From Halorubrum distributum JCM 10118 (GTDB lineage Archaea; Halobacteriota; Halobacteria; Halobacteriales; Haloferacaceae), in the NCBI RefSeq assembly GCF_000337335.1, contig NZ_AOJN01000055.1, forward strand, positions 1-64,000: a DNA stretch of 64,000 nt, given 5' to 3'. The position numbers and the translations under genes are program-made. The notes beneath the pieces were generated by a model. The model ran no database searches, was not told where the DNA came from, and saw only the letters and a list, made by a program, of their open reading frames with translations. Shown in pieces: positions 1 through 64,000 of this stretch (its first letter is position 1; each line of letters opens with the position of its first letter).

Positions 1-3
1 GTC

Positions 4-25
4 GGACACCGCTGACGCGGTGTCC
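4..25. terminator. Perfect hairpin, possible terminator or processing stem of a transcript outside the window
   Basis: GGACACCGC (4-12) and GCGGTGTCC (17-25) form a perfect 9-bp stem with a TGAC loop, followed by the pyrimidine-rich TTGTCCTCTT. It could end a transcript that enters from the left edge. The gene it would serve is not visible, so the role is inferred. Confidence 0.35.
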
Positions 26-88
26 TTGTCCTCTTCGACTCGACAGCAGCAGCTCAGCAGTATCAACAATCTCCTACAGAAGAGCGCT

Positions 89-200
89 CGATTATTTATA
101 AACGGGCGGTTAGGGCTTCGGCGGTAGTCACTGTCGATCTGCTGGCGTCGATTCATAAACAGGCGGCTGGGACTTTGGCGATTCCCGGTGGTCCGCGGCC
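89..200. repeat. Two degenerate tandem units of a ~57-bp intergenic repeat
   Basis: Unit 1 (about 94-138) has TTTATAAACGGGCGG, then GGGCTTCGGCGGTAGTC. Unit 2 (about 152-194) has CATAAACAGGCGGCTGGG, then ACTTTGGCG. The GGGCTT/GGACTT cores are 57 nt apart. The same two-unit layout recurs near 58776-58862. Neither unit is coding. The family and function are unknown to me; it looks like a dispersed haloarchaeal intergenic repeat. Confidence 0.6.
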
Positions 201-326
201 GCTCATTTATAAATAATCCCACGAGACGAGGCGCGTCGCTCTCAGTTCAGCGGCAACTGCTTATAAATGCGAACTCATCGAAATCGACGCCGGACTGCCG
301 AACCGCCCCGACAGTCCCGACGGCCG
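201..326. other. Intergenic stretch with TATA-like sites, no gene seen
   Basis: This completes the 326-base gene-free left end. It contains ATTTATAAATAAT (205-217) and CTTATAAAT near 260-268, both good TATA-like sequences, but no convincing open frame starts 25-30 nt from either. They may be remnants of the repeat family to the left or promoters of a non-coding transcript. Confidence 0.3.
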
Positions 327-539
327 TCACTCGCTGATGAAGTACCGGTAGCCACCGAGCGCGACGGCGAGGACGGCGGCGGCCGCGCCGACGAGGAACA
401 GCGCGGTGCTGCCGGAGTCGTAGCCGTACGGGACGGCGAGGTCGGTCCACCGGTCCAACGCGAGGAGGGCGACCGCGAGGAGGGCGACGGCCGCGCCGAC
501 GGCCCTCCCGAGCGGGGAGTTCGATCGGCTGCCGGGCAT
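327..539 (-). CDS. Small two-helix membrane protein
   Basis: A 70-residue protein. A short basic N-terminus (MPGSRSNSPLGR) is followed by a hydrophobic helix (about residues 12-28), a polar loop with DRWTDLAVPYGYDSG, and a second helix (about 46-64) ending in GGYRYFISE. Both helices are rich in Ala, Val and Leu. I do not recognise a family. Proteins of this shape are common and uncharacterised in haloarchaea. It lies downstream of the zinc-ribbon gene on the same strand, with an 80-nt gap. Coding status rests on the membrane pattern. Confidence 0.55.
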   Translation of the reverse strand: MPGSRSNSPLGRAVGAAVALLAVALLALDRWTDLAVPYGYDSGSTALFLVGAAAAVLAVALGGYRYFISE

Positions 540-619
540 ACGCGGCGATTCCGGCCTTCAACTGAAGTATTTTCCGGCGTAACGGATGCTGCCGCCCGAA
601 CGGGGGTCGACCCGACCGC

Positions 620-1102
620 TCACCAGAAGCCGCCGTCGGAGTCGTCCGGTCCGCCTGCCTCGCCCGGACCTCCCGGTCCGCGGGGTCCGCTCGGCCGCGG
701 GTCGGGGTTGATCTCGACGGGCTCCGCCTCCGCTTCCGGATCAATCTCTCGCCCCTCCTCGTAGCGGACGAACGAGAGGTAGAACGGCTCGCCGCAGCCG
801 ACGCCCTCGGCGTCGGGTTCCCGGTACGGCTCGTCGCCGCCGACGTCGGTGCCCCGCACGCCGTCGTGCGGGTCCCAGTCGACGCCGTCGCTCTCGCCGC
901 AGACGAACCGGACGCCGTCGGCCTCGACGGCAGTGTCATCGCTCTCGCCGTCCTCCTCCCCGTCGAACGGCTCCGTGGGCGCGACGTACGTCCATCCCTC
1001 CAGCGGGTACGGCGTCACCGACTTGTCCGCGAGATACCCCTCGCGGTCGAGCGCGACGAGCGTCCCGCAGTGCGGACAGTAGTACGTGACCGGGTAGCTC
1101 AT
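620..1102 (-). CDS. Zinc-ribbon-like protein with acidic and Pro/Gly-rich tail
   Basis: A 160-residue protein opening with MSYPVTYYCPHCGTLVALDR. Its CxxC knuckle (C9, C12) probably pairs with cysteines in VRFVCGES and GVGCGEPFYLSF to bind zinc. The middle is very acidic and the last 30 residues are rich in Pro, Gly and Asp. The start is supported by TTTATAAA at 1122-1129, about 24 nt upstream, as for a leaderless transcript. Function is unknown. It is divergent from the hydrolase gene to its right, whose start is problematic. Confidence 0.65.
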   Translation of the reverse strand: MSYPVTYYCPHCGTLVALDREGYLADKSVTPYPLEGWTYVAPTEPFDGEEDGESDDTAVEADGVRFVCGESDGVDWDPHDGVRGTDVGGDEPYREPDAEGVGCGEPFYLSFVRYEEGREIDPEAEAEPVEINPDPRPSGPRGPGGPGEAGGPDDSDGGFW

Positions 1103-2086
1103 ACGCCTCGTACGGTATCCATTTATAAACAGCCGTCGCCGCCGCGTCAGCTATTTGATCGTCCGGGGCGACGTTCCGACATCTCATCCGATACCCCCGC
1201 TGACGGCTCGGACGCATCGGACGGTCCCTCTGGCCTCGTCACGCGACGACGCCTCCTCTACGGCGCCGCGGGTGGAATCGGCCTCCTCGGGGGCGGCGGC
1301 CTCTACGTCGCGAACGCGCTCGACGGCGACGCCGGCGGGTACGAGGCGCCCGAGACGCAGCCGATGGTGTCGACGCGGGGGCGCCTCGACGCCGGCGACC
1401 CGACGGAGCGGTCGGGGGCGTGGGCGTTCGACGGGGCCGACTCCGTGGTCCTGTTCGTCCACGGTCTGGGGGCGGACGCGGAGTCGGCCCGAGATCTGGC
1501 GTACACCGCTCGGCTCGGACTCGCGGCGGCGAAGGAATCCAGCGAAGAGACCAGCGCCCGCCCCGTGATCGGCTACTCGTGGGCGTCCAACGTCGACTGG
1601 GGACCGGCCAAGGAGACCGCCGACGCCAACGGCGTCCCGCTCGCCGATTGGCTGACCGCCTGGGCGGACGAGGACGGCCGACCTGTCCACCTGTTCGCCC
1701 ACTCGCTCGGCGCCCGCGTGACGGGCGCGGCGCTCCGCGAACTCGCCGACTGCGGGCGGCCGGACGCCCTCGCCTCGGTCTCGCTGTTCGGCGGCGCGAT
1801 CCCGCGCGACAGCGCCGCCGTCGACGGCCGATACGGCCCCGCGATCGCGGCGATCGACGCACCGGTCTACAACTTCCACAGCCGGAACGACCGCGTCCTC
1901 GGCTGGGTGTACCGCGCCTCGGACCGGACGCGAGCGGTCGGGCACGGCGGGCTCGCTGAGGGCGCGACGGCGCCCGACAACTACGCCGACGTCGACGTCA
2001 CCGACCTGGTCGCGGACCACTACTCGTACGTCGAGCCGGAAGAGGGGTGTCTGCCGCGCGCGGTCGACCGACTCGGGTTCGAGTAG
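1070..2086 (+). CDS. Tat-exported alpha/beta hydrolase (start codon uncertain)
   Basis: The protein has a twin-arginine segment (TRRRLLYGAAGGIGLLGGGG) and then an alpha/beta-hydrolase fold. Visible elements are an oxyanion-type VLFVHGLGAD, the nucleophile elbow LFAHSLGARV (Ala-His-Ser-Leu-Gly, so the first Gly of the classical GxSxG is Ala), an acidic strand near YNFHSRNDRVLG and a terminal HYSYV that could supply the catalytic His. It is probably an exported esterase or lipase-like enzyme with unknown substrate. The start is unresolved. The nearest in-frame canonical codon before the Tat motif is GTG at 1070, inside the divergent gene. An ATC at 1181 sits where a start would be expected (ATC-TCA-TCC-GAT). 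Confidence 0.7.
   Translation: MRTVVRDRVAHTPRTVSIYKQPSPPRQLFDRPGRRSDISSDTPADGSDASDGPSGLVTRRRLLYGAAGGIGLLGGGGLYVANALDGDAGGYEAPETQPMVSTRGRLDAGDPTERSGAWAFDGADSVVLFVHGLGADAESARDLAYTARLGLAAAKESSEETSARPVIGYSWASNVDWGPAKETADANGVPLADWLTAWADEDGRPVHLFAHSLGARVTGAALRELADCGRPDALASVSLFGGAIPRDSAAVDGRYGPAIAAIDAPVYNFHSRNDRVLGWVYRASDRTRAVGHGGLAEGATAPDNYADVDVTDLVADHYSYVEPEEGCLPRAVDRLGFE
1122..1129. promoter_or_regulatory. TATA box between divergent zinc-ribbon and hydrolase genes
   Basis: TTTATAAA is palindromic and centred about 24 nt before the minus-strand start at 1102, which suits a leaderless mRNA. On the plus strand it could also fire the hydrolase gene with a start well downstream, near 1150-1181. Confidence 0.5.
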
Positions 2087-2178
2087 TCCGCCGGGCGCCT
2101 CGGCGCGCCGGCGGCGATTCGCTGCGCCGCCGGCTCGCCCCCGGAACCCCTTTTACCGGCGCGGCCGACCGTTCGGGC

Positions 2179-3021
2179 ATGATCGACGAGACCGTCGCCG
2201 AGATCCGGGCGATGCGGACCCACAGCACGTCGGCGGTGGCCGTGAAGGCGACGCGGTCGCTCGCGGACCTGCTCGACCGCGAGTACGTGACCGTCGACGA
2301 GTTCGAGCGCGACCTCGAACACAACGCGGGCGTGTTGCGCCGGTCGAACCCCTCCCACGCCGCGCTTCACAACGCGATGCGCGACGTTGAGCGCTCCATC
2401 GTCGGCGAGGCGACGAGCGTCGAGGGCGCGAAGCAGCTCTTGGAGGACGTGATCGCCCGCGTCGTCGACGACATCGAGACGGCGAAGGGCGAAGCGGCCG
2501 CCAACGCGGCCGAGCGCATCGAGGACGGCGACACGCTGCTCGTCCACGACTACTCGACGACGGTGCTGGAGGCGATCGAGAACGCCGCGCGCGACGGCGC
2601 CCACCTCACCGTCTACGTCACCGAGGCGCGCCCGCGCACACTCGGGCGCAAGACCGCTCGCGTCCTCGCGGGGATGTCCCGCGTCGAGACGCGGATGGTC
2701 GTCGACGGCGCGATGGGGTACGCCCTCCGGGACTGCGACCGCGTCCTCCTCGGAATCACTTGTATCACGGGCGGCACCTACTACAACCGGATCGGCACCT
2801 TCCCCCTCGTGGTCACCGCCCGCGAACTCGGCGTTCCCGTCACCGCGGTCGGCTCGGGCGCGAAGACCATCGAGGAGTTCCGCTTCGAGAACGAGTTCCG
2901 CGACGCCGTCGAGGTGATGCGCGAGCCCGTCGAGGACGTGGAGATCGAGAACCCCAGCTACGACGCCACGCCGATCGGGATGATCGACACCGTGATCACC
3001 GACGACGGCGTCCGGAACTGA
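2179..3021 (+). CDS. eIF2B-alpha-like / ribose-1,5-bisphosphate isomerase family protein
   Basis: A 280-residue protein of the eIF-2B alpha/beta/delta and 5-methylthioribose-1-phosphate isomerase superfamily. An N-terminal helical part is followed by the Rossmann-like half, with LLVHDYSTTVLEAIE, TEARPRTLGRKTA and a final GTFPLVVTARELGVPVTAVG. Archaeal members include ribose-1,5-bisphosphate isomerase of nucleoside salvage, while others carry only the name translation initiation factor. At 280 residues it is shorter than typical isomerases (about 320), so the substrate is uncertain. The ATG at 2179 is preceded by CCTTTTAC about 27 nt upstream, so an upstream GTG at 2047 is unlikely. Confidence 0.75.
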   Translation: MIDETVAEIRAMRTHSTSAVAVKATRSLADLLDREYVTVDEFERDLEHNAGVLRRSNPSHAALHNAMRDVERSIVGEATSVEGAKQLLEDVIARVVDDIETAKGEAAANAAERIEDGDTLLVHDYSTTVLEAIENAARDGAHLTVYVTEARPRTLGRKTARVLAGMSRVETRMVVDGAMGYALRDCDRVLLGITCITGGTYYNRIGTFPLVVTARELGVPVTAVGSGAKTIEEFRFENEFRDAVEVMREPVEDVEIENPSYDATPIGMIDTVITDDGVRN

Positions 3022-3166
3022 GCGGGCCACGGGCAAGTCGCGCGTGCCGCACCGGTCACCGTCGTACTTCTCGAGCGTCGCCGCAGCCGCTCGAACGCCG
3101 CGTAGCCCGTCGAACGACTCCGTGCGGCCCAAAACGCTTTGTGCGTGTACCGTGTTAACAGGTACA

Positions 3167-4153
3167 ATGAGCGTTCATCCGGGTTCGACGGCGGTCTTTC
3201 AGATTCCAGATCAGGGGGTGACGGGCGCGAACTGCGGGAGCGGCTGGTGCGAGCTGTGGGCGGTCGCGACCGAGCCGAGAGTGATCACGGCGGTCGCGCT
3301 CGCCGGCGTGCTCGCGCTGCTGGGGTTCGCGTACGTCCGCGACGCCGAGTCGGCCTGTCGCAGCGAGCGGCGCCGCGTCCTCGACGAGCGGGACGCGTTC
3401 GAGTCGTTCGCCGACCGGGTCGCGGGGATCGACACCGTCTCCGTCGCGACGGACGCGACGCCCTCCGGCGTGCCCGCCGGCGCGCTCCGCGGACTCGACG
3501 GCGCCGGCGGCGGCCGGCGCCCCGGAAACGGGCCGGCGGGCGACAACGGGACGCTGAGGCGGGTGATGGCCGCGTACCACGACACCGTGTTGTCGCTGCC
3601 CCACTACCGGGCCGAGTACGACGAGTCGGCCGCAGAGAGCCTGGCCGCCGAGCTCGGCCCGGACACGGCGACCGCGCTGGCGTCCGACGGGGGGTTGTCC
3701 GCCGGCACCCGGTCGGCGCTCGTCGACCGGAGCCGCCGCGCCGCCGAGGCGCGCGAGCGACTCGTCGACGCGATAGACGAGGAGATCGGTGAGCTGGGCG
3801 ACCGAGAGGCGACGCTGTCGTCGATCGACCGCCGCCGCCGACGGCTGCTCGGTCACTTGGAGGGGATCCGGTCCGGCCGCGAGACCGACGCGGCGATCGA
3901 CGTCTGGAACCGGCTGGCGGAGCTCGAAGAGGAGTGCGACGACCTCGCCGCCGATCGCCAGCGCTCGCTGGACGACCCGCCGCTGACCCCCGAAACGGCG
4001 CTCGACGGCGACCGCGAGCGCCCGTTCTACGACTACCTCTACGGCTCCACCGACGGGCCGCGGTACCCGATCCTCGCGCAGATCGCGGAGGTCGCCGACG
4101 GCATCCGGACGGACAGAGACCGCGTCGGCACGCGGATCACCGGCGGCCGCTGA
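3167..4153 (+). CDS. Membrane-anchored coiled-coil protein of haloarchaea
   Basis: A 328-residue protein. After about 35 polar residues with two cysteines (GSGWCELW) there is one transmembrane helix (about residues 37-56, VITAVALAGVLALLGFAYV). A long, charged, probably helical domain follows, with heptad-like stretches (RSRRAAEARERLVDAIDEEI; RRRLLGHLEGI). The conserved-looking end PRYPILAQIAEVADGIR closes the protein. It resembles uncharacterised haloarchaeal families annotated only by DUF number (perhaps DUF7260, not verified). The ATG at 3167 lies in GTACAATGAGC. Function unknown. Confidence 0.65.
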   Translation: MSVHPGSTAVFQIPDQGVTGANCGSGWCELWAVATEPRVITAVALAGVLALLGFAYVRDAESACRSERRRVLDERDAFESFADRVAGIDTVSVATDATPSGVPAGALRGLDGAGGGRRPGNGPAGDNGTLRRVMAAYHDTVLSLPHYRAEYDESAAESLAAELGPDTATALASDGGLSAGTRSALVDRSRRAAEARERLVDAIDEEIGELGDREATLSSIDRRRRRLLGHLEGIRSGRETDAAIDVWNRLAELEEECDDLAADRQRSLDDPPLTPETALDGDRERPFYDYLYGSTDGPRYPILAQIAEVADGIRTDRDRVGTRITGGR

Positions 4154-4166
4154 CCGCCTGGTAGTC

Positions 4167-4232
4167 GCTGTTCGCCCGCTGTTCGCCCGCTGTTCGCCCG
4201 CTGTTCGCCCGCTGTTCGCCCGCTGTTCGCCC
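4167..4232. repeat. Six perfect tandem copies of an 11-bp repeat, GCTGTTCGCCC
   Basis: Six identical head-to-tail 11-bp units begin at 4167, 4178, 4189, 4200, 4211 and 4222. They are flanked by degenerate copies reading GCTGACCGCC (4149-4158, overlapping the end of the preceding gene) and GCTGACCGCCC (4233-4243). The array fills the gap before the acyl-CoA synthetase promoter. Perfect identity suggests recent slippage. There are no spacers, so it is not a CRISPR array. Confidence 0.9.
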
Positions 4233-4284
4233 GCTGACCGCCCAGCGACCGCTCCGAGCGGAGAGAAACTCAAAACTACCGGAT

Positions 4285-4293
4285 TGTTTATGA
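4285..4293 (+). promoter_or_regulatory. TATA box of the acyl-CoA synthetase gene
   Basis: TGTTTATGA lies 24-32 nt upstream of the ATG at 4317, the expected distance for a leaderless archaeal mRNA. It sits about 50 nt after the 11-bp tandem repeat. Confidence 0.55.
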
Positions 4294-4316
4294 AGGTAGG
4301 GCGGGACTGAGCGTGT

Positions 4317-6446
4317 ATGAGTTGGCAAGCGGCGGAACGAGCGTTCACGGACGACGCGGTCGCCCGGGAAACGCTCTCCGAGATGTTCGAACGCACCGCG
4401 GAGCGACACGCTGACCGGATCGCGCAGCGGTACAAGGGGGGGATCCACGACCGGTCGCTCGTCGCCGACGGGGTCGTTCCGGAGGCGCCCGCGGGCGAGT
4501 ACGCCGACCTGACGTACGCCGAGATGCGCGGGATCGTCCGGAACCTCGCCGCGGGCTTCCGCGAACTCGGCGTCGACGACGACACGCGGGTGGCGATGTA
4601 CTCGCAGACGCGCATGGAGTGGGCCCAGACAGACTTCGCGGCGCTGGCCGCGGGCGCCGTCGTGACGACGGTCTACGCCTCCTCGTCGCCGAGGCAGTTG
4701 CGGTACCTGCTGGAGGACCCCGAGGCGACCGTCGTCGTCGCCGAGAGCCGCGAGATGCTCGAGGACGTACTCGCGGTGCGCGGCGACCTCGAACACGATC
4801 TCGACGCGATCGTGACCGTCGACGACGTCGACACCGACGAGATATCGACCGCGGACGTCGGTGTCGACGCCGACGCGCTCGACGACGGCGCCCTCGACGA
4901 CGTGTACACCCTCGGCGAGGTCCACGAGCGCGGCGCCGACGCGTTCGACGAGGCGACCTACGAGGGGTGGATCGACGCGGCCGACGTCGGCGACCTCGCC
5001 AGTCTCATCTACACCTCCGGCACCACCGGGAAGCCGAAGGGCGTCCGCCTCACGCACGCGAACTTCCGCGACAACGTCTCGCAGTGTTACCGTCGGTTCG
5101 CCGACCGACCCGACCGCGACCCGGGGGTACCCGGTATCTCCGCGGAGACGACCACCCTCTCGTTCCTCCCGCTGGCGCACGTCTTCGAGCGGATGGCGGG
5201 CCACTACATGATGTTCGCCGCCGGCGCGACGGTCGCGTACGCGGAGAGCCCCGACTCGCTCCGGGAGGACTTCGGGCTGGTGCGCCCGACGACGACGACC
5301 AGCGTCCCGCGCGTCTACGAGAAGCTGTACGACGCGATCCGCGAACAGGCGGGCGAGTCGCCCGTGAAGGAGCGCATCTTCGAGTGGGCGGTCGGCGTCG
5401 GCCGCGCGCACCACGAAGCCGACGACCCCGGGGCCCTGCTCGACGCCAAGCGCGCGGTCGCCGACCGGCTCGTCTTCTCGTCGGTCCGGGACGCGATCGG
5501 CGGCAACGTCGACTTCTTCATCTCGGGCGGCGGGTCGCTGTCGGCCGAGCTGTGCGCGCTGTACCACGCGATGGACCTCCCGATCCTGGAGGGGTACGGG
5601 CTGACGGAGACGTCGCCGGTGATCTGCGTCAACCCGCCCGAGCGGCCGCAGGTGGGGACCATCGGCCCGCCGGTCGTGAACACAGAGATCGCGATCGACG
5701 GCTCCGTCGTGGGCGAGGAGGTCGCGGACCTGGCCGGCGACGTGGGCGAACTCCTCGTCCGCGGCCCGCAGGTGACGGACGGCTACTGGAACCGCCCGGA
5801 CGCGACCGCGGAGGCGTTCGTCGACGCGGACGACCTCCCCGACGACGTCGTCACCGCCGGGACCCCGGCCGACGAGCGCGTTGGCGTCGACGGGGAGGGA
5901 TCCGACGACGCGGACGACGACAGGGCGGCCGAAGACGCGGCGCCGGCCGCCGCGGAGCCGTGGTTCCGCACCGGCGACATCGTCCAGCTCAGGCCGGACG
6001 GGTACGTCGCCTTCCGCGAGCGCGCCAAGCAGCTGCTCGTGCTCTCGACCGGGAAGAACGTCGCCCCCGGCCCCATCGAGGACCGCTTCGCCGCCAACGA
6101 GTTCGTCGAGCAGTGCGTCGTCCTCGGGGACGGCCGGAAGTTCGTCTCCGCGCTCATCGTGCCGAACTTCGAGAAGATCGCGGCGTGGGCCGACGCCGAG
6201 GGGATCGACCTGCCCGACGAGCACGCGGCGATCTGCCGCGACGACAGGGTCCGCGAGCGGATTCAATCGGAGGTCGACCGCGTGAACGAGGAGTTCGAGT
6301 CGTACGAGAAGATCAAGCAGTTCCGACTCGTCGAAGAGGAGTTCACCGAGGACAACGACCTGCTCACGCCGACGATGAAGAAGAAGCGGCGGAACATCTT
6401 AGACCGGTTCGCCGACGAGGTCGAACTGATCTACGAGGAGGACTAA
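4317..6446 (+). CDS. Long-chain acyl-CoA synthetase (AMP-forming)
   Basis: A 709-residue adenylate-forming enzyme that activates fatty acids to acyl-AMP and then acyl-CoA in the cytoplasm. Residues 232-242 are the P-loop-like YTSGTTGKPKG. FLPLAHVFERMAG, GYGLTETSPVI and WFRTGDIVQL follow (the Asp contacting ribose), and the C-terminal swivel domain contains KNVAPGPIEDRF. The family is usually about 600-650 residues. The extra length is a very acidic Ala/Asp-rich insert (about residues 510-545) just before the TGD motif. A long open frame on the opposite strand is a codon-bias shadow. Confidence 0.9.
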   Translation: MSWQAAERAFTDDAVARETLSEMFERTAERHADRIAQRYKGGIHDRSLVADGVVPEAPAGEYADLTYAEMRGIVRNLAAGFRELGVDDDTRVAMYSQTRMEWAQTDFAALAAGAVVTTVYASSSPRQLRYLLEDPEATVVVAESREMLEDVLAVRGDLEHDLDAIVTVDDVDTDEISTADVGVDADALDDGALDDVYTLGEVHERGADAFDEATYEGWIDAADVGDLASLIYTSGTTGKPKGVRLTHANFRDNVSQCYRRFADRPDRDPGVPGISAETTTLSFLPLAHVFERMAGHYMMFAAGATVAYAESPDSLREDFGLVRPTTTTSVPRVYEKLYDAIREQAGESPVKERIFEWAVGVGRAHHEADDPGALLDAKRAVADRLVFSSVRDAIGGNVDFFISGGGSLSAELCALYHAMDLPILEGYGLTETSPVICVNPPERPQVGTIGPPVVNTEIAIDGSVVGEEVADLAGDVGELLVRGPQVTDGYWNRPDATAEAFVDADDLPDDVVTAGTPADERVGVDGEGSDDADDDRAAEDAAPAAAEPWFRTGDIVQLRPDGYVAFRERAKQLLVLSTGKNVAPGPIEDRFAANEFVEQCVVLGDGRKFVSALIVPNFEKIAAWADAEGIDLPDEHAAICRDDRVRERIQSEVDRVNEEFESYEKIKQFRLVEEEFTEDNDLLTPTMKKKRRNILDRFADEVELIYEED

Positions 6447-6509
6447 TGCCGTCCGTCTCGGCGGGTCTCCCGAGAAAGTCCTAAACGTCGGGAAGGAGTA
6501 CCGCACTCG

Positions 6510-7685
6510 ATGACCTCCCTGACCCCCCGCGTCGGATTCGCCGCGCTCGGCGTCCTCTCTGCCGGGCTCGGCGCCGGACATCTGGCGCTCCAGGGGGGTG
6601 GCGTGGGCTCGCTGCTCGAGTCGGCGCTGATCGTCGGGCTCTCCGGCTTCGTCTTCTACACGGTGTACGACCTGCCCGACTGGGGAATCTCGGTGTCCGG
6701 CCGGTGGCGGGCGGTCCGGATCGCCGCCCTGACCGCCCTCTCGTTCGCCGCGCTCGCCGGCGTCGTCTGGCTCATCTGGCTGCTCGAACACCACGCGTTC
6801 AAGCTTTCCTTTCTGATCTCGTTCGCCGCGAGCCTCGGCGCGGCGGTCGGGTCTCGTGCGGGACCGTACGCGGTGAAGGCCGACGAACAGCTCGCCGAAG
6901 CGCAGGAGCTCGCCACCCTGCTCTCCATCAACGACCGCGTGCTGCGCCACAACATCCGCAACGAGCTGTCGGTCGGGCTCGGCTACCTCGACGGGATCGA
7001 GGACGTCGAGGACGACGCGGAGGTCGCGGAGCGGGCGGCGATCGCTCGGACGCACCTCGAAGCCCTCGTCGAGACGAGCGAGCGGACCCGCCGGATCGCG
7101 TCGATCTGGCGGACCGAGTCGCGTCAGTCGTTCGACCTCGTCGCCGTCGTCGAGGAGCGAGTAGCGGAGTTGACCGCGGAGGCGCCCGGCGTCGCCGTCC
7201 GGACGGAGCTGCCGGACCGCTGTCTCGTCCGTGCGCACCCGTCGCTCCCGCTCGCGATCGAGGAGGCGCTGCGGAACGCGATCGAACACAACGACGACGA
7301 CGTGACGGTCACGGTGCGCGTGGATCGGGACGACGACGCGACGACCCTCTCGATCGCGGACACCGGGCGGGGGATCCCGGAGATCGAACGGGAGACGCTC
7401 CGGAACGCCGAGGAGACGCCGCTGGAACACACCGAGGGACTCGGGCTGTGGCTGATATACTGGACCGTGACCCGGGCCGGCGGAACGGTCGAGTTCGCGG
7501 AGAACGACCCGCACGGGACCGTCGTCCGGATCCGGCTCCCGGATCACCTCGAATCCGACGGGTCGATCGGCCCGGTCCCGGAGGCCGTCGGACTCGGCGA
7601 TCGGGCGGAGAGGCCTTCCGGATGGAGCGATTCTGACTTCGCCGGAACCGGGAGAACGGAGCCGGATCAGGACGGGCCCGCCTGA
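6510..7685 (+). CDS. Membrane sensor histidine kinase
   Basis: A 391-residue protein. About 115 hydrophobic residues with four likely transmembrane helices are followed by a phosphoacceptor region with RHNIRNELSVGLGYLDG. This HNIRN box is the haloarchaeal version of the HDLRN/HELRTP motif, with the phospho-His inside it. The HATPase domain follows, with an N box near EALRNAIEHNDDD, the G1 box IADTGRGIPEIE and the G2 region EGLGLWLIYWTV. A disordered tail of about 45 residues ends it. No response regulator is adjacent, so its partner is unknown. Confidence 0.85.
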   Translation: MTSLTPRVGFAALGVLSAGLGAGHLALQGGGVGSLLESALIVGLSGFVFYTVYDLPDWGISVSGRWRAVRIAALTALSFAALAGVVWLIWLLEHHAFKLSFLISFAASLGAAVGSRAGPYAVKADEQLAEAQELATLLSINDRVLRHNIRNELSVGLGYLDGIEDVEDDAEVAERAAIARTHLEALVETSERTRRIASIWRTESRQSFDLVAVVEERVAELTAEAPGVAVRTELPDRCLVRAHPSLPLAIEEALRNAIEHNDDDVTVTVRVDRDDDATTLSIADTGRGIPEIERETLRNAEETPLEHTEGLGLWLIYWTVTRAGGTVEFAENDPHGTVVRIRLPDHLESDGSIGPVPEAVGLGDRAERPSGWSDSDFAGTGRTEPDQDGPA

Positions 7686-7729
7686 GCCGACGCCCCGGAG
7701 AAATACCGCTGGCGACGTGGCTCGGGTCG

Positions 7730-9055
7730 TTACGCCGACGAAGCCGTCGATTCCGGCCGGTCGTCGCGCTCGACCGAATCGCCGTCGACCGGGTCGCGCT
7801 CGGTCTCGACCGGGTCGCCGAACGCGTACACCGTGTTTTGGCCGGTCACCTCGACGGTGAGGAAGTCGCCGACCTCGACGCCGCGATCGGTCGCGTTCTG
7901 GACGATGATCTGTCGGTAGGCGCCGTCGCGGCACTTCACGGAGTCGCCGGTCCCCTCCTCGACGACGAGCGCCTCGAACGTCTCGCCGACCATCGACTCG
8001 TACGCCTCGCCGACGACCTCCATCTTCAGCTCGGACATCGCCTTCGAGCGCTCCTTCTTGACGGTCCCGCCGAGCCCCTTCATGTCGGCGGCGTCGGTGC
8101 CGGGGCGCTTCGAGAAGCGGGTGACGTTGATCTTCTCGGGGCGGACCTCGGCGAGCAGGTCCATCGACAGCTCGTGGTCGGCCTCGTCCTCGGTGGGGAA
8201 GCCGACGATGAAGTCGGTCGAGAGCGTCCAGTGGTCGAGGCGGTCGTCGAACGTCTCGACGACCTCGCGGAACTTCTCGACGCGGTGCTGCCGGCGCATG
8301 TCTTCCAGCACGTCGTCGGAGCCCGACTGGACGGGCGCGTGGATGAAGTCGTACAGCTCCTCGTTCTCGGCGAACACGTCGGCGAGCTCCTCGTGGATCC
8401 CGTGGATCCCGCCGGGGTTCGCCATCCCCAGCCGGACCCGGAACTCGCCGTCGATGTCGCAGATGCGGTCGAGCAGCTCCGGGAGCTTCCGGTCGCCGTT
8501 ATCCCAGCCGTAGACGCCCGTGTCTTGACCGGTGACGCGGATCTCCTTCGCGCCGGCGTGGACCAGGGCCCGGGCCTTCTCGACGTTCTCCTCGACGGAC
8601 GGGGAGTCGACGCGGCCGGTGGCGAACTTGGTGATACAGTACGAGCAGTTGCTCATGCAGCCGCGCGCGATGGGGAGGATGCCGACGACGCCGTCGAGGA
8701 CCGGCTCGGCGTCCGGCGTGACCGTCGGGCACTCGCCGTTGAGGACGTAGGAGGGAACCTCGTCCCAGTGGAGGATCTCGGCGTCGACGTCCGCGTCGGC
8801 GAACATCTCGCCCTGCGCGAGCGCCATACAGCCGGTGACGACGAGTTCGGCCGTCATATCCGACAGCTCCTCGGCGCGGCGGAGCATGTTTCGCTCGGTC
8901 TTCTCGACGACGGTACAGGTGTTGAGGATGGCGACGTCCGCGTCTTTGGGGCCGTCGGCCGGGCGGTGCCCCCCGTCGCGGAGGGCGCGCTCGATCTCCC
9001 GGCTCTCTCCCCGGTTCGAGCTACAGCCGTAGGTTTCGATGTGGTACGTCGCCAT
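7730..9055 (-). CDS. tRNA t6A37 methylthiotransferase (e-MtaB / CDKAL1 type)
   Basis: A 441-residue radical-SAM enzyme that converts t6A37 to ms2t6A37 in ANN-decoding tRNAs. The N-terminal MTTase domain carries three cluster cysteines: ETYGCSSNRGE (C11), NTCTVVEKTE and VVTGCMA. The radical SAM motif is GCMSNCSYCITK (Cx3Cx2C), followed by VRLGMANPGG. The C-terminal TRAM domain spans about residues 360-420 (GETFEALVVEEGTGDSVKCR). The ATG at 9055 gives the family's usual MATYHIETYGC start. It shares its strand with the winged-helix gene 82 nt upstream. Confidence 0.92.
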   Translation of the reverse strand: MATYHIETYGCSSNRGESREIERALRDGGHRPADGPKDADVAILNTCTVVEKTERNMLRRAEELSDMTAELVVTGCMALAQGEMFADADVDAEILHWDEVPSYVLNGECPTVTPDAEPVLDGVVGILPIARGCMSNCSYCITKFATGRVDSPSVEENVEKARALVHAGAKEIRVTGQDTGVYGWDNGDRKLPELLDRICDIDGEFRVRLGMANPGGIHGIHEELADVFAENEELYDFIHAPVQSGSDDVLEDMRRQHRVEKFREVVETFDDRLDHWTLSTDFIVGFPTEDEADHELSMDLLAEVRPEKINVTRFSKRPGTDAADMKGLGGTVKKERSKAMSELKMEVVGEAYESMVGETFEALVVEEGTGDSVKCRDGAYRQIIVQNATDRGVEVGDFLTVEVTGQNTVYAFGDPVETERDPVDGDSVERDDRPESTASSA

Positions 9056-9137
9056 CGGAGTGAGTTTGCTACCGGTCCCGGGGGCAAAAGCGCGACGGAT
9101 CGGGGCGTCGGTGGGACGAGGCGAGCACCTTCGGGCC

Positions 9138-9458
9138 TCAGTCCTCGGCGACAGCGGCGGCCGGCGCGTCGGCATCGGAGGCCGACTCGGCGGTCGCCTC
9201 CGGCTCGTCGACGGGATCGCGCTCCGCGGGCGGCACGGCCTGGTAGACGGAGCGGCGGGCGTCGCGGGGGCACAGCCCCTCCTCGACGAGCCCGACCTCG
9301 GTGAGCTTCTCGACCGCGAACCGGACGGTGCGCGTCGAGAGGCGGGTCTCCTCGGCGAGGCCGGTCTGGTCGAACCTCCCCTCCGCGTCGAGCACGTAGT
9401 AGACCAGCTTGGCGCTCGGCGGGAGCGGTTCGAGCAGCTTCCGGGTACCTTCGTCCAT
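9138..9458 (-). CDS. Small winged-helix (MarR/ArsR-like) regulator
   Basis: A 106-residue protein. Residues 1-75 form a winged helix: LPPSAKLVYYVLDAEGRFDQ, then the recognition region LAEETRLSTRTVRFAVEKL, then a wing with RRSVYQAV. The rest is an acidic Ala-rich tail. This domain type binds promoters or serves as a general haloarchaeal transcription factor. No ligand cysteines or sensor domain are present. It may be co-transcribed with the methylthiotransferase downstream. A weak TATA-like GCATAAC lies near 9483-9489. Confidence 0.75.
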   Translation of the reverse strand: MDEGTRKLLEPLPPSAKLVYYVLDAEGRFDQTGLAEETRLSTRTVRFAVEKLTEVGLVEEGLCPRDARRSVYQAVPPAERDPVDEPEATAESASDADAPAAAVAED

Positions 9459-9531
9459 ACGTTACGTACAGGGGCGATTCGCGCATAACCGTGGCCCGCC
9501 TGTGCGCCGGCCGCGCACGCCAACCCGGTTT

Positions 9532-12102
9532 TTATATACCAGCTTGCTGGCGGAACTCGAACCGAGCGCCATCGTCGCCGTCGATCGACAGCTCCCAGCC
9601 GTGCGCGGTCGCGATCTCGCGCACGATCGCGAGGCCGAACCCCGTCCCGTTCGACGCGCTCGAACGGCCGTACTCCGTCGCCGCCTCCGGGTCGATGTCG
9701 AAGCCGGCCCCGTCGTCGGCGACGTAGAATCCGTCCGGGAGCGACCCGACGGAGACGGTGAGGTCGGCGGCGTCGGTGTCGCCTTCGGCGTCGGTGTCCG
9801 AGCCGAGCTCGGCGCTGTCGTCGGGCTCCGACCGACTGTTCGCGGACCCGTGTTCCACACTATTTATAAACAGGTTCTCGAACAGCGTGCGGAGCCGCTC
9901 CGGGTCCGCCTCGACCGCGGCCGTCGCCTCGGAGACGTCGAGCGTCGCGTCGTCGGTGTCGACGGTGCGCCACGCGCGTTCGGCGGCCTCGTCCAGCGGG
10001 ACGGACTCGATCTCGTCGACCGTCCGGCCCTGCCGAGCCAGCGCGAGGAGGTCGTCTATCAGCTGGCTCATCCGGTCGTGCGCGTCCTCGGCCCGGTCGA
10101 GCTCTTCGATGACGGCGGCGTCGTCCGTCAGCGACCGGGCCAGGTCGGCCCGCCCGGCGGCGACGTTGAGCGGATTCCGGAGGTCGTGGGAGACGAACCC
10201 CGCGAACTTCTCCAGCCGGTCGATCTCCCGCTGGAGCGCGGCGTCGCGGTCGCGGAGCTGCTCGGTCCGCTCGGCGTGGTCGAGCGCGACCGTGACGTTC
10301 GCGGCGAGGACGCGGGCCAGCTGGAGGTCCGTCTCGTCGAAGAAGCCCGGTTCGCGCGCCCCGAGCGGCATCGCGCCGTGGTCGCCGAGCGGCACGACCA
10401 AGAGGCTCCTGAGTTCGCCGTACCCGACCGCGGTGTCGACCGCGGCGAGGTCGTCGACCACGACCGGCTGACCCGTCTCGAACGCCTCCCAGACGCGGCC
10501 GTCGCCCGGACCGAACGCCGGCCTGTCACCGAAGGCCTCCGTCGCCTCCTCGCTTATCGCCGTCGGGCGGAGGACGTTCGCCTCGGGGTCGTACAGCCGG
10601 ACGCCGCTGTTCGGGAACTCGAGGATATCGATCGCCGCACGGGACGCCAGCGCCGCGATGTCCGCGCGGTCCTCGCCGCCGAACATCTCGCGGGTCGTCG
10701 CGTGGAGCCGGCGCAGCGTCCGCTCGACGCGCTTCTGGTCCTCGATGTCGGCGTAGACGCTGTAAATGACTGTCTCGCCCGACTGTTTGACGGGAATGAC
10801 GTGGAGGATGAAGTCGCGCATCCCGTCGGCGGTCCGGCGGCGGACCTGGCGCCGCGATGGCTCGTCGCGTTCGAGCACCGCCTCCGGTTCGAGCCGCTCG
10901 GCGGCGGCCGGGATGATCGCGTCCCGAACCTCCTCGTACCCGCTGTCGGCGCCGTACCCGAACGTGCGCTCGAACGCCTCGTTGGCGGCGTCGAGGCGGC
11001 GACCATCCTCGCCGAGGGCGACGGTGCGGACAGCCGGGAGCGGTAGGTCGTGGAACAGCGCCGTCAGCCGGTCGCGCTCCCGTCGGAGCTCGGCCTCCGT
11101 CTCGATCCGCTCGATCGCGTTCGCGGCGTGCGAGGCGATCAGTTCAGCGAACTCCACGTCGCGCTCGTCGAACGCGGCGTAGCCGTCGGAGACTGCCTGT
11201 AACACGCCGTGCGAGCCGATCGGAACGCTGATCGCCGACCGAATGTTGTCGGCGACCGGGTCGGCCACCGCCGATCCCTCCCGTCGGTCGGTCCCGGATG
11301 CGGACCGGCCCGGAGAGGAGGGGTCCTCCAGTTCGTCCGGGTCCGCGGGGTCGACGCTGAGGTTGTCGACCACGATCGTCTCCTGGTCGGCGACCGTGGT
11401 CCCGACGACGCCCTCGCCGACGTCGAACGTCCGGACCTCCGCCTCGGTGACGCTCTCTGAGAGGACCGCGGGGACGACCCGGTCGCCGCGCCGGCGGGCG
11501 GTGACGCAGCGGTCGAATTCGAGGATCTCCTCGGCCGCGTCGACCGTGCGCTCGAACACCGTCGAAACCTCGGTCACGGACGCCAGCGCCGTCGCGAACT
11601 CGTGGATCGCCGTGACCTTCGCGTTCACCTCGCGGAGGTCGCGCTCCGCTCGGCGCCGGCCGAGCGCGTTCGCGACGCTGTTCGCGAGCATCTCGTAGCG
11701 GTCCCGCCCGGCGCCCTTCTGGAGGTAGTCGGTGACGCCGGCGGAGATGGCCTCGCTCGCGATCTCCTCGCTCCCCTTGCCGGTGAACAGCACGAAGGGG
11801 ATCCCGGGGCCGAGCTCGCGGACCGATTCGAGCAGTTCGAGCCCGTCGGCCCCCGGCATGTCGAAGTCGCTGACGACGCAGTCGACGCGCTCGCTCCGGA
11901 CCGCGTCGAGCGCCTCGTCGGGGGACGTGCGAGTGATCGTCTCGATGCCGTCCACGAGTCGCTCGACGTGAGTGGCGGCGAGGTCGGCCGCCCCGGGCTC
12001 GTCGTCGACGAACAGGACGCGGGTCGCGCCCTCGGTCGGTCCCGACGCGTCGGTTTCGGCCGCACCGGCGTCGGGCGGCGTCTCGTCGGGACCCGAATTC
12101 AT
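9532..12102 (-). CDS. Receiver-GAF-PAS-GAF hybrid histidine kinase
   Basis: An 856-residue soluble multi-sensor kinase. It starts with a receiver domain (about residues 28-145): acidic pocket FVDDEP, phospho-Asp in VVSDFDMPG, and conserved Lys in LQKGAGRD. A first GAF (about 165-320), a PAS with the PAC-like IYSVYADIEDQKRVE (about 340-460) and a second GAF (about 475-610) follow. The kinase core has FAGFVSHDLRNPLNVAAG (phospho-His) and an HATPase with NLFINSVEH and VADDGAGFDID. There are no membrane segments, so it senses cytoplasmic signals or small ligands. The start at 12102 has a TATA-like CTAATTTTAGC about 27 nt upstream. Partner unknown. Confidence 0.9.
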   Translation of the reverse strand: MNSGPDETPPDAGAAETDASGPTEGATRVLFVDDEPGAADLAATHVERLVDGIETITRTSPDEALDAVRSERVDCVVSDFDMPGADGLELLESVRELGPGIPFVLFTGKGSEEIASEAISAGVTDYLQKGAGRDRYEMLANSVANALGRRRAERDLREVNAKVTAIHEFATALASVTEVSTVFERTVDAAEEILEFDRCVTARRRGDRVVPAVLSESVTEAEVRTFDVGEGVVGTTVADQETIVVDNLSVDPADPDELEDPSSPGRSASGTDRREGSAVADPVADNIRSAISVPIGSHGVLQAVSDGYAAFDERDVEFAELIASHAANAIERIETEAELRRERDRLTALFHDLPLPAVRTVALGEDGRRLDAANEAFERTFGYGADSGYEEVRDAIIPAAAERLEPEAVLERDEPSRRQVRRRTADGMRDFILHVIPVKQSGETVIYSVYADIEDQKRVERTLRRLHATTREMFGGEDRADIAALASRAAIDILEFPNSGVRLYDPEANVLRPTAISEEATEAFGDRPAFGPGDGRVWEAFETGQPVVVDDLAAVDTAVGYGELRSLLVVPLGDHGAMPLGAREPGFFDETDLQLARVLAANVTVALDHAERTEQLRDRDAALQREIDRLEKFAGFVSHDLRNPLNVAAGRADLARSLTDDAAVIEELDRAEDAHDRMSQLIDDLLALARQGRTVDEIESVPLDEAAERAWRTVDTDDATLDVSEATAAVEADPERLRTLFENLFINSVEHGSANSRSEPDDSAELGSDTDAEGDTDAADLTVSVGSLPDGFYVADDGAGFDIDPEAATEYGRSSASNGTGFGLAIVREIATAHGWELSIDGDDGARFEFRQQAGI

Positions 12103-12216
12103 GTGCGTGTGTTACCCTACCGCTAATTTTAGCTTTCGCTCCGGCTACCGATATTGAAAACCGGAGTCCGAGCCGAAACCGGAGCCGACGGGGGACGCGA
12201 TGCGTCGCGAGGCGCC

Positions 12217-13086
12217 CTAAAGGAAGTCCTCGACGTGGTCGGCGACCTCCTCGGGGGTGTCGCCGACGGGGACGCCCGCGTCGTTGAGCGCGTCGATCTT
12301 CGACTGCGCGGTGCCCGTACCGGAGCCGGAGACGATGGCGCCCGCGTGGCCCATGCGCTTGCCCGGCGGCGCCGTGCGCCCGGCGATGAAGCCGGCGACC
12401 GGCGTGTCCATGTGCTCGCCGATGAACTTCGCGGCCTGCTCCTCGTCCTCGCCGCCGATCTCGCCGCACATCACGACGGCGTCGGTCTCGGTGTCGGCCT
12501 CGAACGCCTCGAGGGCGTCGACGAAGGAGGTACCGATGATCGGGTCGCCGCCGATGCCGATCGCGGTCGACTGGCCGAGCCCGCGCTCGGTGAGGTTGTC
12601 GACGACCTGGTAGGTGAGCGTGCCGGAGCGGGAGACGAGCCCGACGTTCCCCTCGGAGAAGATGTTGCCGGGGAGGATGCCGAGCTTCGCCTCGCCGGGG
12701 GTGATGATCCCGGGACAGTTCGGGCCGATGAGGCGGGTGTCGGTCTCGCCCAAGCGCTTGTTCACCTTCGCCATGTCCTGGGTCGGGATCCCCTCGGTGA
12801 TCGCGACCGCGAGGTCGAGGTCCGTGTCGAGCGACTCGAAGATCGCGTCGGCGGCGAACGCCGGCGGCACGAAGATGACGGAGGCGTCCGCGTCCTCCGC
12901 CTCGACCGCCTCGTCGACGGTGTCGTAGACGGGGACGCCGTGGACCTCCTGCCCGCCCTTGCCGGGCACCGCGCCGGCGACGACGTTGGTGCCGTACTCG
13001 ATCATCTGGCCGGCGTGGAACTTCCCCTCCCCGCCGGTGATCCCCTGGACCACCACTCTGGTGTCGTCGTCGACGAAAATGCTCAT
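12217..13086 (-). CDS. sucD: Succinyl-CoA synthetase alpha subunit
   Basis: A 289-residue protein, the normal family length. With SucC it interconverts succinyl-CoA and succinate plus nucleoside triphosphate in the TCA cycle. The N-terminal CoA-binding Rossmann domain has [16 protein letters not shown]. The ligase domain carries [19 protein letters not shown] and the active-site phosphohistidine loop [16 protein letters not shown]. The start codon overlaps the sucC stop by four bases (ATGA), giving translational coupling. Confidence 0.96.
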
Positions 13087-14228
13087 TGGGTCACCTCATC
13101 CGCGTTCTTCACCGCGCGCTGGACCGCGTCCTCCAGCGTCTTCTCGACCTCGACGAGGTCGGTGTTCAGAATCTCCATCCCCTCCTCGGCGTTCGTGCCG
13201 GCGAGCCGGACGACCACCTTCTTGGGGATCTCGTCGAACTGCTCGAGCGCCTCGTTGATCCCCTTGGCGACCTCGTCGCCCCGGGTGATCCCGCCGAAGA
13301 TGTTGAACACGACGGCGTCGACGTTGTCGTCGGAGAACACCATGTCGAGCGCCTGCGTGACGCGCTCGGCCTTCGCGCCGCCGCCGATGTCGAGGAAGTT
13401 GGCGGGCGAACCGCCGTAGTAGTCGACCAGGTCCAGCGTCGTCATCACGAGCCCGGCGCCGTTGCCGATGATGCCGACGTTGCCCGAGAGGCGGACGTAG
13501 TCGAAGCCGTACTCGCCGGCCTTGCGTTCGAGGTCGTCCTCGTAGGACTCCTGGGCCATCTCGGCGAGGTCCGACTGGCGGAACAGCGCGTCCTCGTCGA
13601 TGTTCATCACGGCGTCCGCGGCGACCACGTCGCGGTCGCCCGTGATCATGACCGGGTTGACCTCGATCTCGGAGGCGTCGTTCTCCTCGTAGAGGTCGTA
13701 CAGCGTCGAGAGGATCGAGGCCACGTCGAGCGCGACGTCGGCATCGACGCCGGCCTCGTAGACGACCTTGCGGGCCTGATACGGGTGGAGCCCGAACGCG
13801 GGGTCGACGTGCTCGCGCGCGATCGCGTCGGGGTTCTCCTCGGCGACCTCCTCGATGTTCACGCCGCCCTCGGTCGACACCATCAGGACCGGCTTCCCCT
13901 CGCCGCGGTCCATCGTGACGCCGACGTACAGTTCGTCGACGAAGTCGACGCCCGCCTCGACGAGGACCTGATCGACCGTGTAGCCCTTCAGGTCCATGCC
14001 GAGGATCTCCTCGGCGTACTGCTCGGCCTCCTCGCGGTCGGTCGCGATCTTGATCCCGCCGGCCTTGCCGCGGCCGCCGACGTGGACCTGCGCTTTGATC
14101 GCGGCCGGGTAGCCGATCTCGTCGACGGCGTCGAGGGCCTCGTCGACGCTCGTCGCGAGCCGGGAGTCCGGAACCGGGATCCCGGCGTCCGCGAAGAGAG
14201 ACTTCGCTTGATACTCGTGAAGTTTCAT
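13083..14228 (-). CDS. sucC: Succinyl-CoA synthetase beta subunit (ADP-forming type)
   Basis: A 381-residue protein with an N-terminal ATP-grasp domain ([38 protein letters not shown]) and a C-terminal flavodoxin-like domain with [15 protein letters not shown] and [14 protein letters not shown]. It binds nucleotide and forms the heterodimer with SucD, encoded immediately downstream with a 4-nt overlap. CTTAAAT at 14254-14260 is a plausible TATA element (reverse strand) for the sucCD transcript. Confidence 0.96.
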
Positions 14229-14324
14229 CCGTGTGGGATCGGTACCGACATCGGCTTAAATGGTTCCGATCCGGCGCGAACGCTCCCCCCGACGCCCGCG
14301 GGCGAAACGCGAACGTTGGGTCCC

Positions 14325-15734
14325 TCAGTCCTCGTCGCCGAGGATGACGCGGTGGGTCATCGCCTCGGGGTCGAGCACCTCGTCGGCCTCCTCCTCGGTG
14401 AGGTAGCCGGCCTCGACGGCGGCCTCGCGGACGCTCTTGTCCTCCTTCAGGGCCGTCTTCGCGACCTTGCTCGCCTTGTCGTAGCCGATCGCGGGGTTCA
14501 GCGCGGTCGCCAGCGCCATCGACTGCTCCACGCGCGTCTCGCAGTGCTCCTCGTTGGCCTCCAGCTTCCCGACGAAGCGCTCGCCGAACGTCTCGGCGAC
14601 GTTCGAGAGCAGCTCCGCGGACTCGAGGAAGTTGTGCGCGATGACGGGCTTGTACAGGTTCAGGTCGATCTCGCCGCGGGCGGCGCCCGCGGAGACGGCG
14701 GCGTCGTTGCCGACGACCTGCTTGTGGACCTGGTTGACCGACTCCGCGACGACCGGGTTGATCTTCCCGGGCATGATCGAGGAGCCGGGCTGGTTCTCCG
14801 GCTGCTCGACCTCGCCGAGGCCGTTGCGCGGGCCGGAGGCGAGCAGCCGCAAGTCGTTGGCCATCTTGTTCAGGCTGCCGGCGATGGTGCGGAGCGCGCC
14901 GTGGCCCTCCGCCATCGCGTCGTGGGCGGCCTGCGCCTCGAAGTGGTTCGCCGCCTCGCGGAACTCCGTCCCGGTCTCGTCGGAGATGTACTCCGCGGCG
15001 AGCTCGGGGAACTCGGGGTGGGTGTTGAGCCCGGTCCCGACCGCGGTGCCGCCGAGGGCGAGCTCGCGGAGGTTCGACTGGACGCCCTCGGCGCGCTCGA
15101 TCCCCTTCGCGACCTGCGTCCGGTAGCCGCTGAACTCCTGGCCGAGCCGGATCGGGGTGGCGTCCTGGAGGTGCGTTCGCCCGGTCTTGACGACGCCGTC
15201 GAACTCGGTCTCCTTGGCCTCGAGCTCGGCGTGGAGCGTCTCCAGCGCGGGGACGAGGTCCTTCTCGACCGCCTCCAGCGCGGCGACGTGCATCGCCGTC
15301 GGGATCACGTCGTTGCTCGACTGCCCGTAGTTGACGTGGTCGTTGGGGTGGACGACGCGGTCGCCGATCTCCGCGCCCGCGATCTCGGCCGCGCGGTTGG
15401 CGATCACCTCGTTGGCGTTCATGTTCGAAGAGGTGCCGGAGCCGGTCTGGAACACGTCGACCGGGAACTGGTCGTCGTGCTCGCCAGCGATCACCTCGTC
15501 GGCGGCGGCGATGATGGCGTCGGCGGTATCCTCGTCGATGAGGTCGAGGTCCCGGTTCGCCTGCGCGGCGGCCTTCTTCACGACGCCGAGCGCGCGGATG
15601 AACCGCCGGCTCATCGGGATCCCCGAGACGGGGAAGTTCTCGACGGCGCGCTGGGTCTGTGCGCCCCAGTAGGCGTCCGCCGGCACCTGCATCTCGCCGA
15701 GGCTGTCCTCCTCCGTGCGGTAGTCGTCACCCAT
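14325..15734 (-). CDS. fumC: Fumarate hydratase class II
   Basis: A 469-residue fumarase of the aspartase/fumarase superfamily that hydrates fumarate to malate in the TCA cycle. Recognisable parts are the N-terminal DSLGEMQVPADAYWGAQTQR, FQTGSGTSSNMNANEVIANR, KTGRTHLQDATPIRLGQEF and the superfamily signature GSSIMPGKINPV with the catalytic Ser. The ATG at 15734 gives the typical MGDDYRTEEDSLG start, and CTGTAAAAGG about 27 nt upstream is a plausible TATA element. It lies directly upstream of sucC-sucD on the same strand, probably under a separate promoter. Confidence 0.96.
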   Translation of the reverse strand: MGDDYRTEEDSLGEMQVPADAYWGAQTQRAVENFPVSGIPMSRRFIRALGVVKKAAAQANRDLDLIDEDTADAIIAAADEVIAGEHDDQFPVDVFQTGSGTSSNMNANEVIANRAAEIAGAEIGDRVVHPNDHVNYGQSSNDVIPTAMHVAALEAVEKDLVPALETLHAELEAKETEFDGVVKTGRTHLQDATPIRLGQEFSGYRTQVAKGIERAEGVQSNLRELALGGTAVGTGLNTHPEFPELAAEYISDETGTEFREAANHFEAQAAHDAMAEGHGALRTIAGSLNKMANDLRLLASGPRNGLGEVEQPENQPGSSIMPGKINPVVAESVNQVHKQVVGNDAAVSAGAARGEIDLNLYKPVIAHNFLESAELLSNVAETFGERFVGKLEANEEHCETRVEQSMALATALNPAIGYDKASKVAKTALKEDKSVREAAVEAGYLTEEEADEVLDPEAMTHRVILGDED

Positions 15735-15894
15735 GCGCCGACCTTCCCGCGAGACGCTGTAAAAGGTACTGGAAGGCGCCAGCGCCCGGGAATATGCGAA
15801 CGAATACCGAATTGAGTGGTAGCATGCGACACGGGTCAGGGCGGCCGGGAAAATCGAACAAAAACGGCCGAAAATCGGCCCAAACGCTTCGCCC

Positions 15895-15902
15895 TTATAT
15901 AT
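15895..15902 (+). promoter_or_regulatory. TATA box upstream of the 236-residue membrane protein
   Basis: TTATATAT is 28-35 nt before the ATG at 15930, consistent with a leaderless or near-leaderless transcript. Confidence 0.55.
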
Positions 15903-15929
15903 CGCTCCGTCGGCAACGGCCGGGCGCAC

Positions 15930-16640
15930 ATGAGCTCGAACGACTCTGCGATCGGCACGGCGCTCGACCGCGACACGGTCCGGTCGACGAGCAAGTTCCT
16001 GATCGGCGCGCTGGCGGTGGTGGGCGTCCTCGCCGTCGTCACGCTCCTGCCGGGCGTCGACCGGCTCGTCCCCTTCGCGCCCGTGACGTTCGCCGCGGTC
16101 GCGACCGCCGTCGTCGCGCTCGCGGTGGCGGGCATCCTCCTGTACGCCGCGCCCAAGTTCGCGCTGCTGACGCGCCTGGCGCTCGGCGAGGCCGACGCGG
16201 AGGGGGACGCTCGCCCGGACCGGATCGTCGAGAACGCGGGCGGCGTGGTCCACTGGCTCGTCGTCTTCGGGGCCGTCCTCGTCGCGTACCGCGGGCTCGC
16301 CGGCGTCGCGGTACCGGTGTTGAACGGCGCCGCGTGGGCCTACGACGCCGCGTTCCTGTTCGTCGCGCTCGTCCCCGTCGTGTTCCTGGTCGCCCGCCTG
16401 ACGGTCACGGTCGACCCGCTCGCCGAATTGGTCGCCGACCGCGTCGCGGGCGAAGACGGCACCGCAGATAACGACGGGGCCGGCGACGACGGCACCGCAG
16501 ATAACGACGGGGCCGGCGAAGACGGCACCGCAGATAACGACGGGGCCGGCGACGACGGCACCGCAGATAACGACGGGGGCGGCGGCGACTCCGCGGATAA
16601 ATCCGACAGGACGACCGCGAGCGAGACTGACGACGGCTGA
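15930..16640 (+). CDS. Four-helix membrane protein with 11-residue acidic tandem repeats
   Basis: A 236-residue protein with four predicted transmembrane helices in residues 20-165 (for example KFLIGALAVVGVLAVVTLL and YDAAFLFVALVPVVFLVARL). A soluble acidic tail follows, made of four 11-residue repeats G-[ED]-DGTADNDGA (residues 174-217). The family is not recognised. The tail is probably cytoplasmic, by the positive-inside pattern around the helices, and has unknown function. The ATG at 15930 has a TATA box at the right distance. An upstream extension would lack that support. Confidence 0.65.
   Translation: MSSNDSAIGTALDRDTVRSTSKFLIGALAVVGVLAVVTLLPGVDRLVPFAPVTFAAVATAVVALAVAGILLYAAPKFALLTRLALGEADAEGDARPDRIVENAGGVVHWLVVFGAVLVAYRGLAGVAVPVLNGAAWAYDAAFLFVALVPVVFLVARLTVTVDPLAELVADRVAGEDGTADNDGAGDDGTADNDGAGEDGTADNDGAGDDGTADNDGGGGDSADKSDRTTASETDDG
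16449..16580 (+). repeat. 33-bp in-frame tandem repeat, four copies
   Basis: Four units of 33 bp encode GEDGTADNDGA or GDDGTADNDGA. The units are nearly identical at DNA level (GACGGCACCGCAGATAACGA core), alternating GAA and GAC at the second codon. That alternation points to duplication of a 66-bp double unit. Confidence 0.85.
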
Positions 16641-16664
16641 TCGAAGCGTCGACACGTCGGCGCC

Positions 16665-17192
16665 TTATTTAAATACGAACGGGAGCGTCACGAGCGCTCC
16701 GTTGAACCCAAACGCGACCAGCACCAGCAGTCCGAGCGGGGGATCGTCGCCCGGGTAGGTGGCGAGGACGACGAGCGAACCGACCCCCAGCGCGGCCAGC
16801 CCAACCGTAAGCGCGGCGTCCGACCACCGGTTCCAGGCGTCGTCGAGCGCGGGTTCGAGCCGCGCGAGCGGCCAGTCGGGGTCGGAGTCACCGCGGGCGC
16901 GGTCGGAGCGGTCGGTCCACGGCGTGTCGTCGGCCGGCTCGTCGAGCCACGCGTCGCTCTCGGTGTCCGGGTCCTCGCTGTTCGCCGGGGTCGACTCGCC
17001 TCGGCCGAGCAGCCGCCGGACTCCCGACCGGCCCGCGGCCGCGAGCAGCGTCGCGGTCCCGAGCGCGGCGAGCCCGCCGAGGACGGCCGGGGAGGTGACG
17101 CGCGCTTGGAGCGCGAGAAAGAGCGCGACGAACGACAGCAGCGAGACCGCGGCGAGGATCCCACGCGCGGCGCGTGCGAGGTCGGATCGCAT
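16665..17192 (-). CDS. Membrane protein with central acidic linker
   Basis: A 175-residue protein. Two transmembrane helices in residues 10-52 (AAVSLLSFVALFLALQARV; VLGGLAALGTATLLAAAG) are followed by about 70 acidic, disordered residues, then two more helices (LTVGLAALGVGSLVVLATY; LGLLVLVAFGFNGALVTLPFVFK). It is not similar to any family I recognise. It converges on the preceding membrane protein gene with a 24-nt gap. Coding status is supported by the helices and acidic linker typical of halophiles. Confidence 0.6.
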   Translation of the reverse strand: MRSDLARAARGILAAVSLLSFVALFLALQARVTSPAVLGGLAALGTATLLAAAGRSGVRRLLGRGESTPANSEDPDTESDAWLDEPADDTPWTDRSDRARGDSDPDWPLARLEPALDDAWNRWSDAALTVGLAALGVGSLVVLATYPGDDPPLGLLVLVAFGFNGALVTLPFVFK

Positions 17193-17231
17193 CGGTGTGA
17201 GGTATTGAAGGGCTTACGACGCGGGTGGGGG

Positions 17232-17555
17232 TCAGGCGTCGTCGACCGGGAGCAGTCCCGCCTCGCGGAGGTCGTCGTCGAGCGTGCCGTCGCCGTGTTC
17301 CGCGTACGCCTCGGGCGTGTACGTCTTGATCTCCAGGGCGTGGACGGACCGCGTCATGTGGTCGCCGACCGCGTCGTACACGCGCTGGTGCTGGTCGACG
17401 AGCGACTCGCCCTCGAAGGCGGGCGAGACGACGACCGCGGCGAAATGGGCGTCCTCGTCCTCGTCGTCGTGGATCCGGGGCGCGGTCACGCGGGCGACCG
17501 CGTCGGAGAGGTGCTCCTCGATGAGGTCCGCGACCGCGTCGGGTTCGATGGTCAT
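17232..17555 (-). CDS. BolA-family protein
   Basis: A 107-residue protein with the BolA/IbaG fold: IEEHLSDAVARVTAPR, HFAAVVVSPAFEGESLVDQH (the conserved FxGxSxxxxH element with its H) and QRVYDAVGDHMTRSVHALEIKT. Family members pair with monothiol glutaredoxins or act in iron-sulfur trafficking. No glutaredoxin gene is near. It sits between a membrane protein and the TrmB-like regulator, all on the minus strand but with gaps of about 40 nt. Confidence 0.88.
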   Translation of the reverse strand: MTIEPDAVADLIEEHLSDAVARVTAPRIHDDEDEDAHFAAVVVSPAFEGESLVDQHQRVYDAVGDHMTRSVHALEIKTYTPEAYAEHGDGTLDDDLREAGLLPVDDA

Positions 17556-17594
17556 GGTCCCGGTGGGTCGCGGACGGGCAAAAGTTGACCGGCG

Positions 17595-18692
17595 TCACTC
17601 CGCCGGTTCGGCGTCGAGTTCGGCGCCGACGCCCGTCACGCGGATCCGGTTCGCCTCCACCTCCTCGTAGGTCGCGCCCCACCCGCCGACGGTCCAGCGC
17701 CGCTCGCCGTCGTCGACGATCATGGAGGCGGTGCCGGTCAGCGCCAGCACGCTCGGGGCGCGGGCCTCGTCGGCGTCGCCCTCGGAGAGGTTTTCGGCGT
17801 CGACGACCTCCCCGGTGATTGTCACGGATCGGTCGCTGTCGGTCTCGCGCCCTTCGATCTCGACGTGGAGAGGTTCGTCTCCGCCGATCCGATCGCGGTT
17901 CTCGAGCAGGAACTGCCGAATGTCGGCGTACCGCTTCGGGCCCGTCGCGTCGGCCTCGTACGCGACCGGGGAGGGGATCCACATGAAGAGCAGGAAGTGC
18001 CAGAAGAAGACGTACGTGAACGACCGGTTGCGGAGGATGAGGCCGTAGTCCTCGACTGCGGCGGGGTTCGGCGCGAACGCCGTGCGGCGGAGGTCGGAGG
18101 TGAGCACGAACGGGCCGGGCCGGGAGAGGCGGTGTGCGACGCTGACGGCGCCCTCGTAGTCGGCGTCGTCGAGCGGCTCGTCGCCGTCGAGGGCGAACAT
18201 CGTGACGTTGACCGTGACGCCGCGGTCGCGGGCGTCGGCCAGGTCGCCACGAAGCGCGTCGAACTGGTCGGGAGTGAGCGTCGCGTGGATCTGGGTGTCG
18301 GCGTCGCGGACGAACGTCCGCGCCGCCTCGAGCACCGTGTCGAACCGCTTGACGATGCTGACCGTCTGGGTGTCCAGCGTCGGCCGCTCGTAGCGGTCCT
18401 CGATCTCGGCGGCGGCCGATTCGAGCGCGCTCGCGCGGTCGGTGAGCCCGGAGACGATCGTCTCGGGGTCGGTCGCGCGCGCCTGGAACGTCTCCTGCTC
18501 GTACAGCTCCACGTACCCGAAGTCGTCGAGGTCGCGGAGCACGTCGTAGATCCGCGCGTCGGGCACGTCGCTGGCCTGTGCGACCTCGGTCGCGGACGCG
18601 GTCCCCAGTCCGAGCAGCGTGACGTACGCGTTCGCCTGATAGTAAGAGAGGTCCGCGGCTTGGAGGGTCTCCAGGAGTTCCTCGGTGTCCAT
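17595..18692 (-). CDS. TrmB-family sugar-responsive transcription regulator
   Basis: A 365-residue protein. An N-terminal winged helix (about residues 8-75: YYQANAYVTLLGLGTASATE, VAQASDVPDARIYDVLRDL) and a coiled linker precede a C-terminal TrmB-type ligand domain with phospholipase-D-like features (about 105-355). TrmB proteins bind maltose, trehalose or glucose and control sugar ABC transporters and carbon metabolism. It lies 71 nt downstream of the sulfatase on the same strand and next to a complete sugar-uptake and trehalase locus, so it is the likely local regulator. Its own TATA box is flanked by an inverted repeat (18710-18732). Confidence 0.88.
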   Translation of the reverse strand: MDTEELLETLQAADLSYYQANAYVTLLGLGTASATEVAQASDVPDARIYDVLRDLDDFGYVELYEQETFQARATDPETIVSGLTDRASALESAAAEIEDRYERPTLDTQTVSIVKRFDTVLEAARTFVRDADTQIHATLTPDQFDALRGDLADARDRGVTVNVTMFALDGDEPLDDADYEGAVSVAHRLSRPGPFVLTSDLRRTAFAPNPAAVEDYGLILRNRSFTYVFFWHFLLFMWIPSPVAYEADATGPKRYADIRQFLLENRDRIGGDEPLHVEIEGRETDSDRSVTITGEVVDAENLSEGDADEARAPSVLALTGTASMIVDDGERRWTVGGWGATYEEVEANRIRVTGVGAELDAEPAE

Positions 18693-18709
18693 GACGATCG
18701 ATTAACTAC

Positions 18710-18732
18710 CTCGGTGTATAAAAATCACCGAG
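18710..18732. promoter_or_regulatory. Inverted repeat enclosing the TATA box of the TrmB-like gene
   Basis: CTCGGTG (18710-18716) and CACCGAG (18726-18732) are perfect 7-bp inverted arms around TATAAAAAT (18717-18725). The TATA centre is about 27-29 nt from the regulator's start at 18692. A protein bound across both arms would occlude the box, so this is a candidate autorepression operator. Confidence 0.6.
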
Positions 18733-18763
18733 ACGCTGTCACTTCGCGGCCGGCCGGCACGCC

Positions 18764-20119
18764 TCACTCGATGTCCGGGTACGGCACGGGCCCGTCGAGG
18801 AGGGGGTCGTCGGTCGACGCCATCCAACTCTCCAGTTCGTCGCGCAGTCGGTCGAGGGCGTCGACGTGGGCCGGGTCCGGGTCGCTCGCCTCGGCCGCCG
18901 GCTCGAACGGCTTCTTGTCCGAAGCGAGGTTCTCCGACTCGTCCGGGTCGGCTTCGAGGTCGTACAGCTCCTCTGCCGGGCGCTGGGGGACGTGGAACTC
19001 CTCGTGGACCTCGCGTCCCGAAGCCGTCGGCGCGACGTCCATCGGGACGAACACCTTCGGCAGCACGGAGAAGTTGCGGACGTACTTGTACCGCTCCGTC
19101 CGGATCGCCCGGATCGGGTTGTAGCGGTCGTGCCACGTCATCTCGGCGAAGATCCGGTCGCGCTCGTCGTGCGGTTCCCCGCGGAGCAGCGGCGCGAACG
19201 ACTCGCCGGAGGCGTCCGTCGGCGGGTCGACGCCGAGCAGGTCCAGCATCGTCGGCGTGAAGTCGGCGTTGGTGACGAGCGCGTCGTGGACTTCGCCGCC
19301 CTCGACGGCGCCCGGCTGGTGAACTAAGAGCGCGGTCTCGATCCCCGGGTCGTAGCAGGTCCCCTTCGCGCGCGGTATCGCCAGTCCGTGGTCGGTCGTA
19401 AACACGAAGACCGTCTCCTCGGCCAGCCCGGCGTCGGCGAGCGACTCGCGGTAGCGACCCACCGCCGGGTCGAGCACCTCCTCGATCAGGGCCGTGAGGT
19501 CGGCGGCGTCCTCGCGAACGCCCGGTTCGTCGGGAAGGTACGGGAAGTCGTCGAGGTCGACCGCGTCGGGGTCAGCGCCCTCGTACGTCTCGTCGGGCAG
19601 GTACTCCCGGCGGAACGGGCGATGCGGCTCCTCGATGCCGATGGAGACGAAAAAGGGCTCGTCATCGTCCACGCGCTCGGCGAAGAAGTCGTCGACGACG
19701 TCGACGAGTTCGAGCGCGCGCTTCGTCCCGCTGTCGACGTAGTCGTAGCCGAGCCGCTCTGGTTCGTCGGGGACCTCGTGCTGGAAGCCGAGCAGGGCCG
19801 TGTCGTACCCGGCCGAGCGGAGGCGCTTCGGGAGAGTCTCCCAGTCGTCGCCGAGCGCCCAGCCCATGTGCGCGAGCCCCATGACGCCGTTCTCGTGGGG
19901 GTAGTAGCCCGTCATCATGCTGGACCGGCTCGGCGAGCACTGCGGGGCCGTACAGAAGCTGTTCGCCATCCGGGCGCCGTCGGCCGCGATCCGGTCGATG
20001 TTCGGCGTGTCGACGTCGGCCCCGTAGCAGCCGAGGTGTTGACCGAGGTCGTGACAGTGAACAAGGACGAGATTCGGGCGGCCCGACGTGTCGGAATCGG
20101 AGTCAGCTCTGTCCGTCAT
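18764..20119 (-). CDS. Cytoplasmic Cys-type sulfatase
   Basis: A 451-residue type I sulfatase of the alkaline-phosphatase superfamily that hydrolyses a sulfate ester. The N-terminal metal-binding stretch is NLVLVHCHDLGQHLGCYG (D24). The CxPxR motif that is oxidised to formylglycine is C61-S-P-S-R65 in APQCSPSRSSMMTGYYP. VFTTDHG supplies later metal ligands. There is no signal peptide, so it acts inside the cell. CATAAATAG (20143-20151) is the TATA about 27 nt from the start at 20119, favoured over an upstream ATG at 20143. It sits between the TrmB regulator and the divergent sugar-binding protein, suggesting a sulfated sugar as substrate. Confidence 0.9.
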   Translation of the reverse strand: MTDRADSDSDTSGRPNLVLVHCHDLGQHLGCYGADVDTPNIDRIAADGARMANSFCTAPQCSPSRSSMMTGYYPHENGVMGLAHMGWALGDDWETLPKRLRSAGYDTALLGFQHEVPDEPERLGYDYVDSGTKRALELVDVVDDFFAERVDDDEPFFVSIGIEEPHRPFRREYLPDETYEGADPDAVDLDDFPYLPDEPGVREDAADLTALIEEVLDPAVGRYRESLADAGLAEETVFVFTTDHGLAIPRAKGTCYDPGIETALLVHQPGAVEGGEVHDALVTNADFTPTMLDLLGVDPPTDASGESFAPLLRGEPHDERDRIFAEMTWHDRYNPIRAIRTERYKYVRNFSVLPKVFVPMDVAPTASGREVHEEFHVPQRPAEELYDLEADPDESENLASDKKPFEPAAEASDPDPAHVDALDRLRDELESWMASTDDPLLDGPVPYPDIE

Positions 20120-20143
20120 ATCCTCCACTACCGCCCGATACAT

Positions 20144-20151
20144 CCATAAAT
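20144..20151 (-). promoter_or_regulatory. TATA box of the sulfatase gene
   Basis: On the minus strand this reads CTATTTAT, centred about 27 nt upstream of the ATG at 20119. It decides that start against an upstream ATG at 20143, which would overlap the box. Confidence 0.55.
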
Positions 20152-20200
20152 AGCCGTGGTCGGGCTTCGTCATCGATCGGTTGAGATTAGTAACTATAGC

Positions 20201-20214
20201 GGTAATTAATAACC
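20201..20214. promoter_or_regulatory. Near-palindromic AT-rich site between sulfatase and binding-protein genes
   Basis: GGTAATTAATAACC is palindromic apart from one base pair (GGTWATTAATWACC). It lies 38 nt before the binding-protein ATG at 20252, overlapping the probable promoter. The core TAATTAAT also occurs at 25204-25211, in front of the ATPase and trehalase genes. It is a candidate operator or BRE/TATA element of the locus. Confidence 0.4.
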
Positions 20215-20251
20215 AAATTTGAAGTAACTGGGCCGAGTGGGTTGGGACGAC

Positions 20252-21568
20252 ATGTCCGATGATCGATCCTGTACTACGCGGCGGGACGTACTGAAGACGA
20301 CCGGCACCGCGTCGGTGCTCGGGAGCGTTGCGCTCGCGGGCTGTTCCGGCAACGGTGGCGACGGTGGGGACGGCGGGGACGGCTCCGACGGCAGCGACGG
20401 CTCGGACGGCAGCGACGGCGGAAGTAACAGCCTCGAGATCACGGGCGTCTGGTCCGGCGGCGAGCAGGAGTCGTTCAGCAAGGTGATGGACTTCGTGGAG
20501 GAGTCGACGGGCATGAGCCTGGAGTACTTCCCGCGCGACACCGACAGCCTGCTCACCGGGACCCTGATGGACTACGAGTCCGGCGTCTCCTCCGCCGACA
20601 TCGTCGTGATGCCCTCGCCGGCGCGGATCATCTCGGACGCCCAGAACGGCCACCTCGCGCCGGTCGGCGACGCGTGGAACGCCGACGACTTCGCGGTCGA
20701 CCCGTCGCGGGTCACCGTCGACGGCGAGGTGTACGCCGCGCCGTTCAAGATGGACCTCAAGCCCGGCTTCTGGTACCGGAAGTCGTTCTTCAACGAGCAC
20801 GACCTCTCGGAGCCGGAGAACTGGGACGAGTTCATGACGCTGCTCGACGACATCTCGGCGATCGAGGGCGTCGACGCGCCGATCGCCTCCGGGAACGGCA
20901 CCGGCTGGCCGCTCAGCGACATCACCGAGGGCTTCTTCATGCGGCAGGAGGACGGCGCGTCGCTCCAGCAGGGGCTCATCGACGGCGACGCCTCCTTCAC
21001 CGACGACCGGGTCGCGACGGCGTTCGACGAGATCAAGACCCTCCACGACGAGGGGTACTTCAGCCAGACCCGCGACTTCGGCGTCCAGTACGAGTACTTC
21101 TGGGACAACAGCCTCCCGCTGTACTTCATGGGCTCGTTCACGCCGGCGCAGGACGCGGTCCAGGACCCGTCCGACCTCGGCGTCTTCCGGCTGCCCGGCG
21201 TCGACGGCATCTCGTCGTCGGTCAACTGGTTCACCGTGCCGACGTACTCGGACAACGTCGACGCCGCCCGCGACGCCCTGAGCTCGTTCGTCTCCGCCGA
21301 GGGCCAGCAGGTGTGGGTCGAGGACGGCGGCTTCATCGCCTCCAACACCGAGGTGCCGGACGACGCCTACGAGATCGAAGTGATGGCGAACCTGCCGGAC
21401 CTCGCCGCCGAGGTGACCGTCGTGCCGGACCTCGACGACGCGCTCGGGAACCCGTTCCAGCAGGAGTTCTGGTCGGTCCTCAAGGGCCTGTGGGCCACGC
21501 CCGACACGCCGACCGGGGACATCACCAGCGCGCTCGACGACGCCCACGAGGAGACGCTTAACGACTAA
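20252..21568 (+). CDS. Sugar ABC transporter substrate-binding lipoprotein
   Basis: A 438-residue family 1 extracellular solute-binding protein. The Tat signal has R10-R11 (CTTRRDVLKTTG), a hydrophobic stretch, and the lipobox LAG-C31, so it is exported folded and lipid-anchored outside the membrane. A Gly/Asp/Ser-rich linker (about 33-57) leads to the binding domain, with ITGVWSGGEQESFSKVMDF, WGxxD-like SENWDEFMTLLDD and YFMGSFTPA. Such proteins bind oligosaccharides. The permease and ATPase genes face the other way about 600 nt further on. A GTG at 20237 could add five residues. Confidence 0.92.
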   Translation: MSDDRSCTTRRDVLKTTGTASVLGSVALAGCSGNGGDGGDGGDGSDGSDGSDGSDGGSNSLEITGVWSGGEQESFSKVMDFVEESTGMSLEYFPRDTDSLLTGTLMDYESGVSSADIVVMPSPARIISDAQNGHLAPVGDAWNADDFAVDPSRVTVDGEVYAAPFKMDLKPGFWYRKSFFNEHDLSEPENWDEFMTLLDDISAIEGVDAPIASGNGTGWPLSDITEGFFMRQEDGASLQQGLIDGDASFTDDRVATAFDEIKTLHDEGYFSQTRDFGVQYEYFWDNSLPLYFMGSFTPAQDAVQDPSDLGVFRLPGVDGISSSVNWFTVPTYSDNVDAARDALSSFVSAEGQQVWVEDGGFIASNTEVPDDAYEIEVMANLPDLAAEVTVVPDLDDALGNPFQQEFWSVLKGLWATPDTPTGDITSALDDAHEETLND

Positions 21569-21570
21569 CG

Positions 21571-21876
21571 ATGGAGTCGATGTCGACCGCGGACGACCGA
21601 GACGACCGCCGCGGGTCGCTGGCGCGGATGTTCGACCCCGAAGAGCTCCGCCGCCGGAACCTCGTCTCGCTCGGGATGGACGTGCTCATCCTCGTGACGA
21701 CCGGCTTCCTCGCCATCCTCTTCACGATGGGACTCTGGCCGTCTGTCATCGGGCTGGTCCCGATAGCGACGCTTCTGTACTTCGGGTGGGCCTCCTCGAA
21801 GGCGTTCTTCGTCGCGCAGGTGCTCGCGGTCGGCGCGTTCCTGCTCGGTACCGCGACCGGCGTGCTGCCGTACTGA
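21571..21876 (+). CDS. Small membrane protein co-encoded with the binding protein
   Basis: A 101-residue protein starting two bases after the binding-protein stop codon, so almost certainly in the same transcript. After a charged N-terminus (DDRDDRRGSLARMFDPEEL) there are three likely transmembrane helices (MDVLILVTTGFLAILFTM; VIGLVPIATLLYFGWA; VAQVLAVGAFLLGTATGVL). It does not resemble a canonical ABC permease and carries no EAA loop. It could be an accessory or tether for the importer. Family unknown. Confidence 0.75.
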   Translation: MESMSTADDRDDRRGSLARMFDPEELRRRNLVSLGMDVLILVTTGFLAILFTMGLWPSVIGLVPIATLLYFGWASSKAFFVAQVLAVGAFLLGTATGVLPY

Positions 21877-22190
21877 GACGACCGACGCGGGGTTCCGTTT
21901 TCGCTCGCCGTGGACCGGAGTCGCGCTTAGCGCCGTCGCCGGCGCTCACTCCGAGGAGCGATGCCCGGGACCTCTCCTAACCGGGAATTAACGGACGTAT
22001 CAGACGGGCGCGTGTGACTCCGGCATCTCGAGTGCCGCGACGAGTGCGGAATGAGTGACGCGACTCCCGACGGCGTCGTTCGCGCGTCGTCCGGCTTTGA
22101 CGCCCTCCCAGAACGCGTCGCTCGGAGCGCGGGTCGACGGGGGCTGAAAAGCGAGTCGCCTCTCGACCCGAGAGCTCCCGCGGCGCAGAC
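21877..22190. other. 314-base intergenic gap between convergent genes
   Basis: The gap separates the binding-protein pair (plus) from the permease genes (minus). The plus side has GGTTCCGTTTTCGC just after the last stop, and the minus side has a CTTTTCAG pyrimidine run, either of which may end transcription. An open stretch on the minus strand (22000-22190) has no start of its own and no recognised family. I see no RNA gene. Confidence 0.4.
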
Positions 22191-23156
22191 TCAGTCGGCC
22201 ACCGCGGCCACCATCCCCTGCTTGTAGTACCGCTGGAGCGTGACGAACAGGAGGATGGGGACGATCATCGTCAGCACCGAGCCGGCGGCCACGAGCCCCC
22301 AGTCGATCTGGAGGCGCCCCTTCATCAGGGGCAGCACCTGCGGCGCGAGCTGGTTCTCGCGGGACCGCATGAACACGAGGGGGAAGAAGAAGGAGTTCCA
22401 CACCCACGTGAACTGGATGACCGCCACGGAGACGAGCGCCGGGGCGGAGTACGGCAGCACGATGGACTTGAAGATCTGGTAGCGGGACGCGCCGTCGATC
22501 CGGGCGGCCTCCTCCAGCTCTTCGGGGAGCCCGAGGAGGAAGTTCCGGAGGAACATGACGACCCACCCCATCCCCCAGCCGATGTGGACCAGGATGAGCC
22601 CCATGTACGTGTCGAACAGTCCGGTCTGCCGCAGCGTGTTGTAGTTCCCCATCGCCACCAGCTCCGGCGGCGCCGCCATGACCACGATGAGCAGGAAGAA
22701 CAGCCCGGTCTTCAGCGGGAAGTCGAAGCGGGCGAACGGGTACGCCACCATCGTCCCGAGCAGCGTCACGGCGAGGACGGACGGGATCGTGACGATGGCC
22801 GTGTTCAGCATCGCCTGCCGCATCGGGCCCGACTGGAACGTCCACGCGCGGGCGTAGTTCTCGAAGGTGACGGTGACCGTCTCGAAGTTCCACCAGCCCT
22901 GGATGATCTGGTCGAGCGGGCGGACGGAGGCCATGAACAGCCCGATCAGCGGGACCAGCCACAGGAGCGCGACGCCGATGGCGATCGCGTACCGGAGCGC
23001 GCGCGGACCGCTCGGCACCGACGCGCGGGCGCGCTCGAGGAGCGGACGGTCGGAGATCGGTGCGGTCTCCGGCGGCTCGTGGTACACGCGACCGCCGTCG
23101 GTCGTCGGCTCGCTGTCGGCCTCGGTCGGATCGTCTGAGTGGGTTGTGTCGGTCAT
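22191..23156 (-). CDS. Sugar ABC transporter permease (MalG/UgpE type)
   Basis: A 321-residue permease. A charged cytoplasmic N-terminus of about 50 residues precedes six transmembrane helices. The EAA loop that docks the ATPase is LEEAARIDGASRYQIFKSIV, then LPYSAPAL. GGRVYHEPPE and RPLDQIIQGWWNF resemble the MalG subgroup. It pairs with the MalF-type permease encoded 6 nt upstream. It is the last gene of the minus-strand ATPase-permease-permease operon. Confidence 0.93.
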   Translation of the reverse strand: MTDTTHSDDPTEADSEPTTDGGRVYHEPPETAPISDRPLLERARASVPSGPRALRYAIAIGVALLWLVPLIGLFMASVRPLDQIIQGWWNFETVTVTFENYARAWTFQSGPMRQAMLNTAIVTIPSVLAVTLLGTMVAYPFARFDFPLKTGLFFLLIVVMAAPPELVAMGNYNTLRQTGLFDTYMGLILVHIGWGMGWVVMFLRNFLLGLPEELEEAARIDGASRYQIFKSIVLPYSAPALVSVAVIQFTWVWNSFFFPLVFMRSRENQLAPQVLPLMKGRLQIDWGLVAAGSVLTMIVPILLFVTLQRYYKQGMVAAVAD

Positions 23157-23162
23157 AGTCGA

Positions 23163-24101
23163 TCAGTCCATTGACGCGATGTACCACGCCATCGGGAGCG
23201 CGATCACGAGCTCGATGAGCGCGACGACCATCGCCTTGCTGTACTCGATCGGGACGGAGAACGCCGCCTGGTACACCTCGAGCCCGAGCACCGAGAACAC
23301 CCCGCCGGGGCCCCCGGACGGGCCGCCGGCCGCGTAGACGATGGCGAAGATCCGGATCACCCAGATCATGCTCATGATCACTACGACCGCGGTCACGGGC
23401 TTGACGAGCGGCCAGATGATGTCCTTGAACCGGCGGAACCGACCCGCGCCGTCGACGCGGGCCGACTCCAGCAGCGCAGGGTCGATCCCCGCGAGGGCGG
23501 AGCTGTACAACAGCATGCTGAACCCGGTCTGGACCCAGACGCCGCCGGCGACCAGCGCGTAGATCGCGATCTGGGGCTCTTGAACCCAGTTCCGGACCAT
23601 TCCCTCCAGCCCGATCGACCGGAGCAGCCCGTTGAAGATGCCGGCCTGCGGGTCGTAGACGAACAGCAGCACGAGCCCGATCACGACGGTCGGCGTCGTG
23701 AACGCCAGGAACACCATCGAACGGAGGACGCTCCGGCCGCGCAGGTCGGCGAACAGCAGCGCGAGTCCGAGGCCGAGCAGCGTGCTCAGCGGGACGTGGA
23801 CGACCATCCAGATGATGTTCTGCGGGAGCGCCCCCATCGGGTACTGGAAGGCGAGGAGGTTGTCCCAGTTGATGATCGCGTCGTCCTGGAACGCCGCGAT
23901 CCACGTCTCGAACCCGGCGAACTGCCCGATCGTGAACCCGTCCCAGGTGAAGAAGCTCCCGACCGCCGAGTAGAGCATCGGCCCGACCGAGAAGATGGCG
24001 AACAGCGTGAGGCCGGGGAGCATGAACACGAGGATCGCCGTGAGCTTCTCTCCGTCGAGGTCGCGGTCGAGCCGGTCCTCCAAGTACGATCCGACTGACA
24101 T
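23163..24101 (-). CDS. Sugar ABC transporter permease (MalF/UgpA type)
   Basis: A 312-residue inner-membrane permease with about six helices. It opens with an N-terminal LTAILVFMLPGLTLFAIFSV and a periplasm-facing region WDGFTIGQFAGFETWIAAF typical of CUT1 transporters. The EAA loop is ALLESARVDGAGRFRRFKDI, then IWPLVKPVT. It forms a heterodimer with the downstream MalG-type protein. It lies 4 nt after the ATPase gene, so all three are one operon. The lack of a large MalF P2 loop is normal for this subgroup. Confidence 0.93.
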   Translation of the reverse strand: MSVGSYLEDRLDRDLDGEKLTAILVFMLPGLTLFAIFSVGPMLYSAVGSFFTWDGFTIGQFAGFETWIAAFQDDAIINWDNLLAFQYPMGALPQNIIWMVVHVPLSTLLGLGLALLFADLRGRSVLRSMVFLAFTTPTVVIGLVLLFVYDPQAGIFNGLLRSIGLEGMVRNWVQEPQIAIYALVAGGVWVQTGFSMLLYSSALAGIDPALLESARVDGAGRFRRFKDIIWPLVKPVTAVVVIMSMIWVIRIFAIVYAAGGPSGGPGGVFSVLGLEVYQAAFSVPIEYSKAMVVALIELVIALPMAWYIASMD

Positions 24102-24105
24102 GGTA

Positions 24106-25170
24106 TCAGGCCACCAGTTCCCCGTCCTCGTCGTAGAGGTACGCGTCGGTCGGGTCGAACGTGAGGTGAACGGGGTCCCCCGCTTCGGCCTCCGTCTTCG
24201 GGACCTTCACGTTCACCACGGAGCCGCCCACCTCCACGTTGACCAGCACGTACTCCCCGAGCGGTTCGACCGTTTTCACCGTGCCGGGCACCGTCCAGTC
24301 GGTGTCGGGCGCCTCGGTCGACACGTCGATGTCCTCGGGCCGGACCCCGACGGACACGGTCTGCGAGGACGTCTCGGCCGGCATCGGGAGGGAGTTGCCC
24401 TCGGCGAGCCGAACGGTGCCGTCGCGGTTCTCGCCCTCGAAGAGGTTCATCGGCGGCGACCCGATGAACTTCGCGACCCAGGTGGTCCGCGGCCGCTCGT
24501 ACAGCTCCTCCGGGTCGGCGACCTGCCGGATAGTGCCGTCGTTCAACACGACGATCTTGTCGCCCATGCTCATCGCCTCCTCCTGGTTGTGCGTGACGTA
24601 CACCGTGGTGATCCCGAGCTCGTTCTGGATCCGCTTGAGCTCGGAGCGCATCTCCAAGCGGAGCTTCGCGTCGAGGTTACTGAGCGGCTCGTCGAGGAGG
24701 AACACCGACGGCTCGCGGACGATGGCCCGCGCGAGCGAGGTCCGCTGGCGCTGCCCGCCGGATATCTCTCCCGGGTCGCTGTCCATCTGGTCCTCGATGT
24801 GGAGCAGCTCCGCGACCTGCGCGACCCGCTCGTCGCGCTCCTCCGGCGGAACGCCCCTGACCTTCAGCGGGTACTCGATGTTCTCCCTGACGGTCATGTG
24901 CGGATACAGCGCGTAGTTCTGGAACACCATCGCGACGTTGCGATCGGCGGGCGGCATCCCGTCGACTCGCTCGTCGTCGAAGTAGATCTCGCCCTCGGAC
25001 AGGTCCTCCAGCCCCGCGATCATCCGGAGCGCGGTCGTCTTCCCGCAGCCGGACGGTCCCAGGAACACCACGAACTCCCCGTCGTCCACCTCCATGTCCA
25101 GCTTGTAGTTGGCGACCGTGTCACCCCCGTCGAAGTACTTGCTCACCGATCGCATGCTAATACGGGTCAT
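24106..25170 (-). CDS. Sugar ABC transporter ATPase (MalK/UgpC/MsmX type)
   Basis: A 354-residue nucleotide-binding subunit. Walker A is GPSGCGKTT, the Q-loop lies in MVFQNYALYPHMTV, the ABC signature is ISGGQRQR and Walker B is VFLLDEPLSNLDAKLR. The switch His is in YVTHNQEEAMSMGD. Two OB-like TOBE segments (about residues 240-354) place it in the CUT1 MalK group that energises oligosaccharide import. It is first gene of the minus-strand operon. The ATG at 25170 has an AATAAATG TATA element about 25 nt upstream. Confidence 0.95.
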   Translation of the reverse strand: MTRISMRSVSKYFDGGDTVANYKLDMEVDDGEFVVFLGPSGCGKTTALRMIAGLEDLSEGEIYFDDERVDGMPPADRNVAMVFQNYALYPHMTVRENIEYPLKVRGVPPEERDERVAQVAELLHIEDQMDSDPGEISGGQRQRTSLARAIVREPSVFLLDEPLSNLDAKLRLEMRSELKRIQNELGITTVYVTHNQEEAMSMGDKIVVLNDGTIRQVADPEELYERPRTTWVAKFIGSPPMNLFEGENRDGTVRLAEGNSLPMPAETSSQTVSVGVRPEDIDVSTEAPDTDWTVPGTVKTVEPLGEYVLVNVEVGGSVVNVKVPKTEAEAGDPVHLTFDPTDAYLYDEDGELVA

Positions 25171-25188
25171 CGACTACCCGCCGATATT

Positions 25189-25197
25189 CATTTATTA
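25189..25197 (-). promoter_or_regulatory. TATA element of the ATPase-permease operon
   Basis: On the minus strand this reads TAATAAATG, 19-27 nt upstream of the ATG at 25170. Just beyond it is TAATTAAT (25204-25211), the same core as in the sulfatase/binding-protein control region. Confidence 0.45.
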
Positions 25198-25276
25198 CAC
25201 TTATAATTAATCATGGATCGTGGATAAGAGGACCGTCGGCGGTGGGGTGTACCCGTTCTCTGTCCGGCTAATTCAA

Positions 25277-25284
25277 TAATTACT
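25277..25284 (+). promoter_or_regulatory. TATA element of the trehalase gene
   Basis: ATAATTAC in the AT-rich stretch CTAATTCAATAATTAC lies 28-35 nt before the ATG at 25312. The 141-nt region from 25171 to 25311 serves two divergent promoters. Confidence 0.4.
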
Positions 25285-25311
25285 TAGCAATCCTTTCACT
25301 ACGTGAGGAGG

Positions 25312-26835
25312 ATGAGTTCCGGTCTCTTCGATTACACCAATTTTCCGCAGATCTCCGGCGAACTCTTCCGCAACGTCCAGCGGCGGGACCTCTTCGACGA
25401 CAGCAAGCGGTTCGTCGACGCCGAGCCCCGCGTCTCCCCGGATCTACTGTTCGAACGATACCTGACGCGTCGGGACGGAGCCGACTTCGACCTGGCGTCG
25501 TTCGTCGAATCCCAGTTCAGGCTGCCGGAGCCGGTCGCCGCGACACCGGACCTCGCCGCGTCGCGCTCGATGGAGGACCACGTCTCGTCGCTGTGGGGCG
25601 CATTGACCCGCACGTTCGAGGACGCCGATTCTGCGGGGTCGACCCTCGTCCCCCTCCCGAACCCGCACGTCGTGCCGGGCGGTCGCTTCCGCGAGATGTA
25701 CTACTGGGACAGCTACTTCACCGCCGAGGGGCTGGCGGCGGCGGGCCGGACCGACCTGATCGCGGGGATGGTCGGGAACGTCGCGTCGCTGCTCGACCGG
25801 TTCGACTTCGTTCCGCTCGGGAACCGGGCGTACTACGACAGCCGGTCGCAGGTCCCGCTGTTCTACCGCATGCTCCGCGTGTTGGAGCGCGCGGAGGGGT
25901 TCGACGCGGTCGCGCCCCACGTCGAGGCGCTCCGGACGGAACACGAGTTCTGGATGGACGGCGCCGACCGCGTCGCCGAGGCAGACGGCCCCGCGGCGCA
26001 CCGACGCGTCGTCGGGCTCGGCGGCGGAACGGTCCTCAACCGGTACTGGGACGACCGGGCCCGCCCGCGGCCGGAGTCGTACCACGAGGACCGGCGGCTC
26101 GCAGAGCGGGTCCCGGTCGACGAGCGGCCGAGGCTGTTCCGCGACGTTCGAGCCGCCTGCGAGTCCGGGTGGGACTTCAGCTCCCGGTGGCTGGCGGGCG
26201 ACGGCCTCGAAACCATCCGGACGACCGAACTGGTGCCGGTCGACCTCAACGCGGTCCTCTTCGGCATGGAGTCCGCGCTCGCGGAGTGGCTTCCGCGTGT
26301 CGGGCGGGACGAGGCCGGCGAGCGGTACGCCGACCTCGCGGCCGACCGCCGAGAGGCGATCAACCGGTACTGCTGGGACGCGGACGCCGGGTTCTACGTC
26401 GACCACTCGTGGGCCGACGGCGAGCGGTCGGAGCGCCTCACGCTCGCCGGCGTCGCACCGCTCTTCACCGGGGCCGCGACCGACGACCGGGCGGCGGCGG
26501 TCGCTGACCGGCTCCGTCGCGACTTCCTCCGCCCCGGCGGACTGGTGACGACGCTGGAGGACACCGGCGAGCAGTGGGACGCGCCGAGCGGCTGGGCGCC
26601 ACTCCACTGGATGGCCGTCACCGGTCTGCGCCGATACGGCCACGGCGGCCTCGCGGACGAGATCGCGGGCCGCTGGGTCGACCTCGCGCGGCGTTCCTTC
26701 GAGGAGACCGGCCGCATGGCGGAGAAGTACGACGTCCGGACGGTGGGCGAAACGACCGATCTGGGCGAGTACGAGCCCCAGTACGGGTTCGGCTGGACGA
26801 ACGGCGTCGTCACGGCCCTGTCCGCCCGACAGTAA
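25312..26835 (+). CDS. Cytoplasmic trehalase, glycoside hydrolase family 37
   Basis: A 507-residue inverting trehalase that splits trehalose to two glucoses. Both GH37 signatures are present: P122-GGRFREMYYWDSYF and QWDAPSGWAPLHWM. The catalytic acid lies in E284-SGWD-FSSRW (D288), and the general-base Glu is expected in MAE471KYDV. No signal peptide is seen, so the substrate must be imported first. The gene is divergent from the ABC ATPase, which links it to the importer. GTG at 25303 is an alternative start. The GAGGAGG before the ATG is too close to serve as a normal ribosome binding site. Confidence 0.93.
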   Translation: MSSGLFDYTNFPQISGELFRNVQRRDLFDDSKRFVDAEPRVSPDLLFERYLTRRDGADFDLASFVESQFRLPEPVAATPDLAASRSMEDHVSSLWGALTRTFEDADSAGSTLVPLPNPHVVPGGRFREMYYWDSYFTAEGLAAAGRTDLIAGMVGNVASLLDRFDFVPLGNRAYYDSRSQVPLFYRMLRVLERAEGFDAVAPHVEALRTEHEFWMDGADRVAEADGPAAHRRVVGLGGGTVLNRYWDDRARPRPESYHEDRRLAERVPVDERPRLFRDVRAACESGWDFSSRWLAGDGLETIRTTELVPVDLNAVLFGMESALAEWLPRVGRDEAGERYADLAADRREAINRYCWDADAGFYVDHSWADGERSERLTLAGVAPLFTGAATDDRAAAVADRLRRDFLRPGGLVTTLEDTGEQWDAPSGWAPLHWMAVTGLRRYGHGGLADEIAGRWVDLARRSFEETGRMAEKYDVRTVGETTDLGEYEPQYGFGWTNGVVTALSARQ

Positions 26836-26910
26836 GGCACCGGACGGGCGCTCGGACTCGTCGCGTCGCGGTTCTGAACGCTTATCCCCGACGAACGACT
26901 TCGATCGGGT

Positions 26911-27594
26911 ATGAGCGACGACGACGCCGTCGATGTCGAGTCCCCCGACGACGCCGAGGGCGACGCGGCGAGAGCGAACGGCACGGCGGAGGCGGCCGCC
27001 GAGGGAGCGAGCGGCGAGCCGGGCGGCGACGAATCGGCCGACGACGCCCGCCGCGACGGCGAGGCGATCGCCGCGGCCGTCGCCGAACACGACGAGGCGC
27101 TCGCCCGCGAGGTCGCGGCGCTGGAGGCCGACCTCGCCGAGACCCGCGAGGAACTGCGCGAGCGCGACGAGGAGGTGGAGGAGCTGACGAGCAAGCTCGC
27201 CCGCACGAAGGCGGACTTCAGCAACTACAAGGAGCGCGCGAAGCGGAAGCAGGAGGACATCCGCGAGCGAGCCTCGGAGGCGCTCGTCGAGCGGCTCACC
27301 CCGGTCCGGAACGACCTCCTGCGCGCGCTCGACCAGGACGAGGGGAGCGACCTCCGTCCGGGCGTCGAGTCGACGCTGGAGAAGTTCGACGAGGTGCTCG
27401 CCGACGAGGGCGTCGAGTCGATCGACCCCGAGCCGGGCGAGGCGGTCGACCCCGCGCGCCACCAGGTGATGCTCCGCGTCGACAGCGACCGCCCCGAGGG
27501 CACGATCCACGAGGTGTACGAGCCCGGCTACGAGATGGGCGACCGCGTGCTGAGCGAGGCGAAGGTGACCGTCAGCACCGGCGACGGCGAGTAG
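26911..27594 (+). CDS. grpE: GrpE nucleotide exchange factor
   Basis: A 227-residue cochaperone that releases ADP from DnaK. A long acidic disordered N-terminus (about 60 residues, longer than in bacteria) precedes a coiled coil (EALAREVAALEADLAETREE, LTSKLARTKADFSNYKERAK). The beta-wing head ends in HQVMLRVDSDRPEGTIHEVY, EPGYEMGDRVLSEAKVTVS, a standard GrpE signature. dnaK and dnaJ are not in the window, so the usual archaeal cluster is split here. CTTATCC about 27 nt upstream is a plausible TATA. Confidence 0.95.
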   Translation: MSDDDAVDVESPDDAEGDAARANGTAEAAAEGASGEPGGDESADDARRDGEAIAAAVAEHDEALAREVAALEADLAETREELRERDEEVEELTSKLARTKADFSNYKERAKRKQEDIRERASEALVERLTPVRNDLLRALDQDEGSDLRPGVESTLEKFDEVLADEGVESIDPEPGEAVDPARHQVMLRVDSDRPEGTIHEVYEPGYEMGDRVLSEAKVTVSTGDGE

Positions 27595-27640
27595 CGCGAC
27601 GGGAGGAAGCCGGCGCGGCGCAGAGCGGCGCGGGCCCCCT

Positions 27641-28435
27641 TCACGACCGAAGCGCCGCCTCGTAGGCGTCTACCAGCTCGTCGAGCCCCGCGTCCGGCTC
27701 GGCGGCGTGCGGCACAGACAGCGGCGAGACGGACACCTCGCCGTCCACGACGGCCCGGCGGTCGGTCCCGACCGGGTCGGGCACGTCGCCGTCGTTCATC
27801 CGTCCCCAGATCGGGTCGGAAAAGCCCACGCGGCCGTCGCCGTTCCGCTCCGCGCGCATCCCGTACCACGTCGAGGGCGTCGTGACCCGGAGCGGCGCGC
27901 GGTCCGCGTTCGCGACGGGCGCGTTGACGTTGAGGTAGTCCGCGCGGTCGAACACCTCCGCGTCGACCGCCTCGTCGACGAGGAACCGCGTCGCGCGGAT
28001 CGCGTGCGCGAAGTCGCTCGGCTCGAACTCGCGTTTCCACCAGTCGTCGCCGCCGGGCACGTACATCGAGGTCGCCACCGCGGGCACGTCGAAGAACGCC
28101 GCCTCGACCGCCGCGGAGACGGTCCCCGACCGGCCGAGCGTGTAGGCGCCGAGGTTCGCGCCCTCGTTACAGCCCGCGACGACCGCGTCCGCGTCCGGGA
28201 CGAGCTCGTCGAGCCCGGCGACGACGCAGTCGACCGGGGTCCCGTCGACGACGTACCCCAGCTCGTGGTCGTCGACGGCGACGTCCGCGGAGAGGCGGCG
28301 GCCGACCGAGGACTGGTCGTCGGCCGGCGCGACGACGGTCACCGCGTACTCGTCGGCGAGCGCCTCGTACAGCGCGCGCAGCCCCGCGGCGTCGACGCCG
28401 TCGTCGTTGGTCAACAGGATCCGGTCGACGCTCAT
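27641..28435 (-). CDS. surE: 5'-nucleotidase SurE
   Basis: A 264-residue acid phosphatase that dephosphorylates nucleoside monophosphates. The N-terminal metal site is ILLTNDDGVDAAGLRAL (tandem Asp). APADDQSSVGRRLS contains the conserved Ser, and AGCNEGANLGAYTLGRSGTV replaces the usual SGxNxGxN loop but keeps Asn and Gly positions. The motif NVNAPV follows. The ATG at 28435 gives the canonical MSVDRILLTNDDG start; a much longer frame upstream is not supported. Confidence 0.93.
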   Translation of the reverse strand: MSVDRILLTNDDGVDAAGLRALYEALADEYAVTVVAPADDQSSVGRRLSADVAVDDHELGYVVDGTPVDCVVAGLDELVPDADAVVAGCNEGANLGAYTLGRSGTVSAAVEAAFFDVPAVATSMYVPGGDDWWKREFEPSDFAHAIRATRFLVDEAVDAEVFDRADYLNVNAPVANADRAPLRVTTPSTWYGMRAERNGDGRVGFSDPIWGRMNDGDVPDPVGTDRRAVVDGEVSVSPLSVPHAAEPDAGLDELVDAYEAALRS

Positions 28436-28582
28436 ACCCTGATCACGGGCGAGTCGGGCAAAAGTCCACCGTCGCCCGGGACGTGACGGCACGGAAGCGG
28501 CTGGAGGCGTGCCCGCACCGAAGCGGCCGCGGACGCCGGACCGAACGGAAAAGCACACGTATCGCCGGGCCGACGCGTCGAT

Positions 28583-28888
28583 ATGGGATTCGGGGACACC
28601 GCCAAGAAGATCCAGACGCTCGCCGACCGCGCGGAGCGAACCTACAAGAAGATCAGCGAGCTGCGCGACGAGGTCGACGAGACGCAGGAGACGGTGATAG
28701 ACACCTCCGAGCGCGTGAAGACGCTCGAAAACGAGATGGCCGAACAGCGGGCCGTCCTCGACGCCGTCGCCGAGGAGGTCGGCGTCGACTTGGAGCGCGT
28801 GAGCACCGAGGCGCACATCACGGACGCCGAGGAGTCGGCGGCCGACGACGCCGACTCGGATGCCGACGCGAACGAAGACGCCGCGTAA
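28583..28888 (+). CDS. Small coiled-coil protein (DUF5798-like)
   Basis: A 101-residue soluble protein. MGFGDTAKKIQTLADRAERT begins a continuous amphipathic helix (about residues 5-65, with TYKKISELRDEVDETQETVI). A short acidic tail follows. It resembles a widespread haloarchaeal family of unknown function; the DUF number is from memory. It has no enzymatic motif, and coiled-coil dimerisation is the only visible property. It converges on the acyltransferase gene with a 30-nt gap. Confidence 0.7.
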   Translation: MGFGDTAKKIQTLADRAERTYKKISELRDEVDETQETVIDTSERVKTLENEMAEQRAVLDAVAEEVGVDLERVSTEAHITDAEESAADDADSDADANEDAA

Positions 28889-28918
28889 CCGTCGGTTAGA
28901 CCCGCATCGCCGCGCAGG

Positions 28919-29467
28919 TCAGTCGTCGCTCGCGGCCGCGTCCGTCCGCGAGACCACCTCTGCGGGCACCCCAGCGGCGGTCGCGCCCGGGGGAACGTCC
29001 TCCGCGACGAGCGAGTTCGCGGCGACGCGCGCCCCCTCGCCGACGGTGACGCCGGGGAGGACGACCGCCCCCGCGCCGACCATCGCCTCGTCCTCGACGA
29101 CCACGTCGCCGAGCCGGTACTCTTCGTGGAGGAATTCGTGGCAGAGCAGCGTGGCGTCGTACCCGATTATCGCGTCGTCGCCGACGGTGATCCGCTCGGG
29201 CCAGAACACGTCCGGCGTCGACTCCAGCCCCCACGCGACGCCCGCCCCGACCGTGACGCCGATCCGCCGAAGCAGCCAGTTCTTCAGCCGGAGGCTCGGA
29301 CAGATCCGCGCGAGGACGATGACGACGTAGTTACGGACGACCGCGAGCGGCGACTTCGCGTCCGGCCACGACCACAGGGAGTTGCGCGGGCCCGGCGTCT
29401 GAAACCGGTCGAGGCGGTCGCTCCGGGCGGGGTCCGCGTCGTCGCGCGTCGCGTCGTCGTCGGTCAC
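28919..29467 (-). CDS. Hexapeptide-repeat acyltransferase
   Basis: A 182-residue left-handed beta-helix protein. The C-terminal half shows hexapeptide repeats (RITVGDDAIIGYDATLLCHE, EDEAMVGAGAVVLPGVTVGE, GARVAANSLVAEDVPPGATA) and the closing AAGVPAEVV seen in maltose/galactoside O-acetyltransferases. The catalytic His is probably in LLCHEFLH. The acceptor is unknown. It starts with GTG at 29467; ATAAAAG at 29491-29497 supplies a TATA element at the right distance. Confidence 0.85.
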   Translation of the reverse strand: MTDDDATRDDADPARSDRLDRFQTPGPRNSLWSWPDAKSPLAVVRNYVVIVLARICPSLRLKNWLLRRIGVTVGAGVAWGLESTPDVFWPERITVGDDAIIGYDATLLCHEFLHEEYRLGDVVVEDEAMVGAGAVVLPGVTVGEGARVAANSLVAEDVPPGATAAGVPAEVVSRTDAAASDD

Positions 29468-29532
29468 GTCGTGTCGTTCGGACGGGGAGAATAAAAGGGT
29501 CGCTCCGGGTCGGCGGTCGGCGGGCGGTCCGG

Positions 29533-30816
29533 TCAGCTCCGAAGCTCGTCCATGTGGTCGATCCGGCGCTGGACGAGGTCCGCCTTCCCGATGTCGTGGC
29601 GGATGCGGACGCGGTCACCCGCGGCCGCCAGCGCGTCCTCGGCCTGCGCCTCGGCGGCCGCGATGGAGTCGCCGCGGCCGACGACGGCGAACGCCCGCGA
29701 CGTGGTGGTGTACAGTCGGCCGTCGCGCTCGTCGACGCTCGCGTAGTAGAGGAGCGCGTCGCCCGCGCTCTCCTCGTCGACGGCGATCTCCGCGCCCGCG
29801 TCGGGGTCGGTCGGGTAGCCGTCGGGGACCGCGTACTTACAAACGGTCGCCTCGCCCGAGAAGGAGAGCTCGGGGAGCGGCTCGCCGTCGCGCGCGGCGG
29901 CGAGCACGTCGACGAACGGCGTGTCGAGGACGGGCAGCGTGTTCATCGCCTCCGGGTCGCCGAAGCGAGCGTTGAACTCGACGACCTTCGGCCCCTCGTC
30001 GGTGAGCATGAACTGGCCGTAGAGGACGCCTTTGTAGTCGGGCAGCGCGTCGACGACGGCGTCGAGGACGTCGACCGCGGCCTCGTAGTCGCCCTCGGCC
30101 ATGAACGGGAGCGAGCGGCCCGTGTCGGAGTACGAGCCCATCCCGCCCGTGTTCGGGCCCTCGTCGCCCTCGTAGGCGCGCTTGTGGTCCTGGACCGCGG
30201 GCGTGGTCCGCACGTCGCCGTTCGCGACGAACGCCTGTATGGTGAACTCCTCGCCGACGAGCCGCTCTTCGAGGACGACGCGGTCGTAGTCGGCGTCGCG
30301 GAGGTACGCCTTCGCCTCCTCCGCGGTCACCTGATCGCCGATCACCTTCACGCCCTTGCCGCCGGTGAGGCCGGCGGGCTTGACCGCGAGGTCGCCGTCG
30401 TACTCGTCGACGTACTCGCAGGCGGCCGCCATGTCGTCGAACACCGCGTAGTCCGGACAGCCCGGAATCGCGTGCTCCTCCATGAACTCGCGCTGGTACG
30501 CCTTGTCCGTCTCCAAGCGCGCCTCCTCGGCCCGCGGGCCGAACGCGTAGACACCGGCGTCGTCGAGCGCGTCCGCGACGCCGGCCTCCAGCGCCGACTC
30601 GGGGCCGATGACCGCGAGGTCCGCGCCCACCTCGGTCGCGTAGTCGGCGACCGCGGCGGCGTCGGTCTCGTCGACCTCCTCGAAGCCCTCGGCGAGTCGT
30701 CGGATCCCCGGGTTCCGGACGCTCGCGCAGGCGTACAGCGCGCAGTCGTCCGCCACGGCGCGGGCGATCGCGTGTTCGCGCCCGCCGCCCCCCACCAGGA
30801 GTACGGTCTCCGTCAT
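29533..30816 (-). CDS. purD: Phosphoribosylamine-glycine ligase (GAR synthetase)
   Basis: A 427-residue ATP-grasp enzyme of purine synthesis, the normal length. The N-terminal VLLVGGGGREHAIARAVADD, the ATP-grasp AVKPAGLTGGKGVKVIGD, the glycine-rich GPNTGGMGSYSDTGR and FNARFGDPEAMN identify it clearly. It catalyses phosphoribosylamine plus glycine plus ATP to GAR. It stands alone; no other pur gene is adjacent. Confidence 0.96.
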   Translation of the reverse strand: MTETVLLVGGGGREHAIARAVADDCALYACASVRNPGIRRLAEGFEEVDETDAAAVADYATEVGADLAVIGPESALEAGVADALDDAGVYAFGPRAEEARLETDKAYQREFMEEHAIPGCPDYAVFDDMAAACEYVDEYDGDLAVKPAGLTGGKGVKVIGDQVTAEEAKAYLRDADYDRVVLEERLVGEEFTIQAFVANGDVRTTPAVQDHKRAYEGDEGPNTGGMGSYSDTGRSLPFMAEGDYEAAVDVLDAVVDALPDYKGVLYGQFMLTDEGPKVVEFNARFGDPEAMNTLPVLDTPFVDVLAAARDGEPLPELSFSGEATVCKYAVPDGYPTDPDAGAEIAVDEESAGDALLYYASVDERDGRLYTTTSRAFAVVGRGDSIAAAEAQAEDALAAAGDRVRIRHDIGKADLVQRRIDHMDELRS

Positions 30817-30958
30817 GCCCGACGGGTGTCCGCACGGTAGTGTAAACCTTACTCTCTGTTCGGCCCGAGATACGCATAATCGTGGATGTTTCTGAGATCG
30901 GGGGCCGGCGCTCGTTCCGGTGCGGACGCCTTTTGCCCCGCCGGGCCGAATCGGGCGT

Positions 30959-33187
30959 ATGTCACAGCCGACCGAGCGGAACCGCCTCGACGGGGAGGCG
31001 AGTCCCTACCTCCAACAGCACGCGGACAACCCCGTCAACTGGCAGCCGTGGGGCGACGAGGCGTTCGAGCGCGCCCGCGAACACGACGTGCCGGTGTTCG
31101 TCTCCATCGGCTACTCCTCCTGTCACTGGTGTCACGTCATGGCCGAGGAGAGCTTCGAGGACGAGTCGGTCGCGGGCGTGGTGAACGAGTCGTTCGTCCC
31201 GATCAAGGTCGACCGCGAGGAGCGCCCGGACGTCGACAGCACGTTCATGACCGTCTGCCAGCTCGTCACCGGCGGCGGCGGGTGGCCGCTCTCGGCGTGG
31301 TGCACGCCCGAGGGGAAGCCGTTCTACGTCGGGACCTACTTCCCGCCCGAGCCGCGGCAGAATCACCCCGGCTTCCGCGGGCTCTGCGAGCGTATCGCCG
31401 ACTCCTGGAGCGACCCCGAACAGCGCGAGGAGATGAAGCGACGCGCCGACCAGTGGGCCGAGAGCGCGCGCGACGAGCTGGAGTCGGTCCCGACGCCGGA
31501 GACGGTGGGCTCGGACGGTGAGGATACAGCCTCCCCGCCCGGCGACGACCTGCTCGACACGGCCGCCGCGGCCGCGCTCCGCGGCTACGACGAGGAGCAC
31601 GGCGGCTTCGGGAGCGGCGGCGCGAAGTTCCCGATGCCGGGCCGGATCGACCTCCTCATGCGGGCGTACGCCGGTCGCGGCCGCGACGCGCTCCTGTCGG
31701 CCGCGACCGGAACCCTCGACGGGATGGCCAACGGGGGGATGTACGACCAGATCGGCGGCGGGTTCCACCGCTACGCGGTCGACCGTCAGTGGACGGTCCC
31801 GCACTTCGAGAAGATGCTGTACGACAACGCGGAGCTGCCGATGGCCTACCTTGACGGCTACCGGCTCGCGGGCGACCCCGCGTACGCCCGCGTCGCGAGC
31901 GAGTCGCTCGCGTTCCTCGACCGCGAGCTCCGCCACGAGGGTGGCGCGTTCTTCAGCACCCTCGACGCGCGGAGCCGGCCGCCCGAGGGCCGGCGGGGCG
32001 ACGATACGGGCGACTCCGACGAGGACGAGGACGTCGAGGGCGCCTTCTACGTCTGGACCCCCGAGGAGGTCGACGCCGTCCTCGACGAGCCGGCGGCGTC
32101 GCTCGCGAAGGAGCGGTACGGGATCCGGTCCGGCGGGAACTTCGAGCGCGGCACGACCGTGCCGACGATAGCCGCGTCGGTCGAGGAGCTGGCCGCGGAC
32201 CGCGACCGCTCGCCCGACGAGGTCCGCGAGGCGCTGACGGCGGCCCGAACGGCGCTGTTCGACGCCCGGGAGGAGCGCCCGCGGCCCGCCCGCGACGAGA
32301 AGGTGCTGGCCGCGTGGAACGGGCGGGCGATCTCCGCGTTCGCGAGAGCGGGGGATACCCTCGGCGAGCCGTACGCCGAGATCGCCCGCGAGGCGCTCGA
32401 ATTCTGCCGCGAGCGGCTGTACGACGCCGATCGCGAGACGGGCGCGCTCGCCAGACGGTGGCTCGACGGCGACGTGCGGGGTCCGGGGTACCTCGACGAC
32501 TACGCGTTCGTCGCGCGCGGCGCGCTCGACGTCTACGCCGCGACCGGCGACCCGGAGCCGCTCGGGTTCGCGCTGGAGCTGGCCGACGCGCTGGTCGACG
32601 AGTTCTACGACGCCGACGACGGGACGATCTACTTCACCCGGGACCGCGATGCCGACGGGACGCCGGACGACGACGCCGGCCCCCTCATCGCGCGGCCGCA
32701 GGAGTTCACCGACCGGTCGACGCCGTCGAGCCTCGGCGTCGCGGCCGAGACGCTCGCCCTCCTCGACGGGTTCCGGACCGACGGGGAGCTCCGCGAGATA
32801 GCGGAGCGCGTCGTGACGACGCACGCCGACCGGATCCGCGGGAGCCCGCTGGAACACGCCTCGCTCGTGCGGGCCGCGAACGTCGTCGAGACCGGCGGGA
32901 TCGAGGTGACGATCGCCGCCGACGAGGTGCCGGACGACTGGCGGGAAACCCTCGGCGAGCGGTACCTGCCGGGCGCCCTCGTCGCGCCGCGACCGGCCAC
33001 AGAGGACGGACTCGACGAGTGGCTCGACCGCCTCGACATGACGGCGGCCCCGCAGATCTGGGCGGACCGCGGGGCGACCGACGGCGAGCCGACCGCCTAC
33101 GTCTGTGAGGGCTTCACCTGCTCGCCGCCGCGGACCGACCTCGACGCGGCGCTGGAGTGGTTGGAGACGCGGGAGGGGTCCGCGTAG
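30959..33187 (+). CDS. YyaL/SSP411-type thioredoxin-domain protein
   Basis: A 742-residue member of the family that includes bacterial YyaL and animal spermatogenesis-associated protein 20. Its opening NRLDGEASPYLQQHADNPVN and WQPWGDEAFERAREHDVPVF leads into a thioredoxin-like domain with GYSSCHWCHVMAEESFED. VTGGGGWPLSAWCTPEGKPF follows, then an (alpha/alpha)6-barrel-like region (about 200-700) with GGFHRYAVDRQWTVPHFEKM. Acidic inserts (about 190-200 and 345-360) are halophilic additions. Cellular role is unclear. The ATG at 30959 is favoured, with CTTTTGCC about 28 nt upstream. Confidence 0.9.
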   Translation: MSQPTERNRLDGEASPYLQQHADNPVNWQPWGDEAFERAREHDVPVFVSIGYSSCHWCHVMAEESFEDESVAGVVNESFVPIKVDREERPDVDSTFMTVCQLVTGGGGWPLSAWCTPEGKPFYVGTYFPPEPRQNHPGFRGLCERIADSWSDPEQREEMKRRADQWAESARDELESVPTPETVGSDGEDTASPPGDDLLDTAAAAALRGYDEEHGGFGSGGAKFPMPGRIDLLMRAYAGRGRDALLSAATGTLDGMANGGMYDQIGGGFHRYAVDRQWTVPHFEKMLYDNAELPMAYLDGYRLAGDPAYARVASESLAFLDRELRHEGGAFFSTLDARSRPPEGRRGDDTGDSDEDEDVEGAFYVWTPEEVDAVLDEPAASLAKERYGIRSGGNFERGTTVPTIAASVEELAADRDRSPDEVREALTAARTALFDAREERPRPARDEKVLAAWNGRAISAFARAGDTLGEPYAEIAREALEFCRERLYDADRETGALARRWLDGDVRGPGYLDDYAFVARGALDVYAATGDPEPLGFALELADALVDEFYDADDGTIYFTRDRDADGTPDDDAGPLIARPQEFTDRSTPSSLGVAAETLALLDGFRTDGELREIAERVVTTHADRIRGSPLEHASLVRAANVVETGGIEVTIAADEVPDDWRETLGERYLPGALVAPRPATEDGLDEWLDRLDMTAAPQIWADRGATDGEPTAYVCEGFTCSPPRTDLDAALEWLETREGSA

Positions 33188-33250
33188 CGCCGACGCGCGG
33201 CTCCGTCTCCGCCAGCGACCCGCCTGCCCGCCTCCGGTACGGCACGCCGT

Positions 33251-33260
33251 AATTATATAT
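33251..33260 (+). promoter_or_regulatory. TATA box of the geranylgeranyl reductase-family gene
   Basis: AATTATATAT lies 22-31 nt before the ATG at 33282, ideal for a leaderless transcript, and fixes that start against longer upstream frames. Confidence 0.6.
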
Positions 33261-33281
33261 CCGCGTCACCACGCACCCTCT

Positions 33282-34382
33282 ATGTACGATTTCGTCGTCG
33301 TCGGCGCGGGCCCGCCGGGCTCCCGGTTCGCTCGGCGCGCGGCGGAGGCCGGCCGCGACGTCGTCGCCTTCGAGAAGGGGTCGGTCGGCGAGCCGCTCGC
33401 CTGCTCCGGCCACGTCTCCGACGACGTGTGGGAGTACGTTCCCGACGGCGCCCGCGACGCGCTCCTCCAGAACCTGGTGTACGGCGCCCGCTTCCACGTC
33501 GACGGTCCCGGGTCGCGGGCGTACCCGTTCTACAAGCGAGAGCCGGTGTCGAACGTGATCGACCGCGTCGGGCTCGACCGGACGCTCGCGGAGGCCGCGC
33601 GCGAGGCCGGCGCCGACGTCCGGGAGGACCACACGGTCGTCGGCATCGATGAGCGGTCCGACCGGGTCGTCGTCGACGTCAAGACGCCCGCTGGCGGCGT
33701 GGAGCGTGTCGAGGCGCGGATGGTCGCCGGCTGCGACGGCCCGACCTCGCGGGTGCGCCGCGCGCTCGACCTCCCCGAGCCGGACGAGCTGCTCCACGGG
33801 GTCCTCGGCTTCGATCCCGAGCCGGACGCGGGCGACTACGTCGACGTCCATCTCACCGCGCCGACGTTCTTCGCGTGGCGGATCCCGCGCGGCGACGCGG
33901 GCGTCGAGTACGGGCTGGCGGCGCCGCCGAGCGAGGACGTGTCGGCGCGGTTCGACCGGCTCACCGACGCGTACGGCGGGACGACGGACCGACGCTGCTC
34001 GGGCGCGATTCCGGTCGGCCCGCCGTCGCGGACGACCAGCGAGCGCGGCTTCCTGATCGGCGACGCCGCGGCGCAGACGAAGCCGTTCACCGGCGGCGGC
34101 ATCCTCTACGGGATGCGCGCGGCCGACGTCGCGGCGTCCGTCATCGACCCGGAGGACCCCGAGACGCTCGCCGACTACGAGTCCGAGTGGCGCGCGGAGC
34201 TGGCGACGGAGATCCGGCTCGGGAAGGCGATACGGCGGTGTTACTCGCTGCCGGAGCCGGTCCAGCGGGTCGGCCTGCGAGCGCTCTCGGGCGAGATCGG
34301 CGTCCACATGGACGAGCCGTCCTCCTTCTTCTCGCCGTCGAACCTGCGGGCGCTGTTCTCCCGGGGCGAGCCGCCGGAGTGA
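33282..34382 (+). CDS. Geranylgeranyl reductase-family FAD oxidoreductase
   Basis: A 366-residue flavoprotein. The N-terminal dinucleotide site is YDFVVVGAGPPGSRFARRAA. CSGHVSD is the family Cys motif near FAD. A second FAD contact is FLIGDAAAQTKPFTGGGILYG. Archaeal relatives saturate geranylgeranyl chains of membrane lipids (digeranylgeranylglycerophospholipid reductase) or modify other polyprenols. This shorter form cannot be assigned to a specific substrate, so it may serve menaquinone or carotenoid chains instead. No lipid-synthesis neighbour is present. Confidence 0.85.
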   Translation: MYDFVVVGAGPPGSRFARRAAEAGRDVVAFEKGSVGEPLACSGHVSDDVWEYVPDGARDALLQNLVYGARFHVDGPGSRAYPFYKREPVSNVIDRVGLDRTLAEAAREAGADVREDHTVVGIDERSDRVVVDVKTPAGGVERVEARMVAGCDGPTSRVRRALDLPEPDELLHGVLGFDPEPDAGDYVDVHLTAPTFFAWRIPRGDAGVEYGLAAPPSEDVSARFDRLTDAYGGTTDRRCSGAIPVGPPSRTTSERGFLIGDAAAQTKPFTGGGILYGMRAADVAASVIDPEDPETLADYESEWRAELATEIRLGKAIRRCYSLPEPVQRVGLRALSGEIGVHMDEPSSFFSPSNLRALFSRGEPPE

Positions 34383-34443
34383 GAAGGAACGCGTGAGGGC
34401 GCGCGGGTCGCGAGGCGGAGGCGGGAGCGTCAGGCGGGCGGCG

Positions 34444-34929
34444 CTACTCCTCGACGACGTTCGCGAACGAGACGTTCTCGCGGACGCTCGTGATCTCGAC
34501 GGTCGGCTCCTCGCCGGGCTCGGCGTCGGGGACGATGACGACGTAGCCGCGCTCGATCTTCGCGATCCCGTCGCCTTTGTCGCCCAGGGTCTCGATCGTC
34601 ACGTCGCGCACCTCGCCCTCCGAGACGGGCGGGTCCGGCTGGACCGCGCCGGCGGCGCCGCGCGAGGTGGGGCGCTGCCCGTCGTCGGAGGGTGCCCCCC
34701 CGGAGGAGCCGTTCGCGTCGGGGGTCGTCGCGGCGTCGCCGTCGGCGGCGGCCGCCGACTCGCCCTCGTCGGGCCCGGCGCGGTCTAAGACTGCGATCCG
34801 ATACGTTTCGCCCTCGGTGACGCTGCCGTGTTCGATCTCCGAGGCGGGGACGGTGACGACGTAGTCGTCGCCGCGGGACTCCACCCGGCCCGTGTACAGA
34901 CACGCGAGAGAATCAGTAATTTCGACCAT
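34444..34929 (-). CDS. TRAM-domain RNA-binding protein with long linker
   Basis: A 161-residue protein. Residues 1-52 form a small beta-rich unit (CLYTGRVESRGDDYVVTVPA, GETYRIAVLDR). About 50 disordered acidic and Ser/Gly residues follow. A C-terminal TRAM domain (about 103-160: VRDVTIETLGDKGDGIAKIE, PDAEPGEEPTVEITSVRENV) completes it. Stand-alone TRAM proteins are archaeal RNA chaperones, likened to bacterial cold-shock proteins. The ATG at 34929 is the start that begins MVEITDSLACLY. It is divergent from the sugar-acid dehydratase. Confidence 0.88.
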   Translation of the reverse strand: MVEITDSLACLYTGRVESRGDDYVVTVPASEIEHGSVTEGETYRIAVLDRAGPDEGESAAAADGDAATTPDANGSSGGAPSDDGQRPTSRGAAGAVQPDPPVSEGEVRDVTIETLGDKGDGIAKIERGYVVIVPDAEPGEEPTVEITSVRENVSFANVVEE

Positions 34930-35026
34930 GCCCCCTTTTTGAACGTACGGGGATGAAAAGCCACCTGTTCGGGCGTGCGGCGCGCGAAGATAAACGTTTA
35001 CCCTGTTCCGAATGAACCACCCGGTC

Positions 35027-36265
35027 ATGAGCCGAAACTACGAGTCGCTCCACGACCCGAACGCGGAGTACACGATGCGGGAGCTCTCCGCCGAGACGAT
35101 GGGGACCACGGGGACGCGCGGCGGCGGCCGCGACGTCGAGATCACGGACGTTCAGACGACGATGGTCGACGGGAACTTCCCGTGGACGCTCGTCCGGGTG
35201 TACACCGACGCTGGCGTCGTCGGCACCGGCGAGGCGTACTGGGGCGCCGGCGTGCCCGAGCTCATCGAGCGCATGAAGCCGTTCGTCGTCGGCGAGAACC
35301 CGCTCGACATCGACCGCCTCTACGAGCACCTGATCCAGAAGATGTCCGGCGAGGGCTCCGTCGAGGGCGTCACCGTCACGGCCATCTCCGGCATCGAGGT
35401 CGCGCTCCACGACCTCGCCGGCAAGATCCTCGACGTCCCCGCCTACCAGCTGCTCGGCGGCAAGTATCGGGACAAGATGCGCGTCTACTGCGACTGCCAC
35501 ACCGAGGAGGAGGCGGACCCCGAGGCCTGCGCCGACGAGGCCGAGCGTGTCGTCGACGAGCTCGGCTACGACGCCCTGAAGTTCGACCTCGACGTCCCGA
35601 GCGGCTTCGAGAAGGACCGCGCGAACCGCCACCTCCGTCCCGGCGAGATCCGGCACAAGGCGGAGATCGTCGAGAAGGTCACCGAGCGCGTGAAGGACAA
35701 GGCCGACGTCTCCTTCGACTGCCACTGGACGTTCTCGGGCGGCTCCGCGAAGCGCCTCGCGGACGCCATCGAGGAGTACGACGTGTGGTGGCTCGAAGAC
35801 CCCGTGCCGCCGGAGAACCTCGAGGTCCAAGAGGAGGTCACCAAGAGCACGACGACGCCGATCACCGTCGGCGAGAACCGCTACCGCGTCACCGAGCTGC
35901 GCCGCCTCATCGAGAACCAGGCGGTCGACATCGTCGCGCCCGACCTGCCGAAGGTCGGCGGCATGCGCGAGACCCGCAAGATCGCGGACGTGGCGAACCA
36001 GTACTACGTCCCGGTCGCGATGCACAACGTCGCCTCGCCGATCGCGACGATGGCGGCGGCACACGTCGGCACCTCGATCCCGAACTCGCTCGCCATCGAG
36101 TATCACTCCTACGAGCTCGGCTGGTGGGAGGACCTCGTCGAGGAGGACGTCATCGAGGACGGCTACATCGAGGTGCCGGAGGAGCCCGGTCTCGGCCTCA
36201 CGCTCGACATGGACACCGTTGAGGAGCACATGGTCGAGGGCGAGACGTTGTTCGACGAAGCGTAG
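35027..36265 (+). CDS. gnaD: Sugar-acid dehydratase, enolase superfamily (gluconate dehydratase-like)
   Basis: A 412-residue member of the mandelate racemase/muconate lactonising subgroup. Metal ligands are expected in VSFDCHWTFSGG (Asp), WWLEDPVPP (Glu) and PITVGENRYR (Glu). The base His is in VPVAMHNVASPIATMAAAHV, and ALKFDLDVPSG carries the Lys position. Length and start (MSRNYESLHDPNAEYTMREL) fit the haloarchaeal gluconate dehydratase of the semi-phosphorylative Entner-Doudoroff pathway. Xylonate or arabinonate dehydratase is possible, so the symbol is tentative. Start 35027 is preferred; ATG 35012 adds five residues. GTTTACC at 34996-35002 is a TATA candidate. Confidence 0.8.
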   Translation: MSRNYESLHDPNAEYTMRELSAETMGTTGTRGGGRDVEITDVQTTMVDGNFPWTLVRVYTDAGVVGTGEAYWGAGVPELIERMKPFVVGENPLDIDRLYEHLIQKMSGEGSVEGVTVTAISGIEVALHDLAGKILDVPAYQLLGGKYRDKMRVYCDCHTEEEADPEACADEAERVVDELGYDALKFDLDVPSGFEKDRANRHLRPGEIRHKAEIVEKVTERVKDKADVSFDCHWTFSGGSAKRLADAIEEYDVWWLEDPVPPENLEVQEEVTKSTTTPITVGENRYRVTELRRLIENQAVDIVAPDLPKVGGMRETRKIADVANQYYVPVAMHNVASPIATMAAAHVGTSIPNSLAIEYHSYELGWWEDLVEEDVIEDGYIEVPEEPGLGLTLDMDTVEEHMVEGETLFDEA

Positions 36266-36321
36266 CTTCGTCGCGCTCGATAGGCGCGCGGGAACCTCCG
36301 TCGGCGGGTTCGTGAATGACC

Positions 36322-36331
36322 ATTTATTTTA
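36322..36331 (+). promoter_or_regulatory. TATA box of the DUF502 membrane protein gene
   Basis: ATTTATTTTA ends 25 nt before the ATG at 36356, a normal archaeal spacing. Confidence 0.55.
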
Positions 36332-36355
36332 CCGTTCCCCGCAGAGGAAGGTATC

Positions 36356-37198
36356 ATGTCGTCCCCCGACGATAGCGAGCCCTCCCAAGTAGCGACCCGG
36401 GCGAAACAGACCGGGCGATCCCTGTATTCGCGCGTGTACGATTCGCTGATCACGGGCGTCGCGATCATGATCCCCGTCGTCGTGACGCTGTACATCGTCA
36501 GCATCGCGATCGGATTCGTTCGAAACGCGCTGGACCCGCTCATTCGGGTCCTGCGGTGGGCCGGTCTCATCCAGCGCATCGAGTCGGGCGGGTTCGTCCA
36601 GCTGCTCATCGAGATCGGGATCTACGCCGACGTCGTGGCGTTCGTCTCCGAGCTCATCGCGATCGCGGTCCTCGTGCTCGTCATCGCCGTCGTCGGGGTC
36701 GTGGGACGCAACCGCTACGGGCAGCGGGTCGTGGACGTCTTCGATCTGGTGGTGTCTTCGATCCCGGGCGTCGGGACGGTGTACAAGAGCTTCCGGCGGA
36801 TGGGAGACGTGGTTCTCGACGAGCAAGACGACAAGTTTCAGGACGTGAAGCTCGTCCAGTGCTTCGACGAGAACGTCTACGTGCTCGGGTTCAAGACCGG
36901 CGAGGCCCCGGTGACGATCGAGGAGTCGACCGGTCACGAGGAGATGGTCTCGATGTTCCTGCCGTTGGCGCCGAACCCGGTGACCGGCGGGCTGTTGACG
37001 TACATCCCGCAGTCGGACGTACACGACATAGACATGACCATCGAGGAGGGCATTCAGAGCGTCCTCACGAGCGGTGTCGCGACCGACCAGGGTGCCTCGG
37101 GGACCCTCGACATCGGCCTCGAAGAGCTACAGAACTCACAGCGGTACCAAGACATTCGCAGCGCGGTGGTTACGACCGACTACGACGACGAGGACTGA
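36356..37198 (+). CDS. DUF502-family membrane protein
   Basis: A 280-residue protein with two transmembrane helices in the first 115 residues (LITGVAIMIPVVVTLYIVSI; LIAIAVLVLVIAVVGVVGRN). A soluble C-terminal domain follows with SIPGVGTVYKSFRRMGDVVL, VLGFKTGEA and PLAPNPVTGGLLTYIPQSDV, the hallmarks of DUF502 proteins found across bacteria and archaea. Function is unknown; plant relatives (COV family) affect vascular patterning, which says little here. It is a stand-alone gene. Confidence 0.88.
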   Translation: MSSPDDSEPSQVATRAKQTGRSLYSRVYDSLITGVAIMIPVVVTLYIVSIAIGFVRNALDPLIRVLRWAGLIQRIESGGFVQLLIEIGIYADVVAFVSELIAIAVLVLVIAVVGVVGRNRYGQRVVDVFDLVVSSIPGVGTVYKSFRRMGDVVLDEQDDKFQDVKLVQCFDENVYVLGFKTGEAPVTIEESTGHEEMVSMFLPLAPNPVTGGLLTYIPQSDVHDIDMTIEEGIQSVLTSGVATDQGASGTLDIGLEELQNSQRYQDIRSAVVTTDYDDED

Positions 37199-37278
37199 GA
37201 GTAGACGGAGCGGCCGTGACGGCCCGGGAGGGTCTGCCGTACCACGTGCGGTGTCGTCGGAGTCGATAGCCGAGCGCG

Positions 37279-38064
37279 TCAGGCCCGTTTCACCACGCGG
37301 TCGAGCCCGACGGGCTCCAGCCCGCGCCGGTCGAGTTCCGCCTCGATCTCCCGTACCCGGGGCGCGATCGCATCCGGCTCGTGGCTGTCGGTCCCCACGG
37401 TCACGTCGACGTCGGCGTCGACGAGGCGGTCGAGGAACGCGGGCGCCGGGTGGAACTCGCCGTAGTCGTCGAGCAGCCGCCCGGCGTTGATCTCCGGGAC
37501 GGTCCGCGAGTCGCGGAAGGCGTCGGCGACGGCGGCGTAGTGGTCCTCGGTCGCGAAGCCGCGGAGGTGGGGGTTGCGCTCGATCAGGTCCGGGTGCGCG
37601 GCGACCGCGAACAGCTCCGACTCGGCCAGGGCGACCAGCTTCTCGAAGTAGCGGTCGACCAGTTCGCGCCGTTCCGCCTCCGGCTTGTCGGCGAAGTGGG
37701 AGCGCGTGTGGACGTTCGCGCCGTCGAGGTCGTGGACGCTGCCGACGGCGTAGTCGAAGCCGGCGTCGGCGAGGAACTCGGCGATCGCACCTTCGTGGGC
37801 GGGATCGTAGTCCATCTCGACGGCGTCGAACACCTCGATCGCGGCGTCCTCGCGGACCGCCTCGATGGCCTCGCGGCGCCGCTCGTACGTCATGTCGAGG
37901 TTGAACCCCAGCGCGCGCTTGTAGCGCCGCGCGCTCGGCTCCGGCGACACGTTACAGTGGTCGGCGAACCCGATCCCGTCGAGACCGGCGTCCGCGGCCG
38001 CGTCGACCATCCAGCGCAGGAACGCCCCGTCCGAGTAGTTCGTGTGGGCGTGGTAGTCGTACAC
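37279..38064 (-). CDS. PHP-domain phosphoesterase (histidinol-phosphatase-like)
   Basis: A 261-residue PHP-fold metalloenzyme. The N-terminal metal motif is YDYHAHTNYSDGAFL. Further ligands sit in IGFADHCNVSPEP, EVFDAVEMDYDPAHEGAI, AVGSVHDLDG, AVAAHPDLIERNP and VTVGTDSHEPDAI. Closest in layout to histidinol-phosphate phosphatases and PHP phosphoesterases such as YcdX, so substrate is uncertain. GTG at 38064 gives MYDYHAHTNYSDG, as in relatives. No ATG exists in frame upstream until well into the intergenic region, and a TTG there would add an uncharacteristic leader. Confidence 0.85.
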   Translation of the reverse strand: MYDYHAHTNYSDGAFLRWMVDAAADAGLDGIGFADHCNVSPEPSARRYKRALGFNLDMTYERRREAIEAVREDAAIEVFDAVEMDYDPAHEGAIAEFLADAGFDYAVGSVHDLDGANVHTRSHFADKPEAERRELVDRYFEKLVALAESELFAVAAHPDLIERNPHLRGFATEDHYAAVADAFRDSRTVPEINAGRLLDDYGEFHPAPAFLDRLVDADVDVTVGTDSHEPDAIAPRVREIEAELDRRGLEPVGLDRVVKRA

Positions 38065-38229
38065 GGCGGACGTACGGTCCGATCCGACTCGAAGGTTCGG
38101 GTCGCACGGAACGCGTTCACACGCGAGACCCGGTCGGCAGGCCGCGATCGAACCAGCAACATGATCCGCCAAACCCGTTGAAAGTTCATTTAGAAAATTT
38201 TTTCTCGCTGATGATTGGTTTATGGTAGC

Positions 38230-40323
38230 ATGGGTACTACTGGCAAGATATGCTGTCGCGTCGTGGACGGTGACGACCGGCCCCTGGCGGGTCGGGTCGT
38301 GGTCGGGGAGCGACGGGGCGGCGACGGGGACCGGATCGGCTACTGGACGACCGGCGACGACGGGGAGTTCGTCCTCGATGCGGACGGCGGCGTCGACGTC
38401 GACGACGTCTCGTTCACGGTTCGGAACCCCGCCGGCGGGGGCGACACCGAGCCGGTCCGGGGGCGAGACCGGCCGGAGGGGGGCGAGACGACGCTTCGCC
38501 TGACGGTGAATGCGCACAGCGTCGCGATCCACGGCGGGACCGAACACCGGGGGATGAACGACGCGGCGTGTACGGCGGCGGGTCCCGTCAGGAGCCATCG
38601 GTTCCACACGCAGTTCCCGGGGCTCGACCCGTACGACCGCGACGAGGACCTGCTCCGGACGCTCGGCGGCGCCGACGGCGAGGCGGGCGCGCCGATGATG
38701 GAGTCCCCGGACGACCCGGTCGGCGACGCCGACACACCGGCCGGCTACGGCATCTTCGGCCAGTTCGTCGACCACGACATCACCTTCGACCCGACCTCGG
38801 ACATCGACCGGCGCAACGACCCGGCGGCGCTGCGAAACTTCCGGACGCCGGCGCTCGACCTCGACTCCCTGTACCGGACGAACGCGGAGGCGGCGCCGTT
38901 CCTCTACGACCACGAGACGGACGAGCGCAAGCTGCTCACCGGCGAGGCGGCCGCGCCCGACGCGGAGGACGGCGGCGGCCTCTCGGGGCTCCCGGGGACC
39001 GACCTCCAGCGGAACGATCAGGGGGTGGCGCTGATCGGCGACCCGCGTAACGACGAGAACGTCGTCGTCTCCCAGCTCCAGCTCGCGTTCGTGAACTTCC
39101 ACAACCGCGTCGTCGACCACCTCCGAGGCCCGGGCTCCGACCTTGTCGAAGAGGGCGAGTCCGTCCTCGAAGCGGCGCAGCGGCTCGTCAGGTGGCACTA
39201 CCAGTGGGTCGTGCGCCACGACTTCCTGCCGCGGATCTGCGACCGATACGTCCTCGACGACATCGAGGAGCGCGGCCGACAGCACTTCGTCCCGCCGGGC
39301 CGCACGCCGGCGATTCCCGTCGAGTTCGGCGGCGCCGCCTACCGCTTCGGTCACAGCATGATCCGTCACGCGTACGACGTCAACGACGAGGTCGGCGAGG
39401 TGCCGCTGTTCCCGACCGGAGCCGGGGGCGGGCGGAACCTCCGCGGCGGGCGCCCGGTCCCGAGCGACCTCGTCGTCGACTGGTCGCGCCTGCTGGACAC
39501 CGGCGACGGCGACTACCAGCCCGCGCGGAAGACGGAGCCGCTCCTCGCGCCGACGCTGTTCGACCTGCCGATCTCCGGGGACACCTCGCTCGCCGTCCGG
39601 AACCTCCGCCGCGCGAAGGCGCTCGGGATCCCCTCCGGACAGGACGTCGCCGCGCGGATGGGGTACGATCCGATCCGGAACGAGGCGTTCGGCGAGGACT
39701 CGCCGATCATGAAGGTGCTCCGGGCGCACGGCCGCGGCGCCGACCCCGACTCGCCGCTGTGGTACTACGTGCTCGCCGAGGCGGAGTACCAGCAGGACGG
39801 GGAACGCTTGGGCGCGGTCGGCAGCCGGATCGTCGCCGAGACGCTCATCGGGCTGATCGAGGCCGACGAGACCGCGTACCCGAACGCCGCGCCCGACGAC
39901 TGGGAGCCGAGCCTCCCGCAGCCGACCCCGACCGAGGGGTACACGCTCGCCGATATCACCGAGTTCGCGGCGGAGGCGAACCCGGACGGACTCGTGATCG
40001 ACGCCGTCGACGCCGGTCCCGGAAGCGACGTCGGCGACGCGGCGGGAGACGTTCTCGACGAGTCGGTGACGCTGCGGAACGCCGCGGACGACCCGATCGA
40101 CCTGACCGGCTACGTCATCGACCTCGACGGCCAGCGGGGCGACCTCCCGGGCGCCACGCTCGGTCCCGACGAGACCCTGACGGTCCACGTCGGCGCCGGC
40201 ACGGACACGTCGACCGACCACTACCTCGGACGGGGCGCGCCCGTCCTCGACGACGAGGGCGAGGTCGTCGCCGTCTGCGGCCCCGACGGCGAGCGCTCGA
40301 CGAGGCGACGCTACGTCGGGTGA
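38230..40323 (+). CDS. Animal-type haem peroxidase with C-terminal lamin-tail-like domain
   Basis: A 697-residue protein. Residues 1-95 are a beta-rich domain (CCRVVDGDDRPLAGRVVVGE). Residues about 110-600 are an animal-haem-peroxidase domain. The haem-ester Asp and distal His lie in YGIFGQFVD181H182DITFD, FVNFHNRVVDHL parallels the family's HN motif, and the proximal His is in AAYRFGH375SMIRHAYDVN. Residues about 610-690 (DESVTLRNAADDPIDLTGYV, LPGATLGPDETLTVHVGAG) match the lamin-tail fold. Peroxidases of this superfamily oxidise halides or organic donors with H2O2. No signal peptide is visible, so location is uncertain. Confidence 0.85.
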   Translation: MGTTGKICCRVVDGDDRPLAGRVVVGERRGGDGDRIGYWTTGDDGEFVLDADGGVDVDDVSFTVRNPAGGGDTEPVRGRDRPEGGETTLRLTVNAHSVAIHGGTEHRGMNDAACTAAGPVRSHRFHTQFPGLDPYDRDEDLLRTLGGADGEAGAPMMESPDDPVGDADTPAGYGIFGQFVDHDITFDPTSDIDRRNDPAALRNFRTPALDLDSLYRTNAEAAPFLYDHETDERKLLTGEAAAPDAEDGGGLSGLPGTDLQRNDQGVALIGDPRNDENVVVSQLQLAFVNFHNRVVDHLRGPGSDLVEEGESVLEAAQRLVRWHYQWVVRHDFLPRICDRYVLDDIEERGRQHFVPPGRTPAIPVEFGGAAYRFGHSMIRHAYDVNDEVGEVPLFPTGAGGGRNLRGGRPVPSDLVVDWSRLLDTGDGDYQPARKTEPLLAPTLFDLPISGDTSLAVRNLRRAKALGIPSGQDVAARMGYDPIRNEAFGEDSPIMKVLRAHGRGADPDSPLWYYVLAEAEYQQDGERLGAVGSRIVAETLIGLIEADETAYPNAAPDDWEPSLPQPTPTEGYTLADITEFAAEANPDGLVIDAVDAGPGSDVGDAAGDVLDESVTLRNAADDPIDLTGYVIDLDGQRGDLPGATLGPDETLTVHVGAGTDTSTDHYLGRGAPVLDDEGEVVAVCGPDGERSTRRRYVG

Positions 40324-40387
40324 CCGCGGAGGGGCGTCGGTGGGCCGCGGAGGCCCTGGACTCCGTCGCGGGCGCGGCCCGGCCGCG

Positions 40388-41605
40388 TCACCGGCCCTCG
40401 CCGACGAGCGCGTTCGTCGAGATGACGAGGAACGCGAGCCCCGACAGGCCGGCGATGACCGCGAACGACGCCGCCCAGCCGAAGAGGTCCGCGACGAGCC
40501 CGACGCCGACGGAGCCCGCCGAGCCGATCACCGTGTAGACGGTCCGGATCAGCCCGAAGCCGGCGCCGCGCTCCGCGTCGCCGAGCGCGTCCATGAACCG
40601 CGGGTCGATGGCCGAGAAGAACGAGGAGCCGAGGCCGGCAAGGAACACGGCGATCCCGAGTCCGGCGAGCGCCGGGAGCGCGGGCAGCCCGACCGCGGTC
40701 GGGAGTTCGACGAGGTCGGGGAGCGCGACCAACCCGCCGAGGCCGAGCGCGCCGCCGAGGAGGGCGGCGGCGATGCTCGCGTCGCGGCCCAGCCGGTCGG
40801 AGAGCCGGCCGAGTCCGACCTGCGCCCCCGCGCGGACGACGAAGAACGCGGAGAAGACGCCGCCGGCGAACGCCGGCGAGTACCCGCGGAGCTCGACGAG
40901 GAACGTCGGGAGGAAGGAGATGACGCCCTGCGCGACGTACGTGCCGAGCGTCGCCACCGCGAGCGGGACGAGGACCTCGCGCCGCCCGATCAGTTCGAGC
41001 AGTGGCGCGAGTCGGAGCCGCTCCGCCATCGGCTGGTCCAGGCGCCGGGGCTCGGTCGGCCGGACTCGCCGCGCGAACAGGACGAAGATGGGGACGCCGA
41101 CGAGCGCGGCCAGCGCGACGCCCGGGCGCCACCCGTACCTGAAGCCGACCCAGGTCGCGGCGACCGGCGCGACGAGCCCGGCGAGCGGCCCGCCCAGCGA
41201 GTGGATCCCGACCGCGGTACCGAGGTCGTCGAACGTCCGCGAGAGCAGCGTGGTCGCCACCGCGTAGTGGAGCCCCGCCGCGAGCCCGAGAAGCACCGCC
41301 GCCAACACGAACGCGGGGAAGACCGGCACGACGGCGAGCAGGATGCTCATCGCGGTCGTCCCGCCGACAGCGACGAGGATCACGCGGCGCTCGCCGAACC
41401 GGTCGGCGAGGATCCCGCTCGGGAACTGGGAGAGCCCGTAGGCGAACCACATGCCGGAGAGCGCGACGCCGACCGCGGTGTTCGACACCGCGAAGTCGTC
41501 GATGATCAGGGGGACGACCGGGCTGATCGCCAGCCGGGCGAAGTACGTCACGAAGAAGGCGAGCATACACAGCGTCAACACCGTGTGGCGGTAGCGCCAG
41601 TTCAC
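40388..41605 (-). CDS. Major facilitator superfamily transporter
   Basis: A 405-residue carrier with about twelve transmembrane helices. It starts with FVTYFARLAISPVVPLII, and the loop 2-3 motif is GILADRFGERRVILVAVG. A second copy of that motif type, GLGRLSDRLGRDASIAAALL, appears in the C-terminal half. The substrate is unknown; the early motif resembles oxalate/formate or sugar-phosphate antiporters. It starts with GTG at 41605. GTATAAAC at about 41720-41727 on the opposite strand may be its TATA box, implying a leader of some 90 nt. It converges with the peroxidase gene. Confidence 0.85.
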   Translation of the reverse strand: MNWRYRHTVLTLCMLAFFVTYFARLAISPVVPLIIDDFAVSNTAVGVALSGMWFAYGLSQFPSGILADRFGERRVILVAVGGTTAMSILLAVVPVFPAFVLAAVLLGLAAGLHYAVATTLLSRTFDDLGTAVGIHSLGGPLAGLVAPVAATWVGFRYGWRPGVALAALVGVPIFVLFARRVRPTEPRRLDQPMAERLRLAPLLELIGRREVLVPLAVATLGTYVAQGVISFLPTFLVELRGYSPAFAGGVFSAFFVVRAGAQVGLGRLSDRLGRDASIAAALLGGALGLGGLVALPDLVELPTAVGLPALPALAGLGIAVFLAGLGSSFFSAIDPRFMDALGDAERGAGFGLIRTVYTVIGSAGSVGVGLVADLFGWAASFAVIAGLSGLAFLVISTNALVGEGR

Positions 41606-41773
41606 GCCGACCGCCGCCTCCGCGGAGCCGGATCCGGTCGCCTCCCGGGCGCGGACGTCCGAGCGTTCGTGGCGTCGACTGCGCGGTTCACGTCTCGTCT
41701 GGGTCCTCTCGTGCGACCCGTATAAACTGTCCTCTCCCGGCGAGCGGTCGGGGGGTTTCCCCCGGTCCGCGGT

Positions 41774-42361
41774 TCACTCCCGGTCCGCGAGCCGCTCCGC
41801 GATGGCCGCGCCGGCGGTCCGCGGGTCGGCCTCGCGGATCCGCACCGCGTCACCGACGGCGACGCGGCCGGGCTCGACCACGTCACAGCAGAGGCCGCCG
41901 CGGTTGCGGAGCGCCGACGCGAGCCCGGCCTCGCCGGCGAGCTCCTCGACGTGGGCGCAGGGAGGGCGCCGGCGAGTCGGTCGCAGGAGGGCGTCGCCGA
42001 CCGCGACGGTCGCGTCGAGGAGCGCGTCCATCTCGGCGCCGAACCCGTCGACGACGACGTTCCGGCGGTGACGGCCGTCGCGCACGTCGATGCCGGTCTC
42101 CTCGCGGACGGCGGCGAGCGCCTCCGCCGCGACGAGGGTGACCGCGCAGGCGTCGAGCTGGAAGTGGCCGTCGCCGCTGCGGTAGCGGTCGCCCGCGACG
42201 CCGTCGGGGCGGATCTCGACCGCGTCGCGGCGGACGGGGGGCGCGCCGCTCTCGGGAGCCGTGACGAGCGCGTCGACCGCGCCGGTCGTGGGCTCGGTCC
42301 CCGCGCCGGTCGCCGAGCCGGCGTCGTCCGCGGACCCGCCGGAGGGTTCGCCGGGCGGCAT
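41774..42361 (-). CDS. MOSC-domain protein
   Basis: A 195-residue MOSC (MoCo sulfurase C-terminal) domain protein. The disordered N-terminus (about 30 residues) is followed by VRRDAVEIRPDGVAGDRYRS, DACAVTLVAAEALAAV, RHRRNVVVDGFG and the conserved Cys region RNRGGLCCDVVEPG. MOSC proteins bind or transfer sulfur and can reduce N-hydroxylated compounds with molybdenum cofactor. Its ATG overlaps the upstream membrane-protein stop by one base (TGATG), so the two are translationally coupled. Cysteine synthase lies just upstream. Confidence 0.88.
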   Translation of the reverse strand: MPPGEPSGGSADDAGSATGAGTEPTTGAVDALVTAPESGAPPVRRDAVEIRPDGVAGDRYRSGDGHFQLDACAVTLVAAEALAAVREETGIDVRDGRHRRNVVVDGFGAEMDALLDATVAVGDALLRPTRRRPPCAHVEELAGEAGLASALRNRGGLCCDVVEPGRVAVGDAVRIREADPRTAGAAIAERLADRE

Positions 42362-42756
42362 CACGGGCCCCCGAGGAGGGCCGCGTCCTCGGATTTCAGC
42401 CACTCGCGGTGTGCGTAGTAGACGGCGGCGACCGGCGGCGCGGGGAGCGCGGCGAACGCGTAGAGCCATTTAAAGACCCCGAGGTCGACGACGCGCCGCT
42501 CGGCGAGCGAGAGCGCGTCGAGCAGGATGGTCGCGGTCGCCAGCGGCGCGAGCAGGTAGCCGTGCGCGAAGCCGACGGCCGCACCGAGCGCCGTCTCGGG
42601 CGTCAGAAACGCCCAGTCGAGAGCGTACAGCAGCGTCCACGTTCCGACTGTCGCCGCGAGCGCGGCGAGCCACGGCCCGTCGAAGCGGCGGTCCGAGGGG
42701 TCCGATCGGTCCCCCGTCCCCTCGTCCGGCGGGGCCGATTCTGCGCGCGTGTTCAT
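42361..42756 (-). CDS. Small four-helix membrane protein coupled to MOSC
   Basis: A 131-residue protein. About 33 polar residues (MNTRAESAPPDEGTGDRSDP) precede three or four hydrophobic segments (WLAALAATVGTWTLLYALDW; ALGAAVGFAHGYLLAPLATA; WLYAFAALPAPPVAAVYYAH). It ends HREWLKSEDAALLGGP. No family is recognised. Its stop overlaps the MOSC start (TGATG), so they are likely expressed in fixed ratio and may work together. The ATG at 42756 is preferred to an earlier in-frame start at 42786. Confidence 0.7.
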   Translation of the reverse strand: MNTRAESAPPDEGTGDRSDPSDRRFDGPWLAALAATVGTWTLLYALDWAFLTPETALGAAVGFAHGYLLAPLATATILLDALSLAERRVVDLGVFKWLYAFAALPAPPVAAVYYAHREWLKSEDAALLGGP

Positions 42757-42813
42757 CGTGCGATCTGCGCGCCGGACGCTAATCAACTCCCGGGTGGCGG
42801 CGGAGCGCGGCGT

Positions 42814-43743
42814 TCACGCCTCGTCCGGTCCGTCGAAGGTGCCCGCCGTCAGGTAGCGCTCTCCGCTGTCCCAGAAGACGGTGACGACGAGGGGCTTCTC
42901 TCCGGCGAACGCGCCGCTGTCGCGGAGCTCTGCCGCCACGTCCTTCGCGGCGAGGTTCGAGGCGCCCGACGACTGGCCGACCAAGATTCCCTCCTCGCGG
43001 GCGAGTCGGCGGCACTCCGCCTCGGCGGCCTCGAGCTCGACGGTGTGGACCTCGTCGATCAGGTCGACGTCGAGGTTCGGCGAGACGAACCCCGGCCCCA
43101 TTCCCTGGAAGTCGTCGACGCTCGGCTCCTCGCCCGAGAGGACGGCGTTGTCCGCGGGTTCGACGGCGTCGATCCGGACGTCCGGGAACGCCTCGCGCAG
43201 TCGGCGACCGATCCCGGAGAGCGTGCCGCCGGTGCCGACGCCGGCGACGAGGGCGTCGACGGTCCGGTCGCCGACCTGGTCGAGAACTTCGGGCCCCGTC
43301 GTCTCGTAGTGGGCGCGGGGGTTCGCGGGGTTGTCGAACTGGCGGAGCTGGACGGTGTTCGGCTCCGCCTCCAGCTCGTCCGCGCGCTCCTTCGCGGCCG
43401 AGATGTCGCCGTCGACGAGCTCGACGGTCGCGCCGTACGCCTTCATCAGGCGGCGGCGCTCGATCGACTTCCCCTCGGGGATGACGAGGGTCACGTCGTA
43501 GCCGCGCGCGGCGCCGACCATCGCCAGCCCGATCCCGGTGTTGCCCGAGGTCGGCTCGACGATGCGGTCGCCCGGCTCGATCTCGCCCGCCTCCTCCGCC
43601 GCCTCGACCATGTACAGCGCGGGGCGGTCCTTCGCCGAGCCGCCCGGGTTCCGGGACTCGACCTTCGCCGCCACGGTCGTTCCCGCGGGCGCGTCGACCC
43701 GCACCAGCGGCGAGCCGAGCGTCGACAGGATGTCGTCGTCCAT
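42814..43743 (-). CDS. cysK: Cysteine synthase (O-acetylserine sulfhydrylase)
   Basis: A 309-residue PLP enzyme of beta family. The PLP Lys is in VESRNPGGSAKDRPALYMVE, the substrate loop is VEPTSGNTGIGLAMVG, and the phosphate cup is GVGTGGTLSGIG. SSGASNLAAKDV closes the site. It makes cysteine from O-acetylserine (or O-phosphoserine in some archaea) and sulfide. It begins with ATG at 43743. A membrane protein and a MOSC protein follow downstream on the same strand (57-nt gap), a possible sulfur-handling group. Confidence 0.92.
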   Translation of the reverse strand: MDDDILSTLGSPLVRVDAPAGTTVAAKVESRNPGGSAKDRPALYMVEAAEEAGEIEPGDRIVEPTSGNTGIGLAMVGAARGYDVTLVIPEGKSIERRRLMKAYGATVELVDGDISAAKERADELEAEPNTVQLRQFDNPANPRAHYETTGPEVLDQVGDRTVDALVAGVGTGGTLSGIGRRLREAFPDVRIDAVEPADNAVLSGEEPSVDDFQGMGPGFVSPNLDVDLIDEVHTVELEAAEAECRRLAREEGILVGQSSGASNLAAKDVAAELRDSGAFAGEKPLVVTVFWDSGERYLTAGTFDGPDEA

Positions 43744-44008
43744 TACCCGAACGGAGGCGGCCGCGACCCAAAGGCCTCGCGGACTGCGGCAATCGATGTC
43801 GGCGGGGGAAGCGGCGACCGGCGGACCGAATGCGCCGCCGACCGCGAGCGAGCGAACCAGTCGTGCCCCTATTCCCCACTTCGAGCGGCGTCGGCCGCAA
43901 CCGCCGCGACGGAAACTCCGCACGCGAACCGACGACAGGACGCGCTACGGCACCGCGGAGCGAGTAATAACAGTACTTATCTGCTGTCGGGAGCGAGTTA
44001 GTATTGTA

Positions 44009-44392
44009 ATGAATACGCAAAACGACGCCGCGGGACGGGCCGGATCGCTCGGCCAGCTCCAGTGGCTCGCAGTCGTGCTGGTCGTCGTCACCGGCGTTCT
44101 CCACCTGTACGCCGGCGTCGTCGAGGGACGAGCTCCCGTCGCGCTTGCCGGCGTCGGTTACGGCGGCGCGCTCGTGCTCTTCTTCCGCGCCTACCGACGG
44201 CGACTGCTCTACCTGATCGGCGTTCCGTACACCGCCGTCCAGTTCCCGATCTGGATCGTGGCGAAGACGGAATACGGGGTGGTCGACTACGTCGACAAGG
44301 CGGCACAGGTCGCCCTGATTATCGTGTTAGTCTACCTCTATCTCAACTCGCCGTCCGAGCCCGACCGAGGAACCGCGACAGCGGCCGACTGA
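44009..44392 (+). CDS. Small four-helix membrane protein
   Basis: A 127-residue protein with four predicted helices: LQWLAVVLVVVTGVLHLYAG, PVALAGVGYGGALVLFFRA, LLYLIGVPYTAVQFPIWIVA and AAQVALIIVLVYLYL. It resembles haloarchaeal DUF-type membrane proteins (family not verified). The ATG at 44009 has CTTATCT about 30 nt upstream. It precedes the glycosyltransferase on the same strand with a 142-nt gap that contains that gene's own TATA-like site. Confidence 0.7.
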   Translation: MNTQNDAAGRAGSLGQLQWLAVVLVVVTGVLHLYAGVVEGRAPVALAGVGYGGALVLFFRAYRRRLLYLIGVPYTAVQFPIWIVAKTEYGVVDYVDKAAQVALIIVLVYLYLNSPSEPDRGTATAAD

Positions 44393-44534
44393 GCGCGGGT
44401 TCGCGGAGCGTCGGTCGGGGTCGGCAACGCCGGATCAGCGGCGCCGTCGAGATCGGCGAGATCTGTGGGGCCGACCGCTCGGACACGGAGCGCGCGTTCA
44501 GCAGACATAATGTGGTGGAACTCCGTCACCTCCC

Positions 44535-45152
44535 ATGGAAGACGTCACCGTCGTCGTCCCGGCGTACAACGAGGCGGGCCGGATCGGGACAACGGTTCGG
44601 GAGCTCGTCGAAGACTACTCGGTGTTAGTGGTGGACGACGGGTCGACCGACAGCACCGCGTCGGAAGCGGGCGCGGCGGGGGCGACGGTGATCGAACAGC
44701 GTCGCAACGGGGGCTACATCGCCGCGCTGAAACGCGGGTTCCGAGAGGCCTCGTCCGACGTCGTCGTGACGTTCGACGCTGACGGGGAACACCGACCGAC
44801 GGATATCCGGAGGCTCGTCCGGCCGATTCGCGAAGACGGGTTGGACTTGGTTCTGGGGGCCAGAGCTACCATTCCCCGTCCCTCAGAACGGCTGCTCAAC
44901 CGCCTGACGCGGTTGAAGATCGACACGCGGGATTCTGGCACCGGGCTTCGTGCCCTCCGTCGCTCCCTCGCGGTTGACCTCGAGCTCGACACGGCGTGTA
45001 CCTGCGGCACGTTCGTCCTCGAGGCGGCGGCGAACGGCGCGAGGATCGGGGAAGTGCCGGTCGAGACGCGCTCGATCCAGAAGCCGCGGGGGATCGCCTG
45101 GCAACACGGGAAGCAGCTCTTCCACGTCGCGCGCTACCTCCTGCGCGCCTGA
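44535..45152 (+). CDS. Family 2 glycosyltransferase, dolichol-phosphate-sugar synthase-like
   Basis: A 205-residue GT-A fold transferase. It starts VTVVVPAYNEAGRIGTTVRE. SVLVVDDGSTDST and the metal-binding TFDADGEHRPTDI are both intact. The acceptor side has LVLGARATIPRPSERLLNRL, and EVPVETRSI follows. It matches catalytic domains of dolichyl-phosphate mannose/glucose synthases but stops before the C-terminal membrane anchor, so it is a soluble form that may need a membrane partner. ATAATG (44507-44512) is a TATA candidate 24-28 nt upstream. Confidence 0.85.
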   Translation: MEDVTVVVPAYNEAGRIGTTVRELVEDYSVLVVDDGSTDSTASEAGAAGATVIEQRRNGGYIAALKRGFREASSDVVVTFDADGEHRPTDIRRLVRPIREDGLDLVLGARATIPRPSERLLNRLTRLKIDTRDSGTGLRALRRSLAVDLELDTACTCGTFVLEAAANGARIGEVPVETRSIQKPRGIAWQHGKQLFHVARYLLRA

Positions 45153-45458
45153 CACGCTCGGTCCTTCGGAGGCGGAGCCGCCATCCGTATCCGGCGTCGC
45201 CGGTCCCAGACGGAATACGGAGTCGAGAGTCCCCCGGCACGTGGTGACACGCGTCGAGAGTCACCGCCCGATAGCCTCGCCGTCCGCCGCAGGGGGACCG
45301 ACCGCGTCGGCCGCGGGAGGCGTCCGCCGTTCGCAAGCGGGTCGCGAATGCGCACGGCCGGGCTTGCCGGCGGCGTCACTGACCGCTCGCGACCGCAGTT
45401 CGTCCCCGCGTTTGCCACCGACGCGCGGTTTACGTGTCCCGACGACCTACCGGGCGCC
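45153..45458. other. 306-base intergenic region, no gene recognised
   Basis: It follows the glycosyltransferase stop and precedes the thioredoxin-like gene. GGCGGAGCCGCC (45172-45183) is a compact palindrome that could end transcription. GTTTACG (45429-45435) is the TATA candidate for the downstream ATG at 45459. Frames through the region lack codon bias and domain similarity, and I see no tRNA or other structured RNA signature. Confidence 0.45.
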
Positions 45459-45845
45459 ATGACGCTCGAAACGCTCGCGCCCGCCGACGACCTCGACGCG
45501 GAGGCGTTCGACGATTCGGTCCTCGCGGCGCTCGGAGCCGACGACTTCGTATTTAAAGTGTGGGGCGGCGACTGGTGCGGCGACTGCCGGCGACAGCTCC
45601 CCGAGTTCGGCGCCGCGCTCGCGGCCGCCGGGGTCCCTGACGACCGAATCGAGGCGTACCCGGTGACGAAGGGGCCGGACGGGAAGGAGGGCGAACTGGT
45701 CGGGGAGTACGGAATCGAGCTGATCCCGACCGTCGTCGTCGAGAGCGCGGACGGCGAGGAGCTCGCGCGGTTCGTCGAGGAGGAGCCCGTCTCGATCGCG
45801 GAGTTCCTCGCCGAGCGACTCGCCGACGTCGAAGCGACCGCCTGA
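45459..45845 (+). CDS. Thioredoxin-fold protein with CGDC motif
   Basis: A 128-residue thioredoxin-like protein. WGGDWCGDCRRQLPEFGAAL carries the redox pair CxxC, and IELIPTVVVE provides the cis-Pro. Members of this group are annotated as thioredoxins or thiol-disulfide reductants with unknown partner. The ATG at 45459 is chosen because a TATA-like GTTTACG lies about 27 nt upstream; an earlier frame at 45348 would add a leader with no domain similarity. Confidence 0.85.
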   Translation: MTLETLAPADDLDAEAFDDSVLAALGADDFVFKVWGGDWCGDCRRQLPEFGAALAAAGVPDDRIEAYPVTKGPDGKEGELVGEYGIELIPTVVVESADGEELARFVEEEPVSIAEFLAERLADVEATA

Positions 45846-45856
45846 GTCGCGCGGAC

Positions 45857-46072
45857 TCAGCCGTCTTCGGAGTTCACGTCACCGGCGTAGTAGAGGACGG
45901 CCATCGTCACGCCCATCGTGACCGCGTAGACCGTCGTCGACGTGTCGAGGAGGACGCCGACGCCGAGGACCGACGCGGTCACCACGGCTCCGGTGAGGAG
46001 GGCGTACCGAACTCTGGAGAGCCCGCGCGCCCAGTCGTCGGCGCGGCGGTACAGCTGACGAGGACTTGCCAT
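45857..46072 (-). CDS. Small two-helix membrane protein
   Basis: A 71-residue protein. [20 protein letters not shown] forms a basic amphipathic start, then two helices ([39 protein letters not shown]) and the tail DVNSEDG. Unknown function. The ATG at 46072 is used rather than an upstream start at 46171 that adds a polar leader. It converges on the thioredoxin-like gene with an 11-nt gap. Confidence 0.65.
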
Positions 46073-46164
46073 GTCCCGCCCTGTCTCGCCACCGCGAAGT
46101 GTTTTCCGGTCGGTCGGCGACGGACGAGGCGAGCGCTCAAGTCGGTCCGGCGTCGACCCCGCGT

Positions 46165-46908
46165 ATGGCACGCGTCACGGTCTGGAACGAGCACCGACAC
46201 GAGCGCGAGAGCGACGTCGTCGCCGACGTGTATCCCGAGGGGATCCACGCCGTCGTCGCCGACGCGCTGGAGGAAGGCGGCCACGAGGTCCGGACCGCGA
46301 CCCTCGACGAGGGACCGGAGCACGGGCTCAGCGAGGCGGTCCTGGACGACACCGACGTGCTCGTCTGGTGGGGCCACGCCGCCCACGACGAGGTGCGCGA
46401 CGCGGTCGTCGACCGCGTCCACGAGCGCGTCCTCGACGGGACGGGGCTGATCGTCCTCCACTCCGCGCACTACTCGAAGATTTTTAAGAGATTGATGGGC
46501 ACCAGCTGCTCGCTGAAGTGGCGCGAGGCCGCCGAGCGCGAGCGGCTGTGGACGGTCGAGCCGAGCCACCCGATCGCGGACGGGATCGGCGAGCGGATCG
46601 AGCTCGACGAGACGGAGATGTACGGCGAGCGCTTCGACGTCCCGGCGCCCGACACCCTCGTGTTCACCTCCTGGTTCGAGGGCGGCGAGACGTTCCGCTC
46701 CGGCTGCTGTTACCGCCGCGGGAGCGGGAAGGTGTTCTACTTCCGCCCGGGCCACGAGACGTACCCGATCTACTACGACGAGGACGTGCGGCAGGTGCTG
46801 CGGAACGCGGTCGACTGGGCGGAGCCGGGCGACGGACCCGAGCCCGAGTTCGGCAACGCCGACCCGATCGAGGAGATCGACGCGAGCGACGACCGGACGG
46901 TTCACTGA
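46165..46908 (+). CDS. ThuA-like protein
   Basis: A 247-residue class I glutamine-amidotransferase-like fold protein of the ThuA family. [60 protein letters not shown] and [20 protein letters not shown] are typical. ThuA in rhizobia belongs to trehalose catabolism through 3-ketotrehalose, but most homologues have other sugar or unknown roles. It lies 19 kb from the trehalase locus here, so no functional link is shown. The ATG at 46165 matches relatives. Confidence 0.88.
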
Positions 46909-46987
46909 GGCCACCCCGCTATCCGTGACGCCGTCGTCCGCCCGCCCAGGCCGCGTCGACGGTCACGCGTCTCGTCTACCCGCCCGG

Positions 46988-47656
46988 TCAGGCCACGTCT
47001 CGGAGTTCGATGAACGCCTTCATCAGCGCCGATTCGGCCTTCCGGAGGTGTTCGGACGCGGTGCTCGGGGCGGCGGCGATCCGCTCGGCGACCTCCTCCA
47101 CGGAGGCCGTCCGCGGGGACTCGTAGTACCCACAGTCGACGGCGGCCGCGAGCGCGTCGAACTGCCGGTCCGTCAGGCCCGGGTCGAAGAGGTGCTGCCG
47201 CCAGTCGTACTCGCCGATACGGAGGACCTCGCTGTCGATTCGCTCCGGGAGCCCGGCGAGCGCGTCCCGGAGCGGCCCGTGTTCCCCGAGCACCGTCAGG
47301 CGCGCGACCCCGTCGGGACGGAAGTCGATCGGCGGGACGACGACGACGCCGGTCCGTCGGAGCGACTCGAACATCGCCTCGTCGACGGCGTCTCGTCGCT
47401 GCGTGAGGAAGACGTAGTACCCGCTCTCGTCGATCCGGGTGACCTCGAACTCCCGGATCCGGTCGACGGACCGCAACGCCTCGGCGTACACGTCGATATC
47501 CCCTTCGACGTAGAACAGGAACGTGTCGGCCGTCTCGTCGAAGAGGCTGCCGTGGAGGAGCACGTCCCGCTCGACGGCGTCCGACTCGTCGACGAGCCGG
47601 TGTACCGGGTGGATGAGATCGGGCGGATACCGAAGTTCGAGCCGCAGGTACTTCAC
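46988..47656 (-). CDS. Bat-type HTH transcriptional regulator
   Basis: A 222-residue protein. Residues 1-150 form the N-terminal GAF-like/HTH-associated domain common to haloarchaeal Bat-type regulators. The C-terminal HTH_10 domain (about 160-218) contains LTDRQFDALAAAVDCGYYES, VEEVAERIAAAPSTASEHLR and KAESALMKAFI. Bat homologues control stress or metabolic genes. It starts with GTG at 47656; CTTATAAAT at 47679-47687 is the TATA about 27 nt upstream. It is divergent from nuoCD (84-nt gap), making nuoCD or itself the likely target. Confidence 0.9.
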   Translation of the reverse strand: MKYLRLELRYPPDLIHPVHRLVDESDAVERDVLLHGSLFDETADTFLFYVEGDIDVYAEALRSVDRIREFEVTRIDESGYYVFLTQRRDAVDEAMFESLRRTGVVVVPPIDFRPDGVARLTVLGEHGPLRDALAGLPERIDSEVLRIGEYDWRQHLFDPGLTDRQFDALAAAVDCGYYESPRTASVEEVAERIAAAPSTASEHLRKAESALMKAFIELRDVA

Positions 47657-47678
47657 GTCGAGCAGTGACGACGGCGAT

Positions 47679-47687
47679 CTTATAAAT
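47679..47687 (-). promoter_or_regulatory. TATA box of the Bat-type regulator gene
   Basis: CTTATAAAT is centred about 27 nt upstream of the GTG start at 47656 on the minus strand. It occupies the 84-nt gap shared with the divergent nuoCD gene. Confidence 0.55.
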
Positions 47688-47740
47688 GCCCGTACTGAGC
47701 CGGCAGAAGCCTCGGGTCGCGCGCCCGCCTCTCTTCGACC

Positions 47741-49393
47741 ATGTCGACGGAGCTGCTGCGCGACCGCGACGACGAGGAGGCGGCCGATCCGTTCTCGTCG
47801 ATCCGCGAGCTTGTCACGGCGCGTGAGGACCATCTGAACGCCCCGGCCGCCCGAGTCCGTCCCGACTCGGTTCAGGAGGCGCTCACCGCGCTGCGAGACG
47901 AGGCGGGGTACGACCACCTCGCTTGCGTCACCGCACAGGAGTACGAGGGGCGGTACGAGTCGATCTACCACCTGCGTTCGTACGACGACCCGACGCGTGC
48001 GGTCAGCGTCGTCGTCCCCGCCGACAAGGGCGATCCCGTCTCGGAGTCGGCCGCACCGGTGTTCCGAACGGCGGACTGGCACGAGCGCGAGGCGTACGAC
48101 CTCGTCGGGATCGAGTACGACGACCACCCGGACCTCCGGCGGATCCTGCTCCCCGAGACCTGGCAGGGGCACCCCCTGTCGATGGACTACGATAAGGATC
48201 AGCCGCAGATCGCCGCCCTCTCCGAGAACGAGCCGATCGAACCCGGGTCGTCGACCGCGACCGGCAGCGACACCATGCTCCTCAACATCGGGCCGCACCA
48301 CCCGGCGACCCACGGCGTCCTCCACCTTCAGGTGACCCTCGACGGGGAGCAGGTGATCGGGGTGGAGCCGGACATCGGCTACATCCACCGCTGCGAGGAG
48401 CAGATGGCCCAGTCCGGCACGTACCGCCACCAGATCATGCCGTATCCGGACCGCTGGGACTGGGGCGGCGGCGGACTGCTCAACGAGTGGGCGTACGCCC
48501 GCGTCGCGGAGGACCTCGCGGACATCGAGGTGCCCGAGTACGCGCAGGTGATCCGGACGATGGCCGCGGAGTTCAGCCGGGTCCTCTCGCACATGCTGGC
48601 GATGGGGGCGTACGCGCTCGACGTGATCGGCGACTTCACGGCGACGTTCATGTACGCGATTCAAGAGCGCGAGCGCGTCCAGGACATCGTCGAGGACCTG
48701 ACGGGCCAGCGGCTGATGTTCAACTACTTCCGGCTCGGCGGCGTCGCGTGGGACCTCCCCGAGCCCCGGGAGGAGTTCCTGCGGAGCGTCCGCGAGTACC
48801 TCGATGGGCTCCCGCGGCGCATCGAGGAGTACCACGACCTCCTGACCCGAAACGAGATACTACAGCTCCGCACGGTCGACACCGGTGTCCTCCCGCCGGA
48901 GGTCGCGAAGGAGTACGGGACGACCGGTCCGGTGCTCCGGGGGTCGGGCGTCGACTACGACCTGCGCCGCGACGACCCGTACGGCTACTACGACGAGCTC
49001 GACTGGGACGTCGTCACCGAGGACGGCTGCGACAACTACAGTCGGCTGCTCGTCAGGATGCGCGAGGTCGAGGAGTCGGCGCGGATCGTCGAGCAGTGCG
49101 TCGACCTGCTCGAAGGCTGGCCCGAGGACGAGCGGACCGTCCAAGCGAACGTGCCGCGAACGATTCGCCCGGACGACGACACGGAGGTCTACCGCGCGGT
49201 CGAGGCCGCGAAGGGGGAACTCGGCATCTACATCCGCGCCGACGGGACGGACGAGCCCGCCCGGTTCAAGATCCGCGGGCCGTCGTTCTCGAACCTCCAA
49301 GCGCTCCCCGAGATGGCCGAGGGCGAGGCGATCCCCGACCTGATCGCGTCGCTGGGGAGTCTGGACACGATCATGGGCGAGGTCGACAGATGA
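47741..49393 (+). CDS. nuoCD: NuoCD-type fused complex I subunit, isolated copy
   Basis: A 550-residue fusion of the NuoC (about 20-155: REAYDLVGIEYDDHPDLRRI) and NuoD (about 180-550) domains. NuoD features are NIGPHHPATHGVLHLQ, GYIHRCEEQMAQSGTYRHQI, MFNYFRLGGVAWDLPEPREE, DTGVLPPEVAKEYG and the C-terminal LIASLGSLDTIMGEVDR. In complex I this pair lies at the quinone-binding module. No other nuo gene is adjacent, whereas haloarchaea normally have nuoABCDHIJKLMN together. This may be a second, diverged copy (for example GGGGLLNEW in the region usually less glycine-rich). Confidence 0.88.
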   Translation: MSTELLRDRDDEEAADPFSSIRELVTAREDHLNAPAARVRPDSVQEALTALRDEAGYDHLACVTAQEYEGRYESIYHLRSYDDPTRAVSVVVPADKGDPVSESAAPVFRTADWHEREAYDLVGIEYDDHPDLRRILLPETWQGHPLSMDYDKDQPQIAALSENEPIEPGSSTATGSDTMLLNIGPHHPATHGVLHLQVTLDGEQVIGVEPDIGYIHRCEEQMAQSGTYRHQIMPYPDRWDWGGGGLLNEWAYARVAEDLADIEVPEYAQVIRTMAAEFSRVLSHMLAMGAYALDVIGDFTATFMYAIQERERVQDIVEDLTGQRLMFNYFRLGGVAWDLPEPREEFLRSVREYLDGLPRRIEEYHDLLTRNEILQLRTVDTGVLPPEVAKEYGTTGPVLRGSGVDYDLRRDDPYGYYDELDWDVVTEDGCDNYSRLLVRMREVEESARIVEQCVDLLEGWPEDERTVQANVPRTIRPDDDTEVYRAVEAAKGELGIYIRADGTDEPARFKIRGPSFSNLQALPEMAEGEAIPDLIASLGSLDTIMGEVDR

Positions 49394-49562
49394 GTTCGGG
49401 CGAGCCCGGTCGAGCTGATTGCTCTCGGACGAGCCTGCGGCTCAGCGCTGTAGAGTGACCGCCGCTACGGCGCGGACGTTGAAAGGCGGCCGCCTCACGC
49501 GAACGCGAGACGACCGGTGTGTCGCACGCCGGCGGCCGGTCGAGTAGGCGTCGGCCGCCGCC

Positions 49563-49571
49563 GTATATAAA
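49563..49571 (+). promoter_or_regulatory. Strong TATA box in the nuoCD-antiporter gap
   Basis: GTATATAAA predicts transcription starting near 49595, about 80 nt before the antiporter's GTG at 49676. A second TATA-like site sits closer to that start, so the antiporter could have two promoters or there is a short leader or non-coding RNA. Confidence 0.45.
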
Positions 49572-49647
49572 CCCTCGTTCACGGGAGTGACGGCGGAGAC
49601 GGACCTCAGTGCGCAGCCACGGCGCCTTCAGTGGATTTATTCGTCCG

Positions 49648-49656
49648 TCTGATAAA
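49648..49656 (+). promoter_or_regulatory. Proximal TATA element of the antiporter gene
   Basis: CTGATAAAA is 20-28 nt before GTG 49676, giving a leaderless transcript. This supports the GTG over a longer frame starting at 49631. Confidence 0.45.
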
Positions 49657-49675
49657 ACCGGAGAGAGGCTCAACC

Positions 49676-51526
49676 GTGTCGACTCAGCTGATCCCGTTGG
49701 TGGCGGCGATCATCGCTATCGGGGTGTTCGCACAGTTGCTCGCCGACCGTCTCGCGGTCCCAAGCATCGTGTTCCTGCTGATCGCCGGGCTCGCGCTCGG
49801 CCCCGAGGGCCTCGGCGTCATCACGCCGAACACGTTCACGGCACTGCCAGCCATCGTCGGCCTCTCGGTCGCGATCATCGTCTTCGAGGGTGCGTTCCAC
49901 CTGCGGGTGGAGGACATCCGACGCGCCACGACGGTGAGCGTTCGCCTCGTCACGGTCGGGGCCGCCATCTCCCTCGTCGGTACGGCGCTGGTCGTCCGGT
50001 TCGCGCTCGGTGCCGACTGGGGTGTGTCGTTTCTCATCGGGGCGCTGCTCGTGGCGACCGGGCCGACGGTGATTACCCCGATTCTCCGCGTCGTCCCGGT
50101 CCGCGACCGCGTCGCGACCGCCCTGGAGACAGAGGGGATCGTCAACGACGTTACCGCGGCGATCCTCGCCGTCGTCGTCTTCAAGATCATGCAACTGGAG
50201 GAGCCGACGGTCGCGGCGTTCCTTGAACTGTTCATCGCTCGGATCGGGACCGGCGTCGGCGTCGGCGTCCTCGTCGCGGCCGCCCTCTGGGTCGTCCTCC
50301 GATACATCGATCTCTCTCCCGGGGACGCGCCGCGAAACGCTCGGCTCGTCGTCTTGGCCGGCGCCCTCGTCGCGTTCGGCGCCGCCGACACCGTCGCCAG
50401 CGAGGCCGGGGTGGCCGCCGCCGCGACCGCCGGAGTCATCCTCGGTAACGCCAACGTCCCGTACGAAGCGCAGATCGCCGAGTTCAAAGGCGACGTGACG
50501 CTCATCGTGCTCTCGTTCATCTTCATCGCGCTGGCGGCGCTGCTCGAATTCAGCGATCTGATGGCCCTCGGCGTCGGCGGGGCGGTCGTGGCCGCCGCCG
50601 TCATCTTCGTCATCCGGCCGCTGGACGTGCTGGTCTCGACGCGCGGCACCGACCTCACCGGTTCCGAGCGGCTGTTCGTCGGCTTCGTCGGGCCGCGCGG
50701 CATCATCCCGGCCTCGGTCGCGACGCTCTTCGCGGTCGAGCTACAGAGCGCCGGCGAGTCCGAGGCCGCGACGCTGCTGGTCGGAACGGTCTTCCTCGTC
50801 ATCTTTTCGACGGTCGTGTTACAGGGCGGGTTCGCTCGCCGGATCGCGGAGTATCTCGACGTGATACCAATGCGTGTACTCATCATCGGCAGCGGGCGGG
50901 TCGGCCGAGAGGTCGCCGCTCGCCTCGAAAGCAGGGGAGAGAACGTCGTCATCATCGAGAACGACGAGACAGCCGTCGAGCGAGCGCGGAGCGAGGGGCT
51001 GACGGTCCGCATCGGGGACGGAACGGACGTGGAGACGCTCCGGTCGGCGGGCGTCGAGAGCGCAAAGACCGTCATCGCGGCGACCGGAAGCGACGAGGTC
51101 AACCTGTTCGTCGGTCAACAGGCGACCACGAACTTCGACGTCGACCGCGTCGTCTGCCGCGCGAACGACCCGAGCAACGTGGAGGCGTTCAACGACCTCG
51201 GCGTGGACACCATCTCCTCGACGTTCACCGTGGCGCAGGCGATCGACGACATCATCGAGCGCCCGGCGATGGCGCAGTGGGTGAACATGCTCGGAGAGGA
51301 GGGCGACGTCCAAGAGGTGACGCTGCGGAACCGGGAGTTCGTCGGCCGACCGATCAACGAGGTGGGCCCCGAACTCCCCGGGCGCTGTCTCATCGTACTC
51401 GTCACTGACGACGAGGAGACGTTCGTTCCGGAGGCGACGTACGAGCTCCGCGAGGGCGATCGCCTCACGCTGGTCGGCGAGTACGACGACGTTCAGGCGG
51501 GCGTCTCGCTCCTCACGGACGAGTAG
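49676..51526 (+). CDS. NhaP-type cation/proton antiporter with TrkA domains
   Basis: A 616-residue CPA1-type exchanger. Twelve or so transmembrane helices (residues 1-400) include the ion-path motifs GPTVITPILRVVPVRDR and ETEGIVNDVTAAILAVVVFK, with the conserved ND. A TrkA-N domain follows (RVLIIGSGRVGREVAARLES, then nucleotide-binding ENVVIIEND), and finally TrkA-C (about 540-615: REFVGRPINEVGPELPGRCL). TrkA domains let NAD(H) or other ligands gate ion flux. It probably exports Na+ or K+ for pH or osmotic control. GTG 49676 is favoured by spacing to the TATA element. Confidence 0.9.
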   Translation: MSTQLIPLVAAIIAIGVFAQLLADRLAVPSIVFLLIAGLALGPEGLGVITPNTFTALPAIVGLSVAIIVFEGAFHLRVEDIRRATTVSVRLVTVGAAISLVGTALVVRFALGADWGVSFLIGALLVATGPTVITPILRVVPVRDRVATALETEGIVNDVTAAILAVVVFKIMQLEEPTVAAFLELFIARIGTGVGVGVLVAAALWVVLRYIDLSPGDAPRNARLVVLAGALVAFGAADTVASEAGVAAAATAGVILGNANVPYEAQIAEFKGDVTLIVLSFIFIALAALLEFSDLMALGVGGAVVAAAVIFVIRPLDVLVSTRGTDLTGSERLFVGFVGPRGIIPASVATLFAVELQSAGESEAATLLVGTVFLVIFSTVVLQGGFARRIAEYLDVIPMRVLIIGSGRVGREVAARLESRGENVVIIENDETAVERARSEGLTVRIGDGTDVETLRSAGVESAKTVIAATGSDEVNLFVGQQATTNFDVDRVVCRANDPSNVEAFNDLGVDTISSTFTVAQAIDDIIERPAMAQWVNMLGEEGDVQEVTLRNREFVGRPINEVGPELPGRCLIVLVTDDEETFVPEATYELREGDRLTLVGEYDDVQAGVSLLTDE

Positions 51527-51623
51527 CACCACCGGCACGAGGGGCGGGAGACGGTCCCCCGTCACTGCGGAGCGGTATCGGCCGCGCCAGCGCGCCGGTC
51601 GCGCGGAGGTCGCGGGCGCGGAA

Positions 51624-52484
51624 CTACTCCGGCCGGTGGACCTCGCCGTCGCGCGAGTCGGCGTCCTTCCGGCGGAGCGCGGCGGCCGCGTTGTTCGCGT
51701 CGTAGCCGAAGAACACGTCCTTCGCGTACGTCTCGGCGACCTCCGTCGCGTGGATCAGGTCGTCGACGTCGACGTCGACCGCGTACAGCTCCAGCGAGAA
51801 CGGCGTCTCCGGCGGCGCGCCGTGGAGGTCGTAGTCGCCGCCGAGCCGCGAGCGGAACCCGCGAGCGATCGCCTCCAGCCAGTAGGTCGTCGCGTACTCG
51901 GTGTCGTACAGCGGGACGACGAACTCGTCGACGTGCTCGGCGAGCCGATCGAGGTCGAGGCCGGCGCGCTCGTAGAGGTGGTCGGGGTAGGGGTCGGGGT
52001 ACAGCGTGAGCAGGAGGCGTCCCGGAACCAGCTCGGCCGCCTCGGCGACGAACTCGGTGATCACGTCCGCGCGCCAGTCGGCGAAGTCGTCGCGATCGCT
52101 CTCGGCGAACAGGCGCTCGCAGCGGTCGCAGTGGCAGAACCCCTCGCGGGGGAACCCCACGTCGTCGAGGCGGACGTCCCCGTTCTCGGCCGCGCAGTCC
52201 GCGACGATCTCGAAGAGGCCCTCGCGGTACTCCGGGTGCGTCGGGCAGATGTACGCCCAGTCGAAGTACTCGCGGTCGCGAGTCGCCGGCTCGCCGCGCT
52301 CGTCGACGGGAACGAGGTCGTCGTTCTCGCTCGCGGCGGCGTTGTCGCCGAAACACGACACCATGTTCACGGCGTTCGGCAGCGGCTCGGCCGCCCGCCC
52401 CGTGACGTCTTTGACCTCGTAGAAGCCGAGGTCGAACGGCTCCATCGCGACCTCGTCGGCGTTGCGCGTGACGACCCCGTACAT
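51624..52484 (-). CDS. Uncharacterised TIM-barrel-like protein of haloarchaea
   Basis: A 286-residue soluble protein with paired cysteines (YICPTHPEYREGLF; REGFCHCDRCERLF) and alternating strand-helix segments (LLLTLYPDPYPDHLYERA, LAEHVDEFVVPLYDTEYATT, LELYAVDVDVDDLIHATEVA). The pattern suggests a beta/alpha barrel like putative glycoside hydrolases, but I see no assured catalytic motif. CHCDRC may bind zinc. GGTAAAAAC at 52507-52515 is a TATA candidate about 27 nt upstream of the ATG at 52484. Function unknown. Confidence 0.7.
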   Translation of the reverse strand: MYGVVTRNADEVAMEPFDLGFYEVKDVTGRAAEPLPNAVNMVSCFGDNAAASENDDLVPVDERGEPATRDREYFDWAYICPTHPEYREGLFEIVADCAAENGDVRLDDVGFPREGFCHCDRCERLFAESDRDDFADWRADVITEFVAEAAELVPGRLLLTLYPDPYPDHLYERAGLDLDRLAEHVDEFVVPLYDTEYATTYWLEAIARGFRSRLGGDYDLHGAPPETPFSLELYAVDVDVDDLIHATEVAETYAKDVFFGYDANNAAAALRRKDADSRDGEVHRPE

Positions 52485-52629
52485 AGGGCCGGATACGGGA
52501 CTGGTCGGTAAAAACGGACGGTATCGCAGCGATCGGCCGCAGGCGCGGTCGACGCGCGATGCGGGTCCCGTGCGATTCGGTTCGACGCGCGATTCCCTTC
52601 GCGGAGGGCGCGAACGCGGCGCCGCGCGG

Positions 52630-52725
52630 TTACTCGACTTCGACGGGCTGCTTGTCGCCGGCGAAGAGGAAGTACGCGAGCGCGACGAGCGACAGCACGA
52701 GGACGAGCTTGGCTTTCTTGCTCAT
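52630..52725 (-). CDS. 31-residue membrane peptide
   Basis: A micro-gene: MSKKAKLVLVLSLVALAYFL, then FAGDKQPVEVE and a TAA stop. It has a basic N-terminus, one transmembrane helix (about residues 6-22) and an acidic tail outside. Start and stop are clean, and the two-lysine/hydrophobic/acidic layout is not expected by chance. It is too short for most gene callers. Possibly a small membrane regulator; no family assigned. Confidence 0.6.
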   Translation of the reverse strand: MSKKAKLVLVLSLVALAYFLFAGDKQPVEVE

Positions 52726-52808
52726 ACTCGATGCGTCGGGCGGCGGGCGCTAAAATCTACCGGAGGGAGAGTCGTGAGGGTATCCCACACCGAACGCGAG
52801 CCGACGCT

Positions 52809-53267
52809 TCAAACGTCGATGTGGTCGGCGATGTCGGCCCGGAGGATCGTCGAGCAGTAGTCGCAGCGGACGCCGTCGGCGACGACGTCGAAGCGGGTCT
52901 CGATCGGCTCGTCGGCGTTGGTGATACAGTTGCGGTTCGGACAGGAGAGCACGCCCGTCACGCCGTCGGGACGCGTGACGCGGTTCTTCTCGACCACCTC
53001 GAAGTCGCGGACGATGTTGATCGTCGCCTCGGGCGCGATGAGCGAGAGCACGTCGACCTCCGACTGCGACAGCTCCCGGTCTTCGACCTTCACGATGTCC
53101 TTGCGGCCGAGCCGGTCGGAGGGAACGTTCATCCCGACCGAGACGCCGAACCCCTCGGAGCCGTCGATCCCGAGGATGGCGAGGACGTTCAGCGCCTGTC
53201 CCGCCTCGACGTGGTCGATGACGGTGCCGTCGCGGATCTTCGAGACGCGCAGTTCGTGTTCGCTCAT
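52809..53267 (-). CDS. pyrI: Aspartate carbamoyltransferase regulatory chain
   Basis: A 152-residue regulatory subunit. The N-terminal allosteric domain ([40 protein letters not shown]) binds CTP/ATP. The C-terminal zinc domain has CPNRNC and CDYC, four cysteines that attach it to PyrB. Its ATG overlaps the pyrB stop by 4 nt (ATGA). Feedback control of pyrimidine synthesis is the family role. Confidence 0.95.
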
Positions 53268-54211
53268 CGGTCCACCTCCGTCCCCTCGTCGCCGTCCGGA
53301 TTCGCGTTCTCCAAGAGGGTGTCGAGCAGCGCCATCCGCACCGGGATCCCGTTGTGCGCCTGCTCGAAGTAGCGCGCGTGCTCGGTCTCGTCGACGTCGG
53401 GCGCGATTTCGTCGACGCGCGGGAGCGGGTGCATCACGGTGAGGTCGTCGGCGGCGGCGTCGAGCGTCTCGGCGTCGATCCGGTACTCGCCGGCGACGCG
53501 GTGGTACTCGTTCTCGTCGGGGAACCGCTCCTTCTGGATCCGGGTGACGTACAGCACGTCGAGCTCGTCGAGGACCGGGTCGAGCTCCTCGTGTTCGCGG
53601 ATCTGCGCGCCCGTCTCGTGGAGGTCGAAGCGCACGGAGCGGGGGAGCCGCAGCGACTCGGGGCTGATGAAGTGCTGGTTCGCGTCGAACTCCGTCAGCG
53701 CGGCCGCCAGCGAGTGGACCGTCCGCCCGTACTTCAGGTCGCCCATGATCCCGATCGTGAGGTCGTCGAGCCCGTGGTCCTCCCGGATCGTGTGGAGGTC
53801 GAGCAGCGTCTGGGAGGGGTGTTGCCCCGCGCCGTCGCCCGCGTTGACCACGGGGACGTCGACGCGCTCGCCGGCCAGCGTCGCGGCGCCCTCGCTGGGG
53901 TGACGGAGCACGAGCGCGTCGGCGTACCCCTCGATGACGCGGACGGTGTCCGACAGCGACTCCCCCTTCGACACCGACGAGGAGTCGACGTCGCCCATGT
54001 CGATGGTGTTCATCCCGAGGCGCTTGGCCGCGCTGTCGAAGCTCATCCGGGTGCGCGTGCTGGGCTCGAAGAAGCAGAGCGCGAGCACGCGCCCGGCGTG
54101 CCGGTCCGCGTAGGCGGCGGGGTCGTCGGCGACCGCCCGGGCCCGGTCGAGCACGGCCTCGATGTCATCCCGCGAGAGCTGGGTCGCGGTGATGAGGTGG
54201 TCCTGTCGCAT
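53264..54211 (-). CDS. pyrB: Aspartate carbamoyltransferase catalytic chain
   Basis: A 315-residue ATCase trimer subunit that makes carbamoyl-aspartate. [20 protein letters not shown] binds carbamoyl phosphate, [17 protein letters not shown] and [15 protein letters not shown] complete the active site. It begins with [16 protein letters not shown]. It is the first gene of a pyrB-pyrI pair with overlapping codons. Confidence 0.96.
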
Positions 54212-54365
54212 CGTCTGAGATGGGACCCGGCAGTATCTTGAATCCCTCGGCTCGGCCGCCGAGTCGGGTGTTCACGTCCATGTGGATCCCCGCGACCAAC
54301 GGTTTCGAGATTCGCAGAACGCGGTGACCGTTCGCACGCTCGGCGACCGGCGACACTCGCCCGCG

Positions 54366-54373
54366 CTTATAAA
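54366..54373 (+). promoter_or_regulatory. TATA box of the ASCH-like gene
   Basis: CTTATAAA ends 25 nt before the ATG at 54398. It lies in the 186-nt gap after the divergent pyrB start. Confidence 0.55.
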
Positions 54374-54397
54374 CCGATCCGCGCCGAACGGTAGAAC

Positions 54398-54715
54398 ATG
54401 TCCGAGAACGATCCGGCAGACCTGCTTCCGAACGACCGCGTAAAGCAGGCCGCCCTCGACGGCGAGGTGACGCAGCTCCACCGCGGGAACCGGTACGGCA
54501 ACGAGGGCGACAGGTTCGAGATCGAGGGCGTCGCCTTCGAACTGACCGAGGTCACCGAGCGCACGCTCGGCGACATGACCGACGAGGACGCGAAGCGCGA
54601 GGGGTCGCCCTCGCTGGAGGCGTACAAGGAGCGCATGGTCCGCGCGCACGGCGGCAGCTTCGAGTGGGACGAGGACGCCGACGTGGTGCGTCACCGCTTC
54701 GAGCGGGTCGAGTAG
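54398..54715 (+). CDS. ASCH-domain-like small protein
   Basis: A 105-residue soluble protein with VTQLHRGNRYGNEGDRFEIE, VAFELTEVTERTLGDMTDED, SLEAYKERMVRAHGGSFEWD and a terminal VVRHRFERV. The layout fits the ASCH fold, which binds RNA or modified nucleosides. Haloarchaeal members are mostly uncharacterised. The start is fixed by a TATA box at 54366-54373. Confidence 0.75.
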   Translation: MSENDPADLLPNDRVKQAALDGEVTQLHRGNRYGNEGDRFEIEGVAFELTEVTERTLGDMTDEDAKREGSPSLEAYKERMVRAHGGSFEWDEDADVVRHRFERVE

Positions 54716-54790
54716 GGCACGGCAGCGCGTCCGCGGGGCGACGCCGCTACCCCGGACGCGAACGTGTCACGCGATACGACCGTATCCCAT

Positions 54791-54800
54791 TATTTATACT
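54791..54800 (+). promoter_or_regulatory. TATA box of the fatty-acid transporter gene
   Basis: TATTTATACT is centred about 28 nt upstream of ATG 54824, which makes that the start rather than the in-frame ATG at 54764. Confidence 0.55.
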
Positions 54801-54823
54801 GTAGGATACTGGAGACGGGATGT

Positions 54824-56293
54824 ATGTCAGCGAGTGACGGGGCAGGCGTCATCGAACGTATCGGATTCCGAATGTCGGAGGTGGTCGAACGGTGGATGCC
54901 GAGCCCGTTCGTCTTCGCCATCCTGTTGACGTATATCGTCTACGTGGCCGGGCTGGTGGCCACGGACTCCGGGCCGGTGGAACTGTTGGAGTTCTGGTAC
55001 GGCGGCTTCTGGGCGTTCCTCGGGTTCTCGATGCAGATGGTGCTCATCCTGATGACCGGGTTCGTCATCGCGTACCACCCGCGGGTGAACGCGATCTTAC
55101 AGCGGCTCGCCGAGGTGCCGAACTCCGGCGCGCAGGCCGCCGCGTTCGTCGGCTTCATCTCGATGTCGCTGGCGTGGGTCCACTGGGGGTTCAGCCTCAT
55201 CATGGGCGCCATCTTCGCCCGCGAGATGGGGAAGATCGCTCACAAGAAGGACATCAACATTCACTACCCGCTGCTCGCGGTCGCCGGCTACATGGGGCTC
55301 GGCCTGACGTGGCACTGGGGCATCTCCGGCTCCGCGCCCCTCCAGCTGACCGACGCGAACAACATCGGCGAGGGGACCGGGTTCGAGTTCCTGACGTCGA
55401 CCGTGCCGGCCGCAGAGACCATCTTCCACCCGTACGCGCTCACGCTCACCGCGCTCTCCATCGTCTTCGCGAGCGCCGTGCTGTACGTCCTCGCGCCGTC
55501 GGGCGACCGCGCGAAGGGGGTCACGGAGTACGTCGACGAGGCGGACCTGTTTGACTCCGCGGCGGACGGGGGCCGCGCAACTGACGACGCGGCCACCGAC
55601 GGCGGCACCGACGCCGCCGACGCCGCCGACCCGGTGGACGAGCCGCCGGCCGAGGTCGCCGACGTCCCCGCAGAGCGGCTGAATAACAGCCGGATCATCG
55701 GCGGGCTGGTCGCGCTGTCGGGCGTCGCCATCCTCGCGCTCCAGTTCGCCGGGCAGGGGCTCGGCGCGTTCACGCTGAACGCCGTCAACTTCGGCTTCCT
55801 CTTCGCCGGCCTGCTCATCTACCAGCGCCCGGCGTACTACCGCGACCGCTTCAACGACGCGGCGGGCGCGGCGGCCGGCATCGTCCTGCTGTTCCCCTTC
55901 TTCGCCGGCATTCAGGGGATCATGGCCAGCTCCGGGCTGGCGCTGCTGCTCGCCGAGGGGCTGCTGGAAGTGTCGACGGCGGCGACGTACCCCGTTATCG
56001 CGTGGGTCGTCGGCTCCGTCGCGAACCTGTTCGTCCCCTCGGGCGGCGGCGAGTGGCTCGTCGTCGGCCCGTCGGTGCTTCAGGCCGCGCAGGAACTCGG
56101 CGTGCCCTACGGGCAGGCCACCATCGCGTACGCGGTCGGCGACGCGCACACGAACCTGCTGAACCCGTTCTGGGCGCTCCCGCTGCTCGCGATCACGAAC
56201 GTCAGGGCGCGCGAGATGTTCGGCTACGCCATCGCGATGCTGATCGCGCTGATCCCGTTCCTCGCGGTCGCGCTGTACGCGGTGCCGTACTGA
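54824..56293 (+). CDS. Short-chain fatty acid transporter (AtoE family)
   Basis: A 489-residue membrane protein with about twelve helices. Motifs are RMSEVVERWMPSPFVFAILL, SMSLAWVHWGFSLIMGAIFA, AGYMGLGLTWHWGISGSAPL, FVPSGGGEWLVVGPSVLQAA and AVGDAHTNLLNPFWALPLLA. AtoE-type carriers take up short-chain fatty acids such as acetoacetate or butyrate. An acidic Asp/Ala-rich cytoplasmic loop (about residues 238-290) is longer than in bacteria. It stands alone; no CoA-transferase is adjacent. Confidence 0.9.
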   Translation: MSASDGAGVIERIGFRMSEVVERWMPSPFVFAILLTYIVYVAGLVATDSGPVELLEFWYGGFWAFLGFSMQMVLILMTGFVIAYHPRVNAILQRLAEVPNSGAQAAAFVGFISMSLAWVHWGFSLIMGAIFAREMGKIAHKKDINIHYPLLAVAGYMGLGLTWHWGISGSAPLQLTDANNIGEGTGFEFLTSTVPAAETIFHPYALTLTALSIVFASAVLYVLAPSGDRAKGVTEYVDEADLFDSAADGGRATDDAATDGGTDAADAADPVDEPPAEVADVPAERLNNSRIIGGLVALSGVAILALQFAGQGLGAFTLNAVNFGFLFAGLLIYQRPAYYRDRFNDAAGAAAGIVLLFPFFAGIQGIMASSGLALLLAEGLLEVSTAATYPVIAWVVGSVANLFVPSGGGEWLVVGPSVLQAAQELGVPYGQATIAYAVGDAHTNLLNPFWALPLLAITNVRAREMFGYAIAMLIALIPFLAVALYAVPY

Positions 56294-56317
56294 GCCGTTG
56301 AAAAGGGGCCTCTCTTT

Positions 56318-56677
56318 TCAGTCGTCGTCCGCGGCTGCGCCGTCTGCGCCGCCCGCGCCGTCGCCGTCCTCGGCGGCGGTCGCCGCGTCGTCCTCGATGC
56401 TCGGCGGGTACTTCCCCCGGTCGAGCTTCAGGTCGGACTGCGGGCGCGCCATACAGGTGAGCGCGAACTCCTCGGCCTCCTCGTCGGTGAGGCCGCGGGC
56501 CGCGGGCTGGGTCACCTCGCCCTCGACGATCTCGGCGGAGCAGGCGAGACACATCCCGACGCGGCAGGAGTACTCCTGGGCGATCCCCTCGTCGAAACAG
56601 GAACTGAGGATCGTCTCCGTGTCGGCCACCTCGATCGTCTCGCCGGTGCCGACGAACTCGACGGTGTACTCGGTCAT
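56318..56677 (-). CDS. Plant-type [2Fe-2S] ferredoxin
   Basis: A 119-residue ferredoxin. It starts MTEYTVEFVGTGETIEVADT. The cluster cysteines are in SCRVGMCLACSAEIVEG (Cx4Cx2C) with the fourth in FALTCMARPQSDL. A glutamate/alanine-rich acidic tail (about 25 residues) is a halophilic addition. It transfers electrons in the cytoplasm; partner unknown. The ATG at 56677 matches the family start. It converges on the fatty-acid transporter gene. Confidence 0.92.
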   Translation of the reverse strand: MTEYTVEFVGTGETIEVADTETILSSCFDEGIAQEYSCRVGMCLACSAEIVEGEVTQPAARGLTDEEAEEFALTCMARPQSDLKLDRGKYPPSIEDDAATAAEDGDGAGGADGAAADDD

Positions 56678-56777
56678 GGCGCCGAGTACCCGCCGACCGG
56701 TCAAAAAGGGTTCCCTCCGTTCCGTCGTCGTCGCGGGGACGGAAGCCGGACGAAGCGAGGAGAGGTCGTTGCTGAAA

Positions 56778-56789
56778 TTTATAAATATA
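56778..56789 (+). promoter_or_regulatory. TATA box of the vapBC operon
   Basis: TTTATAAATATA lies 22-33 nt before the vapB ATG at 56811. The flanking sequence is AT-rich for this genome. Confidence 0.6.
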
Positions 56790-56810
56790 CACACGCAACT
56801 GTGTACTGTA

Positions 56811-57053
56811 ATGTCGACGAAAACGATCTCGCTCGACGAGGAAGCCTACGAGCGGCTCAAATCGCACAAGCGGGAGGGAGAGTCGTTTTCCGACGTGGTC
56901 AAGCGGATCGCCGGCGAGCGATCGTGGACCGAGGTCGCCGGGATCCTTTCAGAGGACGAAGCCGACGAACTCGAATCTCTCGTCGAGGAGGGGCGGTCCC
57001 GGTCTCGCGATCGGCGTGAGCGCCTCGATTCGGACGTTCAGAGCGACGGATGA
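56811..57053 (+). CDS. vapB: VapB-type antitoxin
   Basis: An 80-residue antitoxin-like protein. MSTKTISLDEEAYERLKSHK and GESFSDVVKRIAGERSWTEV form a ribbon-helix-helix-like DNA-binding start and a helical middle, followed by a basic tail (RSRSRDRRERLD) that may neutralise the toxin. Its TGA overlaps the vapC ATG by 4 nt, the classic coupled layout. It represses its own operon in typical systems. It resembles the DUF217-type archaeal antitoxins. Confidence 0.85.
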   Translation: MSTKTISLDEEAYERLKSHKREGESFSDVVKRIAGERSWTEVAGILSEDEADELESLVEEGRSRSRDRRERLDSDVQSDG

Positions 57054-57442
57054 TCGAGGACACGACGTTCGTCATCGACGTTCTACACGACGATCGGGAC
57101 GCAGTCCGATACCTCGATCTCATCGAACGGGAGAATCGTCCCGAGAAGATTTCCTCGATAACGGTACTCGAACTGTACGAAGCGGTCCCACAGTTGAACG
57201 CCCCCGAAGACCGCCGTCAAGCGATTCTCGACGTGCTCGACACACGCCACGCGGTCGTCGCCGACGAGACCGTGATGCGAAAAGCCGGAAAGATCTCCGG
57301 CTCGCTTCGCGCACAAGGCCGAGAGATCGATAGAGAAGACTGTATCATTGGAGCGACGGCGCTGTTGAACGACGAACCGGTTGTGACCCGCAATCGCGAT
57401 CACTTCGAGCGCATCGACGGCCTTGACGTCGAGACGTACTGA
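57050..57442 (+). CDS. vapC: VapC-type PIN-domain toxin
   Basis: A 130-residue PIN ribonuclease. The acidic residues are in DTTFVIDVLHDD (first Asp), TVLELYEA (Glu) and EDCIIGATALLNDEPVVTRN (later Asp), ending DHFERIDGL. VapC toxins usually cleave tRNA or rRNA loops. It begins inside the vapB stop (ATGA). Base composition looks lower in GC than that of neighbours, consistent with horizontal acquisition. Confidence 0.9.
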   Translation: MIEDTTFVIDVLHDDRDAVRYLDLIERENRPEKISSITVLELYEAVPQLNAPEDRRQAILDVLDTRHAVVADETVMRKAGKISGSLRAQGREIDREDCIIGATALLNDEPVVTRNRDHFERIDGLDVETY

Positions 57443-57515
57443 GCGCCCGCCGGCGGGCATCGTTTCCTTCCCACCTATCGCAACGACTAATCCCCCGCCG
57501 GACGCTTCCCGAGGT

Positions 57516-58514
57516 ATGACAGGCAAGGCCACCGCGCGAGCCCACCCGATCCAGGGGCTCGTCAAGTACCACGGGATGCGCGACGAGCAACTGCGGCTCC
57601 CGTATCACGACAGCATCAGCCTCTGTACCGCCCCGACCGCGACGACGACGACCGTCGAGTGGCAGCCGGACGCGAGCGAGGACACCTACGTCATCGGCGG
57701 CGAGGAAGTGGACGGGCGCGCGGCCGAGCGCATCGACATGGTCGTCGACCACGTCCGCGAGCTGGCGGGCGTCGACGCCGCGGTGCGGCTGGAGAGCGAG
57801 AACTCGTTCCCGTCGAACATCGGCTTCGGCTCCTCGTCGTCCGGGTTCGCGGCGGCCGCGCTCGCCCTCGTGGAGGCCGCCGGCCTCGATATGTCGCTCC
57901 CGGAGGTCTCCACCGTCGCCCGCCGCGGCTCCTCCTCGGCAGCGCGCTCGGTCACCGGCGCGTACTCGCGGCTCGACGCCGGCCTCAACGACGAGGACTG
58001 CCGCTCCTACCGCCTCGACACCGGCGTGAGCGAGGACGGGTTCGACCCCGAGGAGGACCTCCGGATCGTCGCCGCGCACGTCCCCGCTTATAAAGAGACG
58101 GAGGAGGCGCACCGCGAGGCCGCGGCCAGCCACATGATGCAGGCGCGGACCGCGCACGTCCAGGACCAGCTGGTCGAGATGACCGACGCCCTCCGCGCGG
58201 GCGACTTCGACCGGATCTTCGAGACCGCCGAGCACGACTCGCTGTCGCTGACGGCCACGACGATGACCGGCCCCGCGGGCTGGGTGTACTGGCAGCCCGA
58301 GACGATCGCGGTGTTCAACGCGGTCCGCGAGCTCCGGGAGTCGGGCGTCCCCGTCTACTTCTCGACGGACACGGGCGCCTCGGTGTACGTGAACACGCTC
58401 GCCGACCACGCCGACGAGGTCGAGAGCCGGATCGCCGAGATCGGCATCGACACGGACGTCTGGGAGGTCGGCGGCCCGGCGCGCGTCCTCGACGAGAGCG
58501 AGGCGCTGTTTTAA
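57516..58514 (+). CDS. Phosphomevalonate decarboxylase (archaeal mevalonate pathway)
   Basis: A 332-residue GHMP-family enzyme. It starts MTGKATARAHPIQGLVKYHG. The ATP site is ENSFPSNIGFGSSSSGFAAA, and LDAGLNDEDC with VPAYKETEEAHREAAASHMM follows. Haloarchaea make isopentenyl phosphate by decarboxylating mevalonate 5-phosphate and then use isopentenyl phosphate kinase. Sequence alone cannot fully separate it from diphosphomevalonate decarboxylase. The product feeds archaeal lipid synthesis. The ATG at 57516 is chosen because the frame upstream has no support. Confidence 0.88.
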   Translation: MTGKATARAHPIQGLVKYHGMRDEQLRLPYHDSISLCTAPTATTTTVEWQPDASEDTYVIGGEEVDGRAAERIDMVVDHVRELAGVDAAVRLESENSFPSNIGFGSSSSGFAAAALALVEAAGLDMSLPEVSTVARRGSSSAARSVTGAYSRLDAGLNDEDCRSYRLDTGVSEDGFDPEEDLRIVAAHVPAYKETEEAHREAAASHMMQARTAHVQDQLVEMTDALRAGDFDRIFETAEHDSLSLTATTMTGPAGWVYWQPETIAVFNAVRELRESGVPVYFSTDTGASVYVNTLADHADEVESRIAEIGIDTDVWEVGGPARVLDESEALF

Positions 58515-58540
58515 ATAACGCCTTTTTAAATAAGAACCGC
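58510..58540 (+). terminator. T-rich terminator after the decarboxylase gene
   Basis: TTTAAATAA occurs twice (58510-58518 and 58525-58533), the second preceded by CCTTTTT. Oligo-T runs end archaeal transcripts, so this is the likely terminator. Confidence 0.45.
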
Positions 58541-58598
58541 CGTGCGGTGGCGCGCGCCTGCGAGCGGCCGATAGGCCGCGAGGAGCGCGTGCGAGGGA

Positions 58599-58633
58599 GT
58601 CGACCGCCCGGAGCAACGCGGAGGGCGGTCGAC
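58599..58633. repeat. 11-bp inverted repeat, stem-loop
   Basis: GTCGACCGCCC (58599-58609) and GGGCGGTCGAC (58623-58633) form a perfect stem with a 13-nt loop. It lies in the gene-free 58515-58891 interval, just left of a larger inverted-repeat element. Confidence 0.6.
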
Positions 58634-58677
58634 GAGGCTGGGGAGGCTCGAGGCTGCGGTGCGGTTCGGGGTGGGAC

Positions 58678-58791
58678 TCAAAGGGGCAGCCGTGAGGCGG
58701 CCGCAGGCGACGTAAGCACTGGAGGGAGCGAGCGAAGCGAGCGACTGAAGCGCGCAGCGAGCGTGCGGCCGCCTCACGGCTGGGGCTTTGA
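58678..58791. repeat. 114-bp element bounded by 28-bp imperfect inverted repeats
   Basis: Arm 1 (58678-58705) and arm 2 (58764-58791) are complementary at 25 of 28 positions; the inner 18 bp AGCCGTGAGGCGGCCGCA / TGCGGCCGCCTCACGGCT is perfect. The centre is GAGCGAGCGAAGCGAGCG-type low-complexity sequence. It could be a MITE-like element, a structured RNA or an extruding hairpin. No target-site duplication is clear. Confidence 0.65.
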
Positions 58792-58862
58792 TGGTGTTCA
58801 CCGTCGATCCGGAATCAACTGTTTATAAGCGAACGGCTCGGGCTTTGGCGGTGGTCGCCGTC
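58776..58862. repeat. Second two-unit array of the ~57-bp intergenic repeat
   Basis: GGCTGGGGCTTTGATGGTGT, then TCACCGTCGAT, matches unit 1 of the left-end array (GGTTAGGGCTTCGGCGGTAG, then TCACTGTCGAT). TTTATAAGCGAACGGCTCGG and GCTTTGGCGGTGGTC, 56 nt later, matches the TTTATAAACGGGCGG unit (28 of 35 positions). The first unit overlaps arm 2 of the inverted-repeat element. Confidence 0.6.
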
Positions 58863-58891
58863 ACAGCGACTCTGAATCCATCGTCACCGGC

Positions 58892-60448
58892 TTATTCCTC
58901 CGGGTCTTCGCCGCGCGCTCGCTTGTACATCGCTAACGCTTCCTCCCGCCGTTCGGAGTGGTCGACGATCGGCGCGGGGTACTCCGGCGCGGCGTTCGCG
59001 CGCTGCGTGGGCGACAGCTCGTGCCACTCGTGGATCAGGTCGGCGTCGAGTCCCCGGAGCTCGGGCACGTATTTCTTTATATACTCCGCGTCGGGGTCGT
59101 AGCGCTCCCCCTGCGTCATCGGGTTGAAGATGCGGAAGTAGGGCTGCGCGTCGGTCCCGGTGGAGGCCGCCCACTGCCACCCGCCGTTGTCGTTGGCGGT
59201 GTCGTGGTCGGCCAGGTGCTCCCGGAAGTGGTCGTACCCGTGCCGCCAGTCGGCGAGGAGGTCCTTCGTGAGGAACGAGGCGACGATCATCCGCACGCGG
59301 TTGTGCATGAACGCCTCCTCGCGCAGCTGCCGCATCCCAGCGTCGACGATGGGGTACCCCGTCTCGCCGCGCTTCCACGCCGCGATCTCCTCGGGGTCGT
59401 CGCGCCACTCGATCCCCTCCTCGTACGCCTTGTAGTTCGCCGTCACCACCTCGGGGTTGTGGAAGAGGACCTGCGTGTAGAACTCCCGCCACGCCAGCTG
59501 CTGTTGGAACTCCTCGACCTGCTCGGGGGCGTCGTCGGGGCGCGCGTCGGATTTCGCTTCGGCCATCGCTGCCTCCGTGGCCGCGTACGCCTCCCGGACG
59601 CCGATCTCGCCGTACTTCAAAAAGGCCGACAGTCGAGAGGTCGCCTCCTCGGCGGGGTAGTCGCGCTCGGCCTCGTAGGCGAACACCGCCTCGTCGAGGA
59701 ACTCGTCGAGGCGCTCGCGGGCCGCGGCGGTCCCGGCGGGGCCGATCTCCGCGTCAGGCTCCGCGAAACCGAGGTCTGCGGGCGTCGGGAGGTCGCCGAC
59801 TGCGAGGCCGTTCGGACCGGCGTCGGCGGTGACCCTTCCGGCGTCGGCGTCCCCGCCGTCGGCGACCGCGTCCGACGCGTCGCCCCAGTCGACCGCGTCG
59901 ACCGCGTCCGCGAGCCCGTCGGCGTCGACGAGGTCCTCGCCGGCCGGCGCCGGCGCCGGGTCGTCCTTCGCGCGGTCGGTCCACTTCTTCCAGTAGTAGC
60001 TGTAGACGGAGTACGGGTCGCCGGCGTTCGTCCGGATCGCGTCGGGCTCGTGGAGGACCGCGTCGTGGTGCGCCTCGCGCGCCACGTCGACCGCGTCGAG
60101 CGCGCGCCTGACGGCCGCGTCTCGCTCGCGGGCGAGTCCGGAGTAGTCGCGGTTCCAGACGACGCGCTCGGCGTCGAGCGCGTCCGCGAGACGGGGGAGG
60201 AGCGACTCGGGGTCGCCGCGCGCGACGAGCAGGTCGCTCCCGCGCTCGCGGTAGTCGTCGCGGAGCGCGGCCAGCCCGTCGAGCAGGCGGCGCACCCGCA
60301 CGTCGCTCGCGTGGTCGAGGACGTCCGGATCGAAGACGAAGACGGGCGCGGCGGGGCCGCGGTCCGCGTCGTCTCCGGCCCCCGTCGCGGCCGCGAGCCC
60401 GACGTTGTCGGCGACTCTGAGGTCCCGTCGGTGCCAGAACAGCTCCAT
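58892..60448 (-). CDS. phr: Deoxyribodipyrimidine photolyase
   Basis: A 518-residue photolyase/cryptochrome-family enzyme that repairs UV dimers with light. The N-terminal antenna domain starts MELFWHRRDLRVADNVGLAA. The FAD-binding half has RLSAFLKYGEIGVREAYAAT, WREFYTQVLFHNPEVV, GYPIVDAGMRQLREEAFMHN, RVRMIVASFLTKDLL and the closing NDNGGWQWAASTGTDAQPYF. A 65-residue acidic, low-complexity insert (about 165-230) separates the domains, longer than in bacteria. UV repair is expected in sunlit brines. Confidence 0.95.
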   Translation of the reverse strand: MELFWHRRDLRVADNVGLAAATGAGDDADRGPAAPVFVFDPDVLDHASDVRVRRLLDGLAALRDDYRERGSDLLVARGDPESLLPRLADALDAERVVWNRDYSGLARERDAAVRRALDAVDVAREAHHDAVLHEPDAIRTNAGDPYSVYSYYWKKWTDRAKDDPAPAPAGEDLVDADGLADAVDAVDWGDASDAVADGGDADAGRVTADAGPNGLAVGDLPTPADLGFAEPDAEIGPAGTAAARERLDEFLDEAVFAYEAERDYPAEEATSRLSAFLKYGEIGVREAYAATEAAMAEAKSDARPDDAPEQVEEFQQQLAWREFYTQVLFHNPEVVTANYKAYEEGIEWRDDPEEIAAWKRGETGYPIVDAGMRQLREEAFMHNRVRMIVASFLTKDLLADWRHGYDHFREHLADHDTANDNGGWQWAASTGTDAQPYFRIFNPMTQGERYDPDAEYIKKYVPELRGLDADLIHEWHELSPTQRANAAPEYPAPIVDHSERREEALAMYKRARGEDPEE

Positions 60449-60517
60449 GGGATCGACACGTGCGCGTCCACCGTGAAACCACCGGGATCGCAGGTCGAGC
60501 GCGGCTCGGTGTTCCGG

Positions 60518-60964
60518 TCAGAGCTCCAGCCGCCCCGGAACGTTCACGCGGTCCAGCATGAAGTACCCGAGCGTGAGCGTGAGGATCAACACGCCGAGCG
60601 CCGCGGCCGCGAGCAGCGCCTCGTTGCCCCCGCCGTAGTCCTCCAGCCGGAAGCTGATCACACGTCGGGAGACGGCGATGATCGCGGCGCTCACGACGAT
60701 CCGGAGGACGGGCTTGCCGCGCGCGTACGCCACGAGCGTTCGGTGGACCTCGACGATGATCAGGAGAAGGAGGACGCTGTCGAGCAGCTCGACCACCTCG
60801 GCCGGATCGGTGAAGTTACCGGCGACGAGGAGGCGGTACAGCGAGACGAACAGGTCGAACACGCCGATGAGAAAGAGCAGGAGGAGGAAGTACGCCGCGC
60901 CGAGGACGAGCCACTCCATCGCCCGGGCCGCGGGATCCGCGGCGTCGTCGAGCTCGAACTCCAT
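60518..60964 (-). CDS. PsiE-family membrane protein
   Basis: A 148-residue protein with four helices: WLVLGAAYFLLLLFLIGVFD, LLDSVLLLLIIVEVHRTLVA, VLRIVVSAAIIAVSRRVISF and LLAAAALGVLILTLTLGYFM. IVEVHRTL and VSRRVI are hallmark residues of PsiE (phosphate-starvation-inducible E), a protein of unknown function. It follows the helicase gene on the same strand with a 48-nt gap. Confidence 0.85.
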   Translation of the reverse strand: MEFELDDAADPAARAMEWLVLGAAYFLLLLFLIGVFDLFVSLYRLLVAGNFTDPAEVVELLDSVLLLLIIVEVHRTLVAYARGKPVLRIVVSAAIIAVSRRVISFRLEDYGGGNEALLAAAALGVLILTLTLGYFMLDRVNVPGRLEL

Positions 60965-61012
60965 CGTCGGATCTCTCGGCGCCCGGCAGCAAGGGGCTTT
61001 GGGTGGACCCAG

Positions 61013-63472
61013 TCAGGGGCCCGCTTCGGCCCCGGTCAGCGATTCGAGCAGGCGGACGGCGGGCGCCTTCGCCAAGGGGTCGTTCCCGTTGCCGCAGTGC
61101 GGCGACTGGACGCAGGCGGGGCAGCCGCCCTCGCAGTCGCAGGTGTCGATGAGCCGCGCCGTCCGCGTCATCAGCTCCTCGATCCGCCGGTGGCCGCGGC
61201 GGGTGAGTCCGACGCCGCCGGGGTAGCCGTCGTAGACGAACACCGCCGGCCCCTCGGTGTGCGGGTGGTGCGGCGTCGAGATGCCGCCGACGTCGGCGCG
61301 GTCGCACAGCAGGTGGAACGGGAACAGCGAGATGATCCCGTGTTCGGCCGCGTGGATGCCGCCGTTGAACGCGTACTCGCCGCCCGGGATCGGTTCCCCG
61401 TCGTCGGCGGTGTCGTCAACGGCCGACTCGCCATTCGGCGGCTCGCCGCCGTCGGCGCTGACCTCGGGGTCACCCGAGCCGTCGCCGTCGACCACGTCGC
61501 CGAGGCGCCGCATCTCGCGTTCGATGTCCCCCGGGACGGGGAAGTACAGCGACTTCGTGCGCAGCGTCGTCTCGGGGAGGTCGAGCGTCGACTCGCCCAG
61601 CGACTCCCCGGTCGCGGCGTCCTTCCGGACGAACCCCGTGATCCGCTCGGTCACCGTAACGTCCGCGAAGCGGATGGGGACGTCTTCGCGCGCCGAGAGC
61701 GCGCGCTCGTCGAGGTCCTCGTTCACGACGATGTCCTTGTCGGAGCGCACCTGCGTGTAGTAGTCCGCCCACGACTGCTGGAGCTCGGCGACGTCGCGGT
61801 CGAGGTCCAGCTCGACCACCTCGTAGGTGCGGCCCTGCTGGTGGTAGATGGCGCCGGGGTGGGCGTCGCGGAGCGCGTCGGCGAAGCCGAGCGTCGCGAC
61901 CGTCTCGCCGCTCGACCGCTCGATCAGCGAGATCTCGCGCTCCTCGGCGGTGCGCAGGTTCACGGACTGCTGCGGACTGGAGCCGCCCGCGTGAACCCAC
62001 CGCGTGCCCGCGGCCGCCTCCCGCCGGTTCAGCACGCCCTCGTCGGTGAGGTCCGCCACGACGCCCGGGAAGGAGTCGCCGAAGAAGCGCTCGTCCTCGG
62101 GCGAGAGCCAGTTCTCGTCGGCCGCGCAGGCGACGTGGCCGGGCATGAGCTGGCCGTTCTCCGGGTCGCAGATGGCGTCCTCGGGCGGCGCGTCGAAGAA
62201 GTCGCTCGGGTTGCGCATCAGGTACTGGTCGAGCTGGTCCTCGCCGCCGACCATCACCACGAGTGCGGGGTCCTCCCCGCGGCCGGCGCGGCCCGCGCGC
62301 TGGTGGGCCGACATCCGGGTTCCGGGGTAGCCGTCAAGCACCACCGCGTCGAGCCCGCCCACGTCGACGCCGAGTTCGAGGGCGCTCGTCGACCAGACGC
62401 CGCGCAGGTCGCCGGCGTGGAGGTCGGCCTCGATCTCGCGGCGCCGGTCGTCGGTGAGCGCGGCCTGGTAGGCCCCCACCTTTCCGGCGAGGTCGCGCTC
62501 GCCCCGCTCGCGGAGGTCGCTCGCGCTGTCGGTCGCGTACTGCTCCGCGGTCTGTCGCGCCCGCGTGAACGCCAGCGTCTGCTGGCCCGCCGTGACGAGA
62601 TCGACGAACAGCCGCTTGCTCTCCGTGTGGCTCGACTTGCGACGGCCGCTGCCGCGCTCCTGCCAGTCGTCGTCGTACTCTGGCGGGTTCCACAGCACCC
62701 AGTCGCGCGGCCCCCGACCCGACGTGTCCTCGTCGACGAGGGCGATCCCGTCGGGGTCGCGGCCGGTGACTGTCGCGACGTGGTCGACGGGGTTGTTGAT
62801 CGTCGCCGAACAGCAGACGAACTGCGGGGCGGAGCCGAACCGCTCGCAGGTCCGCGCGAGCCGTCGAAGCGTCAGGGCGACCTGCGAGCCGAACACGCCG
62901 CGGTAGCTGTGGACCTCGTCGATCACGACGTACTCCAGCGACGAGAAGAACCAGTCCCAGAGGCGCCCCGCGTACGGCAGCAGCGCGTAGTGGAGCATGT
63001 CCGGGTTCGAGAGGAGGACGGTCGGCCGGCGGTCGCGCACGTCCCGCTTCTCCGACTGCGACAGCCGCCCGGTGTAGGAGTCGACCGAGACCCGGCTGCC
63101 GAAGCCGAGGTCGCCGGCCAACCCCGACAGCGACTCCTCTTGGTCGGCGATCAGCGCGTTCTGCGGCCCGATGTACAGTGTCCGTCCGCCGTGATCCATC
63201 GCCGCCTCGAACGCGGGGACGGTGTACGCGAGCGACTTGCCGCTCGCCGTCTCGGTCGCGAGCACGGCGTCGTCGCCGTCGCGGACCGCCTCGATCGCGT
63301 CGGCCTGGTGGCGGTAGAGCCGGTCGATCCCGCGCTCCGCGAGCGCGTCGGCGAGCCGCGGTTCGAGGTCGACGTCGGCGAACTCCGGCTCGCGGGCCGG
63401 GATCCGCCGGTGGTCGGCGATCTGTCCCTCGTAGAAGGGGCGGTCCCGCAGCCACTCGATGGCGTCGTCCAC
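61013..63472 (-). CDS. Hrq1/MrfA-type DEAD/DEAH helicase with DUF1998
   Basis: An 819-residue SF2 helicase. Walker A is ATETASGKSLAYT, motif II is VIDEVHSYRGVFG, motif III lies in CCSATINNP, and motif VI is HQRAGRAGRGEDPA. The C-terminal DUF1998 domain carries CDCEGGCPACVQSPHCGNGN, a zinc Cys cluster shared by yeast Hrq1 and bacterial MrfA, which unwind DNA and act in crosslink repair. An acidic Asp/Gly/Glu insert (about residues 655-690) is halophile-specific. It starts with GTG at 63472. The nearby photolyase makes DNA repair a plausible shared theme. Confidence 0.93.
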   Translation of the reverse strand: MDDAIEWLRDRPFYEGQIADHRRIPAREPEFADVDLEPRLADALAERGIDRLYRHQADAIEAVRDGDDAVLATETASGKSLAYTVPAFEAAMDHGGRTLYIGPQNALIADQEESLSGLAGDLGFGSRVSVDSYTGRLSQSEKRDVRDRRPTVLLSNPDMLHYALLPYAGRLWDWFFSSLEYVVIDEVHSYRGVFGSQVALTLRRLARTCERFGSAPQFVCCSATINNPVDHVATVTGRDPDGIALVDEDTSGRGPRDWVLWNPPEYDDDWQERGSGRRKSSHTESKRLFVDLVTAGQQTLAFTRARQTAEQYATDSASDLRERGERDLAGKVGAYQAALTDDRRREIEADLHAGDLRGVWSTSALELGVDVGGLDAVVLDGYPGTRMSAHQRAGRAGRGEDPALVVMVGGEDQLDQYLMRNPSDFFDAPPEDAICDPENGQLMPGHVACAADENWLSPEDERFFGDSFPGVVADLTDEGVLNRREAAAGTRWVHAGGSSPQQSVNLRTAEEREISLIERSSGETVATLGFADALRDAHPGAIYHQQGRTYEVVELDLDRDVAELQQSWADYYTQVRSDKDIVVNEDLDERALSAREDVPIRFADVTVTERITGFVRKDAATGESLGESTLDLPETTLRTKSLYFPVPGDIEREMRRLGDVVDGDGSGDPEVSADGGEPPNGESAVDDTADDGEPIPGGEYAFNGGIHAAEHGIISLFPFHLLCDRADVGGISTPHHPHTEGPAVFVYDGYPGGVGLTRRGHRRIEELMTRTARLIDTCDCEGGCPACVQSPHCGNGNDPLAKAPAVRLLESLTGAEAGP

Positions 63473-63559
63473 GGTTACGGGACCCTGGGGTCGGCGGGGC
63501 CTAACGGTTGCGGTGGCGAGGGGGCCCTCCTCGTGAGGGGCGTCGCGCGCCTCACCGGT

Positions 63560-64000
63560 TCAGTCGTCCGCGGGCGAGCGCGAGGCCCCGCCGTCGCCCG
63601 GCGAGGGGTCGACCGCCGGCTCCGCGGGGCCCTCGCGGGCGAGCGGCGGCCAGCGGACCTCGGTCGCGATCGGCTGGTCGAGGTCGACCCGCATCCGGAG
63701 GTCGCCGCGCCGCTCGACGACTTCGAAGCCGACCGTGCGGTAGACGCTCCGGGCGGGGCGGTTCCCGGTCTCGACGTGGAGTTCGATCCCGTCGCGGCCG
63801 GCGGCCGCGGCGTTCGCGATCACGTGCCGGCACAGCTCCGTGCCGACGCCGCGGTCCTGCGCGTCGGGGTGGACGAAGACGGCGAGTTCGGGGGTGTCGG
63901 CGTCGGTCGGCGTGTACATTGCGTGGCCGAACAGCTCGCCATTCCGCTCGGCGACGACGTTGTTCCCTTCCGACAGCATCGACTGGATCCAGTCGACGCG
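63560..64000 (-). CDS. GNAT-family N-acetyltransferase (5' end outside the window)
   Basis: The visible part is at least 146 codons and runs off the right edge: RVDWIQS precedes an internal ATG at 63979 in the same frame. The acetyl-CoA loop is VFVHPDAQDRGVGTELCRHV, and GNRPARSVYRTVGFEVVERR is the second half of the GNAT fold. The C-terminal tail is rich in Pro, Glu and Asp. Acceptor unknown. Confidence 0.85.
   Translation of the reverse strand, partial: RVDWIQSMLSEGNNVVAERNGELFGHAMYTPTDADTPELAVFVHPDAQDRGVGTELCRHVIANAAAAGRDGIELHVETGNRPARSVYRTVGFEVVERRGDLRMRVDLDQPIATEVRWPPLAREGPAEPAVDPSPGDGGASRSPADD

Follow-up and report, generated by a model that had tools for sequence, protein, structure and literature searches.

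Some members of the genus Halorubrum carry an intact, constrained, accessory gene whose product, a member of the peroxidase-cyclooxygenase superfamily, is probably a haem peroxidase that works in the cytoplasm and is equipped with non-catalytic adaptor domains. The gene lies in the window analysed here, a stretch of 64,000 nucleotides from Halorubrum distributum JCM 10118. It encodes a protein of 697 residues whose nearest named match is found on a contig of Halorubrum sp. Atlit-26R (91% protein identity). The gene boundaries agree exactly with those in the initial annotation, and the features are as follows.

38177 to 38203, forward strand: conserved TATA-like block GTTGAAAGTTCATTTAGAAAATTTTTT, putative promoter
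38230 to 40323, forward strand: haem peroxidase gene, 697 amino acids, ATG at 38230, stop at 40321-40323
38230 to 38517, forward strand: N-terminal beta-sandwich domain, residues 1-96, transthyretin/CarboxypepD_reg-like
38518 to 39975, forward strand: haem peroxidase domain, residues 97-582, PF03098, with Q178, D181, H182, D183, calcium loop T206/D210/D212, R273, E276, H375 and N458
39976 to 40320, forward strand: lamin-tail domain (LTD), residues 583-697, identified by PF00932, profile search, and AF2 with Foldseek
40321 to 40323, forward strand: stop codon of the peroxidase gene

The central domain had been described as an animal-type haem peroxidase, and both profile and fold searches bear this out. 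In a Pfam scan of the protein, PF03098 (An_peroxidase) matched with E=2e-16 and 60 bits against a curated cut-off of 25, while NCBIfam gave no match for the protein. The AF2 model of the whole protein (pLDDT 83.2, pTM 0.75) has the mainly helical fold of the myeloperoxidase (MPO) and lactoperoxidase (LPO) type. Foldseek matched this model to a cyanobacterial peroxidase (8s6c, E 2.7e-16), to MPO (6e-13) and also to LPO. At full length the TM scores were modest, at 0.43 relative to the query length and 0.55 relative to the target, in part because the whole three-domain model served as the query.

When 56 homologues from archaea and bacteria were aligned, Q178, D181, H182, R273, E276, H375 and N458 proved invariant. 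The Asp181-His182 pair and the proximal His375 are where the initial annotation placed them, and the features expected of a PF03098 member (distal Gln..Asp-His, catalytic Arg, and proximal His with its Asn) are all present. From the MPO numbering together with the motifs in PMC4420034, we take these residues to correspond to MPO Gln91, Asp94, His95, Arg239, Glu242, His336 and Asn421, respectively. The calcium-loop positions are T206, D210 and D212. In three of the four proteins that consist of a peroxidase and an LTD (L112, L113 and L128), DHE replaces DHD in the distal motif, which puts Glu in place of Asp183, the presumed calcium ligand.

Both haem-ester residues are conserved, and the haem is likely ester-linked to D181 and E276. 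The position of MPO Met243, the residue that forms the sulfonium link in myeloperoxidase-type chloride peroxidases, is occupied by Asn277; thus, the third haem link of MPO is not expected here. Efficient chloride oxidation by an enzyme with Asn277 is unlikely, and by analogy it should resemble lactoperoxidase. We propose that H2O2 would oxidise the haem iron with the help of distal His182, Arg273 and Gln178, while proximal His375 would be hydrogen-bonded to Asn458 and the haem esterified to Asp181 and Glu276. The resulting Compound I would then oxidise a small reductant such as bromide, iodide, thiocyanate, a phenol or another organic molecule. The transthyretin-like and lamin-tail domains would act as non-catalytic adaptors that place the enzyme on a partner, which may be DNA, membrane or another protein.

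Molar chloride makes the cytoplasm an unusual place for an enzyme that oxidises halides and speaks against routine halide oxidation, and the substrate may be something other than a halide. The protein might instead be a peroxidase or oxygenase of secondary metabolism that couples phenols or oxygenates fatty acids without any halide chemistry, and alpha-dioxygenases and cyclooxygenases, which belong to the superfamily, are indeed weaker Foldseek matches of the AF2 model. We consider this unlikely, as true peroxidases carrying both haem-ester acids head the structural matches, E276 is kept, and the gene has no biosynthetic cluster and no conserved neighbour. Manganese oxidation, as carried out by MopA of alphaproteobacteria, is highly improbable. 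Bacterial manganese oxidisers do employ enzymes of this superfamily (PMC6247904). However, MopA-type enzymes are long peroxicins with haemolysin-type repeats and PERCAL calcium motifs, whereas the Halorubrum protein, at about 700 amino acids, lacks the PERCAL pattern and has no haemolysin-repeat Pfam match.

For the C-terminal region, the initial annotation had proposed a lamin-tail domain and had named structure prediction as the check on its fold. A separate AF2 model of the region (pLDDT 80.6) passed that check: all 15 PDB matches found by Foldseek at E<=1e-3 are lamin A/C, B1 or B2 tails, with TM up to 0.73 and, for the best match, an rmsd of 2.3. Additionally, lamin tails made up 13 of the 16 PDB matches in a profile search with the LTD region (best E 0.0017). 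PF00932 matched residues 583-695 with E=8e-8, scoring 33.1 bits in the protein scan and 36.7 bits in the genome scan, just below and above the cut-off of 34.3 bits, respectively; the orthologues L090 and L092 exceed it with 36.0 and 52.9 bits. The Ig-like LTD fold is shared with lamins, with the haloarchaeal ComA-like metallo-beta-lactamase/LTD lipoproteins and with the ExeM nuclease. The haloarchaeal metallo-beta-lactamase-linked LTDs are 31-38% identical to that of the peroxidase, and in an unrooted tree the LTDs of peroxidases separate from those of the metallo-beta-lactamase lipoproteins. In contrast to these relatives, the Halorubrum LTD is fused to a haem peroxidase and has neither signal nor lipobox; no peroxidase appears among the LTD partners that PMC6085458 lists for prokaryotes. 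Proposed functions of LTDs are membrane association (PMC6085458, PMC5118699) and, in halophilic DNases, DNA binding (PMC4486849). Elsewhere, genome G043 (L104/L146) contains an open frame of 111 residues in an unrelated neighbourhood that is 76% identical to LTD residues 648-688; it is possibly a relic or a separate LTD gene.

The N-terminal beta-rich module noted previously is also recovered. In the AF2 model it forms a sandwich of eight strands, with pLDDT mostly 75-90, and hhalign gave 95.6% probability when its profile was compared with the N-domain profile of other peroxidases from haloarchaea. Of the 56 aligned proteins, five matched CarboxypepD_reg, at best with E 1.3e-4, and one matched TTR-52 weakly, with the individually shown relatives falling below the curated cut-offs for these families. 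Because the window protein has no CarboxypepD_reg or transthyretin profile match of its own, we refer to this domain only as transthyretin/CarboxypepD_reg-like.

The window protein has no visible signal peptide, transmembrane segment, hydrophobic N-terminus, twin-arginine motif or lipobox. The top hydropathy over 18 residues is 0.31 within the first 60 residues, in agreement with the earlier remark that no signal peptide can be seen. Likewise, no obvious export signal was found in the orthologues or bacterial relatives examined. By comparison, the two strongest other LTD proteins of the same genome each have a signal and a lipobox (LLAGC, FLAGC), which agrees with the ComA-like lipoprotein of PMC5118699. 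A cytoplasmic site is the best reading of the sequences. Two points count against it. Proteins without signals can leave cells by lysis or by unknown routes. Additionally, most of the prokaryotic LTDs described so far belong to proteins that are secreted or associated with membranes (PMC6085458, PMC5118699).

The initial annotation suggested an extracellular haloperoxidase. Such an enzyme would leave the cell by an unrecognised export route and turn brine halides into hypohalous acid against competitors, while the LTD would hold it at the surface or on extracellular DNA. Gln178, which is conserved, corresponds to a position that has been connected with the binding of halides in this superfamily (PMC4420034), both the animal and the long bacterial enzymes of the superfamily are secreted, and known haloarchaeal LTDs are found on lipoproteins and extracellular DNA enzymes (PMC5118699). 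However, no Sec, Tat or lipobox signal is visible in the orthologues, and a hidden one upstream has little room, since the frame is open for only 5 further codons 5' of the ATG at 38230. The protein has no RTX-type Pfam match or PERCAL motif, its short bacterial relatives also lack obvious signals, and no export gene is a conserved neighbour. We therefore regard an extracellular haloperoxidase as rather unlikely. Of the earlier interpretation, the peroxidase, the lamin-tail fold, the N-terminal beta module and the rarity of the fusion are all supported, and the extracellular haloperoxidase is not.

The rarity of the fusion is apparent from its distribution. Within the class, 23 of 392 genomes encode a PF03098 protein, and the complete order of N-domain, peroxidase and LTD was seen only in Halorubrum, in 12 of 53 genomes. 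The other 11 PF03098 genomes of the class have partial orders: seven encode an N-domain with a peroxidase and four a peroxidase with an LTD. No LTD was detected in the bacterial homologues fetched and scanned, which stop soon after the catalytic domain. The N-domain and peroxidase proteins (L111, L115-L119, L131) have a related N-domain and are about 38-44% identical in the peroxidase; unlike the Halorubrum protein, they have no LTD and fall in a separate clade. In the peroxidase tree, the Halorubrum proteins and the peroxidase and LTD group are sisters (100/100), with the N-domain group next, and all archaeal sequences form one clade against the bacterial ones (99/98). This latter support is from the tree without the Rhodothermaceae sequence L059, which had joined the archaeal group on a long branch (1.64) in a first tree and was therefore left out.

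A single archaeal clade beside bacterial single-domain enzymes suggests one acquisition from bacteria, and the gene is apparently bacterial in origin. The simplest history would be one bacterial acquisition, early presence of the N-domain, and one gain of the LTD in the ancestor of Halorubrum and the peroxidase and LTD group, after which that group lost its N-domain. The short single-domain bacterial peroxidases are 35-47% identical to the Halorubrum protein, share its catalytic residues and also have no obvious signal peptide, but those examined lack both the LTD and the N-terminal transthyretin-like domain. They probably are the 'short peroxicins', family 5 of PMC4420034, and cd09819/cd09821 in PMC3396595. 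One gammaproteobacterial homologue (L008, 5219-6742) has, in place of the transthyretin-like domain, an N-terminal stretch resembling a beta/gamma-crystallin motif. The mammalian lactoperoxidase, eosinophil peroxidase and myeloperoxidase (family 1) have the fold, the distal and proximal residues, the Asp and Glu haem-ester residues and the calcium loop in common with the Halorubrum protein. It differs from them in its low identity (~15% in the structural match), its lack of an export signal, Asn277 at the position of MPO Met243, and its extra beta domains.

All three domains are under purifying selection, which is strongest on the peroxidase: dN is lower than dS in each, and peroxidase-domain dN/dS relative to the window gene is about 0.09-0.39 depending on the species, with usually higher values in the flanking domains. 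Where Halorubrum loci were retrieved together with long flanking regions, the gene in most cases occupies a fixed chromosomal site, with enolase-superfamily, DUF502-like and PHP-domain proteins upstream and an MFS transporter downstream; L005 and L144 are partial exceptions. No partner gene is shared across the neighbourhoods of the 11 other haloarchaeal loci. In one haloarchaeal genus (L134, L135), the peroxidase and LTD gene adjoins, and is convergent with, genes for cytochrome bd oxidase-like subunits; as these are restricted to that genus, they were rejected as conserved partners.

At the corresponding site of Halorubrum genome G028 (L145, about 5900-6260), the promoter and N-domain are joined straight to the last codons, the peroxidase and LTD being gone, which points to their deletion between two short stretches of similar sequence. 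This remnant also has a frameshift in a G run and lies between intact PHP and MFS genes. Together with the patchy occurrence, this deletion indicates that the peroxidase gene is dispensable, yet it is under selection in the genomes that have it. KatG is also encoded in the genome from which the window comes, so general H2O2 removal would not depend on the LTD-fused peroxidase. While patchiness and the G028 remnant might point to a decaying or non-functional gene, this is very unlikely: the frame is open in 12 species with every active-site residue kept, the promoter is conserved, and dN is below dS throughout.

The block GTTGAAAGTTCATTTAGAAAATTTTTT is near-invariant across 11 Halorubrum orthologues, while the flanking DNA diverges, and we infer that it is the promoter of the peroxidase gene. 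Its TATA-like core lies ~40 nt 5' of the ATG; the leader would thus be short or almost missing, in keeping with a short-leader transcript that starts at the ATG at 38230. The block sits in the divergent gap 38066-38229 between the peroxidase and PHP-domain genes and could serve or regulate both.

The literature searched contained no account of a myeloperoxidase-superfamily enzyme from an archaeon, and no paper on a haloarchaeal (including Halorubrum) haem peroxidase of this superfamily or on a peroxidase-LTD fusion. Taken singly, both domains, catalytic and lamin-tail, are of known kinds; what is new is their combination, the absent export signal and the graded set of relatives. In its most specific form, the cytoplasmic reading would make the protein an intracellular, covalent-haem, (pseudo)halide-oxidising peroxidase tethered by its LTD to DNA or membrane in a molar-salt cytoplasm. 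We think this quite improbable; if true, an archaeon would be generating an oxidant deliberately and at a chosen site, and a lamin-like tail would serve as an intracellular anchor outside eukaryotes. More broadly, this union of a peroxidase with a lamin-tail fold offers a tractable system for studying the role of the LTD where there is no nucleus and the behaviour of such an enzyme at molar chloride concentrations. Related haloarchaea with partial architectures provide natural controls for domain-deletion tests.
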